From contig JAAEPD010000624.1 of assembly GCA_024222455.1 (NCBI GenBank), positions 1-55,941 of the forward strand: a stretch of 55,941 bases of DNA. Direction: 5' to 3'. This DNA is from Aureispira sp. Its GTDB lineage: Bacteria; Bacteroidota; Bacteroidia; Chitinophagales; Saprospiraceae. Each line of letters opens with the position of its first letter. Positions within the stretch are counted from its first letter, which is position 1. Below are positions 1 to 55,941 of this stretch, one piece after another. Position numbers and translations under genes: made by a program. The notes beneath the pieces are model-generated. The model was not told the DNA's origin. It ran no database searches and saw nothing but the letters and a program-made list of their open reading frames with translations.

Positions 1-1
1 A

Positions 2-100
2 GAACAGGAAATCGACACCGAAAAACTTCGATGCCGATTTACCGCCTTAGAAAAGCCATTCATTTTGCCCTTACATTTCTATTCTGCAAATGTGCTTTAG
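2..100 (+). CDS. C-terminal end of an upstream gene (partial, 32 codons)
   Basis: Frame 2 is open from the window edge to a TAG at 98-100. It reads as a plausible protein C-terminus (begins EQEIDTEKLRCRF, ends FYSANVL) with mixed charged and hydrophobic residues, and the base composition is richer in G+C than the following spacer. No family can be named from 32 residues. The other frames give less protein-like peptides. The alternative is plain intergenic DNA carrying the imperfect inverted repeat near 18-45. Confidence 0.35.
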   Translation, partial: EQEIDTEKLRCRFTALEKPFILPLHFYSANVL

Positions 101-124
101 AAAATTCGGGATGACTTATGTTTG

Positions 125-688
125 TTATTGAGTGATGTCTTGAAAATCAAGACTAGTTTGTCCTACAATAGTTACAGCGTTGATCGCATCTTTCAACGTA
201 GTATAATCTACACTTAAAGAGCTACTTGTTGGTAAAGAAGAAGGTGTTTCGGATAGGGCATAAATGGTAATAGTATAATCATGTGTACCTGCACTTGGCG
301 AACATGGTGAGGTGTAGGATATAGCAGTTCCATCCTTGTTGCCACCCATATACCAATCTCCATCATCTGCACCTCCATAGGCAATCTCTGAGACAGTTGG
401 ATCTATTCCCCAAAGCAATAAATAAGAATTTGCATTAGTTTGGTCATTAGCATTAGGGAAATGATACATCATTATAGCCAAAGATGTTGTTCCCTCAGGA
501 ACATTAGTCCAAGCTAAAGGTATTGAACTCTCAATATCGTTGACTTTTTGTTCACACTTGTACGAATCTGAGAGTTCTCCATTTTCTACAGCAGCACTAG
601 TGAGCGCAAAATCAGTGGAGCCATCCTTTTTGCAAGAAGATAATGCTAATAATGTTCCTAAGAGTATTAATAGAAATAACTGTTTCAT
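125..688 (-). CDS. YbhB/YbcL-type PEBP-family lipoprotein
   Basis: 187 aa. The N-terminus is a lipoprotein signal (MKQLFLLILLGTLLALSSC, Cys19 as lipobox cysteine), so the protein is probably membrane-anchored. The rest resembles the bacterial PEBP/Raf-kinase-inhibitor-like (YbhB/YbcL) fold: an SxxxxNGxL start near residue 31, a P-L-A-W-T-N-V-P-E-G strand near 57-66, a Y-H-F-P-N segment near 75 and a G-T-H-D-Y-T-I-T-I-Y-A-L strand near 133-144. Family members bind phosphate-like or hydrophobic ligands in a shallow pocket, but the function of bacterial lipoprotein versions is unknown. The gene lies 16 bp after the YHYH gene stop and is probably the last gene of that operon. YHYH and PEBP-like proteins commonly co-occur in Bacteroidota, which supports the call. 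Confidence 0.82.
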   Translation of the reverse strand: MKQLFLLILLGTLLALSSCKKDGSTDFALTSAAVENGELSDSYKCEQKVNDIESSIPLAWTNVPEGTTSLAIMMYHFPNANDQTNANSYLLLWGIDPTVSEIAYGGADDGDWYMGGNKDGTAISYTSPCSPSAGTHDYTITIYALSETPSSLPTSSSLSVDYTTLKDAINAVTIVGQTSLDFQDITQ

Positions 689-704
689 TGTTAAGTTTTT
701 TGAG

Positions 705-1617
705 TTATCGATTATAAATTAAAGTATCTATTTTTCCTGAGGGGCTTGTGTATATAAAAGTGTAAATAGTTTTGTCCAGATTCCAACTATAAGTTACTGA
801 GCCTGTTTGGTTATTTAAAGAATATTCTAAAGTATAACCATTGCTCCCATTAGCAGTCATGTTGGTGATCAATAAGCTATCATTTGCAGAGCTAATAGGG
901 GAAATTTGGCGTAAAACCTCTGCTGAAGGCTGTGGGCTAATCTGATCTTCTGGTGCAGAACCCTCTGTAGTTACTTCTCCACGCATAGCAGCTATCAAAT
1001 ATGGATATGTTTCTGTTCCATGGTAATGATATACACCATCACTACCTACATGACCATGATGTTCATCTAATGGCTCCATTGGAGAGCCATCAGGTTCTAA
1101 AGATCCATAAATAGCAAATCCATCTAAAGCGAATGGGTAGGTTATCACTAGTTTGTAAGTGTAGAGGTGCTGCATGGTAATGGTAATCATCGGCACGTCC
1201 AGCATGTCCTCCAAAAGCATCAAGCTCTCCAATTTGTTTGGAAATTAAACCACTTGCGTTAATAGGATTGAAGATAGGAATACCATTAACTGCTATTGCT
1301 ATTGCGCCTTTCTGAAAATGTCCTTCTATACCAATTGGATCATCTGCATAGGCAGGTTGTAGAGGAATAGACCATTTAGATTCTCCGTTTTTGAAAGCTT
1401 GTGGTATTGGAAATTGATCAATCCATGTATAGATACCTACCATCATTTGATGTTGAGCCAATCCATCACTTTCTACATAGAAATAAGTATCATCATAACT
1501 GGTGCTAACATTGCTATGTGGGGCAAATGCTAAGGCCATTGTTGTAGGATCACTTGCAGGAATAATACTATCAGCATTCTTTTTGCAGGCAAAGGCAAAA
1601 AACATACAGGCTGTCAA
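705..1617 (-). pseudogene. YHYH-domain lipoprotein interrupted by a frameshift
   Basis: Two overlapping frames together make one YHYH protein of about 300 aa. The first (from 1617) carries the lipobox-like AFAC near the N-terminus and the GGHAGRADDYHYH block, then leaves the family sequence after SDNLP. The second frame resumes with FALDGFAIYGS...EPDGSP and a second Y-H-Y-H further on (DGVYHYHGTETYPY), and ends at 705. The join falls at a CCC run at 1135-1137: removing one C gives LPFALDGF. The break is therefore a one-base insertion, either a real mutation or a sequencing error. No ATG is available at the 5' end; TTG at 1617 is the nearest usable start. The gene follows the SHD1-like gene in the same frame after a single TAG, and precedes the PEBP gene by 16 bp. 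The molecular role of YHYH proteins is not established. Confidence 0.75.
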
Positions 1618-1635
1618 TGCAGATGTGCTTATTAG

Positions 1636-2046
1636 CTATTGATTCGACCTTTTTTGTGCTCTTTTGAGCTGTCTGTAGCCAATTAGTCCAACTAAAATAA
1701 AAAGGGAAGCATAAAGAAGAGATAGAGCTAATGCAGAATAATTTAACCCTTTATTCTCATCTTTAGCAATATTGAGTTGTTTTACTTTGGACTCTTTATT
1801 AGCAATAAATTCTTGATCAGCAATCGACATTTTATCAATAGGAAATGTAAGTAATTCATGATGGTTATTTTCGATATAAACTTTACCATCTTTAGTAATT
1901 GATAAAAAACCTTTTGTGGCAATAGTCCCATCTTTGAAATGCCAAGTTTTAGCTCTTTTGTCTTGATATCCATGTCCACCAGGATGGGCAAATAGATAAT
2001 AGGCAAACACTCCAAATAGGAATGTTAGGATTAACTTCTGTTTCAT
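1636..2046 (-). CDS. Small secreted/membrane protein with SHD1-like domain
   Basis: About 136 aa from the ATG at 2046; a longer reading upstream starts at a non-ATG codon and adds a poor N-terminus. It has a signal peptide (MKQKLILTFLFGVFAYYLFA) followed by HPGGHG. The central block is A-K-T-W-H-F-K-D-G-T, then DGKVYIENNHHELLTFPIDKMS and ADQEFI. That is the pattern of SHD1-type modules (R/K-x-W-x-x-x-D-G, then hydrophobic strands and a D-x-x-F-I end). A single membrane helix near 105-125 precedes a basic tail (RQLKRAQKRSNQ). It leads the set with the YHYH and PEBP genes, so it probably acts with them at the cell envelope. The fold assignment is by pattern and the function is unknown. Confidence 0.68.
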   Translation of the reverse strand: MKQKLILTFLFGVFAYYLFAHPGGHGYQDKRAKTWHFKDGTIATKGFLSITKDGKVYIENNHHELLTFPIDKMSIADQEFIANKESKVKQLNIAKDENKGLNYSALALSLLYASLFILVGLIGYRQLKRAQKRSNQ

Positions 2047-2075
2047 AATTATTAGGTTGAATTTTTGAAAAAAAA

Positions 2076-2103
2076 CAGAGGTTGCAGTAGGGAGCAACCT
2101 CTG
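2076..2103 (-). terminator. Intrinsic terminator for the 788-aa gene
   Basis: A perfect 10-bp stem (CAGAGGTTGC at 2076-2085 and GCAACCTCTG at 2094-2103) with an 8-nt loop. On the minus strand it is followed by a run of T, about 65 bp past the stop of the 788-aa gene and just ahead of the SHD1-like gene. Confidence 0.8.
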
Positions 2104-2169
2104 TGCATAAGGGGGAGAGACTTAAACTCCACACATAAAAAACACACACATAGCTTTAAGATCTATTTT

Positions 2170-4536
2170 CTAGTAGATTCCAAGTAGATGAGCCCATTGT
2201 CCACTAGTGGTACAAGCCATTTCTTGGAATAGACGCTTCGTCAATTTTGCTTTGATTTTAGACAACTGATCAGCATCAACATTAACATAAGCACCTTTGA
2301 TAGTTACTCGATGATTATTGATATCTCCAACCAACTTTTTAAGTTTAGGAACACTGTCACCTTCACTTTTGAGGATAGGCACACCTTTGTAAGCTTTAGT
2401 TTTCACAATCAAACGAACTGCATAGTCCTCTTCAGAAAAGAAATCTTCTACAAACAATTCAGCCGCTTCTGTTCTGATTTTACCTTTGATTCCCTTAGCT
2501 TTTTTGTATAAGGCTCTACCTGCATGGTACATAGACTTGAGGCTACTAATAGTTACTTTTGCAGCATCTAAAGCCAATCCAGCTAAACTTCCAATACCTG
2601 TAAGTTCTAAAATCTTAGCTAAGATACCCATGATAGAATTGAGAATATCTACAATAAACTCTAAGAACTGACGGAATTTTTTGCCAATAGCATAGTGCAA
2701 ATAGAAATCTCTAGAATCTAAACGACTTTTTTGATCTTGTAACTCTTGAGCTTTTTCAGGATTGCCTTGACCTTGTCCAATTTTAGTAAGTTCGCCATCC
2801 AATTCTTTCGCAGCTAATTCTATTTTGGTACGATTAGCAGCCCATTCTGTATCAAAAGCTTTATATTCTTTCCAAGAAAATGTAGCCAATTGAGTATAAC
2901 GAATGGTAGAAGCAACGCCTATGAAATCCATTCCTAAAGAAGAAAGATCTTGTAAGCTACTTAATGCTTTTCCGAAGCTACTAAAGCTACCTGCAAAACC
3001 TTTACTTGCAGCTACTACAGCACTTTCAGAACGTTCTGCAGTATTTTTAACTTTGTCTGTACCATCACTTAAGTAGTTAATAATGGTTTTAAGCTTATTG
3101 ACAAACTCAACGATTGCAGAACCTCTTTTGAGTTTACTAGCTTCTGTCCAAGATTTCTTGATAGCTTTAGTATAAGTTGTTTTAGCATCATCTGCTACTA
3201 CTGAAGGACAGTATGTTTTAGACCAGTGTTCAAAAACCGTAAGCATATAGGTTTCGTCAAAAATATCCATGGTTCTAAGGTAGTTCACTGCTTCTATTGC
3301 TTTTTCATTGAACTCATCTTCAGATGCAGAATTACCTACCTTTACTTTTTTGATCAACTCATCTTGAAAAGCATTCAAATGTGCATTATGGAAAGCTTTA
3401 GTAAACTCTGTTACAGTTTGGCGCATACTTGGCTCTGTTACATCATTTATATCTTTAGTAGATAAGAGACCAACCTCAACCAATGCAGTTAGAAAAGCAT
3501 CTTTTGTTTTATATTTTGCAGGATAGATAACTGTATTATCTCCACCTGCTTCCAACAAGGTTTTGATGATGACTTGCAATTCTCCTTCTAAATCGCTTTG
3601 TTGTATGGTGATACTTGTTGGCAATATAGAAAATTCTTGATCGAAGGCAGTTATGTTTTTAGTAGCACTATCCTTAGATACAACCATCATGTTGTTGCCA
3701 TATTGCATAATGGTATTCACAGCATAGCTATATACATTTTCTTGAGCAGCCAACAAGGTAACTTGAACACTTTTAGGGTTTAATTTTGCACTTTGTATGC
3801 CACCCCAGAAATCCCAGCTGTTTAGATTCTCAGTTACTTTTCTAGTCCACAAGTTAGTTTTGAGAGTATTATAAGTCTCCTCATATATAGCCCACAAGTC
3901 ATTGTTGAGGAACATTAAGTTTGAAGCAACGCTATGTTCTGTATATACAGGTTCTGTAAGTTGAGTAGTTAAGAAGTCTTCTAATGCATTTTTAGAATCG
4001 TTCTTAGTGTTGTAAAGATGTGTAGCCAGGTTGCTTTGGAAAAACTCATTCAAGAGATCTTGCATTTTTCCACTAAACTGATGTTTTTCGTCAGTAGGTG
4101 CCCCAAATTCATCATAAACTTTCACTAAAGCAGCATGAGCAGTTGTTAGATTAGCTACATCAATGTTATTGAACCATTCTGCTATAAAATTATCTGCAAA
4201 GGCTTTTGCACTGTCACCTGCAAGGTGAGCGAATTTGCTTGGAGCAGCTTTATATAGCTCTGTTACAGATTCTCTGAAAATCATTACAGACATAAAGTTA
4301 TTAGATAAAACACTTTGCTCTTTATCGCTTAAGTTTTGAGTCTCATCTCCTTTTGATATATAGTCTATGTACTCCTCAATAGTCTCAACAGTTACAAAAA
4401 TATGATGGTTGGCAATTTTTGCTAATTCAGCTTTTACTAAATCTGAATAATCTGTGTTTGATTGATTGGCCTGAGTTAAGCTAGCTAAGTGCTCATGCAA
4501 TTTCTGGATAGCTAACATTTGCTGTGGTTGTGGCAT
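2170..4536 (-). CDS. Large helical protein of unknown function (788 aa)
   Basis: Not recognised. It starts at an ATG (MPQPQQMLAIQ) and has no signal peptide. Most of the chain looks alpha-helical and polar. A hydrophobic stretch lies at about residues 630-665 (FIVDILNSIMGILAKILELTG, then GSLAGLALDAAKV), followed by a basic segment (YKKAKGIKGKIR) and a C-terminal mixed alpha/beta region of about 100 residues that ends in GQWAHLLGIY. A soluble helical body with one late hydrophobic hairpin resembles pore-forming or membrane-inserting proteins, but that is analogy only. It stands between two terminators, so it is a single-gene transcript or depends on its own promoter in the 100-bp gap upstream. 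The neighbouring 225-aa unknown is the only obvious partner. Confidence 0.8.
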   Translation of the reverse strand: MPQPQQMLAIQKLHEHLASLTQANQSNTDYSDLVKAELAKIANHHIFVTVETIEEYIDYISKGDETQNLSDKEQSVLSNNFMSVMIFRESVTELYKAAPSKFAHLAGDSAKAFADNFIAEWFNNIDVANLTTAHAALVKVYDEFGAPTDEKHQFSGKMQDLLNEFFQSNLATHLYNTKNDSKNALEDFLTTQLTEPVYTEHSVASNLMFLNNDLWAIYEETYNTLKTNLWTRKVTENLNSWDFWGGIQSAKLNPKSVQVTLLAAQENVYSYAVNTIMQYGNNMMVVSKDSATKNITAFDQEFSILPTSITIQQSDLEGELQVIIKTLLEAGGDNTVIYPAKYKTKDAFLTALVEVGLLSTKDINDVTEPSMRQTVTEFTKAFHNAHLNAFQDELIKKVKVGNSASEDEFNEKAIEAVNYLRTMDIFDETYMLTVFEHWSKTYCPSVVADDAKTTYTKAIKKSWTEASKLKRGSAIVEFVNKLKTIINYLSDGTDKVKNTAERSESAVVAASKGFAGSFSSFGKALSSLQDLSSLGMDFIGVASTIRYTQLATFSWKEYKAFDTEWAANRTKIELAAKELDGELTKIGQGQGNPEKAQELQDQKSRLDSRDFYLHYAIGKKFRQFLEFIVDILNSIMGILAKILELTGIGSLAGLALDAAKVTISSLKSMYHAGRALYKKAKGIKGKIRTEAAELFVEDFFSEEDYAVRLIVKTKAYKGVPILKSEGDSVPKLKKLVGDINNHRVTIKGAYVNVDADQLSKIKAKLTKRLFQEMACTTSGQWAHLLGIY

Positions 4537-4585
4537 GATTTATATGATTTTATGTGTGTGTTGTATTTTTTTTAAAATAAAAATA

Positions 4586-4613
4586 GGGGAGAAAGGGACC
4601 ATCTCATCTCCCC
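4586..4613 (-). terminator. Intrinsic terminator after the 225-aa gene
   Basis: A 7-bp stem (GGGGAGA at 4586-4592 and TCTCCCC at 4607-4613) is followed on the minus strand by TATTTTTATTTT. It lies 25-50 bp past the stop of the 225-aa gene and upstream of the 788-aa gene, so it separates the two transcripts. Confidence 0.7.
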
Positions 4614-4637
4614 ATGGACTACAGACTCAAGTGTGAA

Positions 4638-5315
4638 CTAGGCTGCAGGGACAAGTTTTAGAAATTTGGCAGACATTGCTTGCACTTTTTGTAGCATTTG
4701 TTTGCTGTTTTCAATTTTATCTTCAGCCAAAGAGGACACATCCAATTCAAGAATTTGTTGCTTAAAATCTTTCAACTTAGTTCCCATCGCTAATATCTTT
4801 TTAACCTTTTCTTCCTCCTTGCGTACACGTTCTCTGAGTTGAACAGGTTTTTTCATAAGTGCTTTGTAGGTCGCAAACTCCATTTCTTGTTTAGATTCTC
4901 CCAACAATTTTTGGAGACTCATATAGATCTTTACATTTTGTTTGTGCGCACGAGCTATATCTTTTTGATATTCTCCATGGATAATTCTGAATGAAGGTTG
5001 TTGAGTAACTGAGTTAAAAAATGCATTTTCTAAGTTTTTGTATTCTTTGAACTTAGCAACAAACATGTTCATGCGATCTTTAATAACGGTTTGAATAGCT
5101 TTTTCTTCATCTTGACCTCTTCCTGAACTTGTGTTCATCCATTTGAGTAGGCTAACGGTTTTACCTCCAGATACCTTTTCTATGTCTATAGTTAATTTAG
5201 CGCCTTCCATTTTACCATTATATATAAGAGAGAAAATTGCAACACCTTGACGTTTTGCTTTGCCCAAAGATTTGATGATTTGTTTGTAGCGTTCCAATCT
5301 ATTTGGTGACACCAT
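4638..5315 (-). CDS. Unknown 225-aa protein with coiled-coil C-terminal half
   Basis: Not recognised. The N-terminal half (residues 1-75) looks mixed alpha/beta, with strands such as GVAIFSLIYNG and AKLTIDIEKV. The second half is helical and rich in Lys, Glu and Gln (for example QLRERVRKEEEKVKKIL), as in a coiled coil. There is no signal peptide. In frame, the ATG at 5315 is the only clear start, since a TAG lies at 5331-5333. A 39-codon ORF in another frame ends inside the first codons of this gene, so the true N-terminus may be longer if a frameshift is involved. The neighbouring 788-aa gene is also unknown; both lack export signals and may work together. Confidence 0.7.
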   Translation of the reverse strand: MVSPNRLERYKQIIKSLGKAKRQGVAIFSLIYNGKMEGAKLTIDIEKVSGGKTVSLLKWMNTSSGRGQDEEKAIQTVIKDRMNMFVAKFKEYKNLENAFFNSVTQQPSFRIIHGEYQKDIARAHKQNVKIYMSLQKLLGESKQEMEFATYKALMKKPVQLRERVRKEEEKVKKILAMGTKLKDFKQQILELDVSSLAEDKIENSKQMLQKVQAMSAKFLKLVPAA

Positions 5316-5418
5316 GAATAGTTCCCAATTCTATATCTAATTGGCGATTTCCTTTTAATACAGGCCTGAATGATTTCATTTCTAACTCTGTGCTGATTCT
5401 TGCTACTTTGATTACCAT
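5299..5418 (-). CDS. 39-codon ORF overlapping the start of the 225-aa gene
   Basis: The minus-strand ATG at 5418 opens 39 codons (begins MVIKVARISTELEMKSF) that end at a TAG at 5299-5301, 17 bp inside the 225-aa gene in a different frame. The peptide looks like a genuine beta-rich N-terminus. It is either a short upstream gene coupled to the next start, or the first part of the 225-aa protein separated by an indel or a +1 frameshift. No homologue is recognised. Confidence 0.4.
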   Translation of the reverse strand: MVIKVARISTELEMKSFRPVLKGNRQLDIELGTIHGVTK

Positions 5419-5464
5419 AATGCTATTTTTATTCTTAGGGTTAATGCTATTTTTTTATTCTTAG
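5419..5464. repeat. Two tandem copies of a 20-22 bp AT-rich unit
   Basis: AATGCTATTTTTATTCTTAG occurs at 5419-5438, and again with two extra T at 5443-5464. The period is 24 bp. It sits directly upstream of the minus-strand mini-ORF start, in the position of its 5' UTR or promoter. Confidence 0.75.
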
Positions 5465-5576
5465 TTGTGTTAGGGTATAACAGGTTGTCTTGTTAACGGA
5501 TTACGCTTGTTTTATGGCGATAATTAAGCCAGAGTTACCATCAAAACTGGCATCTTCAGCCAATGGACAAGATCTT

Positions 5577-5669
5577 TCAGTGAATGGTCAGAATTACTCA
5601 ATAAGTGGAAAAAAGGCTAAGTGAATGGCCATTTTTTAGGGTGGAATAGCTAATTTTGTCAGTGAATGG
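5577..5669. promoter_or_regulatory. Three AGTGAATGG repeats phased at 41 bp
   Basis: In the 349-bp divergent gap between the 39-codon ORF and the PgpH-like gene, TCAGTGAATGG (5577-5587), TAAGTGAATGG (5618-5628) and TCAGTGAATGG (5659-5669) start exactly 41 bp apart. Weaker matches to the end of the motif lie between them: AATGG ending at 5566 and TAAGTGG ending at 5608, about 21 bp from the neighbouring site. Spacing by about four (or two) helical turns suggests protein binding on one face of the DNA. No known operator is recognised. Confidence 0.5.
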
Positions 5670-5767
5670 ACACAATCCTATTTGATTTTTGTATGTTGTG
5701 TTATGTAGTACACTCTTATTAATAGAGGATGCTGAAATCAACTAAAACAAACAACTAACCTTATATA

Positions 5768-7918
5768 ATGAGTTTAAACCTGCTCAAAAATTCAATACAT
5801 ACACTTCCTCATCTATTCCGATTTGGACTAATGGGAATTTTAGTTCTATTTATTAGTTTGTTTTTTCCGAGCAATACACTATTTAATTATGAGTTTGAGC
5901 AAGGGAAACGCTGGAAGTATGACGATTTGGCTGCACCTTTTGATTTTCCTATCAAAAAATCAGAAGGGCAATTGCTCGCAGAACGAGAGTTGATTGCTAA
6001 GGATTTTACACCATACTATCGCTGGAATAAGGATATTCAAGTACAACAAAAAAAGAAGTTTGTTGCAGGGTTTTCTACCCAATTTCAGCTTATTTCTGCT
6101 CAAGATAGTCTTAGCAAAAAACCTGATTCTGCATTTTATGTCAATACAGCTCTAGGAATTATAGACTACTTGTATAAGGAGCAGATCATAGAAGTTGCTG
6201 CTCTACACCAAGCTAAGGGAGATGAATTTGTGTTTGAACTGTTAGATGCTAGTGTTGATTTGGGGGAACATAGTCTTGATGATGTGCTTACAGCTAAGGA
6301 GGCATCACAGATTTTGGTAGATACATTTACCTTGAGTCCAACAGATCCATACAGTAAACTAACATTTGATCTACTCAAAGAGGTTATTTCTGTACCTAAT
6401 ATCTATTTTGATGACTTGATTACAGAGAAGAATAAGCAGAATACCCTAAATAATTTGTCTCCATTTAGAGGAATGGTCAAGACAGGTGATTTGGTTGTTA
6501 TGCGAGATCAACTGATTGATTCTACTACGCAAGCCAAGCTGTTTTCTTACGAAGAAAAATACAATACCGAAATCAATGAGCAAAAAAATGGCTTTTTGAT
6601 TTACTTAGGTTACTTAGCTTTGACAATAGCTTTGATTGCTATTTTTGGCATTTTTATGCAGTTTTATTCTAAGCCTGTTTATGAGAATGTGAGGCATTTG
6701 TCCTTGATCTTAATGATGATAGCAGGCTATGCATACTTATCTAATGTAGTTGACGGAATTCATTTATTCAATCAATACTTGATTCCCTTTTGTATCATAC
6801 CTATTGTGATACAAAATTTCTTTTCGGCTCAGCTTGCCTTGTTTACACATATTGTTATCATCCTATTGACAAGTATGTTGTTGTCCTTAGATTATCAGTT
6901 TATTCTGATTCAGATAATTGTAGGGATGGTTGCAATTATTACCAAGCTCAAAACACGCTATTTATCTGACTTTTTTATCTCTTTATTATATATAGGGTTG
7001 GCTTATACAGCTTGTTTTATCAGCTTAGAACTGATTCATACAGGGGCTATATTCCCGATTGTGAGCGAAACAGGTAAGGTGATAGTAGAAGGTGTGCGTT
7101 GGGAAATGTTGGGCTGGATTGGTCTAAATGTCTTTTTGACGATGCTTTCTTATCCGTTGATACCTCTATTAGAGCGAATGTTTGGGCTAACCTCTGAAAT
7201 AACTTTAGTAGAGTGGGCAGATTTGAATAACCCTCTTCTAAAAGAGCTTTCTATGAAAGCTCCAGGGACTTTGCAACACTCTTTGCAGGTAGCCAATTTA
7301 TCAGAAGCTGCCGCTGAAGAAGTAGGCGCAAACTCTTTGTTGGTAAAGGTTGCAGCATTGTATCATGATATTGGTAAAATGGAAAATCCTGAGTATTTTA
7401 TTGAGAATCAAAACCAACATAATCCTCACGAACAATTATCTTATTTGGAGAGTGCCAAAATGATTCTTTCACACGTGACAGAAGGAATCAAAATGGCTAA
7501 AAAATACAGGTTGCCTAATGTAATTGTTGATTTTATTCGTAGTCATCACGGAACAACTCGTGTAGAATATTTCTATAGAAAACATAAGGCTGAAAATCCA
7601 GATATAGAGGTTGATCCTATGGATTTTACTTACCCCGGGCCTCGTCCCCAAAATAAGGAGGAAGCCATCATGATGATAGCTGATTCTTTGGAGGCAGCTT
7701 CCAAAAGCTTAAAAAATCCTAGTGCTGAGGATATTGATAATTTAGTGGAAAATATTATAAAAGGTAAAATAGCTATGCATCAATTTGATGATACTAACCT
7801 TTCTTTTCAGGATTTAGAAAAGGTGAAAATGGTTTTGAAGAAGTTACTAAAAAGTATTAACCATGTGCGCATAGAGTATCCTGGAGAGAATAAAACGGCA
7901 AAGCCAGAGAAAGAGTAG
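5768..7918 (+). CDS. pgpH: 7TMR-HDED family HD-domain phosphodiesterase (PgpH-like)
   Basis: 716 aa with the PgpH layout. A first membrane helix lies at about 18-36. A long extracytoplasmic 7TMR-HDED region runs to about 275, including GMVKTGDLVVMRDQLID near 236-252. Several membrane helices follow (275-470), then a cytoplasmic HD domain. In the HD domain, His504 (QHSLQVA) and His533-Asp534 (YHDIGK) are visible metal ligands, followed by SHHGTTRVEYFY and an MIADSLEAASKSL helix. PgpH-type enzymes hydrolyse cyclic di-AMP to pApA and so affect osmotic and potassium homeostasis. The length and order are typical for Bacteroidota. It is transcribed alone and ends 3 bp before a convergent gene. Substrate is inferred from the family. 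Confidence 0.9.
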   Translation: MSLNLLKNSIHTLPHLFRFGLMGILVLFISLFFPSNTLFNYEFEQGKRWKYDDLAAPFDFPIKKSEGQLLAERELIAKDFTPYYRWNKDIQVQQKKKFVAGFSTQFQLISAQDSLSKKPDSAFYVNTALGIIDYLYKEQIIEVAALHQAKGDEFVFELLDASVDLGEHSLDDVLTAKEASQILVDTFTLSPTDPYSKLTFDLLKEVISVPNIYFDDLITEKNKQNTLNNLSPFRGMVKTGDLVVMRDQLIDSTTQAKLFSYEEKYNTEINEQKNGFLIYLGYLALTIALIAIFGIFMQFYSKPVYENVRHLSLILMMIAGYAYLSNVVDGIHLFNQYLIPFCIIPIVIQNFFSAQLALFTHIVIILLTSMLLSLDYQFILIQIIVGMVAIITKLKTRYLSDFFISLLYIGLAYTACFISLELIHTGAIFPIVSETGKVIVEGVRWEMLGWIGLNVFLTMLSYPLIPLLERMFGLTSEITLVEWADLNNPLLKELSMKAPGTLQHSLQVANLSEAAAEEVGANSLLVKVAALYHDIGKMENPEYFIENQNQHNPHEQLSYLESAKMILSHVTEGIKMAKKYRLPNVIVDFIRSHHGTTRVEYFYRKHKAENPDIEVDPMDFTYPGPRPQNKEEAIMMIADSLEAASKSLKNPSAEDIDNLVENIIKGKIAMHQFDDTNLSFQDLEKVKMVLKKLLKSINHVRIEYPGENKTAKPEKE

Positions 7919-7921
7919 CTT

Positions 7922-8287
7922 TTACTCTGTAATGGTCATAAATTCTTTAGGAACAGGACTGTAAATAACTTGAGTCGTATACCCGTTGATATGGCTGTGA
8001 GATATAAGGGAAATATGGCCACTCTCATTAAGTTCTCCAGTGTAAACAATCTTACCAAAAGAGCTTTCTAAATCAAAATGAATATATTGGCTTTTGCTCA
8101 TTTTGAATTGGCCATAGTTTCTATGAGGGCTCTTCAAAAATTGTTCTCTATTGAACCATTTTAGAATCTCAGGAATATCATTGACAGTACCTTCCAGACC
8201 AGCGCCTAAAACCAACCCATCAAAATAAAAGCGAAGCAATTGCATATGTTTTTGAGCTTCATCAGTATAGTAGTACAAACCTTCCAT
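7922..8287 (-). CDS. Hypothetical protein, 121 aa
   Basis: Not recognised. It is a soluble, single-domain-sized protein that starts MEGLYYYTDEAQKHM and has alternating strands such as KIVYTGELNESGHISLISHS and TTQVIYSPVPKEFM. There is no signal peptide or membrane helix. It lies 24 bp downstream of the DUF5691 gene on the same strand, so the two are probably co-transcribed. It converges with the PgpH-like gene at a 3-bp gap. Confidence 0.7.
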   Translation of the reverse strand: MEGLYYYTDEAQKHMQLLRFYFDGLVLGAGLEGTVNDIPEILKWFNREQFLKSPHRNYGQFKMSKSQYIHFDLESSFGKIVYTGELNESGHISLISHSHINGYTTQVIYSPVPKEFMTITE

Positions 8288-8311
8288 TCTAGTCTATTAG
8301 GATTATAAGTT

Positions 8312-9868
8312 TTAAAGAGTGTCATTACCTTGGTGAACATTCAGCACTTCACCTCTAAAGCGCAAAATAGATAAAAAATTGTTCACTTCCATCTGCCAAG
8401 AATGCCAAGACTTACTAGATTCTGGCCAGTTTTGGTTCAATACAGGATAGAGCCCTGCTGGAACAGCGTAGGCTGCTCGCTTTAGTACAGATTTTAGGGC
8501 CCAATGAAAAACATAACTGTCTTGGGCTATGGTATATTTAATTCTATGAATAACTTTTTTAGACAGCTCTTCATTCCACTGTTGATCCTCTCTTAGCAAG
8601 AAATTGACAATAGGGTGGTCATCAGAAAGAGATTGTGAGTGGCTGTCTGTTAGATACTCTAAAGCTATAGTGTTGAACACTTCATCAGACATTCCTTCAT
8701 ACATGAATTCGATAGACAAACTTGTCCATCTTTTATTATACTGAGTGTCAACATAAAATCGATGACAAGCTAATATCCAATTATGATCCTGAAAACGTTG
8801 TGCAGCTGTAGCCCAAGCCCAAATCAAGATACTGTGCCAGTTGGTCTGGGCAACTTCTTTTAGCAATTCTTCTGGAGTTTTGTCCCATTGTTTACTCCAA
8901 TAACTAGGAGGTGTTAGTGCCATAAGTTGAGCCAACCAATTTGCTTTTTGCCCTTCTGCTGGCAGGGGTTTGTAACGAACACGAACCCCATTCTCTTTCA
9001 TCTCTGTAGTACAATGTTCTGGCAGAAATAAGCTAACTTGACGTTTTTGAGGGTTATATTGAACAGCATCTTCTAATAGCTTCTGAACTCGGCCAATAAG
9101 CGCAGCATGTGGTAAATGACTTAATAGTTCTACAGCTTTTTCTCGAACCTCTTTTCTGCGATCTTTCAAACACTTTTCCAAAAAAGCCTCATCATCATAA
9201 GATAGGTTGAGATATAATACATTTAGAAAAGAAACCCGAATAGCATGAGCTTCGCTACTCCATGATTTTTCTATCAGCTGCAAAGCCTTTTGAGGTTGTA
9301 ATCGACGTAGATTTTCCAAGTATTCTAGACGTTCATCTTTGCTACCTAGTTCAAAAATACGTTCATCATTAGTTGCTAGAATCCGATGTACATAATTCCA
9401 GTGAGGGTTGAACTGTGATAACCAAACACCACGTTCTCCTAAACAAGGCACTAGATATGGTCGTACATTCTTGTGTATTGTCCCATAAGTAAGGAGGTTG
9501 GGGAGTAGTTGATGTGGAATATGTTGTTGCTGTATATCTAATATTTTGAGTAATTCTATAAGAATTTCTTCATAGTTGTTCTGTAGAATGTGTTGTAGTT
9601 GTAAACGAGCTTTATGACTGCAAACTTCTTTTTTCTCAGAAGGACAAGAGGAGTACAGCAGTTTATTTTTTAAACTATCAGTAGTGAGACCTGCTTTATT
9701 GAGTTGAGTATAGGCAGCTAAGGCACGCAAAGTATTGTTTTCACGATCAGAGGAATCTACTGCCTCAACTCCATATTGTTTTAGCTCTTGTTGAACAGCA
9801 ATAGAGTCTTTGCGTTGTGTGCTTGTGCCTAATAATACTGTTTTGACTAGTTCCTTCCAGCCTTCCAT
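8312..9868 (-). CDS. DUF5691 family protein with HEAT-like region
   Basis: 518 aa. The N-terminus (MEGWKELVKTVLLGTSTQR) matches the opening of DUF5691 proteins, in which a conserved short helix is followed by L-L-G-T. The middle section (residues about 170-270) contains helical pairs with F-L-E-K-C-L-K-D-R-R-K-E-V-R-E-K-A-V-E-L-L, as in HEAT/armadillo solenoids. The C-terminal half is rich in Trp and His. The family is often found near SWIM zinc-finger, AAA ATPase and VWA genes; none of those is adjacent here. Molecular role unknown. It is probably co-transcribed with the 121-aa gene 24 bp downstream. Confidence 0.72.
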   Translation of the reverse strand: MEGWKELVKTVLLGTSTQRKDSIAVQQELKQYGVEAVDSSDRENNTLRALAAYTQLNKAGLTTDSLKNKLLYSSCPSEKKEVCSHKARLQLQHILQNNYEEILIELLKILDIQQQHIPHQLLPNLLTYGTIHKNVRPYLVPCLGERGVWLSQFNPHWNYVHRILATNDERIFELGSKDERLEYLENLRRLQPQKALQLIEKSWSSEAHAIRVSFLNVLYLNLSYDDEAFLEKCLKDRRKEVREKAVELLSHLPHAALIGRVQKLLEDAVQYNPQKRQVSLFLPEHCTTEMKENGVRVRYKPLPAEGQKANWLAQLMALTPPSYWSKQWDKTPEELLKEVAQTNWHSILIWAWATAAQRFQDHNWILACHRFYVDTQYNKRWTSLSIEFMYEGMSDEVFNTIALEYLTDSHSQSLSDDHPIVNFLLREDQQWNEELSKKVIHRIKYTIAQDSYVFHWALKSVLKRAAYAVPAGLYPVLNQNWPESSKSWHSWQMEVNNFLSILRFRGEVLNVHQGNDTL

Positions 9869-9928
9869 AGAAATACTTAGATTGATAATGTATTTGAAGA
9901 TGAATGTAAGCTAACTAATTATAGTTAA

Positions 9929-10585
9929 TTATTCCTCAACCCAAGTTACATTTTTTAGGATATAGGCCATTCTTAAATAATCTGTTTGATTGAGTTCTAG
10001 TGTGCCTTTTAGCTTAACAACTTCCTTTGTGTATGGAATTGGTTTTTTAGGGTAGACTTCCATGACTGATTCAGGGCCACCACCACCACAGAAGAAACAA
10101 GACGAAGCAGGATAGGCAGAGAGCATAAACATAGAACCATCTCCATTACTTTCGCCCATAGCTGTAGCTACTACATCACTAGGAACTATATAACCTTTTA
10201 TTTCTATTTGTTTTCCTTCAAGGTCTGTAATATCTTTAGTGAATTGGGGCTTAAATACCACATCATCTATAGCCTCATCGTATTGAATGTCAAACTTCAG
10301 CTTTAGAAAAACATCCCAAAGACCTCCAGGAGACTGCAAGGTGCCATCAGGGTTAAGCGGAAACATTTCGTCTGTAGAACTGAAGGCTTCCCCAAAATCA
10401 TCTTCACTATAACCATCTGCATAAGCAGTAAACTCTGCATCTGGGTTAGAACTACGATTGCTGTCTGTGACTATGTCTTTAGACTTTTCTTCGGTCGAAA
10501 GCCCTAACATGTTTTTGAAAAGACTTGGACGCAAGGCTACCATTAAACCTAAAATCAGAACTATAAAACCTATTTTCTTTGCCAT
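9929..10585 (-). CDS. DUF3299-like protein with CxxC motif
   Basis: 218 aa from the ATG at 10585. A longer reading begins at TTG 10627, but that codon lies inside the -7 promoter element, so the ATG is preferred. The N-terminal hydrophobic segment (KKIGFIVLILGLMVAL) is a signal anchor or uncleaved signal. The conserved part starts at LEGKQIEIKGYIVP and continues with F-M-L-S, then P-A-S-S-C-F-F-C-G-G-G-G-P-E-S-V-M-E-V, with Cys163 and Cys166. This is the pattern of the DUF3299 family (a hydrophobic strand, a gap, C-x-x-C, P, then a V-x-V strand), where the cysteines probably bind metal. It acts outside the cytoplasm. Substrate unknown. Confidence 0.65.
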   Translation of the reverse strand: MAKKIGFIVLILGLMVALRPSLFKNMLGLSTEEKSKDIVTDSNRSSNPDAEFTAYADGYSEDDFGEAFSSTDEMFPLNPDGTLQSPGGLWDVFLKLKFDIQYDEAIDDVVFKPQFTKDITDLEGKQIEIKGYIVPSDVVATAMGESNGDGSMFMLSAYPASSCFFCGGGGPESVMEVYPKKPIPYTKEVVKLKGTLELNQTDYLRMAYILKNVTWVEE

Positions 10586-10624
10586 GTATTTATACTTGCT
10601 TGTTTGAATATCTTTTTGAAAAGA

Positions 10625-10656
10625 CAAAGATAAGCATTAGTTAGCAATCTTGTCAA
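10625..10656 (-). promoter_or_regulatory. Bacteroidota promoter for the DUF3299-like gene
   Basis: On the minus strand, TTGACA (TTG at 10656-10654), then 21 bp, then TATCTTTG (10632-10625). This matches the Bacteroidota -33 TTG and -7 TAnnTTTG consensus. Transcription would begin near 10618, giving a 5' leader of roughly 30 nt before the ATG at 10585. Confidence 0.7.
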
Positions 10657-10738
10657 CTTATGGGATAGTGCTTAATGTATTTTTAACTAAGAATTAGATT
10701 TATGATGCTTGCTGTAAAAATTCGCAATACACTCTAAA

Positions 10739-12487
10739 TCATTTTTTGATAATAGTGCTAAGGTAAGACTCCTTATCTGAACTAACATTAAGGTAGTATA
10801 AACCTTTAGGCAGCGCTGTAATATCTAACTGAAATTGATAATCAAAAGATGCGCTTTGAGTGAGCAGAGTTTGCCCTAATGTATTGCTAACTTGTACAGT
10901 TCCATTTTGTATAGGCTTAGGTGCTAGTATTGTAATATTTCCTTTAGTTGGATTTGGATAAATACGCAATCTAGCCTTTTGTACTTCAGTTGTTGCCGTA
11001 AATAAATCAGGGCGAACATATTGTAGGGCAGCATCTAAATCAATCAACCCATAACCCACCATATTGTTAGGGAACAGGTTGCCTGTTGTTCCTCCACAGG
11101 TATTAGGAGGATTGGAATAAACAGGACGAGCAGTCATTTCTAAGATATGCTCTATACTATCTACTTGACCTGCCAAACTAGGATCTGCCGAAATTAATAA
11201 AGCTACGGCTCCTGCTACATGAGGACCTGCCATGCTTGTACCACTAGAGTTACCATAGTTTCCATTAGGTGTACTAGAAAAAATGCCTACACCAGGCGCA
11301 ACAACATTGGGTTTTAGGCGCCCACTACTATCAAGTGTAATAGCCCCTTTACTACTAAAACCTGCAAGTGTATCTACAAAATCGGTTGCACCTACGGCAA
11401 AAGCTTCTTCAAATATAGCAGGAGGCGCAGCTATGCTACTACATGAGGGGCCTGAGTTCCCAGCAGAAACTACAACTACTACACCTGCATTCGTTAGATT
11501 AGTAACAGCAAGGTGCATTAAATGAAAGTTGCTAGAGTCGCAACCTTCAGTAGTTGGGCAGTACCAAGAGTTATTAATAACATGAGGTGCTTTCGTAGGG
11601 TCCGGATTGAGATCATTCGTATCAGTAGGTGCCAAAAACCACTCAAAACACTCTACATAAGTGGCCAAAGAACCCCAACCATTATCCATATTCCTACAGC
11701 CAATCCAACTAGCTTCAGGAGCTACACCTATTTGCTGACCTGCTCCATCGTCACCAATCATAGTTCCCATAGTATGGGTACCATGACTTCCATCATCGCA
11801 AGGCGATTTAGCATCATAACCACAAGAATTTGTAGTAGCAGGACCCACTTGAGCATGTATAGCATCATGCCAATGATAGTTATGATCTGTAGAAGTCCCT
11901 CTATAAGCGTTTTGCAAGGCAGGATGTACCCAATCATAGCCAGTGTCTTGTCCTCCTATCACTACACCAGCACCTTTTATATTTAGTTGCCACAAAACAG
12001 GGGCATTAATTCGTTGAACTCCCCATTGTATTTGAGTTGGAGCTCTAGAGTTACCCTGCGCAGCAGTTTTATCCATTGGCAACTCCAATTGAGACCTAGG
12101 TATAGATTGCAATCTAGCAATAGCTTCATGTTTAGCCAGTTGTTCTAATAGTTGATTATTACCTTTTGTTTTAATCGCATTGACAATATAATAGGATTGG
12201 TAATCGACTTGTTGCTGTTCTAGCAGTTGAATGATTGGTCCTTGTGTCTGTTTTGCTAATTGTTTTAACTGCAGAAATACATATTGACCTTTTGCTTCCT
12301 TGCTATCTAATGTTCTTGCAGCTGAGGTATTAGCTTGAGCCTTTAGTTCTACCAAAAACTCTACAGAACCTTCTTGTTGAGCTTTTTGCCAAATTATAGG
12401 ATCTATTTTAGATCGCCAATTTTGCTGAGCTATACTCAATGTAGAACAAGTTAGATATAGTATGATACTGCTAATAATTATTTTCAT
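10739..12487 (-). CDS. Secreted S8 (subtilisin-like) serine protease with T9SS sorting domain
   Basis: 582 aa. A signal peptide (about 1-20, ending SIAQ) is followed by a propeptide-like region to about residue 150 and then a peptidase S8 domain. The catalytic triad is visible: Asp181 (GGQDTGYDW), His235 (DGSHGTHTMG) and Ser418 (SSGTSMAGPHVAGA), with the oxyanion Asn in SAGNSG near 341-346. The last 75 residues (YPNPTKGNITIL ... PKGLYYLNVSS ... IIKK) are a type A T9SS C-terminal sorting domain. The protein should therefore cross the outer membrane by type IX secretion and act extracellularly or on the cell surface. It is a single gene, with a 585-bp region separating it from the divergent ilv operon. 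Cysteine pairs near 222-230 may form disulfides. Confidence 0.93.
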   Translation of the reverse strand: MKIIISSIILYLTCSTLSIAQQNWRSKIDPIIWQKAQQEGSVEFLVELKAQANTSAARTLDSKEAKGQYVFLQLKQLAKQTQGPIIQLLEQQQVDYQSYYIVNAIKTKGNNQLLEQLAKHEAIARLQSIPRSQLELPMDKTAAQGNSRAPTQIQWGVQRINAPVLWQLNIKGAGVVIGGQDTGYDWVHPALQNAYRGTSTDHNYHWHDAIHAQVGPATTNSCGYDAKSPCDDGSHGTHTMGTMIGDDGAGQQIGVAPEASWIGCRNMDNGWGSLATYVECFEWFLAPTDTNDLNPDPTKAPHVINNSWYCPTTEGCDSSNFHLMHLAVTNLTNAGVVVVVSAGNSGPSCSSIAAPPAIFEEAFAVGATDFVDTLAGFSSKGAITLDSSGRLKPNVVAPGVGIFSSTPNGNYGNSSGTSMAGPHVAGAVALLISADPSLAGQVDSIEHILEMTARPVYSNPPNTCGGTTGNLFPNNMVGYGLIDLDAALQYVRPDLFTATTEVQKARLRIYPNPTKGNITILAPKPIQNGTVQVSNTLGQTLLTQSASFDYQFQLDITALPKGLYYLNVSSDKESYLSTIIKK

Positions 12488-12767
12488 ATTGTTATAATAC
12501 TGGTGAAGAATAAACTAAAGGTAAACTATTTTAAATTTCAATCAAGAGTTCTTTTGGGATATAGTGTACGGTTTCAATATATAGTTATACAAGTTTTTTT
12601 AGCTAAAAATGTTTTGTTGAGTTGCTACTAATAATTTCTAGACGGTAAAAAATGAAGATTTTGTAATGTTTTATTTGCTTGATAAATAGTGAGTTGTGAT
12701 TTTTCGGCACTTCTTTGTGAGGGCAATAATTGGTAGAATAGAAGAGGTCAGAAAAAATGAAAAGTAC
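12488..12767. other. Non-coding spacer between the subtilase gene and the ilv promoter
   Basis: AT-rich DNA with no open frame of note and no obvious repeat or hairpin. It must hold the subtilase promoter; TACCTTTA on the minus strand is a near match to the -7 element, but no well-spaced -33 TTG was found. Confidence 0.5.
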
Positions 12768-12797
12768 TTGACATTGGAATTTTTTAGCCTACTTTTG
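12768..12797 (+). promoter_or_regulatory. Promoter of the ilv operon
   Basis: TTGACA (TTG at 12768-12770), 19 bp, then TACTTTTG (12790-12797): an exact Bacteroidota -33/-7 pair with optimal spacing. Transcription would start near 12804, leaving a leader of about 270 nt before ilvE that contains the attenuator. Confidence 0.8.
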
Positions 12798-12919
12798 TAT
12801 CAACAAAACAAATAGAAAAACTAGAGAGACTAATTGTATAATAGAATTAACTATAAGATTAGATATCTCCAAAATTAAGAGGTTTTTACAACTATTACAG
12901 GCAAATGAATAGTAGGAGA

Positions 12920-12973
12920 ATGTTTCCAATAATTAACAATATTAGCATTATTATTTTTACTCGAATAGAGTGA
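12920..12973 (+). CDS. ilv operon leader peptide (Ile-rich, 17 aa)
   Basis: ATG at 12920, 6 bp after an AGGAG ribosome-binding site (12914-12918), encodes MFPIINNISIIIFTRIE and stops at TGA 12971-12973. Seven of 17 residues are Ile, including three in a row at codons 10-12; there is no Leu or Val. It lies between a strong promoter and a terminator ahead of isoleucine/valine genes. The stop codon overlaps the antiterminator 5' arm. This is the arrangement of classical amino-acid attenuation, so the peptide most likely senses charged tRNA-Ile by ribosome stalling. Confidence 0.82.
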   Translation: MFPIINNISIIIFTRIE

Positions 12974-13012
12974 GAACAGGCTTCGAATTGCATATGAAAA
13001 GGTCTTCTCACT
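12969..13012 (+). promoter_or_regulatory. ilv antiterminator pairing
   Basis: AGTGAGAA (12969-12976) is the exact reverse complement of TTCTCACT (13005-13012). The second arm overlaps the 5' arm of the terminator, so the two structures exclude each other. A ribosome stalled on the Ile codons (12941-12955) would leave 12969-12976 free to form the antiterminator; one at the stop codon would cover it. Confidence 0.72.
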
Positions 13013-13040
13013 ACAACATGAGAAGACCTTTTTTATTTTT
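12999..13040 (+). terminator. ilv attenuator terminator
   Basis: AAGGTCTTCTCA (12999-13010) and TGAGAAGACCTT (13019-13030) form a perfect 12-bp stem with an 8-nt loop, followed by TTTTATTTTT. It ends about 33 bp before ilvE and is the default stop for leader transcripts. Confidence 0.88.
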
Positions 13041-13072
13041 AAAATTACATCAACTTATAAATCAGTATTGCT

Positions 13073-13957
13073 ATGTATTTCAATGAAAACACAGTTTTGT
13101 TCTTAGATGGAAAGTGGTTGAAAGCATCTGAAACAGCAACTTCTTTGTACAATCAAACTTTGCATTATGGCAATGGAGTATTTGAAGGTATTCGATCTTA
13201 TGAAACAGAGCATGGGCCAAGTATTTTTAAGGCTAAAGAGCATTACGAACGCTTATTGTATTCTGCTGAGAAAATGTATATAGATATTCCTTATACCGTA
13301 GATGAACTAACTGCTAAAACCTATAAGTTATTGGAATTGAATGGAATTCAAGATGCCTATATTCGACCCCTTGTTTATCTAGGAGAGGATTTGCATCTTA
13401 ACCCTAGTAGTGATGTGCATGTACTTTTAGCAGCATGGGAATGGGATAAGTATTTAGGTGATCAGTTAGTAGATGTAATGACCTCTCCATTTCAGCGCCC
13501 TAATCCAAAATCCTGCTTTGTAGATGCAAAGGTTACAGGACATTATTCTAATTCTATTTTAGCTAGCACAGATGCGAAGCGAAAAGGTTTTGATGAAGCA
13601 TTACTTTTAGATATGAATGGCTATGTAGCAGAAGGACCAGGAGCTAATTTCTTTTATGAAAAAGACAATAAACTCTACACTTGCCCTACTGGAAATATCC
13701 TTCCTGGAATTACTAGAGCAACTATGTTTGAGCTTTGTGAATTGCTAGAAATTGAACTAGAAGAGCGCTTTTTTACGCCAGAAGAGATAAGAGGTGCTGA
13801 TGGGGCCTTTTTTGTAGGAACAGCAGCAGAAGTAGCAGGTATTTCAAGCTTAGATCGTGTTCCATTTAAGTTGAGTTGGGAAGACACCATTGGTTTTGAG
13901 TTATCTAAAGCTTACAAACGAAAAGTACTAGAGCAAGAACCTGTTTACATTTTCTAA
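13073..13957 (+). CDS. ilvE: Branched-chain amino-acid aminotransferase
   Basis: 294 aa, the usual length for fold-type IV PLP aminotransferases. It transfers amino groups between glutamate and the 2-oxo acids of Val, Ile and Leu, the last step of the pathway. Visible family features are the LHYGNGVFEGIRSY block at 30-43, the probable PLP lysine Lys153 (FVDAKVTGHYSNS), EALLLD near 175-180, a G-Y-V-A-E-G-P-G-A-N-F-F segment and the GIT-R loop near 216. It is the first structural gene behind the Ile attenuator and begins 33 bp after the terminator. ilvD follows at a 30-bp gap. Start ATG is well placed. Confidence 0.94.
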   Translation: MYFNENTVLFLDGKWLKASETATSLYNQTLHYGNGVFEGIRSYETEHGPSIFKAKEHYERLLYSAEKMYIDIPYTVDELTAKTYKLLELNGIQDAYIRPLVYLGEDLHLNPSSDVHVLLAAWEWDKYLGDQLVDVMTSPFQRPNPKSCFVDAKVTGHYSNSILASTDAKRKGFDEALLLDMNGYVAEGPGANFFYEKDNKLYTCPTGNILPGITRATMFELCELLEIELEERFFTPEEIRGADGAFFVGTAAEVAGISSLDRVPFKLSWEDTIGFELSKAYKRKVLEQEPVYIF

Positions 13958-13987
13958 TATATACATAGACTATTAAAGTAATATACC

Positions 13988-15661
13988 ATGCAGTTGAACA
14001 AATATAGCCAACGTGTAACTCAAGATCCTTCACAGCCTGCTGCTCAAGCAATGTTGCATGCTATTGGTTTAAATGAAGCAGATCTTAAAAAGCCATTAGT
14101 GGGAATAGTAAGTACTGGGTATGAAGGAAACCCTTGCAATATGCACTTAAACGGATTGGCACTTGATGTAAAAAAAGGTGTGCAAAAGAATGAAGCTGTT
14201 GGGCTAATCTTTAATACTATTGGAGTTAGTGATGGTATTTCTATGGGAACATCAGGTATGCGTTTTTCTTTACCTTCAAGAGAGATCATTGCAGACAGTA
14301 TAGAAACGGTAGTGGAAGCGCAAGCCTATGATGCTGTAATAGCTGTAGTAGGTTGTGATAAAAATATGCCTGGAGCAATGTTAGCTTTTGCTCGACTCAA
14401 CAGACCTGCAATCTTGGTTTATGGAGGTTCTATTGCTAGTGGTTGCCATGCAGGCAAAAAACTAGATATTGTATCTGCTTTTGAAGCTTTAGGTGAAAAG
14501 ATTGCAGGCAAAATAACAGAGGCTGATTTTAAGGGTGTTGTTCAGAATGCTTGCCCTGGAGCAGGTTCTTGTGGAGGAATGTACACCGCCAATACTATGG
14601 CTTCTGCTATAGAGGCAATGGGCTTAAGTTTGCCTTATTCTTCTTCCAATCCAGCGACCAATGCAGTGAAACAAAAAGAGTGTGAAGAGGCTGGTGAGTT
14701 GATGTATTCTCTTTTAGAGAATGATTTGAAACCAAGGGATATTCTAACAAAAGCAGCTTTTGAAAATGCCTTTAGGTTAGTGACTGTTTTAGGAGGGTCA
14801 ACTAATGCTGTTTTGCACTTATTAGCTATAGCTAGAACATTGGATTTAGACATAACTATTGATGATTTTCAGAGAATTAGTGATAGTACACCATTTTTAG
14901 CAGATTTGAAACCTAGTGGCCAGTACTTGATGGAGGATTTACATGCAATAGGAGGGGTGCCAGCTGTCATGAAATATATGTTAGATAATGGTTTTTTGGA
15001 TGGAAGTTGCATGACTATTACAGGAAAAACAATCGCTGAGAATTTAGCAAATGTAGCACCTTTAGATTTTGAGCAAGATTTGCTAAAACCATTAAACCAG
15101 CCAATCAAAGAAACTGGCCATATCCGAATCCTATATGGAAACCTAGCAGAAGAAGGTTCTGTCGCCAAAATAACAGGAAAGGAAGGTCAATATTTTGAAG
15201 GTAATGCAAAGGTCTATAATAGTGAAGAGGAGGCAAACAAAGCTATTGCTAATAATGAAATCCAGAAGGGTGATGTTTTAGTTATTCGATATGTAGGCCC
15301 TAAAGGTGGACCGGGGATGCCCGAAATGCTTAAACCCACTTCTGCTATAATGGGAGCTGGTTTAGGTAAGGAAGTAGCTTTGATTACTGATGGTCGTTTT
15401 TCGGGAGGAACACATGGTTTTGTGGTTGGACATATTGCCCCTGAAGCCTTTGAGGGTGGCTTGATTGCGCTACTGAAAGATGGAGATAAAATTAGAATTG
15501 ATGCTGTTGCTAATACACTTATTGCAGATTTAACAGAAGCAGAAGTATTAGCTAGAAAAAAGGCTTGGAAAAAACCCCAATTGCGTGCAAGTCGAGGGTA
15601 TTTATGGAAATATGCTCAAACTGTATCCTCTGCTTCTAAAGGCTGTACTACTGATTGCTAA
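13988..15661 (+). CDS. ilvD: Dihydroxy-acid dehydratase
   Basis: 557 aa. It dehydrates 2,3-dihydroxy-3-methyl(iso)valerate to the 2-oxo acids used by IlvE. The three conserved Fe-S ligands typical of the family are present: Cys50 (GNPCNMH), Cys123 ([10 protein letters not shown]) and Cys195 ([14 protein letters not shown]). The C-terminal GxGMPEM loop ([10 protein letters not shown]) and the [11 protein letters not shown] motif are intact. Length matches short bacterial IlvD/Edd-family dehydratases. It sits between ilvE and ilvB with gaps of 30 bp each, in an apparently single transcript. Confidence 0.96.
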
Positions 15662-15691
15662 ACCCCCATAAACTTTATTAACTCAAAAATA

Positions 15692-17425
15692 ATGGAAACA
15701 ACAACACTCAAAAATAAGGAAGTTCTCAGCACTGTATTGCAAGAAATATCAGGAGCAGAGGCTGTTATAAAAATACTGTTAGAAGAAGGTGTAGATACTG
15801 TTTTTGGGTATCCTGGAGGTGCTATTATGCCTGTGTATGATGCTTTGTATGGGTACAGAGAGCAACTAAAACATGTACTGACTAGACATGAACAAGGGGC
15901 TACTCATGCTGCTCAAGGCTATGCTAGAGTATCAGGAAAAGTAGGCGTTTGTTTTGCAACCTCTGGACCTGGAGCTACTAACTTAATTACAGGGTTAGCT
16001 GATGCTATGATTGATAGCACACCATTGGTCTGTATTACAGGGCAGGTACATTCATCCTTGTTGGGGACAGATGCTTTTCAAGAAACAGATGTGGTGGGTA
16101 TTTCTATGCCTGTAACAAAATGGAATTGTCAAGTAACTTCCGCTAAGGACCTAGAAAAAGTGTTAGCTAAAGCCTTTTATGTAGCGAGATCTGGGCGCCC
16201 TGGGCCTGTTTTAGTAGATATAACTAAGGATGCACAGTTTGAACTTTTTGAATATAATTATAAGTCTTGTACTAAGGTCAGAAGTTACATTCCTAAGCCT
16301 AGATTGGATCTTTCTCAATTAGTTTTTGCTGCTGATTTGATCAATCAAGCTAAGAAGCCATTGGTTTTGGTAGGGCAAGGAGTCCTTTTGGCAGAGGCAG
16401 AAACAGAATTAAAGATATTTTTAGAAAAGATAGGCGCACCTGCTGCATGGACATTATTAGGACTTTCGGCCTTGCCATCTGATCATTATTTGAATGTAGG
16501 AATGCTAGGAATGCATGGAAATTATGCTCCTAATATCAAAACTAATGAGTGTGATGTACTGATTGCTATAGGTATGCGCTTTGATGACCGAGTAACAGGA
16601 GATTTGAAGCGCTATGCTAAACAAGCTAAAGTAGTACATTTAGAGATTGATCCTGCCGAAATTAATAAAAATGTATATGCCCATGCTCCTGTATTAGGAG
16701 ATGCAAAAGAGAGCTTAAAAGCTTTGACGGAATTACTTGTACCTAATGAGCACGACACTTGGTTAAACTCTTTTAGGTTGTTGGAGGAAGAAGAAAAAAA
16801 ACAAGTAATAACTCCTCAGTTACATCCTAATGAGGGAGAGTTGTTGATGGCTGAGGTGGTACGTAGAGTGAGTGAAGCAACTCTGCATGATGCTGTTTTG
16901 GTGACAGATGTAGGGCAACACCAGATGGTAGCTTCTCGATATTTTAAGTTTAAAAATTCTAAAAATAGTGTGACTAGTGGTGGGCTAGGTACTATGGGGT
17001 TTGCCTTGCCAGCTGCTTTAGGTGCTAAAATGGCTAAACCTAAACAAACTGTGGTTGCTTTTATTGGAGATGGAGGCTTTCAGATGACTTTGCAAGAACT
17101 TGGAACTATTCAACAGGAAAATCTAGCTGTAAAAATCATTATACTCAATAATAACTATTTAGGAATGGTGCGTCAATGGCAAGAACTGTTTTTTGAAAGG
17201 CGTTATTCCGAAACCAATATTTCTAGTCCTAATTTTGTGGCTTTGGCTGGAGCCTATGGCATAAGAGGGCAGCGAGTAAATGAACGAGTAAATCTAGATG
17301 AAGCAATAACTGAAATGTTAGAACATGATGGGGCTTATCTTCTAGAGGTTATGGTCAAAAAAGAAGGTAATGTATTTCCTATGATCGAGACAGGAAGCTC
17401 TGTTTCTGAAATCCGTTTGAGTTAA
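15692..17425 (+). CDS. ilvB: Acetolactate synthase large (catalytic) subunit
   Basis: 577 aa ThDP- and FAD-dependent enzyme that condenses pyruvate with pyruvate or 2-oxobutyrate, the committed step to Val/Leu and Ile. Three thiamine-enzyme domains are visible: an N-terminal PYR domain with the activating Glu67 (TRHEQGATHAAQGYAR) and TSGPGATN near 90-97; a central FAD-binding domain (MRFDDRVTG near 300); and a C-terminal PP domain with GDGGFQM plus the downstream LNNNYLGMVRQWQ metal/ThDP motif. The regulatory subunit follows 15 bp later, as expected for a two-subunit AHAS. Confidence 0.96.
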   Translation: METTTLKNKEVLSTVLQEISGAEAVIKILLEEGVDTVFGYPGGAIMPVYDALYGYREQLKHVLTRHEQGATHAAQGYARVSGKVGVCFATSGPGATNLITGLADAMIDSTPLVCITGQVHSSLLGTDAFQETDVVGISMPVTKWNCQVTSAKDLEKVLAKAFYVARSGRPGPVLVDITKDAQFELFEYNYKSCTKVRSYIPKPRLDLSQLVFAADLINQAKKPLVLVGQGVLLAEAETELKIFLEKIGAPAAWTLLGLSALPSDHYLNVGMLGMHGNYAPNIKTNECDVLIAIGMRFDDRVTGDLKRYAKQAKVVHLEIDPAEINKNVYAHAPVLGDAKESLKALTELLVPNEHDTWLNSFRLLEEEEKKQVITPQLHPNEGELLMAEVVRRVSEATLHDAVLVTDVGQHQMVASRYFKFKNSKNSVTSGGLGTMGFALPAALGAKMAKPKQTVVAFIGDGGFQMTLQELGTIQQENLAVKIIILNNNYLGMVRQWQELFFERRYSETNISSPNFVALAGAYGIRGQRVNERVNLDEAITEMLEHDGAYLLEVMVKKEGNVFPMIETGSSVSEIRLS

Positions 17426-17440
17426 TCTCCCTAAAATTAA

Positions 17441-17968
17441 ATGAATATGCAACGATTTACCATATCTGTTTTTACAGAAGATTTTATAGGATTACTCAAT
17501 AGAGTTAGTATTGTTTTTACGAGAAGGCATCTAAATATAGAGAGCATTACAGCCTCAGAAAGCGAAGTGAAGGGTGTGCATAGATATACGATTGTGCTAA
17601 GGACTACAGAGGAACAGGTTCAAAAAGTAGTGAAGCAATTGGAACGTTTGGTGGATGTCCTCAAAGCTTTTTATCATGCAAATGATGATACTATTTATCA
17701 AGAAATAGCATTGTACAAACTTAATACAGATGCTTTTAGTAGTGGAAATGCAGAAATGATTGTTCGTCAGCATCATGCAAGAATACTAAGTGTTACAAAA
17801 GATTATACCGTAATAGAAAAAACAGGGCATAAAGAAGATACACAAGCCTTATTTACAGATTTAGAAACTATTGGTGTTTTGGAGTTTGCCCGTTCAGGAA
17901 GAGTGTCTATCACTAAACCTATGAAATCGTTGGCAACTTATCTCAATGAGCTAGAAGCGCTCAATTAA
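17441..17968 (+). CDS. ilvN: Acetolactate synthase small (regulatory) subunit
   Basis: 175 aa, the usual size of IlvN/IlvH. An N-terminal ACT domain (RFTISVFTEDFIGLLNRVSI, then RRHLNIESITASESE) carries the valine-binding fold of the family, and a second conserved region follows after about residue 85. It activates the catalytic subunit and confers feedback inhibition. It is placed 15 bp after ilvB and 25 bp before ilvC. Start: ATGs at codons 1 and 3 (MNM) are equivalent in context; the first is used. Confidence 0.93.
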   Translation: MNMQRFTISVFTEDFIGLLNRVSIVFTRRHLNIESITASESEVKGVHRYTIVLRTTEEQVQKVVKQLERLVDVLKAFYHANDDTIYQEIALYKLNTDAFSSGNAEMIVRQHHARILSVTKDYTVIEKTGHKEDTQALFTDLETIGVLEFARSGRVSITKPMKSLATYLNELEALN

Positions 17969-17993
17969 TTCAACTTAAATTAAACTAATCAAA

Positions 17994-19034
17994 ATGGCTA
18001 AGTTAACATTTGGGACTGTAGAAGAAAATGTGGTTACACGATCAGAATTTCCATTGGATAAAGCATTGGAAATACTCAAAAATGAGACTATTGCAGTTAT
18101 TGGATATGGTGTGCAAGGACCAGGTCAGGCTTTGAATTTAAGAGATAATGGATTTAATGTATTGGTTGGGCAACGTGAGCAATCTAAGAGCTGGGACAAA
18201 GCCGTGCAAGATGGTTGGGTAGAGGGCGAAACGCTTTTGCCTATCAAGGAAGCTTGCCAAAAGGCTACAATTGTTATGTATTTGCTGTCTGATGCTGGTC
18301 AAATAGCGGCTTGGGATATGGTCAAAGAGCAATTGACAGCAGGTAAGTTGCTTTATTTCTCACATGGTTTTGGCGTTACTTATAGCGACCAAACTAATAT
18401 TATTCCTCCAAATGATATTGATGTTGTATTAGTTGCACCTAAAGGTTCTGGGACTTCTTTACGCAGATTATTTGTAGAGGGAAAGGGCTTGAACTCTAGT
18501 TATGCAGTTTATCAAGATGCTACAGGCAATGCTACCCAAAAAGCTTTGGCTTTAGGCATTGGAATTGGTTCTGGCTATTTGTTTGAGACCAGTTTTAAGA
18601 AAGAGGTATACTCTGATTTGACAGGAGAGCGAGGTGTCCTAATGGGAGCTTTAGCTGGCTTGTTTGAGGCGCAATATCATGTGTTGCGCAAGAATGGACA
18701 TTCTCCATCAGAGGCTTTTAATGAAACAGTAGAAGAACTGACTCAAAGTTTAATGCCTTTGGTAGCAGAGAATGGTATGGATTGGATGTTTGCAAACACT
18801 TCAACTACTGCACAAAGAGGTGCTTTGGATTGGAAAAACAAATTTAGAGATTTGAATATTCCTCTTTTTGAGACATTATACGACAGTGTAGCAACAGGTA
18901 AGGAAGCAGCTATTGTAATTGATGCAAATAAAAAAGATGACTATAGAGTAGGCTTGGAACAAGAATTAGCAGAGATTAATGCTAGTGAACTTTGGCAAGC
19001 AGGAAAAACAGTTAGAGAGCTAAGAGCAAATTAA
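17994..19034 (+). CDS. ilvC: Ketol-acid reductoisomerase (fungal/Bacteroidota-like)
   Basis: 346 aa. It converts acetolactate or acetohydroxybutyrate to dihydroxy acids with NAD(P)H and Mg2+. The Rossmann motif is G-Y-G-V-Q-G-P-G near 38-45. Conserved catalytic segments include YFSHGFGV, VAPKGSGTSLR, SDLTGERGVLMG (Mg ligands Asp and Glu) and HSPSEAFNETVEE. The sequence resembles the fungal mitochondrial enzyme (NLRDNG near 48, SSYAV, STTAQRGALDW near the end) more than enterobacterial IlvC, a known feature of Bacteroidota-type enzymes. Length places it in class I. Last gene of the tight ilvEDBNC run. Confidence 0.95.
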   Translation: MAKLTFGTVEENVVTRSEFPLDKALEILKNETIAVIGYGVQGPGQALNLRDNGFNVLVGQREQSKSWDKAVQDGWVEGETLLPIKEACQKATIVMYLLSDAGQIAAWDMVKEQLTAGKLLYFSHGFGVTYSDQTNIIPPNDIDVVLVAPKGSGTSLRRLFVEGKGLNSSYAVYQDATGNATQKALALGIGIGSGYLFETSFKKEVYSDLTGERGVLMGALAGLFEAQYHVLRKNGHSPSEAFNETVEELTQSLMPLVAENGMDWMFANTSTTAQRGALDWKNKFRDLNIPLFETLYDSVATGKEAAIVIDANKKDDYRVGLEQELAEINASELWQAGKTVRELRAN

Positions 19035-19102
19035 TAACTCCTTCTTAGATAGTTTTATTAGAGTTGATTTTCTGGTTAAAAATCGACTGTTTGATGATGA
19101 TT

Positions 19103-19175
19103 GAGGAATTGAGTATAGTTTATAGAGTGGTTCTCTGTGGATGATAATATACTCAGTTCCTCTTATTTTTTATTT
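19103..19175 (+). terminator. Long hairpin between ilvC and ilvA
   Basis: GAGGAATTGAGTATA (19103-19117) pairs with TATACTCAGTTCCTC (19148-19162), 15 pairs including one G-U, followed by TTATTTTTTATTT. It can end the ilvEDBNC transcript or act as a partial terminator or attenuator for ilvA, which begins about 20 bp later. A TTG-N19-ACTGTTTG sequence just upstream is a poor match to a promoter. Confidence 0.68.
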
Positions 19176-19192
19176 AGGATCAATCAGATATA

Positions 19193-20455
19193 ATGGAAAC
19201 CTTGACTTGTTATCGTCCAAAGTTGGAGAATATACAGAAGGCTCATGAGCTTTTGAAAACAGTTGTATTGAACACTCCAACTGAAAAGCACAGAGGGTAT
19301 TCTGAAAAGTATAATGCAGAAATTTATTTTAAGCGAGAAGACTTACAATTAGTTCGTTCTTATAAACTTAGAGGTGCTTACAATAAGATCTGTTCATTGT
19401 CATCTACTTCTCTGGAAAATGGAGTTGTCTGTGCTAGTGCAGGGAATCATGCACAAGGTGTGGCCTATGCTTGTCGTCAATTAGAAGTACATGCTTGTAT
19501 TTTTATGCCTATCACTACTCCTCAACAGAAGGTATTGCAAGTTCGGATGTTTGGAGGTCAGTTTGTAGAAGTTGTATTGTTGGGAGATACCTTTGATGAT
19601 AGTTTGAAGGCTGCTAAAAGTTATGGAGAAGAGAAACAGGCTATATTTATACATCCTTTTGATGACCCCAAAATAATAGAAGGGCAAGCAACCGTAGCTT
19701 GCGAAATCCTAGATGCTAAGATTGGTAATATAGATATATTAATCCTGCCTATTGGCGGAGGTGGCTTAGCTGCAGGAGTTTCTTCTGTTTTTAAGCTACT
19801 CAGTCCCAATACTAAAATTATTGGAGTAGAGCCAGCTGGTGCAGCCTCTATGGACCATGCTTTGCAGGAAGGAGTACCCAAAGCATTATCTTCTGTAGAT
19901 AAGTTTATAGATGGAGCTGCTGTGAAATGTGTAGGAGCTTTAACTTTTGATGTTTGCAAGAGTACTTTAGATCAAGTTATTGCTATTCCAGAAGGATTGG
20001 TTTGTAAGACTATGTTACAGCTATACAATGAATATGCTATGGTTGTAGAACCAGCTGGAGCCTTGAGTTTGGCTGCATTAGAATTATTGAAAACTGAGGT
20101 AAAAGGTAAACGAGTTGTTTGTATTGTGAGTGGTGGGAATAACGATATTTCGAGAACAGAAGAAATTAGAGAACGAGCATTGTTGTATGAAGAACTCAAG
20201 CACTATTTTATTGTCAATTTTCCGCAGCGAGCAGGTGCTTTACGAGAGTTTGTAATAGAGGTTTTGGGAGAGACAGATAATATTGTTTATTTCCAATATA
20301 CTCGAAAAAATAATCGAGAAAAAGGTCCTGCAGTAGTTGGAATAGAGTTGAAACAAGCAGAAGATTTAGCTCCTTTATTGGAGCGAATGAAGGCTAATAA
20401 TAATTTTGGTCAGCACTTGAATGAACAACCTGATTTATTCCATTTTTTGGTGTAA
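19193..20455 (+). CDS. ilvA: Threonine ammonia-lyase (threonine dehydratase)
   Basis: 420 aa PLP enzyme that makes 2-oxobutyrate from threonine, the first step toward isoleucine. The PLP lysine is Lys58 in SYKLRGAYNKI. The phosphate-binding glycine loop is GGGGLAAGVSS, and the SAGNHAQGVAYACR block is intact. The C-terminal 85 residues form one ACT-like regulatory region (HYFIVNFPQRAGALREFV), as in the short one-ACT type, so feedback by isoleucine is likely. It is separated from ilvC by 158 bp containing a strong hairpin, so it may be expressed at a different level from the rest of the operon. Confidence 0.93.
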   Translation: METLTCYRPKLENIQKAHELLKTVVLNTPTEKHRGYSEKYNAEIYFKREDLQLVRSYKLRGAYNKICSLSSTSLENGVVCASAGNHAQGVAYACRQLEVHACIFMPITTPQQKVLQVRMFGGQFVEVVLLGDTFDDSLKAAKSYGEEKQAIFIHPFDDPKIIEGQATVACEILDAKIGNIDILILPIGGGGLAAGVSSVFKLLSPNTKIIGVEPAGAASMDHALQEGVPKALSSVDKFIDGAAVKCVGALTFDVCKSTLDQVIAIPEGLVCKTMLQLYNEYAMVVEPAGALSLAALELLKTEVKGKRVVCIVSGGNNDISRTEEIRERALLYEELKHYFIVNFPQRAGALREFVIEVLGETDNIVYFQYTRKNNREKGPAVVGIELKQAEDLAPLLERMKANNNFGQHLNEQPDLFHFLV

Positions 20456-20466
20456 TATTTATTCTA

Positions 20467-20503
20467 AAAGATGCTGTTAGGAGATTTGCCTAACAGCATC
20501 TTT
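20467..20503. terminator. Bidirectional terminator between ilvA and gpmI
   Basis: A perfect 15-bp stem, AAAGATGCTGTTAGG (20467-20481) and CCTAACAGCATCTTT (20489-20503), with a 7-nt loop and T-rich sequence on both sides. It lies between two convergent genes and can stop transcripts from both strands. Confidence 0.88.
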
Positions 20504-20515
20504 CTATAGCTTTTT

Positions 20516-22075
20516 TTAAGCTTCTACATTCTCATTAATAGCACTAACCAAAACATCACCATTCATTTCTGGAGAAGGCGCTATATCCATTAGTTTGAGT
20601 AGCGTTGGTGCTATGTCGGCCAGTTTACCATCATGTATTTGCATATTGCTGGTGTCATTAGCCAATAAAAATACAGGCACAGGATTAGTTGTATGTGCAG
20701 TATGAGGAGAACCATCTGGATTAATCATATAATCAGAATTACCATGATCTGCTATTATGATAATTGCATAATTATGTTCCAAAAGGGTAGTCGTTAGGCG
20801 TTGTACACAGCCATCAACTGTCTCAGCAGCTTTCATAGCAGCCTCAAAAACACCTGTATGACCAACCATGTCTGTATTTGCATAGTTTAGACAGATAAAA
20901 TCAGGAGCATCTTGAGCAACTTCAGCTAAGATACGTTCTGTAATTTCATTAGCACTCATTTCTGGTTGTAAATCGTAGGTCGCTACCTTTGGTGAAGGAA
21001 TGATTGCTCTACGTTCTTCTTCAAATTCATCTTCTCGACCACCTGAAAAGAAAAAGGTAACATGTGGATATTTCTCTGTTTCAGCGATACGTATTTGACT
21101 ACGATTATTTTGAGCCAAAACTTCCCCTAAGGTGTTTTTTAGATCGTCTTTTTCAAAGAAAACTTTTACTCCTTCAAAGTTTTCATCATATTTGGTCATT
21201 GTACAATAATACAAATCAAGTTTTTGCATGTTCTGCTCTGGAAAATCAGCTTGTGTCAGTGCAGTGCTAATTTGGCGACAGCGATCTGTCCGAAAGTTAA
21301 AACATAAGACAACATCACCTGCTTGAATACTTGTTAAGGCTTGTCCTTTATCATTGCTGCAAACAATAGGCTTGATGAATTCATCCGTAACTCCGTTGTC
21401 ATAAGAGGCTTGCAATGCAGCTATTGGGTCTTGGGTAGGAGAGCCTTTTCCGTGCACCAACATATCATAAGCCAACTGAATCCGTTCCCAACGCTTGTCT
21501 CTATCCATGGCATAATAACGACCAATAACAGAAGCGATTTGAACATTACTATCTTTGATATGATTTTGTAAATCTGTTAGGTAAGGAACACCACCTTCAG
21601 GGTCTGTATCACGACCATCCATAAAGGCATGTATAAATACATTAGGCAGCTCATATTGTTCTGTAATATCACAAAGCGCTTTCAAATGATTGATGTGTGA
21701 ATGTACTCCACCATCTGAAACTAATCCCATTAAATGAACTGTTTTGCCTTGCTCTTTTGCATAAGCAAAGGCATCTTGAAGTACCTTTATTTTTTCTAAT
21801 TCCTTGTCTTTTATAGCATTGTTGATACGCACCAACTCCTGATAAACTACTCTTCCTGCACCAATATTGAGGTGGCCTACTTCTGAGTTACCCATTTGAC
21901 CTTCTGGTAAGCCAACTGCTTCTCCTGAAGTTTGCAATTCTGCATTAGGATATTTGGAGTATAAACTATCTACAAATGGTGTGTTACCCTGAGCTATGGC
22001 ACTGACTTTAGGGTCTGGACCATGTCCCCAACCATCTAAAATTAGGAGGGCTGTTTTTTCGAAATTACTTAACAT
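20516..22075 (-). CDS. gpmI: 2,3-bisphosphoglycerate-independent phosphoglycerate mutase
   Basis: 519 aa alkaline-phosphatase-superfamily enzyme of glycolysis that interconverts 3- and 2-phosphoglycerate using Mn2+. Visible features are the metal-binding LLILDGWGHG start, catalytic Ser64 in QMGNSEVGHLNIGAG, HAFMDGRDTDP near 150, the ADHGNSDYM and HTAHTTNPVP blocks near the C-terminus and NYANTDMVGHTG. Length is typical. It is a single minus-strand gene with its own promoter and shares a terminator with ilvA. Confidence 0.96.
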   Translation of the reverse strand: MLSNFEKTALLILDGWGHGPDPKVSAIAQGNTPFVDSLYSKYPNAELQTSGEAVGLPEGQMGNSEVGHLNIGAGRVVYQELVRINNAIKDKELEKIKVLQDAFAYAKEQGKTVHLMGLVSDGGVHSHINHLKALCDITEQYELPNVFIHAFMDGRDTDPEGGVPYLTDLQNHIKDSNVQIASVIGRYYAMDRDKRWERIQLAYDMLVHGKGSPTQDPIAALQASYDNGVTDEFIKPIVCSNDKGQALTSIQAGDVVLCFNFRTDRCRQISTALTQADFPEQNMQKLDLYYCTMTKYDENFEGVKVFFEKDDLKNTLGEVLAQNNRSQIRIAETEKYPHVTFFFSGGREDEFEEERRAIIPSPKVATYDLQPEMSANEITERILAEVAQDAPDFICLNYANTDMVGHTGVFEAAMKAAETVDGCVQRLTTTLLEHNYAIIIIADHGNSDYMINPDGSPHTAHTTNPVPVFLLANDTSNMQIHDGKLADIAPTLLKLMDIAPSPEMNGDVLVSAINENVEA

Positions 22076-22111
22076 GATTTTGTTGTGTTGGTTCTGATGT
22101 TTTAATGTTTG

Positions 22112-22143
22112 TAAAGATACAAAAAACCGAAATAGCTTCCCAA
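22112..22143 (-). promoter_or_regulatory. Probable gpmI promoter
   Basis: On the minus strand, TTG (22143-22141), 21 bp, then TATCTTTA (22119-22112), one base off the TAnnTTTG consensus. It leaves a leader of about 30 nt before the gpmI ATG. Confidence 0.5.
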
Positions 22144-22268
22144 GTATTAATGAAATCTCCTTGAAATTTAGATGAAATATTAAGTGAGATAGTCACAAAA
22201 AAAATATTATGATAACAAATATCTGTGAATCAAATAGATAAATAAAACAGCACTATGTTTATTTGAAC

Positions 22269-22282
22269 TAAGTCTAAATAAA
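22269..22282 (-). promoter_or_regulatory. Upstream copy of TTTATTTAGACTTA (possible Fur-like operator)
   Basis: The minus strand reads TTTATTTAGACTTA here. The same 14-mer lies on the plus strand at 22325-22338. Together they bracket the imelysin promoter, with this copy immediately upstream of the -33 element. The extended site (TTAGA-N5-TTCAA) is an imperfect palindrome, as in Fur-type boxes. Confidence 0.55.
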
Positions 22283-22283
22283 G

Positions 22284-22314
22284 TTTGAAAATGTAAATTC
22301 TTTGCATAGGTTTG
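22284..22314 (+). promoter_or_regulatory. Promoter of the imelysin operon
   Basis: TTTG (22284-22287), 19 bp, TAGGTTTG (22307-22314): an exact Bacteroidota promoter. Transcription would start near 22321, directly before the downstream 14-mer. Confidence 0.72.
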
Positions 22315-22324
22315 TGGCTGTAAT

Positions 22325-22338
22325 TTTATTTAGACTTA
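22325..22338 (+). promoter_or_regulatory. Downstream copy of TTTATTTAGACTTA (possible Fur-like operator)
   Basis: Second copy of the 14-mer, inverted relative to 22269-22282. It lies just after the predicted transcription start, where a bound repressor would block initiation. The extended form TTAGA-N5-TCTTA is an imperfect palindrome. Confidence 0.55.
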
Positions 22339-22353
22339 ATCTTATTAAAAAGA

Positions 22354-23568
22354 ATGAAACAAACTATGAAACACCTGACTTATTTACTGATGGGGGCATT
22401 AGTAACCTTATCTGCATGTACTAAAGAGAAGAAAATAAAGACCCTTAAAGATGAAGTAGTTACTAACTATGCAGACTTAGTTTATGCTAGTTATGAGGAT
22501 AGCTATGATAAAGCTGTTGAACTTAAAACAGCAGTTAATACCTTGGTTGCTACTCCTACACAAACTAATTTTAATGCAGCTAAGACTGCTTGGAAGGCTG
22601 CTAGAGAGCCTTATGGGCAAACAGAAGCTTATCGTTTTTACGATGGACCTATTGATGATGCAGATGGTCCTGAAGGTGATTTGAACGCTTGGCCATTAGA
22701 TGAAAATTATATTGACTATGTTAGAGATGGCTCAGGAGGTACAGTTAATAATGGTATCATTGGAGATGTGACAAATCATCCTATTATTAATAAAACAACA
22801 ATAGCCGCATTAAATGAAAAGGGAGGAGAGAAAAATATTAGTATCGGATACCATGCTATAGAGTTTTTATTGTGGGGGCAAGATCACCTAGATGTAAATG
22901 TAAATGCAGGTCAAGGCGGAGATCGTCTATATACAGATTATACCAGCACTGCTGCAAATTATCAGCGTAGAGGCGAATATATAAATGCTTGTGCTGAATT
23001 GTTGGTGGAAACTTTGGCTGAGTTGAAGGCCGAGTGGGCAGATGGAGGATCTTATAGGACTTCTTTTTTAGCCTTAGATGCGGATGAAGCAATTACTAAA
23101 ATTTTGGCAGGTATTGGGATTTTAAGTAAGTCAGAATTGGCTGGAGAGCGTATGTTTGTAGCATTAGAAGCAAATGCTGCTGATAACCCTCAAGAAGATG
23201 AACATTCTTGTTTTGCCGATAATACGCACCGTGATATTATCACAAACGCTCAAGGGATTAATAATGTGTTGGCAGGTGTTTATGTTAATTCAGCAGGAAC
23301 TACAATAGGCGATGCAGATAAATCTATTCTTAAATTATTGGAAGAAATAGATGAAGATCAGGCTGCTAGTTTATCAGCTGCAATGGCTGATGCCATGACT
23401 AAAGTTAATGCAATTCCTACACCTTTTGATAAGTATGTAACAGAAGAAACTGTCAGCAGTAATGGCCCAATCTTACAAGCTATTAATGCACTTAGAACTC
23501 AGGGGGATAATATAGCAGAAACAGCTACAGCTTTAGGTTTAACAATTAGTACAGATTTACCAGAGTAG
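22354..23568 (+). CDS. Imelysin-family lipoprotein (iron-related, IrpA-like)
   Basis: 404 aa. A lipoprotein signal with Cys at about residue 22 (LVTLSAC) anchors it at the envelope. The imelysin core begins near residue 35. The signature GxHxxE is present as GYHAIEFLLWGQD, with His167 and Glu170, and an upstream W-x-x-A-R-E-P-Y helix (about 80-87) is typical of the first imelysin repeat. Imelysin proteins are linked to iron acquisition in other bacteria, but their ligand is not firmly known. It is followed by a di-haem oxidoreductase and a second imelysin. Its promoter is flanked by inverted 14-mers that look like iron-regulator sites. Alternative start at Met5 (MKHLTYL). Confidence 0.9.
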   Translation: MKQTMKHLTYLLMGALVTLSACTKEKKIKTLKDEVVTNYADLVYASYEDSYDKAVELKTAVNTLVATPTQTNFNAAKTAWKAAREPYGQTEAYRFYDGPIDDADGPEGDLNAWPLDENYIDYVRDGSGGTVNNGIIGDVTNHPIINKTTIAALNEKGGEKNISIGYHAIEFLLWGQDHLDVNVNAGQGGDRLYTDYTSTAANYQRRGEYINACAELLVETLAELKAEWADGGSYRTSFLALDADEAITKILAGIGILSKSELAGERMFVALEANAADNPQEDEHSCFADNTHRDIITNAQGINNVLAGVYVNSAGTTIGDADKSILKLLEEIDEDQAASLSAAMADAMTKVNAIPTPFDKYVTEETVSSNGPILQAINALRTQGDNIAETATALGLTISTDLPE

Positions 23569-23608
23569 AATTTTTAGTTTAACAATTAATAGAGAATTAC
23601 TAGAATAG
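23532..23608 (+). repeat. Tandem duplication of the imelysin gene end (40-bp period)
   Basis: The last bases of the gene (AACAATTAGTACAGATTTAC then CAGAGTAG, 23541-23568) recur 40 bp later as AACAATTAATAGAGAATTAC then TAGAATAG (23581-23608), with 23 of 28 bases matching, and similarity continues to the left. It looks like a diverged local duplication lying outside the reading frame. Confidence 0.6.
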
Positions 23609-23632
23609 GGCTTTTGTTTTTCTAATTTTTCA

Positions 23633-23662
23633 GGAGATAGGTTGTTTGGAAAGCCTATCTCC
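23633..23662 (+). other. Hairpin between imelysin and di-haem oxidoreductase genes
   Basis: GGAGATAGG (23633-23641) and CCTATCTCC (23654-23662) form a perfect 9-bp stem. There is no T run after it, so it is more likely an mRNA-stabilising or processing element, or a weak terminator, than a full stop. Confidence 0.55.
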
Positions 23663-23682
23663 ATTCTTAAATTATATCTAAG

Positions 23683-25089
23683 ATGAATAATCAAATAGTT
23701 TTTAATACTATATTATGTTTTTGTTTAGCAGCTTTTTCGGGGTGTGTCAAGGAAAATACCTTAGTAGCAGAAGAAGGGGAAGAATATGCTGGTGGCGAAA
23801 CAACCGTGTTCAATACTTCTCGAAATGCTTTTAGTTTTCAAGCTCCAAACTTAGATGGAATGGAAGAACTGGAATTCTTTTCTGGAAACTCTTTTTTTAA
23901 TCAGAGTTGGGTTTCTGCCCCCGCCTCCACAAGTGCACGTGATGGTTTAGGGCCTATGTTTAACGCTTTAGCTTGTTCTGGATGCCATTTTAAGGATGGA
24001 AGAGGGCGTACACCTGCTTTTGAAGGGGAATTTGGACATGGGTTATTGATACGCTTGAGTATATCTGGAACAGATATCTATGGTGGAACCATTCCTGAAC
24101 CTACTTATGGCGGGCAGTTGGGAGACAACAGTGTCCCTAATGTGACCAAAGAAGGAACTATATCTATTATTTATACAGAGATATCAGGAACGTTTGAAGA
24201 TGGAACAAGCTATTCTTTGCGCAAGCCTACTTATGATATTATCAACCTAGGATATGGAGCAATGGATGCTGGTGTACAGATGTCGCCAAGAGTGGCTAAT
24301 CAGATAGTTGGATTAGGTTTATTAGAGGCGATTTCGGAGGCAGATATTTTAGCAAATGTAGATGAAAGTGATGCTGATGGAGATGGTATTTCAGGTAGGG
24401 CTAATCAAGTTCATAATCGTTCGGACAATAGCCTTCAGTTAGGACGCTTTGGGTGGAAATCTAATCAGCCTAATATTCGTCAACAAGTAGCAGGAGCATT
24501 TGTAGGTGATATGGGGATCACATCTAAGCTTTTTCCAGATGAGAATTGTACAGGTTCCCAAAATGATTGCAATAATGCGCCCAATGGCAATAATGTTAAT
24601 GGTTATGAGTTAGACGATGATATTCTAGATAGGGTAGTGCTTTATGTGGCTACTTTGGGAGTGCCAGGGAGACGAGATTGGACAAGCCAAGATGTACTAA
24701 AAGGAAAGCAATTATTTTTAGATGCAGGTTGCCAAAAATGTCATATTCAGAAATTTAAAACAGGCACACATCCAACATTTTCAGCCCTATCCCATCAAAC
24801 AATTTATCCATATACTGATTTATTGTTGCATGATATGGGAGAAGGGTTGGCAGATAATAGACCAGATTATAAAGCAGATGGACAAGAATGGAGGACTGCA
24901 CCATTGTGGGGCATTGGGCTAATCCCAACTGTTAATGATCATTCAGAGTTGTTGCATGATGGTCGTGCAAGAAATGTAAGCGAAGCTATTTTATGGCATG
25001 GAGGAGAATCGGAAAAATCTAAACAAGAGTTCTTGAAAATGACAGCTACAGAACGCGAACAATTAATTCAATTTGTAAACTCCTTATAA
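23683..25089 (+). CDS. Di-haem oxidoreductase-like (DUF1111) c-type cytochrome
   Basis: 468 aa. A lipoprotein-type signal (Cys21, AAFSGC) exports it. It carries two c-type haem motifs: CSGCH at 98-102 and CQKCH at 350-354. The architecture and segments such as GPMFNALACSGCHFKDGRGR, DADGDGISGRAN and LLHDGRARNVSEAILWHGGE match the thiol-oxidoreductase-like/di-haem oxidoreductase family, distantly related to MauG and bacterial di-haem peroxidases. It lies between two imelysin genes (114 bp after the first and 11 bp before the second). This linkage is common in bacteria and points to electron transfer coupled to metal handling at the envelope; the actual substrate is unknown. Confidence 0.9.
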   Translation: MNNQIVFNTILCFCLAAFSGCVKENTLVAEEGEEYAGGETTVFNTSRNAFSFQAPNLDGMEELEFFSGNSFFNQSWVSAPASTSARDGLGPMFNALACSGCHFKDGRGRTPAFEGEFGHGLLIRLSISGTDIYGGTIPEPTYGGQLGDNSVPNVTKEGTISIIYTEISGTFEDGTSYSLRKPTYDIINLGYGAMDAGVQMSPRVANQIVGLGLLEAISEADILANVDESDADGDGISGRANQVHNRSDNSLQLGRFGWKSNQPNIRQQVAGAFVGDMGITSKLFPDENCTGSQNDCNNAPNGNNVNGYELDDDILDRVVLYVATLGVPGRRDWTSQDVLKGKQLFLDAGCQKCHIQKFKTGTHPTFSALSHQTIYPYTDLLLHDMGEGLADNRPDYKADGQEWRTAPLWGIGLIPTVNDHSELLHDGRARNVSEAILWHGGESEKSKQEFLKMTATEREQLIQFVNSL

Positions 25090-25100
25090 TTCTAATAAAA

Positions 25101-26171
25101 ATGCGTTATATAGTTTTAGTAATATTGTTGTTGAGCACTGTTGCTTGCAAAAAGAAAGCAGAATTTGATAAAGAGCAGATGTTTAAAGATATAGCTACTA
25201 ACACAATTTTGCCCGCTCATCTAGGTTTAGAAGCGAAAGCCAATACTTTGTTATTAAAAGTAGAAGCTTTTGTGCAAAATCCTAATTCTATTGCTTTGTC
25301 TGAAGCTCAAACTGCGTGGAAAGTAGCAATGAGTATTTGGGCTTTTTGTGAAGCCTATAATTTAGGTCCAGTTAAGGAGCGTTATTTGACTTGGATAATA
25401 GATAGAACCCCAACAAATCCAACAGCAATTGAGACTATAATAGCAGATAGTGCTCAACTGATTGATTCTTCTTTTGTTGCAGAACAAAGTTCTTACAATA
25501 AGGGTTTCCCAGCTATAGAGTACTTGTTGTTTAATACTGATAATTCAAAAATATTGAGTCAGTATACAAACCTCAATAATGTTGATCGACGCAAGCAATA
25601 TTTGACGGAAGTTTCTAGCAATTTAGCATTGCAATGTAGCAACCTATACAATATTTGGGCTCCCGATGGAGAAAACTATTCAGCGACGTTTCAAAGTAGC
25701 TTGGGCAATGATTTGCAAGGAGCTATAAGTATGTTAAGCAATTCTATGATTAACTTGACTCAAGAAATCGCTCGTAAAAAGATAGGGAAGCCATTGGGAA
25801 AAGAAGCTAACGATGGATTAGTTCACCCTGAGTTTATAGAAAGTCCTTATGCAAATTATAGTTTTGACATAATATTAGGGAATTTGGAAGGAATTCTATT
25901 AGCATTTACAACTATGGGCAGTGGTTTTGACGATTATCTTAATCATTTGACAGAGAATGAAGATTTATCTCAAAAAATCATTACTAAAATCGAAAATGCT
26001 CGAGTAAAAATAGTAGAGATCAATGCAACACTCAAAACTGCTTTGGCCAATCAAACCACAAAAGTGGAGGAGTTGTATACCGAAGTTAGAGACTTGCTGA
26101 TTCTATTGAATGTAGATATGGCGAATAGCTTTATGGTTACTGTTTTGCCAAGCGATAGCGATGGTGATTAG
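25101..26171 (+). CDS. Second imelysin-family lipoprotein
   Basis: 356 aa, with a lipoprotein signal (MRYIVLVILLLSTVAC, Cys16). It has the same two-repeat helical layout as the first imelysin: AWKVAMSIWAFCEAYNLGP near 73-91, and a family signature at 135-140 that reads GFPAIE, where Pro137 replaces the usual His of GxHxxE while Glu140 is kept. It probably forms the third gene of an imelysin/di-haem oxidoreductase/imelysin operon, 11 bp after the cytochrome gene. The loss of the signature His suggests altered or absent metal/ligand binding, perhaps a partner subunit for the intact paralogue. Confidence 0.85.
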   Translation: MRYIVLVILLLSTVACKKKAEFDKEQMFKDIATNTILPAHLGLEAKANTLLLKVEAFVQNPNSIALSEAQTAWKVAMSIWAFCEAYNLGPVKERYLTWIIDRTPTNPTAIETIIADSAQLIDSSFVAEQSSYNKGFPAIEYLLFNTDNSKILSQYTNLNNVDRRKQYLTEVSSNLALQCSNLYNIWAPDGENYSATFQSSLGNDLQGAISMLSNSMINLTQEIARKKIGKPLGKEANDGLVHPEFIESPYANYSFDIILGNLEGILLAFTTMGSGFDDYLNHLTENEDLSQKIITKIENARVKIVEINATLKTALANQTTKVEELYTEVRDLLILLNVDMANSFMVTVLPSDSDGD

Positions 26172-26206
26172 AGAATATATACTAAGAGCATCTTTTCTTT
26201 CATAAT

Positions 26207-29104
26207 TTATTGTATTAAAACTAACCCTGCCCAATAGAAAGGAGGGTACTTTTTCTGCATTTGTTGTTGTGCTTGACGCAATGCTTTTTGGGCATCGTTG
26301 TGTTTGAGATAATAAGTGTAGAAAAATTCCATTAGTTCGGCTGTTTCCTTGTCAGGAATTTTCCAAAGACTTACGATCATTTGACGAACACCAGCTGATT
26401 TGAAGGCCCTTTGCAGTCCAAAAACACCTTCACTGTCGTAAATATCACCCAAACCTGTTTCGCAAGCAGAGAGCACAACTAATTCTGTTTTAAAAAGGTC
26501 TAAATTAGATATTTCATAAGCTGTTAGAACACCATCATCTACATTGTCAAGAGGTTTTTCGCCTTGCCATACACGATTAGAACCAGCCAAAACTAACCCA
26601 GAGCGCATTAATGGGTTTTGGGCATAGATGATTTGTTTATAAAACTCCTCTTTAGACACATTTTTGCCAGGTTGCAAGGGCCTAAAGAAATAACCATGTG
26701 TGGCAATATGTAAAATATGTGGCGCTTTTTGTCTTGAATGCGATTTTATACGATATTCTAAGGCTTCTTCCCCAATATATGTAGAGGTGAGCCACTGTTT
26801 ATTAGACAAGAGCCTTTCTATTGATTCTACTTCCTTTTTGGTGCCAGATAGGTATTTAAAAAATAAACCACCTCGTATTAAATTATCGGCAATTGCTCTA
26901 CTTAAAGGAATAGCTGTGTTGGAGAATGCAAAAAGGTCATTATCTGAAAGAGATTCATTCGCTTTTAGACGTTTCGCAATTTCTACCAATTTGCTAGAAT
27001 CAATATTAAATTTAGCTCCACCAACCAACACAATGTCTTTGACTTTTTCTTGTCTATCAAATTTTGAGGCTAAATCTCTCAAAGTTCCATACATAACCAG
27101 TTCATATTGGTCAATTAAGCGACTATTCTTTTTGTTGGGAACTGCAATGCCACCAAAGGCTACTTGATGCAATAAGCCACTTGGAGAAATATATACTTTT
27201 TGAATAGCAGTATTAGCTTTTTCTAATTTTTGAGCTATAGGGGCCCATAAAAGTTGGTATAGGCGATCATTCAGTTCTTGATTATTGATATAGGACTGCC
27301 CATTATAACTTACTCTTTTGTCTAAAATCGTTTTTAAAGGCTCCATTTGCCCCAATGAAATGATCTGAGGAGGACTGTTCTTTTGTAATAAAATTGCATA
27401 ATAATTAGTGCTATCTGTCCAACGTTCACCATTATGGTAGCGGAAATGGAGGAAATCCACAACAGCTTCATGACTTTCTAGTTGGTTACTAATACTATCT
27501 GAAGTTATTTGTTGTCGTTGTGTCTGAAATTGATTTTTTAGTGATTCTGATGCTGTGCTTAATTCCTTTTCTATTCGCAGGGCAGTTTGATTGAGTTTTT
27601 CGAGATTTATGCCCAACATATCACGCTCCATTTTAGGCATAATAGCAGCTTGAGCTATTTGCCTACGAACGCCTAACCAGTTGTAATAACGGTCTTGTAA
27701 AGCACTATCTTGGGAGGTCAAAATATTGGTACGTGTAGCAATGCTGCCCTCTAAAGCCAATCCCTTTATACTTAGATTGATATCGGCCATTACTGCTGCT
27801 AACTTAGGTTCTTTTATCAAAAAATCGGTGGCAGAGGAATAAAAGTGACTAACTGTAGCATTCACTTGCTTCAAGAATTTGATGCGTTCTGCCTCATTTA
27901 AGCTAGGGTAATAACTATAGAGTTGGTGTATAAGATTTTTGGCCAATTCAAATAGGAAATCAATAGATTGTGTGGACTCTCCAACTACTCTATGGTAGTT
28001 GGCTAAATGATTTAGTGTAGTGGTGTATTCTGGGTAATATCTTTTGTCAAACTCTTGTTCTATCACGTTTTTAGAAGCTTCAAAGTATTTTTTTGCTACC
28101 TCGTAGTTTTTGATGCTTAGGTTTAAATTTCCCAAATTATTGAGTGTGATAGGGTATTGTTTGTGCTGAATACCAAATATTTTTTCGATCAAAGATTTAG
28201 CTTCTAAATAGTGTTTTTCAGCTTTGGTATAATTGCCGTTATTAAAATAAAATCCAGCTAAGTCATTCAATAAGTTAGGGTAGTCACCATAATCAATTCC
28301 AGAAAAAAGAGCTAAGTTTTGTTTTGCTTCTAAATAGTACTTTTCAGCTTGTTCAGGTTGGTTGGCCTTGTCTGCTAGTTTAGCCAATTCTGTGAGTGTT
28401 TGGGCATAGTTGGGGCGATCGATACCTGTATATCGTGTGGGGCTTTTGTCAGCTTGTTTACTGATATCACCATAAGCATCAACAGTTCTATTTTTGTATG
28501 GATTGGGGGTCTCTCTATAGATTACAACGGTGTCTATCTTTTGTACATCTGGAGTTTCTGTTGCTATGTCTTTTACTTTGTTGGGGTCTATTGCTGTGAT
28601 AAAACATTGAGCAATGTTAAGAATATCACGTTGTCCATTGGGATTAGTAGTGGTTTTGGGATGTCTAGTTTTCTGAAGGGTTTTATCTGTAACCATGAAG
28701 GAGGTTACTTTATTTTCACTGAGCCAATCTAAGCCTTCTATATTGAGTGCTATATCATTGACATAATGATTTTGGTTGTCTATACTAACTTTTCGAAGTT
28801 TGCCTATGAAAGCAAAAGCCTTTTTTTTATTGTTGCTTTCAAGTATTAATAAATCTCCTTTGTCCATGAGAGTGACTTGTTTGGATGTGAGGGTTCCTGT
28901 CAGTCCATCTGTAGTAGCCACAAATCGTAAGGTATGATATTGGCTAGGAGACTGCAGTAAAGGTACAGACCTACTAATCCAACTGTTTTCGGTGAGTTGA
29001 AAAATTTGCTTTTCACAATTTTTTTGCGCTTGAGTTATATTAGAGAACAATAGGATTATGAAGAGTATTCTTAGCATATACATAGTTATTTTGTCAGAAT
29101 TCAT
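26207..29104 (-). CDS. Secreted TPR-CHAT (caspase-like) protein
   Basis: 965 aa. A signal peptide lies within the first 26 residues (LRILFIILLFSNITQAQ); starts at Met1, Met8 or Met10 are possible, and the last two give a more standard signal. Residues about 230-390 hold tetratricopeptide repeats, with A-E-K-Y-Y-L-E-A-K type helices repeating. A long helical linker follows. The C-terminal CHAT domain has the caspase-like dyad His803 (HIATHGYFF) and Cys881 (LSACETGLGD), plus AGVRQMIVSLWKIPD and the terminal PPFYWAGLVL. CHAT domains are clan CD cysteine peptidases. Secreted TPR-CHAT proteins are frequent in Bacteroidota and cyanobacteria, but their targets are generally unknown. No gasdermin-like or other obvious partner gene is adjacent. 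Confidence 0.88.
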   Translation of the reverse strand: MNSDKITMYMLRILFIILLFSNITQAQKNCEKQIFQLTENSWISRSVPLLQSPSQYHTLRFVATTDGLTGTLTSKQVTLMDKGDLLILESNNKKKAFAFIGKLRKVSIDNQNHYVNDIALNIEGLDWLSENKVTSFMVTDKTLQKTRHPKTTTNPNGQRDILNIAQCFITAIDPNKVKDIATETPDVQKIDTVVIYRETPNPYKNRTVDAYGDISKQADKSPTRYTGIDRPNYAQTLTELAKLADKANQPEQAEKYYLEAKQNLALFSGIDYGDYPNLLNDLAGFYFNNGNYTKAEKHYLEAKSLIEKIFGIQHKQYPITLNNLGNLNLSIKNYEVAKKYFEASKNVIEQEFDKRYYPEYTTTLNHLANYHRVVGESTQSIDFLFELAKNLIHQLYSYYPSLNEAERIKFLKQVNATVSHFYSSATDFLIKEPKLAAVMADINLSIKGLALEGSIATRTNILTSQDSALQDRYYNWLGVRRQIAQAAIMPKMERDMLGINLEKLNQTALRIEKELSTASESLKNQFQTQRQQITSDSISNQLESHEAVVDFLHFRYHNGERWTDSTNYYAILLQKNSPPQIISLGQMEPLKTILDKRVSYNGQSYINNQELNDRLYQLLWAPIAQKLEKANTAIQKVYISPSGLLHQVAFGGIAVPNKKNSRLIDQYELVMYGTLRDLASKFDRQEKVKDIVLVGGAKFNIDSSKLVEIAKRLKANESLSDNDLFAFSNTAIPLSRAIADNLIRGGLFFKYLSGTKKEVESIERLLSNKQWLTSTYIGEEALEYRIKSHSRQKAPHILHIATHGYFFRPLQPGKNVSKEEFYKQIIYAQNPLMRSGLVLAGSNRVWQGEKPLDNVDDGVLTAYEISNLDLFKTELVVLSACETGLGDIYDSEGVFGLQRAFKSAGVRQMIVSLWKIPDKETAELMEFFYTYYLKHNDAQKALRQAQQQMQKKYPPFYWAGLVLIQ

Positions 29105-29228
29105 GGATTTCTATTAATTTATACCAAATGTTCCTAAAACCTTATCACCTTCGCCAATTATTTTTCTAATTTCATCAAAACTTTGAGTGTCTGATCTGAG
29201 TTAGAGTAGTTATATAAGCGAATGAACT

Positions 29229-29786
29229 ATGAAAAAAATTGCAATTGTTATCCTGTTATTTATGTTTTTATTGAGTTCTTGTGTCAAAGAAGGAGGGGCT
29301 AATGTAGCTGAAAGACAATCTTTTTTTGATTTGAAACAGTATTTTAAAGAGGAAGTTGCTCGACTTGAAGGTGGAAATATTCACATAAAAAAAACGATTA
29401 CTAATAAAGGAGAATTGGAACAAAAAAAGATTAGTGATCTTGATTGGTCTGAGGAGTTGGCATTGTTTGTAAAAGGTGATATCAATAAGCCCTCATTTAT
29501 AGAAAAATATACTATAGATTCTACATTTGGCAATCAAGGCGAGCTGACTCAATTGCTTTATAAAACAGAGGATGAAGCTATGTACACACAAAATCTGGAT
29601 ATTGAATTTAAAGATGGGGAAGTACATTCTATTATTATTGTCAACAATGTAAGCAACGCAGTTTATGCTAGTCAACAATATTTGAAATATATACCATCTA
29701 TAGGCTATAGTATTGATAAAACTCAAGATGTAACTTTGTTTGATAAGGAGAATTATAAGGTAGAAGTTGAATTTATGAAACCTTAG
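29229..29786 (+). CDS. Lipoprotein of unknown function, 185 aa
   Basis: It starts MKKIAIVILLFMFLLSSC with Cys18 as the lipobox cysteine. The mature part is rich in beta strands and charged residues (KKTITNKGELEQKKISDLDW, then NLDIEFKDGEVHSIIIVNN), reminiscent of small periplasmic beta-sandwich proteins. No family is recognised. It lies 14 bp upstream of a TPR protein gene and is divergent from the CHAT gene. It probably belongs to the four-gene plus-strand run ending at 31831. Confidence 0.75.
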   Translation: MKKIAIVILLFMFLLSSCVKEGGANVAERQSFFDLKQYFKEEVARLEGGNIHIKKTITNKGELEQKKISDLDWSEELALFVKGDINKPSFIEKYTIDSTFGNQGELTQLLYKTEDEAMYTQNLDIEFKDGEVHSIIIVNNVSNAVYASQQYLKYIPSIGYSIDKTQDVTLFDKENYKVEVEFMKP

Positions 29787-29800
29787 AAAAGATATAGATT

Positions 29801-31144
29801 ATGAAAGTTGTGTTTTTAATGAGCCTTCTATTTTGTTTAAATACATCTGTGTTTGCTTGCTTGAATTTTTATTATTCTACAGATACAGAAGGGCATGTTC
29901 ATGTTGCAGATGGACATATATTAAAGGAGCCATTTGATTTAAATATAGATTATGCTAAGTACATTAAAAAATTGCAACGAACAGCAAAGAAAATAGAAAA
30001 AACGCCTGATGATTTTAAGCTGCAAGCAGACTATGCAACAGCTTTGATCTTTGTGCACGAATTTGAAGCTGCAGCTGCTATACTTAGCAACTTGGCCCAA
30101 AAGCACCCCAAAGAATACAATATTGCTACTAATTTAGGGACGGCTTATGAGCTTTTGGGCAAAGATGAGTTAGCCTTGAAATGGATAAAAAAAGGTTTGT
30201 TGCTCAATCCTAACTCACATGAAGGTAGTGAATGGATACATGTTCGGATTTTGGAAACTAAACTAGCTCTAAAAAAAGAGCCTAACTATTTAGAGAGTCA
30301 TTCTATAATTGGTTTAGATGCTGAAAATGAGCTATCTAAAGTAGAGTTGAGCAGTTATAGAGTAGCATTAGAATATCAAATTAGAACCCGTTTAGGGTTT
30401 ACGCCTGTACCTAATAGTATAATGGCAAATTTATTTGCTGATTTAGCTGCTCTTTATGCTACAACTTGGTCTACACATTATGGGATTTTAGTCTATAATA
30501 TAGCTTTGAAATATTTAGAAAATTCAAAATTAGAGGAATTGTATAAATCCAAGCTTCAAGAGTTAGAAACTTATGCTAAAAGTAGAGCGTTTCAGGAGAA
30601 ATATGAAAAAGCGATAGCCTCTAATAGCCTTAGAACACCAAGTGAAGGTGAAAAAATTAGGGTAAGAAGAAGGCGTATAAATAAATACTATAAACCAAAG
30701 AAAAATGAGTTGCCAAAAGATTTAGCCTCTAAGGTGAATTTGGCATTGTTTGATAACTACAAGATATTAGAAGAATCTCCAGAATTGGAAGAGGCTGGTT
30801 TGACTGTAGCTATCCAAAAAGCTAAAGTTTTTGCTCTGCAGCATTTGCCAAAAGAGCAGCTAGAAGAATATAATAAAAAAGAGCTAGAAACAATAAAGGA
30901 AGAACTGTCTTCGGATACAATAATTGAGATAACTTATGATAGTTTACAAAACTTAGAAAACACTATTAAAGAAGATACTTTAGTTGCCATTTCTGATGAA
31001 AATATCAAAGTAGATAAAGTTGAAACAAGGAAGGATTCAAAAACGTCATCATTATATCAATATTTGCTAATAATTGGAATCGTTGGTCTATGCATAATCA
31101 GTTTCATTCTAATTCAGAAAAGGAAAACTCTAAAAGAGAAATAG
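29801..31144 (+). CDS. Secreted/membrane TPR protein
   Basis: 447 aa. The signal peptide ends near residue 19 (NTSVFA-C), and the Cys at 20 may be acylated. Residues 45-150 carry TPR-like helices: DYATALIFVHEFEAAAAIL, LGTAYELLGKDELALKWIKKG and LLNPNSHEGSEWIH. A basic linker (RVRRRRINKYYKPK near 290) and an acidic helical region follow. A single C-terminal membrane helix (LLIIGIVGLCIISFILI) with basic tail anchors it. It is probably a periplasm-facing scaffold. The next gene starts 55 bp before its end in another frame. Confidence 0.75.
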   Translation: MKVVFLMSLLFCLNTSVFACLNFYYSTDTEGHVHVADGHILKEPFDLNIDYAKYIKKLQRTAKKIEKTPDDFKLQADYATALIFVHEFEAAAAILSNLAQKHPKEYNIATNLGTAYELLGKDELALKWIKKGLLLNPNSHEGSEWIHVRILETKLALKKEPNYLESHSIIGLDAENELSKVELSSYRVALEYQIRTRLGFTPVPNSIMANLFADLAALYATTWSTHYGILVYNIALKYLENSKLEELYKSKLQELETYAKSRAFQEKYEKAIASNSLRTPSEGEKIRVRRRRINKYYKPKKNELPKDLASKVNLALFDNYKILEESPELEEAGLTVAIQKAKVFALQHLPKEQLEEYNKKELETIKEELSSDTIIEITYDSLQNLENTIKEDTLVAISDENIKVDKVETRKDSKTSSLYQYLLIIGIVGLCIISFILIQKRKTLKEK

Positions 31145-31611
31145 TTCTTCAGCGAGCAGCACTAAACAATAAGGATTTGAGGCTGCTAGAAGATCAGCTG
31201 CAAGAGAATGAAAAAGCAGGTAAATACCATTTATCTTTGGGGATCACCATAATCATTTTCTCTTGGTTTTGGTATTTTGCGTTACCTGGAATCGCTAGTT
31301 TGGTTTGGGCTATTATAGCAAGTGTTGCTATTTGGCTCTATCCTTATATTTTTATGAAAAAAGCAAAGGAACTTAGGCTTGTATTAAAAAGTGGAGAGAA
31401 GGTGTTTTTGGAAAATATTCTGATAGAAGATAGAAAAAAGGTTGCTATATCTAGACTGCACCATGAATATAAATTAGTATTGAATGGAAAAGCTTATACT
31501 ACTAGCCAACATGTGTTTAATAGCTTTTTGCCTGATTTGGTAGTTGATATAGAGGTAGTAGAGCCTGCTAATATCCTATTGTCGATTAAAAAATCTAAGC
31601 AAAATGGATAG
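31090..31611 (+). CDS. Membrane protein of unknown function, 173 aa
   Basis: Two adjacent membrane helices (about 48-66 and 68-88: SLGITIIIFSWFWYFALPGI and SLVWAIIASVAIWLYPYIFM) separate a charged N-terminal helix from a soluble beta-rich C-terminal domain (for example KVFLENILIEDRKKVAISRLH). No family recognised. Its ATG lies 55 bp inside the TPR gene in another frame; a later start at an internal codon is possible, but no better ATG is present before the membrane part. The stop overlaps the next gene by 8 bp (ATGGATAG). Confidence 0.68.
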   Translation: MHNQFHSNSEKENSKREIVLQRAALNNKDLRLLEDQLQENEKAGKYHLSLGITIIIFSWFWYFALPGIASLVWAIIASVAIWLYPYIFMKKAKELRLVLKSGEKVFLENILIEDRKKVAISRLHHEYKLVLNGKAYTTSQHVFNSFLPDLVVDIEVVEPANILLSIKKSKQNG

Positions 31612-31831
31612 TAAGCAAATCGATTTATTGATTGCTGTATTATTTGGTCTAGCAACATTGGCTTATCTGTTTTTGGGATATTGGGGAACCTACAAACAAA
31701 GCCATCCTAGTCCTAAGCTGCAAACTTGGCACAAAAGGTTTAGGTACATTACCTTTGTAGCAGGCCTATTTCCCTTGATTACTGCATTAGGAGCACTGTT
31801 GGTTGTTTTATTGTTTTTTGAAATTTCTTAG
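31604..31831 (+). CDS. Small two-helix membrane protein, 75 aa
   Basis: Membrane helices lie near 7-26 and 48-72 around a short basic loop (KLQTWHKRFRY). The ATG overlaps the previous stop as ATGGATAG, so translational coupling is likely. The sequence is unlike any well-known small membrane protein family. It converges with the beta-CASP hydrolase gene, overlapping by 4 bp. Confidence 0.62.
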   Translation: MDSKQIDLLIAVLFGLATLAYLFLGYWGTYKQSHPSPKLQTWHKRFRYITFVAGLFPLITALGALLVVLLFFEIS

Positions 31832-33201
31832 TCTATTTTCTCAACTTGACCCAATTCTGGGATGGTGATATTTTCGAAGCCTTTCTTACCTAAAAACGTT
31901 CTAAATTCTTGTTGAGAATCGTATTCGCCATGTGTAAGAAATAGTTTTTTGAGCGTTGTCTGATTTTTTATGAAATCAAACATTTCTTGCTGATCACCAT
32001 GCGCAGAAAAGGAATCCATAATATTGATAGTAGCTTTGATTGAAATCCAATCCCCCATAAGCATAACATTCTTGTCACCTCTTCTTATCTGGCCACCTAA
32101 AGTGCTTGGAGGACAGTAACCTATTACCAGTACAGTATTTTTAGCATCTTCTAGAATATTGTACAAATGTTGCTGTACTCGTCCAGCATTCATCATACCT
32201 GCAGCACTAATTATGATACAAGGTTCTTTAGATTCCTTGAGTCGATCTGCTAAACCAAAACGACGAGTGTAATTTAGCCCCTCAAAACCGAAAGGATTAG
32301 GATCTTTGAGCATATATTCATGCAATTCTTGATCAAAACATTCTGGATGCGTTTGAAAGATATGCATAGCACTGATCGCTAATGGACTGTCTACATAAAT
32401 AGGGATTCTAGGCAATTTACCTTGATTAGAAAGCTGATCTAGCATATAAACCAACTCCTGCGTTCGGCCAATACTAAATGCAGGAATTAATAATTTACCT
32501 TTATTTTTAACACAAGTGTTATTAACAACCTCTAAGAGTTCATTAAGCTCTGTAAATTTCTTGGAATGTCGACGGTTTCCGTAAGTTGATTCACAAATAA
32601 GGTAGTCGACTTCAGGCATAGGAATAGGATCTCTAAGAATAGGACGATCTGGACGGCCTATATCACCAGTAAAACCAAATCGGACAAGTTTTTTGCCCTC
32701 TTCCTCTATTTCTAAAGTAATACTAGCACTACCCAAAATATGCCCTGCATCTCTAAAAAGTACTCGAACACCATTGGTCACATTATGCCACTTTTCGTAA
32801 TCAATACTTGTAAAAGAGTGCATGGCTGTGTATACATCCAATGTATTGTATAAAGGTGAGTTTAGCCCATTTTCAGCCTCGTCTTCTTGGATTTTGGCAG
32901 AATCCATTAGCATAATAGTACACAAATCTCTAGTGGCATGTGTACAAAGAATTGTACCCTCAAAACCATCTTTTACTAATTTAGGGATACGTCCAGTATG
33001 ATCAATATGAGCATGAGAAACAATTAGAAAGTCAATGTCTTTAGGATCAAAATAAGGCCATTTTTTATTCCAATGACGCATTTCATCAGCAGTGCCTTGG
33101 TAGAGTCCGCAGTCTAACAATATTTTATATCCATTATCTAATGTAATTAGGTGAGAACTCCCTGTTACATGACGTGCAGCACCGCAAAATTTGACTTTCA
33201 T
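31828..33201 (-). CDS. Metallo-beta-lactamase/beta-CASP family RNA hydrolase
   Basis: 457 aa from the ATG at 33201; an upstream TTG would add 12 unlikely residues. Zn ligands are visible: His63-x-His65-x-Asp67-His68 in VSHAHIDHTG, with H-I-L-G-S-A and G-D-I-G-R-P further on. The beta-CASP insert (ICESTYGNRRH, IISAAGMM) and the C-terminal AHGDQQEM and FLTHGEYDSQ motifs match the YSH1/KseA-type RNA-processing group. It may have endo- or 5'-exonuclease activity on RNA in the cytoplasm; it is widespread in Bacteroidota and usually monocistronic. The exact RNA substrate is not known. Confidence 0.88.
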   Translation of the reverse strand: MKVKFCGAARHVTGSSHLITLDNGYKILLDCGLYQGTADEMRHWNKKWPYFDPKDIDFLIVSHAHIDHTGRIPKLVKDGFEGTILCTHATRDLCTIMLMDSAKIQEDEAENGLNSPLYNTLDVYTAMHSFTSIDYEKWHNVTNGVRVLFRDAGHILGSASITLEIEEEGKKLVRFGFTGDIGRPDRPILRDPIPMPEVDYLICESTYGNRRHSKKFTELNELLEVVNNTCVKNKGKLLIPAFSIGRTQELVYMLDQLSNQGKLPRIPIYVDSPLAISAMHIFQTHPECFDQELHEYMLKDPNPFGFEGLNYTRRFGLADRLKESKEPCIIISAAGMMNAGRVQQHLYNILEDAKNTVLVIGYCPPSTLGGQIRRGDKNVMLMGDWISIKATINIMDSFSAHGDQQEMFDFIKNQTTLKKLFLTHGEYDSQQEFRTFLGKKGFENITIPELGQVEKID

Positions 33202-33360
33202 ATTGTTGTTAGTTTCTGGTATTTGATTGAGCAGCAATTTAGATAAAAAACTGTTGATTCTTGTTCTTTTGAATGATTTAGATTCATTCTAGGAAACTAG
33301 GACCTAAAAATAACTTATAATTGCCCTCGAAAACTGAACCTATAAAATCTTATATTAATT

Positions 33361-34245
33361 ATGTTGAAAAAAATGATTGTATTTGCAGCTCTACTCTTGC
33401 TTGTTGGAGCTGAGTTAACTGCCCAAAAAGGATATTGTGAGGGGTATGTCCTACCTACAAAGAAAAATACTTCAGAAATTCATTTAGATCGGATCCGTTT
33501 TAAGGAAGATACCACTATTGTTTTTATGCATTATATTGCACCAGGAGATTATTGGAATGTAAAAGTTGAACATCCCAATAGCAGCTATCCAGTTGTTATT
33601 AAAACTCATGACAAAGAGTATCGGATGATTGGAGCTAAAAATATTGCCTATGCTCCAAATGTTTCTGAGGTAAAAAAGGGAATCCCTTATCATTTTCAGT
33701 TATATTTTCAAGCAGTTCCTCTCAGTGTTACTAAGTTTGATATAATAGAACATGGAGTAAATGAGTATAATAGTTTTAATTTCTATGATGTAAAAATAAC
33801 TAGATGTCTAGATCAGCAGAAATCTATTCGTTTTATCCAAAAGATGGATTTTGATACTTATTTTTTAGAGAATAACTCAAAAGAAGATACTTATGAGGGG
33901 TACTGGTTAGTGAGCAAAAAAGTAGCAGAAGTTCAGGGAAATGAGCAACTTAAATTTATGGAAGAAGGAAGAGTTGACACTGTTGCTGTTGTTAGAGAGG
34001 ATGGAATGTATAGGGCTTATTTTTTGGATGGAGTAACTTATGGAACAGAGTTCAATGAGCAAAAAAAGAACTTGTGGGCTGCTCAAGATTTTTTGGATGA
34101 CAAATTCAAAATAAAAGCCTTACACAAAAGGAATATAATCAGCTATCGAAAAACGTTTTCTAAGAAATGGTTGAAAGCTACTGGGAAAAAAGAATGGCAG
34201 AATAAAAAAATTATGTTATTAGTCACTTGGCGAAAAGTATATTAA
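33361..34245 (+). CDS. Secreted protein of unknown function, 294 aa
   Basis: A signal peptide (MLKKMIVFAALLLLVGAELTAQ) exports it. The N-terminal half is a beta-rich region with short strands (TTIVFMHYIAPGDYWNVKVEH, then YHFQLYFQAVPLSVTKF); the C-terminal part (about 180-290) has more Lys and aromatic residues. No recognised domain. It precedes two tandem membrane paralogues at 6-7 bp, so the three genes are probably one operon. It may be a surface or periplasmic stress-related protein, but that is only a guess. Confidence 0.7.
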   Translation: MLKKMIVFAALLLLVGAELTAQKGYCEGYVLPTKKNTSEIHLDRIRFKEDTTIVFMHYIAPGDYWNVKVEHPNSSYPVVIKTHDKEYRMIGAKNIAYAPNVSEVKKGIPYHFQLYFQAVPLSVTKFDIIEHGVNEYNSFNFYDVKITRCLDQQKSIRFIQKMDFDTYFLENNSKEDTYEGYWLVSKKVAEVQGNEQLKFMEEGRVDTVAVVREDGMYRAYFLDGVTYGTEFNEQKKNLWAAQDFLDDKFKIKALHKRNIISYRKTFSKKWLKATGKKEWQNKKIMLLVTWRKVY

Positions 34246-34251
34246 AATCTT

Positions 34252-34800
34252 ATGCAAAAACTCAAAACTCCTTTTGTTTGGATTGGCCCAAACCAACACC
34301 CCAAAGCATTGATTATTTTTACTTTATTGACTATCTGTTGTATAGCTATAGATAAAATGTCTGGGGTAGATGTTTCAACATCTGTAGCACCTTATGGTAT
34401 ACTGAGCTATGAATTTGCAGGAATATTCCCCAATACAAGCGCTGCTGAAGTTGTAGCTGCTTGGGATGAGTCTCAAAGGATGTCTGTAGCTTTTAATTTA
34501 GGGCTAGGTTTTTTCTTTTTAGTTGGCTACAGCCATACTATAGGGATAGCTTGTTTGTTGAGGGCTAAGGCACTGAATCGATTTGCGAAACCTGTATACA
34601 TCATAGCTTCTTTGCAACTGTTGGTAGCCACATTGGATGCGATTGAGAATTTTTCTCTTTGGCAACTGTTAATAGGGAGTAATTATGATGATCTTTATAT
34701 TTTATTAAGTAATATATGTACAATTCCTAAATTTGTATTTGTCTTAATGGGGCTATTGTTTTGTATACTAAGTTTGTTTTTCAAAAAGAAAATAGATTAA
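34252..34800 (+). CDS. Four-helix membrane protein (paralogue 1)
   Basis: 182 aa with four predicted membrane helices (about 17-32, 83-104, 113-130 and 154-177). It is clearly homologous to the next gene: both share KTPFVWIG, ILxYEFAG, FNLGLxxxFxLxYSHxIGxAC, LDAIENFxLWxLLxGS and PKFxFVxxGLLFCxxSxFFKKK. No known family is recognised. It begins 6 bp after the secreted 294-aa gene and ends 4 bp before its paralogue. Conserved His-Ala-Ile-Gly/His-Thr-Ile-Gly and Asp-Ala-Ile-Glu motifs inside the membrane region may bind something. Confidence 0.75.
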   Translation: MQKLKTPFVWIGPNQHPKALIIFTLLTICCIAIDKMSGVDVSTSVAPYGILSYEFAGIFPNTSAAEVVAAWDESQRMSVAFNLGLGFFFLVGYSHTIGIACLLRAKALNRFAKPVYIIASLQLLVATLDAIENFSLWQLLIGSNYDDLYILLSNICTIPKFVFVLMGLLFCILSLFFKKKID

Positions 34801-34804
34801 TCAG

Positions 34805-35338
34805 ATGAAAACACCTTTTGTTTGGATAGGGATAGATCAGCATAAAAAGGCTTTTGTGGTATTTACTATACTTACCTTGTTGTGCATGGTAGGTTTAGGG
34901 GTATCAGGGGACGCATTGAAAGTAAATGAAGCTCCTATGGGAATATTGGACTATGAATTTGCTGGAACTTTAGAAAATGCTCAAGCTATGTTGTTAGCTT
35001 GGAAAACAGAAGGGGTAGAGGCTTTTGTTGGCTTTAATTTAGGTTTAGATTATCTATTTATGCTTACTTATAGTCATGCTATTGGTTTGGCTTGTGTCTT
35101 GGTAGCTCAACGTTTGAATCGTTTTGTGCAATTAGCTTTTGTATTGGCTGCACTACAGTTGGTAGCAGGAGGATTGGATGCAATAGAAAATTTTGCCTTA
35201 TGGAAACTCTTGTTGGGGAGTGATTGGGCTGTTTATCCTCTTATCTCAATGTGTTGTGCTGCCCCTAAGTTTTTGTTTGTAATCCTGGGTTTATTGTTTT
35301 GTTTGGGAAGCGTTTTCTTCAAGAAAAAAACTGTTTAA
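34805..35338 (+). CDS. Four-helix membrane protein (paralogue 2)
   Basis: 177 aa, a tandem duplicate of the preceding gene with the same motifs: KTPFVWIG start, YSHAIGLAC and LDAIENFALW. The divergence is high enough (many substitutions in the loops) that the duplication is old. It converges with the GT2 gene, overlapping by 4 bp (35335-35338). Function unknown. Confidence 0.75.
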   Translation: MKTPFVWIGIDQHKKAFVVFTILTLLCMVGLGVSGDALKVNEAPMGILDYEFAGTLENAQAMLLAWKTEGVEAFVGFNLGLDYLFMLTYSHAIGLACVLVAQRLNRFVQLAFVLAALQLVAGGLDAIENFALWKLLLGSDWAVYPLISMCCAAPKFLFVILGLLFCLGSVFFKKKTV

Positions 35339-36807
35339 CCAATTTTCCGAAGATGGCTTAAGGAATAAAAACTAACTAAGCCATACCCTACAACTAGAAA
35401 ACAATGGAAGATAAACATGGAAAAATCAGACCAATAAAAAGCACAGCCAATTCCTGCTGAAAAATAGAGAGTGAGCAATACTTCTATAATAGTTATAGGG
35501 TGTATCTTTTTCTTAAGGTAACGATTTTTTTGCCAAGAGTTTTGATTGTGTTCTATGTTGAATTTTGGTGTTCTAATAAAGGGGGTTTTCTTACCAATAT
35601 AACCTTCTACAACAGCTAATCCATTGTGTAGAGCTAGTCCCATTGATACTGCTAAGAAAATAGGGAATTTAAAGGCAAAGACTAGAAAACTTTTGATACT
35701 AAAACCTTTAGTGCTTTGGTAGGCTGTCCAAAAGAAAAGCGTAACAATACCTGTACTGACAAAGAATATACTTCCAAGACTAAAAATCTTATTGTATTCA
35801 GGGCTGTAAAGTTTTATAAAAAATAGGGGTACACTCAAAATAGAAATGAGGAAAACGCAGATGAATATGCCACTATTCAGCAAATGAAAAATAGCATGTA
35901 ACTTACTGATAGGGGAAACATCCTTTGAGCGCAATACTCGACCTAAGTTTTTGCGAGCACATTCAGCCGCGCCTTTTGTCCACCTAAACTGTTGACTTTT
36001 GAGTGCATTCATGGCTACAGGCAATTCTGCAGGTGTCCCGATATGTTCCAAAAATCTAAATTCCCAACCTTTGAGTTGAGCACGATAGCTCAAGTCCAAA
36101 TCCTCTGTTAGTGTGTCAGCTTGCCAACCACCAGCACTCTCTATACATTCACGTCGCCACAAACCTGCTGTGCCATTAAAATTGATAAAGTGGTTGCCCA
36201 AGTTGCGCCCCAATTGTTCTACCGAAAAATGGGCATCTAAGGCCAAGGCTTGCATCTCTGTTAGGAAAGAATGGTGTTCATTCAAGTGTTCCCATCGAGT
36301 TTGGACAACACCAATTTTTTCATTTTTGAAATAAGCTAGTGTGTTGCTCAAGAAGTCTGTATTAGGTACAAAATCTGCGTCAAATACAGCAATAAACTCT
36401 CCTTTGCAATGTTTGAGGCCATAGGCTAATGCACCAGCTTTGAAACCTTCTCTATTGCTTCTTTGGATATGTTGAATCTTGATACCTTGGTTTTTATACT
36501 GGCTTACCTTTTTTGCGATAATATCAGAAGTCTCATCTGTAGAATCATCTAAGATTTGTATTTCTAAACGGTCTAGAGGGTAGTCAAATTGGCAAACACT
36601 ATCAATAAGGCGCTCTACAACATAAAGTTCGTTGTAAATAGGGAGTTGTATAGTTACTAAAGGGTGAAAAGTTTCTTGGTTATTGACTACTATCTTAGTT
36701 TTTCTTTTTTTGCTCCAAAAAAGAAAAATCAAGTGTAGTTGTATCAAACTGTACAACAAGATAAATGAAAGCGACAAAAAATAGATAATCAACAATATGA
36801 TTCCCAA
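35335..36807 (-). CDS. GT2 family processive-type glycosyltransferase (membrane)
   Basis: 490 aa. One N-terminal membrane helix (about 3-30), then a GT-A domain with VTIQLPIYNE, D-D-S-T near 87-90, the DxD-type FDADF (Asp143/Asp145), acceptor-site TED (234-236) and QQFRW (272-276), then four or more C-terminal membrane helices. This D, DxD, TED, QxxRW set is that of cellulose/hyaluronan/chitin synthase-like enzymes, and short versions also make glucosyl- or mannosyl-lipids. The product is not known. It begins 2 bp after the other GT2 gene, so the pair is probably co-transcribed and may build one envelope glycan or glycolipid. Confidence 0.85.
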   Translation of the reverse strand: MGIILLIIYFLSLSFILLYSLIQLHLIFLFWSKKRKTKIVVNNQETFHPLVTIQLPIYNELYVVERLIDSVCQFDYPLDRLEIQILDDSTDETSDIIAKKVSQYKNQGIKIQHIQRSNREGFKAGALAYGLKHCKGEFIAVFDADFVPNTDFLSNTLAYFKNEKIGVVQTRWEHLNEHHSFLTEMQALALDAHFSVEQLGRNLGNHFINFNGTAGLWRRECIESAGGWQADTLTEDLDLSYRAQLKGWEFRFLEHIGTPAELPVAMNALKSQQFRWTKGAAECARKNLGRVLRSKDVSPISKLHAIFHLLNSGIFICVFLISILSVPLFFIKLYSPEYNKIFSLGSIFFVSTGIVTLFFWTAYQSTKGFSIKSFLVFAFKFPIFLAVSMGLALHNGLAVVEGYIGKKTPFIRTPKFNIEHNQNSWQKNRYLKKKIHPITIIEVLLTLYFSAGIGCAFYWSDFSMFIFHCFLVVGYGLVSFYSLSHLRKIG

Positions 36808-36809
36808 AA

Positions 36810-37508
36810 CTATCGATATTTAAAAATAGTGGTTATGATTTTGTATCCAGCCATAATAGTTCCTTTTATAGTTCCTGATACCTTTGATTTTCCTATCCGT
36901 TTGCGGTAATTTACTGCAATCTCAGTTGATTTCATACCAAGTTTAGCAGCTTTTACCTGCATTTCTACAGTCCAGCCATAAGTTTGATCTTTCATGTCTA
37001 TCTCAAGCAATTTATCATATTTAATTGCTCGAAATGGGCCTAGATCAGTGTATCGAACACCATAAAACCATTTCAGTAATGTGGTAGCTAACCAATTGCC
37101 AAATACTTGTTGGGGGGTCATAGAACCACGTTGGCGTTGACCTAAGGCTCTAGATCCAATCACCATATCATAGTCTTCTGTTAGTATTGGTGCCACAAGT
37201 TTAACTATTTCTTCTGGATAATCCGAATAATCTGCATCTATAAACACAACAATATCTGGTTTCTTTTCAAGGTTGCTAAGGTATTCTAAACCTTTGAGAC
37301 ATGCAAACCCATAACCTTGACGTGGCTCGTCCAATACAATAGCACCTGCTTGTTTGGCTACTAGGGGAGTTTGGTCATTAGAATTGTTGTTGGCCACAAT
37401 AATTTCTTGGACAAAGTCTTTGGGTATATCACGAATAACATTACCTACAGAGTTTTCTTCGTTAAATGCAGGTATAATAACAGCTATGTGTGGTTTTTTT
37501 GTTGTCAA
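36810..37508 (-). CDS. GT2 family glycosyltransferase (polyprenyl-phosphate sugar synthase-like)
   Basis: 232 aa soluble GT-A domain: HIAVIIPAFNEENSVGNVI start, IVANNNSNDQT, a DxD (Asp91/Asp93 in VFIDADYSDYP), GSRALG near 118 and TDLGPFRAIK. It resembles dolichol/undecaprenyl-phosphate mannose or glucose synthases. It has no membrane helices, so it should act at the membrane surface with the neighbouring GT2 enzyme. No ATG is available in frame; the TTG at 37508 gives a normal N-terminus and is used. It lies about 30 bp after a good -7 element. Confidence 0.82.
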   Translation of the reverse strand: MTTKKPHIAVIIPAFNEENSVGNVIRDIPKDFVQEIIVANNNSNDQTPLVAKQAGAIVLDEPRQGYGFACLKGLEYLSNLEKKPDIVVFIDADYSDYPEEIVKLVAPILTEDYDMVIGSRALGQRQRGSMTPQQVFGNWLATTLLKWFYGVRYTDLGPFRAIKYDKLLEIDMKDQTYGWTVEMQVKAAKLGMKSTEIAVNYRKRIGKSKVSGTIKGTIMAGYKIITTIFKYR

Positions 37509-37545
37509 AATAATCTTTTGTCCTATGATTGAATAATTGGCCGCC

Positions 37546-37553
37546 CAAAGGTA
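37546..37553 (-). promoter_or_regulatory. -7 element (TACCTTTG) before the GT2 pair
   Basis: The minus strand reads TACCTTTG, an exact TAnnTTTG. No clear -33 TTG lies 19-21 bp upstream, so only half of the promoter is supported. Transcription would start about 30 nt before the TTG start at 37508. Confidence 0.4.
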
Positions 37554-37595
37554 ATAGAAGTTGTTTAAAGATTATATTATATTAAGAACTAAAAA

Positions 37596-37621
37596 TAGTA
37601 GCCAAGTTGACTTGGCTACTA
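37596..37621 (-). terminator. Intrinsic terminator after the tandem lipoprotein genes
   Basis: TAGTAGCCAAG (37596-37606) and CTTGGCTACTA (37611-37621) form an 11-bp stem with a TTGA loop. On the minus strand it is followed by TTTTTAGTTCTT. It closes the operon that ends at 37656. Confidence 0.8.
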
Positions 37622-37655
37622 TATATATATTAGTGGTGTATCTAAATTTGTGTAC

Positions 37656-38090
37656 TTAGTCTATATCCCCAAGTGCAAAAGTGCCTTTGATTTCTAAAAA
37701 GGCAAAAGCTCTTTCCTTTTGCTCACCTCTATAGGTTGTATTTAGAATTAGCACGTGCCACGTGCCTTCTGACTCTGTCTCAGAAATACATTCTTTGTGA
37801 GTGTATTTAAAATCTTCTCCTAGGTATTTTTTTATACGATCTGAACCACTTTTTACATGATCTAATTCTTTAGAGTTATTAGGATTGCAGACATCTTTCC
37901 ACTTTCTAGCTTGGTCTGTTCCTCTATAAACTATCATGGCTGCCAGCTTAGTATAGTCCTCTTTTTTGACTAATTCTATCATTTTTTCAAGTTGCTTCTT
38001 GACTTTAGCTTCTGGAGTTTTGCCTCCTGATGATTTACTGTTGTTACAGCTAGCTATTGCTATTATGAATAAGAATATAAGGTATCGAAT
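37656..38090 (-). CDS. Lipoprotein paralogue B with ATT in place of the start codon
   Basis: 144 codons. No ATG, GTG or TTG precedes the signal sequence in this frame; the first ATG lies inside the mature part at 37982. Aligned to the upstream paralogue (MRYFSILFVLSLFAC), this frame reads (I)RYLIFLFIIAIASC with ATT at 38090-38088 exactly at the Met position. It then continues with the same layout and shared blocks: K-S-S, then W-K-D-V-C-N, and ESEGTWHVL, ending in a GxFxLGDI-type strand. The natural start is therefore probably ATT (rare start codon, translationally coupled 11 nt after the paralogue's stop), or an ATG lost by mutation or misread. Function unknown. Confidence 0.62.
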   Translation of the reverse strand: MRYLIFLFIIAIASCNNSKSSGGKTPEAKVKKQLEKMIELVKKEDYTKLAAMIVYRGTDQARKWKDVCNPNNSKELDHVKSGSDRIKKYLGEDFKYTHKECISETESEGTWHVLILNTTYRGEQKERAFAFLEIKGTFALGDID

Positions 38091-38101
38091 AAGTTTAGGT
38101 T

Positions 38102-38542
38102 TTATTTAACATCAGTAGTGATATCAGCAAAGGTATAAAGATCTCCAATTTTAAGGAAAGCAAAACCAACTTTTTTAGACTCAGCTGTTTTAGCAACTAA
38201 AACATGCCATGTTCCTTCTGATTCTTTGGCGAAAAAGTAACTGTCATAAGTATATTCAAGCGATGTACCTAAGTGTTTAATGGTCTCTTCTATCAAATCA
38301 TCTACCATTCTTTGATCTCCAGCTACTTCATAATTACAAACATCCTTGCAATATCTTTCTTCATCTTGACCACCATAAGTAATAAAGGGGGCTAGTTTTT
38401 CGTAATTTTTTGCTTTGATGAGAGTTATGTTTTTATCAAATTGTTTCTGGATTTTAGCTTCTATATCTTTGGGAATACTACTAGATTTTGAACTTGTGCA
38501 TGCAAATAAGCTTAGTACAAATAGGATAGAAAAATACCGCAT
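38102..38542 (-). CDS. Lipoprotein paralogue A
   Basis: 146 aa. A lipobox ends at Cys15 (LSLFAC). The mature protein starts with a charged helix (IQKQFDKNITLIKAKNYEKLA), then an aromatic/Cys segment (EERYCKDVCNYE) and an ESEGTWHVLVAKT strand. It is a tandem paralogue of the following gene and begins 10 bp after the T9SS protein gene, so the three are likely co-transcribed. Size and helix-then-sheet order resemble small NTF2/SnoaL-like domains, but that is only suggestive. Confidence 0.75.
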   Translation of the reverse strand: MRYFSILFVLSLFACTSSKSSSIPKDIEAKIQKQFDKNITLIKAKNYEKLAPFITYGGQDEERYCKDVCNYEVAGDQRMVDDLIEETIKHLGTSLEYTYDSYFFAKESEGTWHVLVAKTAESKKVGFAFLKIGDLYTFADITTDVK

Positions 38543-38552
38543 AGTTTGTTGT

Positions 38553-39893
38553 CTATTTTTGTATAATAATAGGTTTAGTCGTCATTTCTTTTGATGAATA
38601 GCTTTGTATCCAATAGAGACCATTAGTCAAATGGCCCAAATCTAACTCCATCTGCTTATTGGCCAAATGACTCTCAACTAAACTACCATTAATATCTATA
38701 ATATTTAAGGTTCCATCAAATTCAATAGGTAATTCTATTTGGAAGACCCCAGAGGAGGAAACAGTTGGACTGATCTTAAAAGAAGATTGATCACTCTCAA
38801 TTAGAGGAGATGAGGTTATTTTGTCTGTAGAACTATAGAACATTCTACGGTATTGATTGCTAAAATTATTAGCATTTCTAAAACCTATTTCCGTATTTCC
38901 TAGACCACCATTGTTGGGATCTGTGTAAAAATACATGGTAAACGATTGACTTTGGCTTGGAGGAATAGTTACTTGGGTTTGGCTTACATTAGTTGGTAAA
39001 CAAACATCTATACACATAGATGTTGCCCAATTGATAGGAATATTCTCCTGCATTCTCAATATATCTATAACCACATTATCTGTAGAAGAGCTGTTGGTTA
39101 GTGTGCTATAAACTGTCAAAATATCTCCAGGACTACCATAAGATATGGTGTCATTGACATAGCTAAAGGTAAAAGATCCATTATTGTCAAAACTACTACA
39201 GTTGCTAGTTAGGCCAAGTAAACTGTCAATAGCACAATACATATCATCTGGAGCTTTGTGAAACCAACCATGTTTTTCGAAAACAACACCATTAGTATCT
39301 ATCAAATAGGCATTGTTGGGAGCTGGTCCAAAACTTGCCCACCAATTATTGCAAGGTCCATCTATTAGGATTTCGGGTGTAATGCTATAATTGCTAGTTA
39401 GCGTATCTACTAAGGCTTTGCGTTCTCCATAAGTCGTTGGTTGCGGATATAGTATTCCGGCATTTTGATTTTGTCCTGTTACCCAAATGGTTCCACTATA
39501 AGGGCTTGGATCTGTGGGGTGCGCTTCTACAGTATAGACTATATAGACTTGTAGATTACTATTATAGGTTGCAGCAATGTTATTGATGTCAGCAATTTTC
39601 CCTCTAAATACAGGGCAGGTTAAACTTCCATTAACCAATAGAACTGGTTTGCCCGTAGTGAGAGCAGTTTGCATGTTTACAGCTGTTCCATTTGGAGTGT
39701 ATAGTGTGAAATCAGGAATGGTATCACCTTTATCATGGCCTACTGTGTCAAAATCACCTGTGTAGACAGGTATAGTACAAATAGGGTCACTGTTGCTAGG
39801 CAGACTTCCAATGCCTATAGATGGTTTTAGGGTTGGCTGTGCAAATGTAGAATAACTCAATAGGCATAGGCATAAAAGTAGTATATGTTTCAT
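38553..39893 (-). CDS. T9SS-exported protein with iodothyronine-deiodinase-like thioredoxin-fold domain
   Basis: 446 aa. The signal peptide ends near residue 18 (STFA-QP). Residues about 55-215 look like a thioredoxin-fold domain of the deiodinase type: PDFTLYTPNG, KPVLLVNGSLTCPVFR with Cys93 at the selenocysteine position of deiodinases, VYIVYTVEAHPTD (123-128 EAHPTD) and ILIDGP then SFGPAPNNAYLID, where the real enzymes have a D-x-x-N ... YGAxPxRxYVI pattern. A beta-sandwich linker (about 230-345) and a C-terminal T9SS sorting domain (about 370-446) follow. It should be exported through the outer membrane. Cys-containing deiodinase-like proteins exist in bacteria, but their substrates are unknown; redoxin or peroxiredoxin-like activity is equally possible. 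Confidence 0.72.
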   Translation of the reverse strand: MKHILLLCLCLLSYSTFAQPTLKPSIGIGSLPSNSDPICTIPVYTGDFDTVGHDKGDTIPDFTLYTPNGTAVNMQTALTTGKPVLLVNGSLTCPVFRGKIADINNIAATYNSNLQVYIVYTVEAHPTDPSPYSGTIWVTGQNQNAGILYPQPTTYGERKALVDTLTSNYSITPEILIDGPCNNWWASFGPAPNNAYLIDTNGVVFEKHGWFHKAPDDMYCAIDSLLGLTSNCSSFDNNGSFTFSYVNDTISYGSPGDILTVYSTLTNSSSTDNVVIDILRMQENIPINWATSMCIDVCLPTNVSQTQVTIPPSQSQSFTMYFYTDPNNGGLGNTEIGFRNANNFSNQYRRMFYSSTDKITSSPLIESDQSSFKISPTVSSSGVFQIELPIEFDGTLNIIDINGSLVESHLANKQMELDLGHLTNGLYWIQSYSSKEMTTKPIIIQK

Positions 39894-40396
39894 ACAGAAA
39901 GGGGTTGGTGGTTAGATAATAATTTTATGAGGGTGCATAGAATTATTGTAGGACTATTTGAAAAAGCAAAGGTTTAACTGCCTACTATCAAAATAGTTAA
40001 AAACTAGCAGTTAAGGCAATTTTATAAGCAAAATTATCCCAAAGCTTAGGAGATGATAAGCACTGTGCCTATAAAATATTCCAACACCTAACATTTCGAA
40101 CGCTGCCATGTTGATAGGTGAAAAACAGGTTGTGGAGTCTTTTGATCTATAAGCTTGCCCTTGCTGTATATTGGGCATAAAGACTATTAATAAACCCTAA
40201 AAACATAATTAGAGGCAGAATACTACTAATAATGGGATTCTTTTTGCTATGGAATGACAATTTTATTGATTTTATATATCCAAAGATAAATTTACTTTGT
40301 ATTATTAAGATTGATAGTTTTCTCTGGATTCTTTAAATTCAGAATTAACCACTATCAAAAATAGAAAATCCTACATCAAAACTATAGAATATATTT
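39894..40396. other. Long intergenic region with nested hairpin
   Basis: 503 bp between divergent genes with no convincing ORF. A nested structure lies at 39974-40014. The rest is AT-rich. For the K+ channel gene only a weak -7 match (TTACTTTG near 40292) was found. Confidence 0.5.
39974..40014. other. Nested inverted repeats (possible structured RNA or operator)
   Basis: TTAACTGC (39974-39981) and GCAGTTAA (40007-40014) enclose ACTAT-CAAA-ATAGT (39984-39997), itself a perfect small hairpin. There is no T run directly after it. It could be a folded RNA element or a pair of operator sites. Confidence 0.45.
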
Positions 40397-41395
40397 ATGG
40401 CTAGTAAAGAAATTCCAGTAGAACGACAGACAGGATTGAGATGGCAGCTATATAAAATAGTAGATAACGACAATGAACATCACCAAAATCGTGCGAGTCA
40501 TTATTTTGAGTTGGTAATCACTGTTTTGATTATCATGAGTATTCTTTCTGTTATTTTAGAATCTTTTCAGGGGTTAAGTACTCGATTTGGATGGTATTTT
40601 GAAACATTTGAGCAGGTTACTGTTATTATTTTTATTGGAGAGTATGTAATGAGGGTTCTTACAGCCGATTTTAAGTATCCAGACTGTCCTAATTGGTTTA
40701 GTGCAGCATGGAAGTTCATAAAATCGGGTGGTGGTATTATAGACCTTTTGGCTATTTCTCCATTCTTGTTAGGTAATTCAGGGCTTATTCCTCCGGGTAG
40801 CGATCTTCGCTTTATCAGAATGCTTAAGATAACTAGATTGTTTAGACTCTTTAAGTTAGGTAAACTAACTCGCTCAATCATTTTGATTGGTGATGTATTT
40901 GGAGAAAAACGTTTAGAATTGGGGATTACAATGTTTGTAACCTTTATACTTTTATTGGTTTCGGCATCTCTCATGTATTTTGTAGAAGGAGGGCCCAATG
41001 GTGCTCAACCTGAGGCCTTTCCCAATATTATAGCCTCCTTTTGGTGGGCAGTAGCTACATTAACTACAGTTGGATATGGGGATGTATTTCCAATAACACC
41101 CATTGGCAAAATTTTATCAGGTGTAATTGCAATTTTAGGCATTGGTTTGGTTGCTCTTCCTGCAGGTATTTTGAGTTCTGCTTTTGTGGAAAAATTGGAA
41201 GCAATAGAGAAGTTTTCGGAGGAATTGAGTGTACGAAAAAAAGATGAACCTAAAGAGGAAGAACTAGTTGTAGATCCTATCCCTGTTATAGCTCAAGGGC
41301 ATGAACACAAAAATTGTCATAGTAAGTTTGGACAACCCTTTGTCTATTGCCCCTATTGTGGTGAGAAAATGGATGATGGAACTCATGATCACTAA
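40397..41395 (+). CDS. Voltage-gated-type K+ channel with C-terminal Zn-ribbon-like tail
   Basis: 332 aa. Six membrane helices in the Kv layout: S1 about 35-56, S2-S3 to 125, an S4-like basic helix (DLRFIRMLKITRLFRLFKLGKL, Arg/Lys every third or fourth residue, about 136-157), S5, a pore loop with the selectivity filter TTVGYGD (223-229) and S6. It probably moves K+ across the inner membrane in response to voltage. The cytoplasmic tail (270-332) is acidic and ends in Cys307, Cys318-x-x-Cys321 and several His (302, 304, 308, 330, 332), a metal-binding ribbon-like cluster that is unusual in short bacterial Kv proteins. Single gene with its own terminator. Confidence 0.9.
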   Translation: MASKEIPVERQTGLRWQLYKIVDNDNEHHQNRASHYFELVITVLIIMSILSVILESFQGLSTRFGWYFETFEQVTVIIFIGEYVMRVLTADFKYPDCPNWFSAAWKFIKSGGGIIDLLAISPFLLGNSGLIPPGSDLRFIRMLKITRLFRLFKLGKLTRSIILIGDVFGEKRLELGITMFVTFILLLVSASLMYFVEGGPNGAQPEAFPNIIASFWWAVATLTTVGYGDVFPITPIGKILSGVIAILGIGLVALPAGILSSAFVEKLEAIEKFSEELSVRKKDEPKEEELVVDPIPVIAQGHEHKNCHSKFGQPFVYCPYCGEKMDDGTHDH

Positions 41396-41400
41396 AAGAA

Positions 41401-41430
41401 AAAGGCAATCACCTAATTGTGATTGCCTTT
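41401..41430. terminator. Bidirectional terminator between the K+ channel gene and hflX
   Basis: AAAGGCAATCAC (41401-41412) and GTGATTGCCTTT (41419-41430): a 12-bp perfect stem, 6-nt loop and T runs on both sides, between convergent genes. Confidence 0.88.
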
Positions 41431-41449
41431 TTTTATACTTTAACATCAG

Positions 41450-42661
41450 CTACCAGAATTTAGTGCGATGTGGATAGCGTTCCATATACAAGTCTTCTAT
41501 CATTAGTTTTATCTTAGACCTAAGCTCCATTAGACCTTCTTTTTTTAAGGCAGAAATAAAGATTGCATGACCTTTTGTTTGTCCTTCCCAGACTTTTTTT
41601 AAGTCAACCTCTACCTGATTTCGTTCTTCATCTGTCAAGAACTCATCTAGATTTTGTTTTCTATACAAATCCATCTTATTAAAAACATATAAGACAGGTT
41701 TGTCACCAGCTCCTAGTTCTTTTAAGGTGCGTTGGACAACTTCTATATGGTCTTTGTGTTGTGGATGAGATATATCTACCACATGAACAATTAAATCACT
41801 TTCTCTAACCTCATCAAGTGTCGATTTGAAACTCTCAATTAGGTGATGTGGCAGTTTCCTGATAAAACCTACTGTATCTGATAAAAGGAAGGGCATACGT
41901 TCTACTACTACCTTACGGACGGTAGTATCAAGTGTAGCAAAAAGCTTATTTTCTGCTAATACTTCTGCTTTTCCTAGTACATTCATGAGGGTGGATTTTC
42001 CAGCATTGGTATAACCTGCTAAAGAAACCCGAATCATGCCTGAGCGGTTTTTTCGCTGTGTTCTAGCTTGGGCATCTATCTTTGCCAATCGTTGTTTGAG
42101 TAGTGATATTTTATCACGTACTATACGACGATCCGTCTCGATCTCTTTCTCCCCAGGTCCACGCATTCCTATACCACCACGTTGGCGCTCTAAGTGAGTC
42201 CAAAGACCCCTTAAACGAGGTAATAAGTATTGCATTTGAGCCAATTCTACTTGAGTTTTGGCTTGAGCAGTTTGAGCTCTATTGGCAAAAATATCTAAGA
42301 TTAAACTACTTCTATCTAGAATTTTGCATTTCATAACTTCTTCTAGGAAGTTCGTTTGCTTACCTGTAAGATCATCATCGAATATAACGAGGTCTACTTC
42401 GTGCATTTCTACATATTCTCGAACTTCTTCTACCTTACCTTTTCCTACAAATGATGTAGAATTTGGATTTTTTAGGCGTTGAACAAAGCGTTTTAGTGTT
42501 TTAGCACCAGCAGTAGATGCTAAAAAATCTAATTCGTCTAAATGTTCTACAACTTGTTCGTCAGTCTGATCTGGACGTATGATACCCACTATAACAGCTG
42601 TTTCTACTTTTTTAGCGAGGGCTGTCCTTTTTTTCTCGCCAACATTCCATTCGTTTGCCAT
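41450..42661 (-). CDS. hflX: Ribosome-associated GTPase HflX
   Basis: 403 aa. An N-terminal HflX domain (KNPNSTSFVGKGKVEEV near 64-80, LDRSSLILDIFANRAQTAQAKTQVELAQ near 115-142) is followed by a helical linker with GGIGMRGPGEKEIETDRR (162-179) and then the G domain: G1 GYTNAGKST (216-224), the DTVGF G3 segment and NKMD (328-331) as G4. HflX binds the 50S subunit and rescues or splits stalled or stress-damaged ribosomes. All GTP-binding residues look intact. Length matches Bacteroidota orthologues. Single gene; start ATG at 42661 gives a normal N-terminus (MANEWNV). Confidence 0.95.
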   Translation of the reverse strand: MANEWNVGEKKRTALAKKVETAVIVGIIRPDQTDEQVVEHLDELDFLASTAGAKTLKRFVQRLKNPNSTSFVGKGKVEEVREYVEMHEVDLVIFDDDLTGKQTNFLEEVMKCKILDRSSLILDIFANRAQTAQAKTQVELAQMQYLLPRLRGLWTHLERQRGGIGMRGPGEKEIETDRRIVRDKISLLKQRLAKIDAQARTQRKNRSGMIRVSLAGYTNAGKSTLMNVLGKAEVLAENKLFATLDTTVRKVVVERMPFLLSDTVGFIRKLPHHLIESFKSTLDEVRESDLIVHVVDISHPQHKDHIEVVQRTLKELGAGDKPVLYVFNKMDLYRKQNLDEFLTDEERNQVEVDLKKVWEGQTKGHAIFISALKKEGLMELRSKIKLMIEDLYMERYPHRTKFW

Positions 42662-43157
42662 AATATTGGATGGTTTGATGCTACTTGTTTGTTTATTGGC
42701 AACAATGTAGCAATAGTTATTGTTTTTTTGACTCTAATTAGCAGATCTAAACAATAGTTTTAATACGATTTAGTTGCTTAGAACTGTACACTAAATGCAA
42801 TTCGAGTTTTAATCTAATCTATTGAATAATGCTCATGATTTTGAACGCTCAATAGACGATTCCTCTTATAGTTAAGAGGTTATTTAGTAGTCCATTGTAG
42901 TAGGGGATTATTGATTGTGTTAATAGTAAATTATAATATGGATGTAGTAAAAATACAACTTTTATTGGAGAAAAGTGGAGATTTCAATCTTACATTTTGG
43001 GTTAAACTGCTTTAGGAAATTGAAAGAAAACTTGTTGCTTTGTATCATCAAGTACGTAGTAGGAGTGATGATAACATATTCAACAGCTTAAAAATTCATT
43101 CTAGGTCATTTATTTTCAATTTAATTTGAATGTATAGAATTTAAATTTTGAAGGATT
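42662..43157. other. Intergenic region upstream of the DUF4886 gene
   Basis: 496 bp. It holds a short hairpin CCTCTT-ATAGTT-AAGAGG (42862-42879) and a possible degenerate small ORF (42938-43129). No strong promoter match was found for either flanking gene. Confidence 0.45.
42938..43129 (+). pseudogene. Possible 63-codon ORF interrupted by one TAG
   Basis: ATG at 42938 gives 25 codons (MDVVKIQLLLEKSGDFNLTF, then WVKLL) up to TAG 43013-43015. The same frame continues for 37 more codons (EIERKLVALYHQVRSRSDDN and onward) to TGA at 43127-43129. TAG is one base from CAG (Gln), which would fit the helical context. The composition is protein-like, but no family is recognised. It may be a remnant gene or chance. 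Confidence 0.25.
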
Positions 43158-44423
43158 ATGAAAAAATGCTTACTACTTTTATTCTTACTGACGTACTTTA
43201 GTTCATTGATATGGGGGCAAGAAACTAAACGAGCTTTATTTTTAGGGAATAGTTATACACAGTCAAATAATCTACCAGTATTAATTGACAATATAGCAAA
43301 AACTCAAGGAGATACATTAGTCTACAGCCAAAATACACCTGGAGGTTATACTTTTCAAGGGCATTCAACAAATGGAACATCAATGTCTAAAATTAGACAA
43401 GGAAATTGGGATTTTGTAGTAATGCAAGAGCAAAGTCAACGACCATCCTTTCCAGATGCACAAGTAGCTACTATTGTATATCCTTATGCACAGCAAATTA
43501 ACGATACTATCGAAAAATATAATGCTTGTGGCGAGACCATGTTTTTCATGACTTGGGGTAGAGAAAATGGGGATCCTCAATGGGCACCGATTTCTACCTA
43601 TGATGGAATGCAGAGTAGACTAACAAATGCATATTTGACAATGACAGTAGATAATGAGGCTGTCTGTTCACCAGTAGGCGCTGTATGGAAATATGTTAGG
43701 GATTCGTTTCCTACTATAGGTCTGTATACTATAGATGGGAGTCATCCTTCTATAGCAGGGAGTTATTTGGCAGCTTGTACTTTTTATGCTGCTATGTACC
43801 GAAAAAGTCCTGTAGGGTCATCGTATTATGCTGGATTAAGTCCAACAATAGCACTTAATTTGCAAAATGCAGCGGCTCATGTAGTTTTGGATAGTATGAG
43901 TAATTGGCATCTGTTAGATTATGATGTTCAGGCAAGCTACAATACAACAGTTAATTTAGATACTGTTGTATTTAGTAATAGCAGTCAGAATGCAACTAGT
44001 TTTGAATGGAATTTTGATGATGGGTCAACAATAGATACAACTCAAAACCCAACACATATTTATAGTCAAGCTGGTAATTATAATGTACAGTTGATTGCAT
44101 CTGATGATTGTGGAAACACAGATACAAGTACTGTATCTATCACGGTGTCAGTTATAAATGGAGAGAAAAAAATAAAATATAAAGAAAAAAGTTTAGTAAA
44201 ATGTTACCCAAATCCAACGAGTAGCGTATTATATATAAAAGCTACTGAAACGATAGAAGAATTACAAATTTTGAATACAACAGGTCAAGTTGTTTGGACA
44301 AAGAAGAACATTGCTTCAGAACAATTTGATTTGAATATAGAAGATTTTCATAAAGGTGTTTTTTTAGTAGAATTTCGTTTGTCTTCGGGCACGCGGATAG
44401 TTAAAAAGTTAGCATTTCAATAG
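43158..44423 (+). CDS. T9SS-exported DUF4886 (SGNH-like) protein with PKD domain
   Basis: 421 aa. A signal peptide (about 1-20, LIWGQ) is followed by a DUF4886 domain to about 245. It opens with ALFLGNSYTQSNNLP, where Ser and Asn match SGNH/GDSL-type block I, and ends with YTIDGSHPSIAGSYLAAC, holding the Asp-x-x-His of block V (Asp-Gly-Ser-His). Residues about 255-335 form a PKD-like domain (FEWNFDDGSTIDTTQNPTHIY, then GNYNVQLIAS). The last 75 residues are a type A T9SS sorting domain (CYPNPTSSVLYIKATE ... FHKGVFLVEF). An esterase or acylhydrolase acting on cell-surface or external glycans is plausible. It has its own terminator. Confidence 0.88.
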   Translation: MKKCLLLLFLLTYFSSLIWGQETKRALFLGNSYTQSNNLPVLIDNIAKTQGDTLVYSQNTPGGYTFQGHSTNGTSMSKIRQGNWDFVVMQEQSQRPSFPDAQVATIVYPYAQQINDTIEKYNACGETMFFMTWGRENGDPQWAPISTYDGMQSRLTNAYLTMTVDNEAVCSPVGAVWKYVRDSFPTIGLYTIDGSHPSIAGSYLAACTFYAAMYRKSPVGSSYYAGLSPTIALNLQNAAAHVVLDSMSNWHLLDYDVQASYNTTVNLDTVVFSNSSQNATSFEWNFDDGSTIDTTQNPTHIYSQAGNYNVQLIASDDCGNTDTSTVSITVSVINGEKKIKYKEKSLVKCYPNPTSSVLYIKATETIEELQILNTTGQVVWTKKNIASEQFDLNIEDFHKGVFLVEFRLSSGTRIVKKLAFQ

Positions 44424-44432
44424 GGGTTCATA

Positions 44433-44476
44433 GGTAGAATGCGATACAAGGAATAGGGGACCTTGTGCATTCTACC
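44433..44476 (+). terminator. Terminator after the DUF4886 gene
   Basis: GGTAGAATGC (from 44433) with ACAAGG pairs with CCTTGT plus GCATTCTACC (to 44476), with one 3-nt bulge in the 5' arm. Followed by TCTTTTTTTT. The minus strand lacks an equally good T run. Confidence 0.8.
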
Positions 44477-44484
44477 TCTTTTTT

Positions 44485-45459
44485 TTAGAAAGGGGTGTAT
44501 AGATTTAGCTCATAAATCTCACTTAAATTTTTGAAGCCTTTTAGGTAAGAACCCACAATCTTTACTGGATCTGTAGCCAGTTCTCCTCCATCCGGAAAAG
44601 CATCATTAAAATCATTCCATTTCCAAGGCGGTTTTGCACTAAATTTTTGCCCATATAATCCATAAAAGCCACCATTAGGCGCAAACGTTAGGCTATCTTT
44701 TCGATGCTCCCAGAGACCATCTTCCTCAAAAATATTAACTAAAGAATAATACGCTTTTTGATGTATGTAACCATTGGGGACAGGATTTTCTTTTTTTAGA
44801 GAAGGGTAGTAGACTACATAATCGTCACCCTTAGGTTTTACATAAGGATAGGCCTTAAGTCCATGACCACCATATTCTTGAGCAGTTACAATGTGCATCC
44901 CTTTGTGGTTTGGATGTGGCCACATCGTTATTTTACCATGCACCTTGCTTTTGTTGGCTTTGAGTGAGCTCTTTGCGGGTAAAAAGGTGTAGAAGTTGAG
45001 ATGAAAGACTGTTAGAACAGCTTGTAGCTCTCCAAAACTGTTGGAACTGTGTATTTCAGGACGTTTTATGACTACTAATAACCCCTCTAAGTCGTTTTCG
45101 TGCGTATCCCATTTTTTGATTAGAAATTTATCGGACCAATCTCTTGGATGAAAGAAGCTATAGATGATAAACCAATGGCTTTGAGTTTGACTGACAGAAT
45201 AGTAGCATTTTCCAGAAAAATCGTATTGATCATTAGCTGCATTGTCCCAATTGTTATTCATTTTCCAATCACCATCAAAATCAATTGCAGTGATATAATC
45301 AGCCCTTCCTCCTAATCCATCTTTAGGATTTTGCTTAACATCTTGTACATGAATTGGAGCCCAATGATAGGCTAAGTTAAGTTGAAAACTATCCGAAAGT
45401 ACTTGAGCTTTTAGTGTTGTAGATAGGCATAGGAATAGCAGGAATGTATATTTTAGCAT
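44485..45459 (-). CDS. Secreted protein of unknown function (possibly Vps62/NPP1-like), 324 aa
   Basis: The signal peptide ends near 18 (TLKAQ). The protein has YHWAPIHVQD near 30, a repeated D-x-D-G-D-W motif (TAIDFDGDWKMNNNW), HWFIIYSFFHPRDW near 97 and HENDLEGLLVVIKR near 121. The HENDLEG stretch resembles the H-E-N-D-M-E/G-H-x-x-D-W-E blocks of Vps62 or NPP1-type domains, but coverage is too low to be sure. It lies 9 bp downstream of the sulfotransferase gene and ends the minus-strand run that starts at the Rel/Fur region. Likely extracellular or periplasmic. Confidence 0.62.
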   Translation of the reverse strand: MLKYTFLLFLCLSTTLKAQVLSDSFQLNLAYHWAPIHVQDVKQNPKDGLGGRADYITAIDFDGDWKMNNNWDNAANDQYDFSGKCYYSVSQTQSHWFIIYSFFHPRDWSDKFLIKKWDTHENDLEGLLVVIKRPEIHSSNSFGELQAVLTVFHLNFYTFLPAKSSLKANKSKVHGKITMWPHPNHKGMHIVTAQEYGGHGLKAYPYVKPKGDDYVVYYPSLKKENPVPNGYIHQKAYYSLVNIFEEDGLWEHRKDSLTFAPNGGFYGLYGQKFSAKPPWKWNDFNDAFPDGGELATDPVKIVGSYLKGFKNLSEIYELNLYTPF

Positions 45460-45468
45460 AAGTTATAT

Positions 45469-46473
45469 TTAGAGTTTGTTGGCATACATTTCTTCATAAG
45501 GGAAATCACTCCCTCGTTCTTTAAGCTTTGTTATAAAATAATCATCGATTCGGTTTTGTTGTTCTTTGCTTAACAACTCACCTGAGCTATTCTTTTTTCC
45601 TGTTCGGATTAATTCACTACTCTTCTGGCCAAGGGGGAAAATTCTTCCAGGAGCAAATTTATAATCAATGCTTTTCATATGTTTGTAGGAACTTAGATGG
45701 TGTACCTTTTTTAACTCATCCTCTGTTAGTTCTACTTCCATGAATTTTGCAATTTTTTGAATGTTGCCTTCTAAATCATCCTTCATCTCTTCAAATGTAA
45801 TGAATAAGACATTGGGGCGAGTGCGCCAATTCCAATATTCTTCAGCATAAGAAGCCCAATCTCCAGCAACAAAATTATCAGATAGAAAAAGATCAAGAAA
45901 AGTGTCTACAGATGGCATCATAGGACCCATCATAACAGATTTCACAAAATGGTATGCAGAAACAAAAACAGATTTAGGATCTCTCAGCAAACAGATATAT
46001 TTGGCATCCTTGCTATAGGGGGGGGATTCCAATTCTGCATTACATTTAATGGGGCGTAATCCAGTTAGGGATTCATTAGCCATTTTGTGATCTAAAGGAA
46101 CCGAAAATCCTTCTTTGGGGCTGTGAGGCCAAGGAACTACATCGTGGATAAAGTCAAATTCACCTTTTCCTTTATTAGCGATTTGGTAAGTAATCATCAA
46201 AATCCAGTTGGTGCCACTTTTAGAGTAACAACAAGCAAAAACATCTTTATCAGATGGAGTGTAACCCTTGAATCCAGCTTTTTTCTTTTCTTTAAAACTC
46301 TCTAAAGTTTTACTAAACATAAACTTCAGAAAAGAAGACTCTTTGCCAAAGAGTCGAACAAAAAAACGAATGATATACATGATTAGGAATACAGGAGCAA
46401 AAAGATAACGTTGGATCGTTGCTGTTCTGTAAACTTTTTCTCGCTCAATCTTAGGGTGATGTGTATAAGACAT
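45469..46473 (-). CDS. PAPS-dependent sulfotransferase (membrane-anchored)
   Basis: 334 aa. One N-terminal membrane helix (about 24-42). The cytosolic-type sulfotransferase core has the 5'-phosphosulfate loop YSKSGTNW (83-90), including Lys84, and the 3'-phosphate motif RDPKSVFVSAYHF (165-177). The C-terminal FAPGRIFPLGQKSSELIRTGKK region stands where the PAPS-binding RKGxxGDWKNxF loop is in the family. It should transfer sulfate from PAPS to a hydroxyl group; the acceptor is unknown (a lipid or glycan seems likely given the membrane anchor). It follows the PhyH-like oxygenase by 13 bp. Confidence 0.88.
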   Translation of the reverse strand: MSYTHHPKIEREKVYRTATIQRYLFAPVFLIMYIIRFFVRLFGKESSFLKFMFSKTLESFKEKKKAGFKGYTPSDKDVFACCYSKSGTNWILMITYQIANKGKGEFDFIHDVVPWPHSPKEGFSVPLDHKMANESLTGLRPIKCNAELESPPYSKDAKYICLLRDPKSVFVSAYHFVKSVMMGPMMPSVDTFLDLFLSDNFVAGDWASYAEEYWNWRTRPNVLFITFEEMKDDLEGNIQKIAKFMEVELTEDELKKVHHLSSYKHMKSIDYKFAPGRIFPLGQKSSELIRTGKKNSSGELLSKEQQNRIDDYFITKLKERGSDFPYEEMYANKL

Positions 46474-46486
46474 ATAGTTTAGGTTG

Positions 46487-47254
46487 TTAGGATAATGTGT
46501 TATGAGTGAAAATTTCTGGGCAATCTACTTGATCTAACTGTATCTGATTAGGAAAGCAATCAGGGGTTGCATATTTTAAAATTTCTGAGTTGTTATCACA
46601 GTACAATATATCAAAAGTAAATCGATCTTGGCCATAGAGGCCTCTATGTATCATGTTTGCCGAAAAAACGAGTAAGTCTCCAGCATTTAGGTCTATTGTT
46701 TTACTATTAGGAAGATGATCAAAGACTTGATGATTATCTAAACCTTTACGCACAGCTAGTTCGAGTGCTGTATCCCAACAGTTATGTGTTTTGGGGATGA
46801 GTTCTATGCCTAGCTCTGTTTTGAGTGGTACTCTAAAATGTAAAACTTGCTGCTTTTGAATAGTTTTAAATTGATCAGATTCAGGGATATTGGTGTATTG
46901 AATGTCTCTATGCCAATAGTTTTTTTGATTGAGTTGGAATGGATCAAAGAACAATTGAGTGTTCAAAAAACAGGCTTCTTCAGGGATTATTGTTTTTAGT
47001 AAACCAATCAACTTTTGCTGAGCGATAAATTGGAATAAATGTGTTCGTTGTTCAGTTGATAGTGGGCTGCTTGATTGTTGACTAATGTAAGCACTGTTTA
47101 TTGCGCCATTCTTGTAGGCTTCTTGATTCTGGGCTAACCAATTTTTATGGAAACAGTGAAGTATTTTGTTTAATAACTGAAGTTGATTGATCTCAAAAAA
47201 ATTCCGATACACACAATAACCTTCAGATTGATATAAGGAGTTTAGGATTGCCAT
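46487..47254 (-). CDS. PhyH/phytanoyl-CoA dioxygenase-like Fe(II)/2OG oxygenase
   Basis: 255 aa, normal for PhyH enzymes. Metal ligands His115-x-Asp117 (WHRDIQY) and His203 (MIHRG) are visible, and Arg211 (DRFTFDI) is the likely 2-oxoglutarate-binding residue. LNAGDLLVFSANMIHRG is the typical PhyH strand before the second His. It probably hydroxylates a small molecule or lipid, forming a hydroxyl that the neighbouring sulfotransferase could use. Its start overlaps the DoxX-like gene by 13 bp, indicating coupled translation. Confidence 0.82.
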   Translation of the reverse strand: MAILNSLYQSEGYCVYRNFFEINQLQLLNKILHCFHKNWLAQNQEAYKNGAINSAYISQQSSSPLSTEQRTHLFQFIAQQKLIGLLKTIIPEEACFLNTQLFFDPFQLNQKNYWHRDIQYTNIPESDQFKTIQKQQVLHFRVPLKTELGIELIPKTHNCWDTALELAVRKGLDNHQVFDHLPNSKTIDLNAGDLLVFSANMIHRGLYGQDRFTFDILYCDNNSEILKYATPDCFPNQIQLDQVDCPEIFTHNTLS

Positions 47255-47640
47255 AATTTTAGATAGATACTTCTGTTAGAATAAACTAAAGAACTATATA
47301 AGATTGAAATTACTATAGCTAAAGGTAGCCCAGCAGGCTCCTCAAAAATGTGAAAGGTCAAGATGTTGAATACAATAGGCCCCAAAATGATAAGAATAAA
47401 AGGAACTTTCCATTTGCTAATTAAACAAAAGCCACTAATTATTTCAATAATTTTGATGGGCACAAACACATGAGGTGTTTGCAATAAGGTCTGTATAAAT
47501 GCGGATTCTTGAGGGATTTTAAGCAATGGGTCACCACTATAAATAATCATTAGGCCAACAACGCCACCTCCAATAAGGATTAGGGCTAGCATGATCTGAA
47601 CAATCGAGCGCCAAGTCTCTTTACTAAATAAAATCTCCAT
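47242..47640 (-). CDS. DoxX-like membrane protein
   Basis: 132 aa with four predicted membrane helices (about 13-34, 61-77, 81-102, 107-124). Size and helix order fit DoxX/DoxD-like or SURF4-type small membrane proteins, and P-x-x-x-x-K-I-I-E-I-I-S-G with K-W-K-V-P-F resembles the family's helix-2/3 turn. Family members are loosely linked to thiosulfate or redox chemistry. The 3' end overlaps the PhyH-like gene by 13 bp. Confidence 0.68.
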   Translation of the reverse strand: MEILFSKETWRSIVQIMLALILIGGGVVGLMIIYSGDPLLKIPQESAFIQTLLQTPHVFVPIKIIEIISGFCLISKWKVPFILIILGPIVFNILTFHIFEEPAGLPLAIVISILYSSLVYSNRSIYLKLWQS

Positions 47641-47660
47641 TTCAGACTGGTTTAAAACGC

Positions 47661-48011
47661 CTATTGCTTGGCAATCTCTTCAAAAAAAGCTAAACCTTCT
47701 TCTAAGCTATTATGGACGGCAAACATGGAGTTGAGGCGAGCAATGAGTAAGACTTGTTGTATCTTTTCAGATACATTAATAATAACTACATCTCCTCCTG
47801 CACTTCGAGCTCTCGTGAGTATAGATATTAAGAAATTAAGCCCAGAACTGTTCATATACTCCATTTGCCCCATATCGATGACAAAATCGTTGAATCCTTC
47901 TACTATTTTTTCTTCAACCACTCGAACAATCGCTTGATTATCTAGAGGATTCCATAGGTTGTCAACTTCTAAAACTTGTATATTGTTATGTTGCAAAAAT
48001 GTATATGCCAT
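47661..48011 (-). CDS. STAS-domain anti-anti-sigma factor-like protein
   Basis: 116 aa single STAS domain. Central motif MEYMNSSGLNFLIS has the phosphorylatable Ser56 (NSSG, as in SpoIIAA/RsbV DSSG), followed by helix ILTRARSAGGD and strand VVIINVSEKI. Such proteins bind and are phosphorylated by a HATPase kinase, releasing a partner such as a sigma factor. No kinase gene is adjacent, so the partner lies elsewhere. It lies between the fur-like and DoxX-like genes with short gaps (5 and 20 bp). Confidence 0.86.
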   Translation of the reverse strand: MAYTFLQHNNIQVLEVDNLWNPLDNQAIVRVVEEKIVEGFNDFVIDMGQMEYMNSSGLNFLISILTRARSAGGDVVIINVSEKIQQVLLIARLNSMFAVHNSLEEGLAFFEEIAKQ

Positions 48012-48016
48012 ATGAT

Positions 48017-48490
48017 TTATTTTCTTCCTAATTTTTCTCTAGCTTCCTTGCTGTAGCCATAAAATGTTAGTGAATGATGTGTGATTTCAAAGCCTAGTAT
48101 TTCAGAAATAGCTTCTTTAATTTGTTGTACTCTTGGGTCACAAAACTCAAAAACATTACCTGTTTCTATACAAACAGCATGGTCGTGTTGCTTATAACCG
48201 TAAGACTTTTCATATTGAGCGAGGTTTTTTCCAAATTGATGTTTACGGACTAAATCGCAAGAAACCAAAAGCTCTAAAGTGTTATAAACAGTTGCTCTAC
48301 TAACCCTATAATTTTGGGTTTTCATGTGTATGTATAGTGCTTCCGCATCAAAATGATCACTCCTTTTATAGATTTCTTCTAAGATAGCAAAACGTTCTGG
48401 CGTTTTACGCAGGCCATTTTTTTCTAGATATTGCGAAAATATCTTTATAACTTCTTTGATGATTTTATCTTCTTTTTTGTTGGTCGCCAT
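48017..48490 (-). CDS. fur: Fur-family transcriptional regulator
   Basis: 157 aa from the ATG at 48490; an upstream ATG at 48517 would add 9 residues. The winged-helix N-terminus has KNGLRKTPERFAILEEIYKR and SRATVYNTLELLVSCDLV. Dimerisation-domain metal residues include His-Asp-His-Ala in QHDHAVC, Glu-Phe-Cys-Asp and His-His near SLTFYGYS. The usual structural CxxC after HDH reads CIETG, so the second Cys is absent, and structural zinc binding may be weaker or different. The protein may be iron (Fur) or peroxide (PerR) responsive. It lies just upstream of the STAS gene and downstream of the Rel gene by 94 bp. It is a candidate regulator of the imelysin operon 24 kb away. Confidence 0.85.
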   Translation of the reverse strand: MATNKKEDKIIKEVIKIFSQYLEKNGLRKTPERFAILEEIYKRSDHFDAEALYIHMKTQNYRVSRATVYNTLELLVSCDLVRKHQFGKNLAQYEKSYGYKQHDHAVCIETGNVFEFCDPRVQQIKEAISEILGFEITHHSLTFYGYSKEAREKLGRK

Positions 48491-48584
48491 ATAGTTTTTT
48501 TTTCTAAAAAGAGTCATGTGTTTTGCTAAAAGCGGAATATACCCAAATTGTTAGAACTTTCATATTCTAACTCTAAATAAATAT

Positions 48585-50849
48585 CTATTCTATTCTAGCT
48601 ACAGTTCCCACTTCTTCTAATGCTTTTAGCTCCATAATCAACTGATTTAGCTCATCCTTACTTCGTACTACTACTGTTATTTTACCTTCAAAATGCCCAT
48701 CTTGCCCTTCCATAGAGAACGAACGCATATTGATTTTTTTCTTGTGGGTAATAATTTCTGATAAATGCTGTACTACTCCCATATCATCCATTCCGGTGAT
48801 CAGTAGTTCTGCTACAAATTCGATGTTAGCAGAATCAATCCACTCTGCTTTTTTTATTCTATAACCAAAAGTAGCTTGCAAAAATTCAGCATTAGGGCAA
48901 GTAGTACGATGTATTTTCATGCCATGTTTAGAAGATATATAGGCAAAAATATCATCACCCAATACAGGGTTACAGCAAGTTGCCAAAGTATATGGATAAG
49001 TATTGGCATCTTCACCATCTATAAGCAATTTAGGTGTTCCTTTGAACTGACGCTTGCGAGCTATAGGAATGTTCCCCTCTTTTTTTACTGGAATTTTTTC
49101 TGGACTGTCAATCCGTTCAGGAAGAAAGCGATTGTTTTCTGTTTTAAGCAATTTTAGTTCACTCAAGTCATACAACTCTGTATATATTCCAAAGTAGAAA
49201 TCGAGTCGATTTTGAGCCCCAAAATATTTAACTAAAGTATCTACATTTTCTTCTAAGCCAAGCTTTAAATTTTTTAACTTTCTCTCTAATGTTTCTTTAC
49301 CAATAGAGCCTTGTTTTAACTTTTCTTCTTTTATAGCTTGGCGTATTTTACTTCTTGCCTTACCCGTTTTTACTATTTTGAGCCAATCCTCAGTAGGTTT
49401 TTGGCTAGAATTGGTAATTACATTTAATTGATCACCATTTTTGAGTTCATAACTTAGAGGCACAATCCGTTGATCAACTTTTACAGCTTTACAATGATAA
49501 CCAACTTCAGAGTGAATATCAAAGGCAAAATCTAGGGCAGTAGCCCCTTTCGGGAAGAATTTTAGTTCACCTTTAGGTGTGAAAACATAAACTTCCTCTG
49601 AAAATAGATTAGACTTAAAGTCGTTCAAGAAGTCAATAGCATCATTATTTGGGTTTTCTAGAAGTTCTCTAGCTCGGCTCAACCAATCTTCAAATATGTT
49701 TTCTTGAGAGTTGACTCCCTTATATTTCCAGTGTGCAGCAAAACCCAATTCTGCAATCTCGTCCATGCGCTCAGTCCGAATCTGTGTTTCCACAAAACGA
49801 CCTTTAGGGCCCATAACAGTTGTATGCAAGGACTCATAACCATTTGATTTAGGAGTAGAAATCCAATCTTTTAGGCGCTCAGGAACAGGTGTATAGTTAT
49901 CCGTAATGGTAGAATAAACATTCCAACAAGCTGATTTCTCTCTTGCTCTAGGGACATCTAAAACTATGCGAATAGCAAAAATATCATAAATCTCCTCAAA
50001 CGGAATTTGTTTGTTTTTGAGTTTAGACGAAATAGAAGAAATTGACTTAACACGACCAAAAATTCTGAAGTTGAGCCCTTCCTTTTTTAATGTTTTTTTG
50101 ATCGGTTTTATAAAACTATCTACATAAGCCTCCCGATCAGCGCTAGTTACTTTTAGCTTTTCTTCTATAAACTTATATTGATCAGGATCTGTTACTTTCA
50201 TGCACAAATCCTCAAACTCATTTTTGATATTATAAAAACCTAATCGATGAGCCAACGGTGCATAAATATAAGAGGTTTCAGACGCAATTTTGAGTTGTTT
50301 GTGTGGTGGCATCGAACCCAATGTACGCATATTATGCAAGCGATCAGCCATCTTAATCAATACTACTCGAACATCCTTAGATATGGTAAGTAGTATTTTC
50401 TTGAAGTTTTCGGCTTGCGGACTACTCTCCGAATGTTCTCGAACATTAGCAATCGTACTAAATTTGGTGAGTCCATCTACAATCATAGCAATATCTTCCC
50501 CAAATTCTCTAGTAAGGTCCTCTAAACTGACAACAGTATCTTCTACAGTATCGTGCAACAAGGCCGCTAATATAGATGTTCCGCCCAAGCCAAGCTCTGC
50601 AGCGCATATACGGGCTACTTCAATAGGGTGAAAAATATAAGGTTCTCCCGATTTACGACGTTGATCTCCATGAGATAAGCGAGCAAGCCAATAGGCTTTG
50701 GATATAGCTGCTTCCATTTTTTCAGACAACTCACTGCGAATAGATCGCAACATTTTTCTGTAGGCTAAATGAATCTGCTTATCCTCTTCAGGCGTTACAT
50801 CATCTTTTGCCATCAAACCTTCTATGTTAAATTTATATTCTGCGTTCAT
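48585..50849 (-). CDS. rel: Bifunctional (p)ppGpp synthetase/hydrolase (Rel/Spo)
   Basis: 754 aa with the long RSH layout. HD hydrolase domain: His74 (FHPIEVARICAAELGL) and His99-Asp100 (ALLHDTVEDT). Synthetase domain: EEIYDIFAIRIVLDV near 275-290, then SNGYESLHTTVMGP and ETQIRTERMDEIAELGFAAHW. TGS domain near 405-465 (EEVYVFTPKGELKFFPKG, FDIHSEVGYHCKAVKV), a zinc-finger/CC region (YTLATCCNPVLGDDIFAYIS) and a C-terminal ACT domain that ends ALEEVGTVARI. It makes and degrades ppGpp, linking amino-acid starvation to growth control, which ties in functionally with the Ile attenuator elsewhere in this window. Monocistronic. Both active-site sets look intact, so both activities are expected. Confidence 0.95.
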   Translation of the reverse strand: MNAEYKFNIEGLMAKDDVTPEEDKQIHLAYRKMLRSIRSELSEKMEAAISKAYWLARLSHGDQRRKSGEPYIFHPIEVARICAAELGLGGTSILAALLHDTVEDTVVSLEDLTREFGEDIAMIVDGLTKFSTIANVREHSESSPQAENFKKILLTISKDVRVVLIKMADRLHNMRTLGSMPPHKQLKIASETSYIYAPLAHRLGFYNIKNEFEDLCMKVTDPDQYKFIEEKLKVTSADREAYVDSFIKPIKKTLKKEGLNFRIFGRVKSISSISSKLKNKQIPFEEIYDIFAIRIVLDVPRAREKSACWNVYSTITDNYTPVPERLKDWISTPKSNGYESLHTTVMGPKGRFVETQIRTERMDEIAELGFAAHWKYKGVNSQENIFEDWLSRARELLENPNNDAIDFLNDFKSNLFSEEVYVFTPKGELKFFPKGATALDFAFDIHSEVGYHCKAVKVDQRIVPLSYELKNGDQLNVITNSSQKPTEDWLKIVKTGKARSKIRQAIKEEKLKQGSIGKETLERKLKNLKLGLEENVDTLVKYFGAQNRLDFYFGIYTELYDLSELKLLKTENNRFLPERIDSPEKIPVKKEGNIPIARKRQFKGTPKLLIDGEDANTYPYTLATCCNPVLGDDIFAYISSKHGMKIHRTTCPNAEFLQATFGYRIKKAEWIDSANIEFVAELLITGMDDMGVVQHLSEIITHKKKINMRSFSMEGQDGHFEGKITVVVRSKDELNQLIMELKALEEVGTVARIE

Positions 50850-51014
50850 ATTTTTCTAATGCTGTCAGTACTTTGAATTAAGTTTAATAGGAAAATTAGA
50901 AGTTAAAGCGATTTTATCCAAATTTTATTGTCACTAGTTTTTATGAAATCAAAAAAAAGCTGAAAGGACAACTTTAAAACATAAGAGTAAAGACTGTTAA
51001 TTCCTATTAAAAAT

Positions 51015-51062
51015 AAAGGTAAAGAGTAGACCTTTAAAACAAAAAGGAAGCTAAAAGCTTCC
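51015..51062 (-). terminator. Double hairpin terminator after the T9SS repeat gene
   Basis: GGAAGCT-AAA-AGCTTCC (51046-51062) is followed on the minus strand by TTTTTGTTTT; a second hairpin, AAAGGT/ACCTTT (51015-51020 and 51030-51035), comes next. They stop transcripts of the gene that ends at 51089. Confidence 0.75.
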
Positions 51063-51088
51063 CTTTGAAAAATATCTGAACAAGAAAA

Positions 51089-52471
51089 TTAAGTTTTTGT
51101 AAACCGTTTATAGCCAATGCTTTTTTTTGTTTTTATTTGTATTAAATACATTCCCTGTGGTAGTGTATCTAGCTTTATGCTCTGAGATTTAGTTCTAAGT
51201 AATTCTTGTCCATTCATTGTCAAAACAGCAATATATTCAACTTCATCCTCAGTTTTAATAGTTAAGAGGTTAGTAACAGGATTAGGATATATTTGAAAAC
51301 TCTTGTTCATTGTTTCCATTTTTTCTAAGCTTGTGTTCACAATATTATAAGACATTACAGTTAATTTTCCCGAATTAGGATTAATTGTGTCAACAAAAGC
51401 TACATAGATAACATTATTATCAATAGATATATCGGCACGTATAATTTTTGAGGGCGAAACACCTGTAGTTCCTCCAACAGGTACCCAATTACTGCCATCG
51501 TAGCGCATAACTGTTAACTTTTCTGATGCACCAAAATCTCGATAAGCTATATATGGTATTCCGTTATTAATAGCTATTTGGGGGTCAGGGGCTAGATCTG
51601 AAGAAAAGCCTGCTGTTCCTATATTAACCCAATTGTTGCCATCAAATTTTTTCACAGTAGCCTTAAAATGATTCCAATCTAAAAATGAAAAATAAGGCTC
51701 TCCATTAAGAAATGCTATAGATTGCTGCCCCGCACCTGCATTGTTATATCCTGTAGTTCCTCCAACAGGCATCCAAGTCGAATTTTTGAATTTCATTACC
51801 TTAGTCTCAGCAATAGGTGGTCCCGTTGGGTTACTTGCTACGCTCACATAAATTACATAGGGAATGGAGTCATTAAAAGCAATTTTATTATAGACTGATT
51901 GCCCAGCAGAATAGCCTGTTGTGAAACCAGAAGAACCGACATAGACCCAATTGGTACCATTAAATTTCATGACAGATGACTCATAAGAAGCATTTTTGTC
52001 TTCAAAAGCTACATAAGGTTCGCCATTGTAAAATGCTATAGATTGAAATCTAGCCTCATCAGGACTAAAACCAGGAGAACCAACATAAGTCCAATTGGTA
52101 CCATCAAATTTTATTACAGAATTTTTTCTGCTAGCATTAAGATCTTGATATGCTACATAGATAACACCATTGTTGTTTGCTATGTTTGGAGTATGAATAG
52201 GGCCTGTAGGTAAAGTTGTTGGCCCAACATCAACCCAATTGGTGCCATCAAATTTTGTGACTTTAAGTTTGGAGTTATTGGCATTGTCTATATATGCGAC
52301 AAATGGGGAACCATTAACTGTTGTTAAACTTTTTCCATTGCGAGTTGTATTTCCTGAAGTGAAATTACGAGAGCCTACAACTTGCCATTGTGCAATTGTC
52401 TCTGTTACAGAAGTACCTATTATGATAAGAGTAAGTAGATAGCCTAATAAAAATGGAGAGTTAAGGTGCAT
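51089..52471 (-). CDS. T9SS-exported protein with tandem propeller-like repeats
   Basis: 460 aa. The signal peptide ends near residue 27 (TIAQW). Residues about 45-365 contain roughly seven repeats of about 45 aa with the pattern 'x-P-Y-V/I-A-Y-x-D ... K-x-x-V-x-K-F-D-G-x-N-W-V-x-V-G'. These repeats suggest a beta-propeller. The C-terminal 75 residues are a type A T9SS sorting domain (FQIYPNPVTNLLTIK ... LPQGMYLIQI ... RFTK). It probably binds or decorates an external surface. No catalytic motif is seen. Single gene. Confidence 0.86.
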   Translation of the reverse strand: MHLNSPFLLGYLLTLIIIGTSVTETIAQWQVVGSRNFTSGNTTRNGKSLTTVNGSPFVAYIDNANNSKLKVTKFDGTNWVDVGPTTLPTGPIHTPNIANNNGVIYVAYQDLNASRKNSVIKFDGTNWTYVGSPGFSPDEARFQSIAFYNGEPYVAFEDKNASYESSVMKFNGTNWVYVGSSGFTTGYSAGQSVYNKIAFNDSIPYVIYVSVASNPTGPPIAETKVMKFKNSTWMPVGGTTGYNNAGAGQQSIAFLNGEPYFSFLDWNHFKATVKKFDGNNWVNIGTAGFSSDLAPDPQIAINNGIPYIAYRDFGASEKLTVMRYDGSNWVPVGGTTGVSPSKIIRADISIDNNVIYVAFVDTINPNSGKLTVMSYNIVNTSLEKMETMNKSFQIYPNPVTNLLTIKTEDEVEYIAVLTMNGQELLRTKSQSIKLDTLPQGMYLIQIKTKKSIGYKRFTKT

Positions 52472-52512
52472 AGTTTGTTTTTTTTATATATTAATGTAAT
52501 ATGGATTTTATT

Positions 52513-52565
52513 AACTAGTGCTAAAACTAGTTGATTTACTTTTTTTATATAAAGACATCTTTATA
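52513..52565. promoter_or_regulatory. Two inverted repeats between divergent genes
   Basis: AACTAG-N8-CTAGTT (52513-52532) and the near-perfect palindrome TATAAAGA-CA-TCTTTATA (52548-52565) lie in the 145-175-bp gap between the T9SS repeat gene and the lipoprotein gene. Either could be a regulator-binding site. No known operator is recognised. Confidence 0.5.
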
Positions 52566-52646
52566 GAAAAGTCAATCAAAAAATAAAGTTGGGTCCTTCC
52601 TTTTTGCTAGTTAAGGATGTTTTTCCCAAGAAAAAAATATATAAAA

Positions 52647-53132
52647 ATGAAATATATGAAACAGTGTCTATTCTTTTTAATCCCTCTTTGTGTATTATTA
52701 GCCTGTTCTTCTACTTCTGAAACAAAGGCAACAATTGTAGAACATAATTCTACTACAGTTACAGAACCTTCTAATGTAGCCAAAGATATAGATACCTCAA
52801 TAGTAGTTCTAAAAGAATATGAATTAGAACCTAGGCAAGAAGCGGTTTGGGATAGTGTGAAGAAAGAGTGGTATGGGGCTGGTTATAAAACTTGTTTGAA
52901 AAAAAATAAGATAAAAATAAACTGTGAAGATTGTCCTGCTGCTTTCATCCATGCACAATTATATATAGATGCAACAGGCCAATTGACCAACTATAAACTC
53001 TTGAAAAAACGGGATTGCAGCAAGGAACCGATGGAAGCCTGTTTTATGGACTATTTTGAAGCCTTAAGCTTCCCAAAAGAACTTAGAGGGATGGCCATAG
53101 AAGTTCGATTAGGGCATATATTGAAATGCTAG
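52647..53132 (+). CDS. Lipoprotein with TonB-C-like C-terminal domain
   Basis: 161 aa from the ATG at 52647; an ATG at 52617 would add 10 residues before the signal. Lipobox: LCVLLAC. A linker of about 50 residues precedes a C-terminal region with AAFIHAQLYIDATGQLTNYKL, a pair of cysteines (RDCSKEPMEACF), F-P-K-E-L-R-G and a final I-L-K-C. The strand order and 'I-D-x-T-G-x-L ... F-P' pattern resemble TonB C-terminal/energy-transducer domains of Bacteroidota. Its real partner is unknown. It converges with the next gene, overlapping by 4 bp. Confidence 0.68.
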   Translation: MKYMKQCLFFLIPLCVLLACSSTSETKATIVEHNSTTVTEPSNVAKDIDTSIVVLKEYELEPRQEAVWDSVKKEWYGAGYKTCLKKNKIKINCEDCPAAFIHAQLYIDATGQLTNYKLLKKRDCSKEPMEACFMDYFEALSFPKELRGMAIEVRLGHILKC

Positions 53133-54571
53133 AGCTTGTTCAGAATACTTTTTAACCAATCTGGATTAACCATAGGTTCTAAGCTGTCTAATTCTTGTTG
53201 ATATTGTTTGTGTTTTGCTGCCAATTTTTTAGCACTCAAAAAATCTTTATCCAACTCTAGTTTGATCAATTTTTTAGCCATTTTGGCCATATTACCATTA
53301 GAACTTTTCATATAGGCAGGAAGGTCTTTATTTCGATTTAGGAAGCTTTGCAAAGCTGCAATCAGTGATAGAGCAGTATCTAGTTCCCCTAATGCATAAT
53401 AGCTCTTAAGCTGTATGATTTTAGTACGCAAATAATAGGTAGAATCACTAAAATTGACCTCATGCAATAAGCTCAAAGTATCTTTATAACGCTGACTGCT
53501 ATAATAGAGAAAGGCCAAGTTGTAAACAAAAGCATTTTCTTGAATATCCTCAGCTACCCATTGTTTGTAATCTTGAATGAAATTTTCAACCCATTCAAAC
53601 TCCTGTAGCTTAATACCTACTGTAGCTATATTGGTATAATCCCACTCCGAAAGATGCCCTGTTTGAGTTAAAATATCTTGCTCTAATAGGATTCGATGCA
53701 AGTCAAAAAACTCTCTATAAAATGTTTGATTTCCCGTATTTAATTGTCTGATGCAATAGTTTATAGCATAGTCATACATAGACTGTAGAGAAACTTTACT
53801 AAAACTGTTTAGGTGCTCTTGCAGCGAAACTTTTAGTTTGTTGTAGTAGCTAATGTCCTCATTTTGGAGCATTTGCAAAATCTGATAATTCAACACAATG
53901 CTAGGGTAGTCTTGATAGTAATCCCAACATTCCTCTATTTGTTTGACAACTTGATCTATACCCCAGCTCTCATAATTAGCTTGTATCACAGCATTGCGAC
54001 TAAGCATATCACAAGCTGTTTTTAATTTAGTTTCTAGATAGAATAGATCTAAAGCATTGTTCTTTTGCTGCAGGTTGCTATCATATTGTCTTCGAGGTTG
54101 CATCAAGAAATTTATATTCAACTCTTCATGAAATAAATATTGCTGAAAAAACAACTCATTATCAGGATAGGCATACTTCTTTTGCAGTAGCAAATGTTGT
54201 TTTACCGTTCGTTTGAATTGTTTAGGATGCTCCAATTTTTGTAGTGCCCGAATGCTATAGAGCTTCTTCTGCATAGGCTCCTTAGCTAATTCTTCCTGTG
54301 CCAGAAAATCATTAAAAAGGTCTAATAAGTTGGAGGTGTAAGTATAAATAGTGGTCTCATTATAAGTCTTTTGAGGGAAGAGGTGTGCAAACACTTCTTT
54401 TTTATCTAAAGCTGGGGATTCAAAACTAGGGGCATAGCTCAATAGGTAGTCCACAAGTTGTTTAACAACTTTATGCTTATTAAAATAGGGCGAGTGTACA
54501 TATTCCCTAAATCGACTACATTCTCTAGTGGAGAGCTTGCTTAGTAATTGTATAATTTTAGAGTTAAACAT
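53129..54571 (-). CDS. Helical protein of unknown function, 480 aa
   Basis: No signal peptide or membrane segment. Starts MFNSKIIQLLSKLSTRECSRF. The whole chain is predicted helical with Leu/Tyr/Gln-rich hairpins (for example FQQYLFHEELNINFLMQPRRQ) and looks like a TPR/SEL1-type solenoid without a clear repeat period. This type of protein is common in Saprospiria-like genomes. Function unknown. It converges with the TonB-C-like lipoprotein gene at a 4-bp overlap. Confidence 0.72.
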   Translation of the reverse strand: MFNSKIIQLLSKLSTRECSRFREYVHSPYFNKHKVVKQLVDYLLSYAPSFESPALDKKEVFAHLFPQKTYNETTIYTYTSNLLDLFNDFLAQEELAKEPMQKKLYSIRALQKLEHPKQFKRTVKQHLLLQKKYAYPDNELFFQQYLFHEELNINFLMQPRRQYDSNLQQKNNALDLFYLETKLKTACDMLSRNAVIQANYESWGIDQVVKQIEECWDYYQDYPSIVLNYQILQMLQNEDISYYNKLKVSLQEHLNSFSKVSLQSMYDYAINYCIRQLNTGNQTFYREFFDLHRILLEQDILTQTGHLSEWDYTNIATVGIKLQEFEWVENFIQDYKQWVAEDIQENAFVYNLAFLYYSSQRYKDTLSLLHEVNFSDSTYYLRTKIIQLKSYYALGELDTALSLIAALQSFLNRNKDLPAYMKSSNGNMAKMAKKLIKLELDKDFLSAKKLAAKHKQYQQELDSLEPMVNPDWLKSILNKL

Positions 54572-54691
54572 TTGTTTTAGCTATAAAGTGGTTGTTTTTT
54601 TACGAATATTAAATAGTCTAAAAAGACTATTAGACCTGTGTTACATGATTATAAAACCTCTTGTAAAATCGAAAAAGATAAAAAAATGTAG

Positions 54692-54722
54692 TTGTCCCAA
54701 TCTCCCCTAAATCATTTCTTTG
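54692..54722 (+). promoter_or_regulatory. Weak promoter for the final secreted protein gene
   Basis: TTG (54692-54694), 20 bp, TTTCTTTG (54715-54722). The -7 element has T instead of A at the second base, so the match is moderate. The start would lie about 45 nt before the ATG. Confidence 0.35.
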
Positions 54723-54777
54723 TAATAACAAAACCCAAAGTACTTATTTTAAAACGAGAACTAAACCTTTTTTATCT

Positions 54778-55929
54778 ATGAAAACACTACAAAAAATTGG
54801 AACGGGACTATTTTGCTTTATCTTTTTAATCTTGTCTTATCAAGAAACTAAAGCTACTCATGTATTAGGAGGAACTATAAGATATGAATGTGTAGGTCCT
54901 AATCAATATGAAGTTACAACTACATTATATCGAGATTGCAATGGCATAAATTTTCCAGGATCTAGAACGATTAGCTGGACAGGATCTTTGGGGAGTGGAA
55001 GCTCTACTGCCACTATAGTTCCTGGTTCTAGAAAAGATATTACACCTTTTTCTCCGAGTGCATGTAATGGAGGAACAGGTGCTTTAGGTGCAGAGGAGCA
55101 ATCGTATAGTACAATTATTACTATACTTTCAGGATGTACTGATGTAACGTTTTCATCATCAGTGTGTTGTCATGGAGGATTGGTTTCTGTTAGTGGAAGT
55201 CCTCCAGCTTATGTAGAATGTAAAATAGTTGGACCTGTAAGTTTTTGTAATAATGCGCCATATTTTACTAATCCTCCTCTTATTTTTACTTGTATCAATA
55301 ATACTTTCAGTTATAATCCAGGAGCTATAGATCCCGATGGAGATTCTCTTGTATATTCCTTAGTGGATGCTATGAGTTCGTCTGGAAAACTAGTTAATTA
55401 TATGCCTAGTTTTTCTGGTACACAACCTCTAGGGGCTAGTTCTCCCATCACAATTGATCCTTTAACAGGAGCAATAATAGGTTCTCCAACTCTCGTAGGA
55501 GGGAGTGTTCTTTTGACTGTTTTTGTAGAAGAATATCGCAATGGAATATTGATAGGGTCTGTACTTAGAAGTACAGAATTAATGATACTAACTTGTAATA
55601 ATAATCAAGCTCCAACCATGTCAGGTATTAATGGAGGAACAGCAGCAAGCGATTACTCCTTGACAACTTGTTTTAACTCTTCTGTAGCTTTCGATCTTAT
55701 CGGAATAGATCTAGATAATGATGATATTCAAATGAATTGGAATCAAGGAATTTCATCAGCTAGTTTTACTACAGGAACTGGGTTCTCTTCAAGTCCTGAT
55801 ACCGCACATTTTTCATGGCAACCGACTAGTAGTCATTTAGGTAATAATTACTTTACAGTAATGGTTTCTGATACAGTGACTCCGATATCAGGTTACAATA
55901 TGTTTACTTATAATATTAATGTAACGTGA
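54778..55929 (+). CDS. Secreted Bacteroidota surface protein (short, without sorting domain)
   Basis: 383 aa. The signal peptide ends near residue 26 (TKA-TH). The mature N-terminus THVLGGTIRYECVGPNQYEV, then TTTLYRDCNG, is the typical start of large Bacteroidota gliding/adhesion-associated proteins, which often exceed 1,000 aa and end in a sorting domain. Here two Ig/cadherin-like segments follow (one near 155-275 with IDPDGDSLVYSLV and one near 300-380 with GIDLDNDDIQMNWN), and the frame stops at TGA 55927-55929, 12 bp before the window edge, with no C-terminal sorting domain. All three frames close within a few codons there, so a simple single-base frameshift does not restore a longer ORF within the window. 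It may be a naturally short member or a truncated gene. Confidence 0.78.
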   Translation: MKTLQKIGTGLFCFIFLILSYQETKATHVLGGTIRYECVGPNQYEVTTTLYRDCNGINFPGSRTISWTGSLGSGSSTATIVPGSRKDITPFSPSACNGGTGALGAEEQSYSTIITILSGCTDVTFSSSVCCHGGLVSVSGSPPAYVECKIVGPVSFCNNAPYFTNPPLIFTCINNTFSYNPGAIDPDGDSLVYSLVDAMSSSGKLVNYMPSFSGTQPLGASSPITIDPLTGAIIGSPTLVGGSVLLTVFVEEYRNGILIGSVLRSTELMILTCNNNQAPTMSGINGGTAASDYSLTTCFNSSVAFDLIGIDLDNDDIQMNWNQGISSASFTTGTGFSSSPDTAHFSWQPTSSHLGNNYFTVMVSDTVTPISGYNMFTYNINVT

Positions 55930-55941
55930 ACTAAGGATTAG

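Follow-up and report, generated by a model that had tools for sequence, protein, structure and literature searches.

Introduction

The classical leader-peptide attenuators are those of the E. coli ilvGMEDA operon and of the enterobacterial his, trp, leu and thr operons, and the leader of the E. coli ilv operon carries Ile, Val and Leu. The ilvBNC operon of Corynebacterium glutamicum is reported to be preceded by a three-hairpin attenuator (PMC11857589), candidate leaders have been proposed for actinobacterial ilvB (PMC1262725), and the ilv attenuator of Staphylococcus aureus is Leu-responsive, with Ile acting through CodY (PMC5794164). For the Bacteroidota, the accessible text of a study of Flavobacterium psychrophilum mentions 'strong clues' to leader-peptide attenuation upstream of operons for amino-acid biosynthesis, and that text names no operon, tandem arrangement or antiterminator test (PMC9723704), while the corresponding text for B. 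thetaiotaomicron speaks of short ORFs 'reminiscent of leader peptides' (PMC7366714). A first reading of the DNA studied here, made from the sequence only, had called leader-peptide control much less documented in this phylum than in Proteobacteria; it is indeed little described, but the clues in F. psychrophilum mean that it is not undocumented. The open-access literature that we searched, an incomplete body of text seen in part, yielded no description, for Bacteroidota, of attenuators at ilv, of amino-acid attenuators in tandem or of leader peptides on leaderless RNA. An attenuator survey published by Lopatovskaya et al. in 2010, which is cited in PMC4833913, may contain some such cases.

The element described here lies in a 55.9-kb stretch of DNA (the window) ahead of an ilv operon and is, with high probability, a transcription attenuator that works through the ribosome and responds to charged tRNA-Ile. 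As in the enterobacterial systems, a leader rich in the regulatory residue, 1:2, 2:3 and 3:4 stems and an intrinsic terminator precede a biosynthetic operon; unlike E. coli ilvGMEDA, the leader in the window carries Ile only, the predicted promoter is of the TAnnTTTG type and there is no convincing Shine-Dalgarno site. The mechanism is classical, and the element adds an ilv case to a known class of attenuators. It resembles the C. glutamicum ilvBNC and actinobacterial ilvB systems in its ilv operon, terminator, antiterminator and anti-antiterminator, but differs in phylum and gene order; it resembles the S. aureus system in being cis-acting, placed before an ilv operon and devoted to a single branched-chain amino acid, but that amino acid is Leu in S. 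aureus rather than Ile; and it shares both phylum and mechanism class with the clues from F. psychrophilum. Judging by the sequence evidence, textbook attenuation logic would operate in a phylum that initiates translation without depending on Shine-Dalgarno sites, although the leading ribosome still has to keep close behind the polymerase.

Results and Discussion

The ilv operon and its host

The window makes up a single contig of the source genome (7.76 Mb in 683 contigs), which is estimated to be 97.6% complete and 4.2% contaminated. The ilvE product encoded in the window is 78% identical to that of locus L032, from an uncultured Aureispira MAG, and in the ilvE tree the two are paired with full support; the host is close to Aureispira. 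A search of the genus for congeners returned the host genome alone, and a search of viral contigs for ilvE gave no matching stretch.

Genes between 13073 and 20455, all on the plus strand, were named with NCBIfam models as ilvE (branched-chain aminotransferase, 13073-13957; TIGR01122, NF005146), ilvD (dihydroxy-acid dehydratase, 13988-15661; TIGR00110), ilvB (acetolactate synthase large subunit, 15692-17425; TIGR00118), ilvN (acetolactate synthase small subunit, 17441-17968; TIGR00119), ilvC (ketol-acid reductoisomerase, 17994-19034; TIGR00465) and ilvA (threonine ammonia-lyase, 19193-20455; TIGR02079). All five genes of the operon as first read, ilvEDBNC, are therefore present, but that operon was probably drawn too short, with ilvA as its likely final gene; the 158-nt gap between ilvC and ilvA held no terminator-like site in a terminator scan of 12480-20600. 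On the other side, a gene for a subtilisin-like protease that carries a T9SS sorting domain at its C-terminus (10739-12487) lies on the minus strand, divergent from the ilv operon. Because of this orientation, no plus-strand gene in between needs a terminator, so that the terminator described below (12996-13033) would act on ilvE-bound transcripts starting within the 585-nt gap.

Predicted promoter and leader

A predicted promoter of the primary-sigma type, TTG-N19-TACTTTTG, is found on the plus strand at 12768-12797 (TTG at 12768-12770, TACTTTTG at 12790-12797). It can be read there just as first proposed, is of the Bacteroidota type and has a counterpart in the Aureispira relative L032 (TACATTTG). 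Of 52 regions, 26 carried a TTG-N17-21-TAnnTTTG arrangement no more than 150 nt ahead of the first leader ATG, compared to 54 of 2600 shuffled sequences; the 52 are what remained of the 57 regions bearing a leader-terminator module (see below) after five with too little sequence were dropped. A sigma-70 scan was uninformative, with 24 promoter-like sites where shuffles gave 24.7. In F. psychrophilum the TAnnTTTG box occupies positions -12 to -5 (PMC9723704), and by analogy the transcription start in the window would fall near 12802. The distance from box to leader ATG is 107 nt in the window and 71 nt in L032. The stretch of about 100 nt from the predicted start to the first leader ATG (12803-12904) is longer than in most relatives.

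The predicted leader ORF can be read on the plus strand in two forms ending at the same TGA (12971-12973): a short form of 17 codons, MFPIINNISIIIFTRIE, from ATG 12920 (12920-12973), and a long form of 22 codons, MNSRRMFPIINNISIIIFTRIE, from the in-frame ATG 12905 (12905-12973). Which of the two serves as the start is undecided, so the 17-codon length given at first holds for ATG 12920 and gives way to 22 codons if translation begins at ATG 12905. The short form contains seven Ile (five ATT, two ATA and no ATC codons), zero Leu and zero Val, and its codons 10-12 form an uninterrupted Ile run, ATT ATT ATT, at 12947-12955 on the plus strand; the seven Ile, the lack of Leu and Val and the Ile run, as originally described, are read directly from the DNA. 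A further Ile is encoded by codon 16 (12965-12967). The ribosome-binding site that had been proposed together with this ORF fared less well: the GGAG-like stretch GTAGGAGA abuts ATG 12920, and Shine-Dalgarno sites normally sit farther from the start codon. We rejected the Shine-Dalgarno reading of this stretch as weak, and F. psychrophilum is described as being without Shine-Dalgarno sequences (PMC9723704).

Mutually exclusive stems and the proposed switch

Folding of the leader RNA predicts three mutually exclusive stems (all coordinates on the plus strand). The antiterminator 5′ arm, segment 2 (12968-12976), holds the stop codon TGA 12971-12973, in agreement with the original placement of the leader stop inside this arm. 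The antiterminator core arms, AGTGAGAA (12969-12976) and TTCTCACT (13005-13012), were present as proposed, and folding adds six pairs between a 5′ arm extension (12978-12983) and 13000-13005, giving a 13-pair fold of 12964-13013; its 3′ arm, segment 3 (13000-13012), overlaps the terminator 5′ arm, so that antiterminator and terminator exclude each other. For the terminator, both the hairpin and the T tract had been recognised correctly, but the stem is longer than reported: it has 15 pairs and a loop of 8, with arms at 12996-13010 and 13019-13033 followed by TATTTTT, instead of 12 bp at 12999-13030. The third structure, a 1:2 stem missing from that reading, emerged from folding; segment 1 (12954-12962) pairs with segment 2 (12968-12976) and could hold it in the untranslated or pause state. 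Segment 2 begins 13 nt past the Ile run, and the terminator 5′ arm begins 22 nt past the stop codon.

The leader fold was better than 200 of 200 shuffles (z -3.5), and the region 12944-13040 gave a z of -6.1. Taken alone, the antiterminator in the window is marginal (p 0.04), the fold of 12964-13013 being matched by 11 of 200 shuffles and that of 12944-13013 by 53 of 200. A loose terminator scan of 12480-20600 returned 5 sites, compared to 4.8 in shuffles, and the terminator at 12996-13033 was by far the longest of the 5 (15 pairs; the others have 5 or 6). Under the scan criteria given below, the leader and terminator form the sole module on either strand of the window, and the module scans revealed no second attenuator upstream. 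The terminator is predicted to be more stable (about -22 kcal/mol) than the antiterminator (about -12 kcal/mol), so that the switch must depend, as in the classical model, on the order in which the stems form as the RNA is made.

The leader ORF, the three stems and their register are thus read from sequence and folding, and the parts of a complete Ile attenuator ahead of the ilv operon are all in place: a leader, three exclusive stems, a stop codon in segment 2 and an Ile run 13 nt before that segment. When Ile is plentiful, the ribosome would reach the TGA and cover segment 2 (12968-12976), leaving the terminator arm free; the terminator would then form and transcription would stop near 13035-13040. 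A shortage of Ile would make the ribosome stall on 12947-12955 and cover segment 1; with the usual ribosome footprint, a ribosome stalled on this run would end just before segment 2. Segment 2, left free, would pair with the emerging segment 3, the terminator would be blocked and ilvEDBNC, probably together with ilvA, would be transcribed. If the leader is not translated, the 1:2 stem would hold segment 2, and this would again result in termination. One detail speaks against such a switch, in that a ribosome stalled at Ile codon 16 would partly cover segment 2 and thereby weaken it.

The element might be a real attenuator that answers to a wider signal than Ile charging, such as a slowing of translation in general or a tRNA effect tied to particular codons, and the absence of ATC among its Ile codons could be taken as a hint of this; however, just 20 of the 135 Ile codons in the operon are ATC, which makes the codon choice unremarkable, and since charging of Ile-tRNA is the simplest stall signal to be expected from seven Ile codons, we regard a wider signal as very unlikely. 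The alternative stems would equally suit a riboswitch or a T-box-like element that senses Ile by direct binding of the RNA or of tRNA, the ORF being incidental, but no Rfam family reached its gathering score within the window, and the leaders of other pathways (see below) make such direct sensing exceedingly improbable. Our preferred reading therefore remains a ribosome-mediated attenuator responding to charged tRNA-Ile.

Attenuator modules ahead of ilvE in relatives

For the window and 79 of 80 fetched relatives (L057, with 67 nt only, was dropped), we scanned the stretch ahead of ilvE, up to 500 nt long, for modules consisting of an ATG ORF of 10-45 codons with three consecutive Ile, Leu or Val codons in its last 20, followed, 10-70 nt after the ORF stop, by a hairpin whose stem has 8 bp or more and whose tail is T-rich. 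Modules were detected in 57 of the 80 regions, compared to 3 of 1600 shuffled regions and 2 of 80 reverse strands; the 57 include 56 of the 79 relatives, which were chosen by ilvE similarity and comprise near-duplicates such as 11 Chryseobacterium loci whose leaders hardly differ. The first reading had made its proposal depend on whether relatives conserve the Ile codons and the two exclusive stems, and this was largely borne out, with 23 of the 80 upstream regions lacking a module under the scan criteria. Among these, the Flavobacterium loci L046-L048 and L050 have terminators and ORFs rich in Ile, but lack a run of three branched-chain codons near the terminator, and the missed Hymenobacter loci have ORFs rich in branched-chain codons, but no hairpin of the required kind; since the misses include such loci, the scan is conservative. 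For some other misses (e.g. L058 and L064), neither a leader ORF nor a terminator was listed.

The Aureispira relative L032 keeps the promoter box, an Ile-rich leader (MSNSLLNILIIDIIIISFNG), the TGAGAA of segment 2, CTTCTCA and the terminator, while the surrounding sequence has diverged. Between the terminators of L032 and the window, three pairs are changed on both sides with pairing retained, as read by eye from the arms. None of 100 shuffles gave an antiterminator as good as that of L032. Over all 83 modules, the 2:3 pairing was better than 95% of 100 shuffles in 55 and better than 99% in 39, leaving 28 in which the antiterminator did not exceed 95% of the shuffles.

The register of the parts is also shared. 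Taking the module nearest ilvE in each region, segment 2 starts 7-15 nt after the last branched-chain run in 49 of 57 cases, the window among them with 13 nt, and overlaps the stop codon in 41 of 57. This overlap bears on a different explanation, in which the product of the short ORF is a hydrophobic microprotein with a function of its own and the hairpin serves as an ordinary terminator or as a processing site. Peptides rich in Ile and Val do resemble membrane microproteins in general, but besides the placement of segment 2 over the stop, the peptide sequences vary between lineages except for the branched-chain run, and this run is replaced by His or Trp ahead of his and trp genes (see below). 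We consider a microprotein highly improbable.

Saprospiraceae were examined separately at ilvD, which was found in 36 of 61 genomes, and the loci of 29 relatives were inspected. In the ilvD-first operons of these other Saprospiraceae, a strict scan placed a leader directly upstream in 5 of 29. A looser scan flagged 9 of 29, of which 7 were judged real; the other two, L139 and L144, were judged spurious, having no Ile run. These low counts tell against the attenuator reading.

Leaders matched to the his and trp pathways

The strongest argument for translation-based sensing is the match between leader codons and the product of the downstream pathway, which would be hard to explain otherwise. Leaders with runs of Ile, Leu or Val followed by a terminator were found ahead of ilvE in 58 of 80 regions, but in 0 of 28 hisG regions and 0 of the best 30 trpE loci, where the stretch scanned was up to 500 nt for ilvE and up to 700 nt for hisG and trpE. 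His-rich leaders with a terminator occurred in 11 of 28 hisG regions, 0 of the best 30 trpE loci and 2 of 80 ilvE regions, while Trp-rich leaders with a terminator occurred in 15 of the best 30 trpE loci and in none of the 28 hisG or 80 ilvE regions. The hisG set comprises all 28 genomes with a match among the 60 searched, and the trpE set the best 30 loci from the 43 of 60 genomes with a match; both include the host genome. In 17 of 28 hisG regions and 15 of the best 30 trpE loci the scan found no such leader. The correspondence of codons with pathway in all three sets weighs against sensing of Ile by direct binding to RNA or tRNA.

The host genome itself carries such elements. Before hisG (L145:1156-1316), a leader with a His run, MRNNHTHMHHHH... 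(HMHHHH), is followed by a 16-bp terminator, and before trpE (L146:1167-1345), a leader with a Trp run, ...TSWWWLTQKRWRE (WWW), is followed by a 17-bp terminator. In the his leader, AAATGGT past the His run is complementary to ACCATTT of the terminator 5′ arm. In the trp leader, a CUUACUC/GAGUAAG stem is predicted just past the WWW codons. For Thr, inspection by eye of the filtered short ORFs ahead of both homoserine dehydrogenase genes in the host gave nothing convincing. Pathway-matched leaders offer a simple way to annotate the control of ilv, his and trp genes in Bacteroidota, Rfam giving no match in the window.

Leucine genes and the codon content of the leader

A leader restricted to Ile had seemed odd for an operon that also makes Val and Leu precursors. 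The leader is indeed Ile-only, but the restriction is less odd than it appeared, as leuA and leuD were not found. The leuA model (TIGR00973) had no match in the host genome and a match in 14 of 14 control genomes, and the leuD model (TIGR00171) gave only a match below cut-off, in a 765-aa frame that is probably an aconitase. With an assembly 97.6% complete, incompleteness is a possible cause, but it would need to have hit both genes. By gene content, then, the host probably makes no Leu and would be a leucine auxotroph despite its complete ilv operon, which probably serves Ile and Val only; a leader without Leu codons is accordingly unsurprising. The absence of leuA and leuD does not account for the missing Val codons.

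We also compared leader composition with the presence of leuA in 50 relatives, of which 27 were positive (E below 1e-100, none over the curated cut-off); the 23 negative relatives, to which the window was added, include six with weak matches and several MAGs that may be incomplete. Among module-bearing loci, leaders of leuA-positive genomes had a mean of 3.3 Val (n=26), compared to 1.2 in leuA-negative genomes (n=19; p 0.0001, uncorrected), whereas Ile and Leu counts per leader did not differ between the two groups. On the ilvE tree, this association comes down to 4 to 6 independent contrasts, and no test was significant. A link between Val codons and leuA is thus seen before allowing for relatedness and is not established afterwards, and we do not claim it.

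Candidate serial attenuators and predicted short 5′ regions in relatives

At least two modules in series precede ilvE in 25 of 80 regions (L110, L079, L084, L065, L038 and 20 others), and in 14 of the 25 at least two of the antiterminators reached p≤0.05. The terminator of one module and the ATG of the next leader are separated by 15-77 nt. A TAnnTTTG box was found in 0 of the 26 stretches between serial modules, whereas by our count 22 of the 25 tandem regions have one no more than 150 nt ahead of the first leader, which points to one promoter per series. If this is the case, transcription must pass each attenuator in turn ahead of ilvE. On a tree of 45 rows, the distribution of tandem modules needs nine changes.

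Many relatives also differ from the window in the distance between promoter box and leader. From the end of the TAnnTTTG box to the in-frame leader ATG, the distance was at most 20 nt in 35 of 57 first modules and 4-10 nt in 25, in a count that takes the last box before the branched-chain run and the nearest in-frame ATG and so favours short distances; 14 of the 57 had no box within 150 nt. When every ATG in the stretches ahead of ilvE is counted, those of the leaders too, 46 of 565 had a box within 20 nt. The distance is 4 nt in 11 similar Chryseobacterium loci (L079, L090, L092, L093, L097, L101, L104, L105 and L107-L109), and given the -12 to -5 position of the box in F. psychrophilum, RNA would be predicted to start at the ATG itself. 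Leaderless mRNAs make up 5.5% of those mapped in that species (PMC9723704). A box within 20 nt of the ATG was likewise found for 4 of 13 His leaders and 6 of 17 Trp leaders (the trpE locus L179 is misplaced in this count). In the host, the box lies 6 nt before the ATG of the trpE leader (L146:1153-1169), compared to 107 nt for the ilv leader in the window.

Taken together, the leaders incline us, by a modest margin of confidence, to the view that Bacteroidota commonly attenuate ilv, his and trp operons by means of the ribosome and that relatives of the host add serial attenuators under one promoter and near-leaderless leaders. If so, starting the leader peptide on RNA that is leaderless or nearly so would tie the first ribosome closely to the polymerase, and the serial and near-leaderless versions would make ribosome-polymerase coupling testable in a genetically tractable flavobacterium. 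Aequorivita L110 has three modules in series, and the last two are nearly identical in peptide, which suggests that they arose by duplication.
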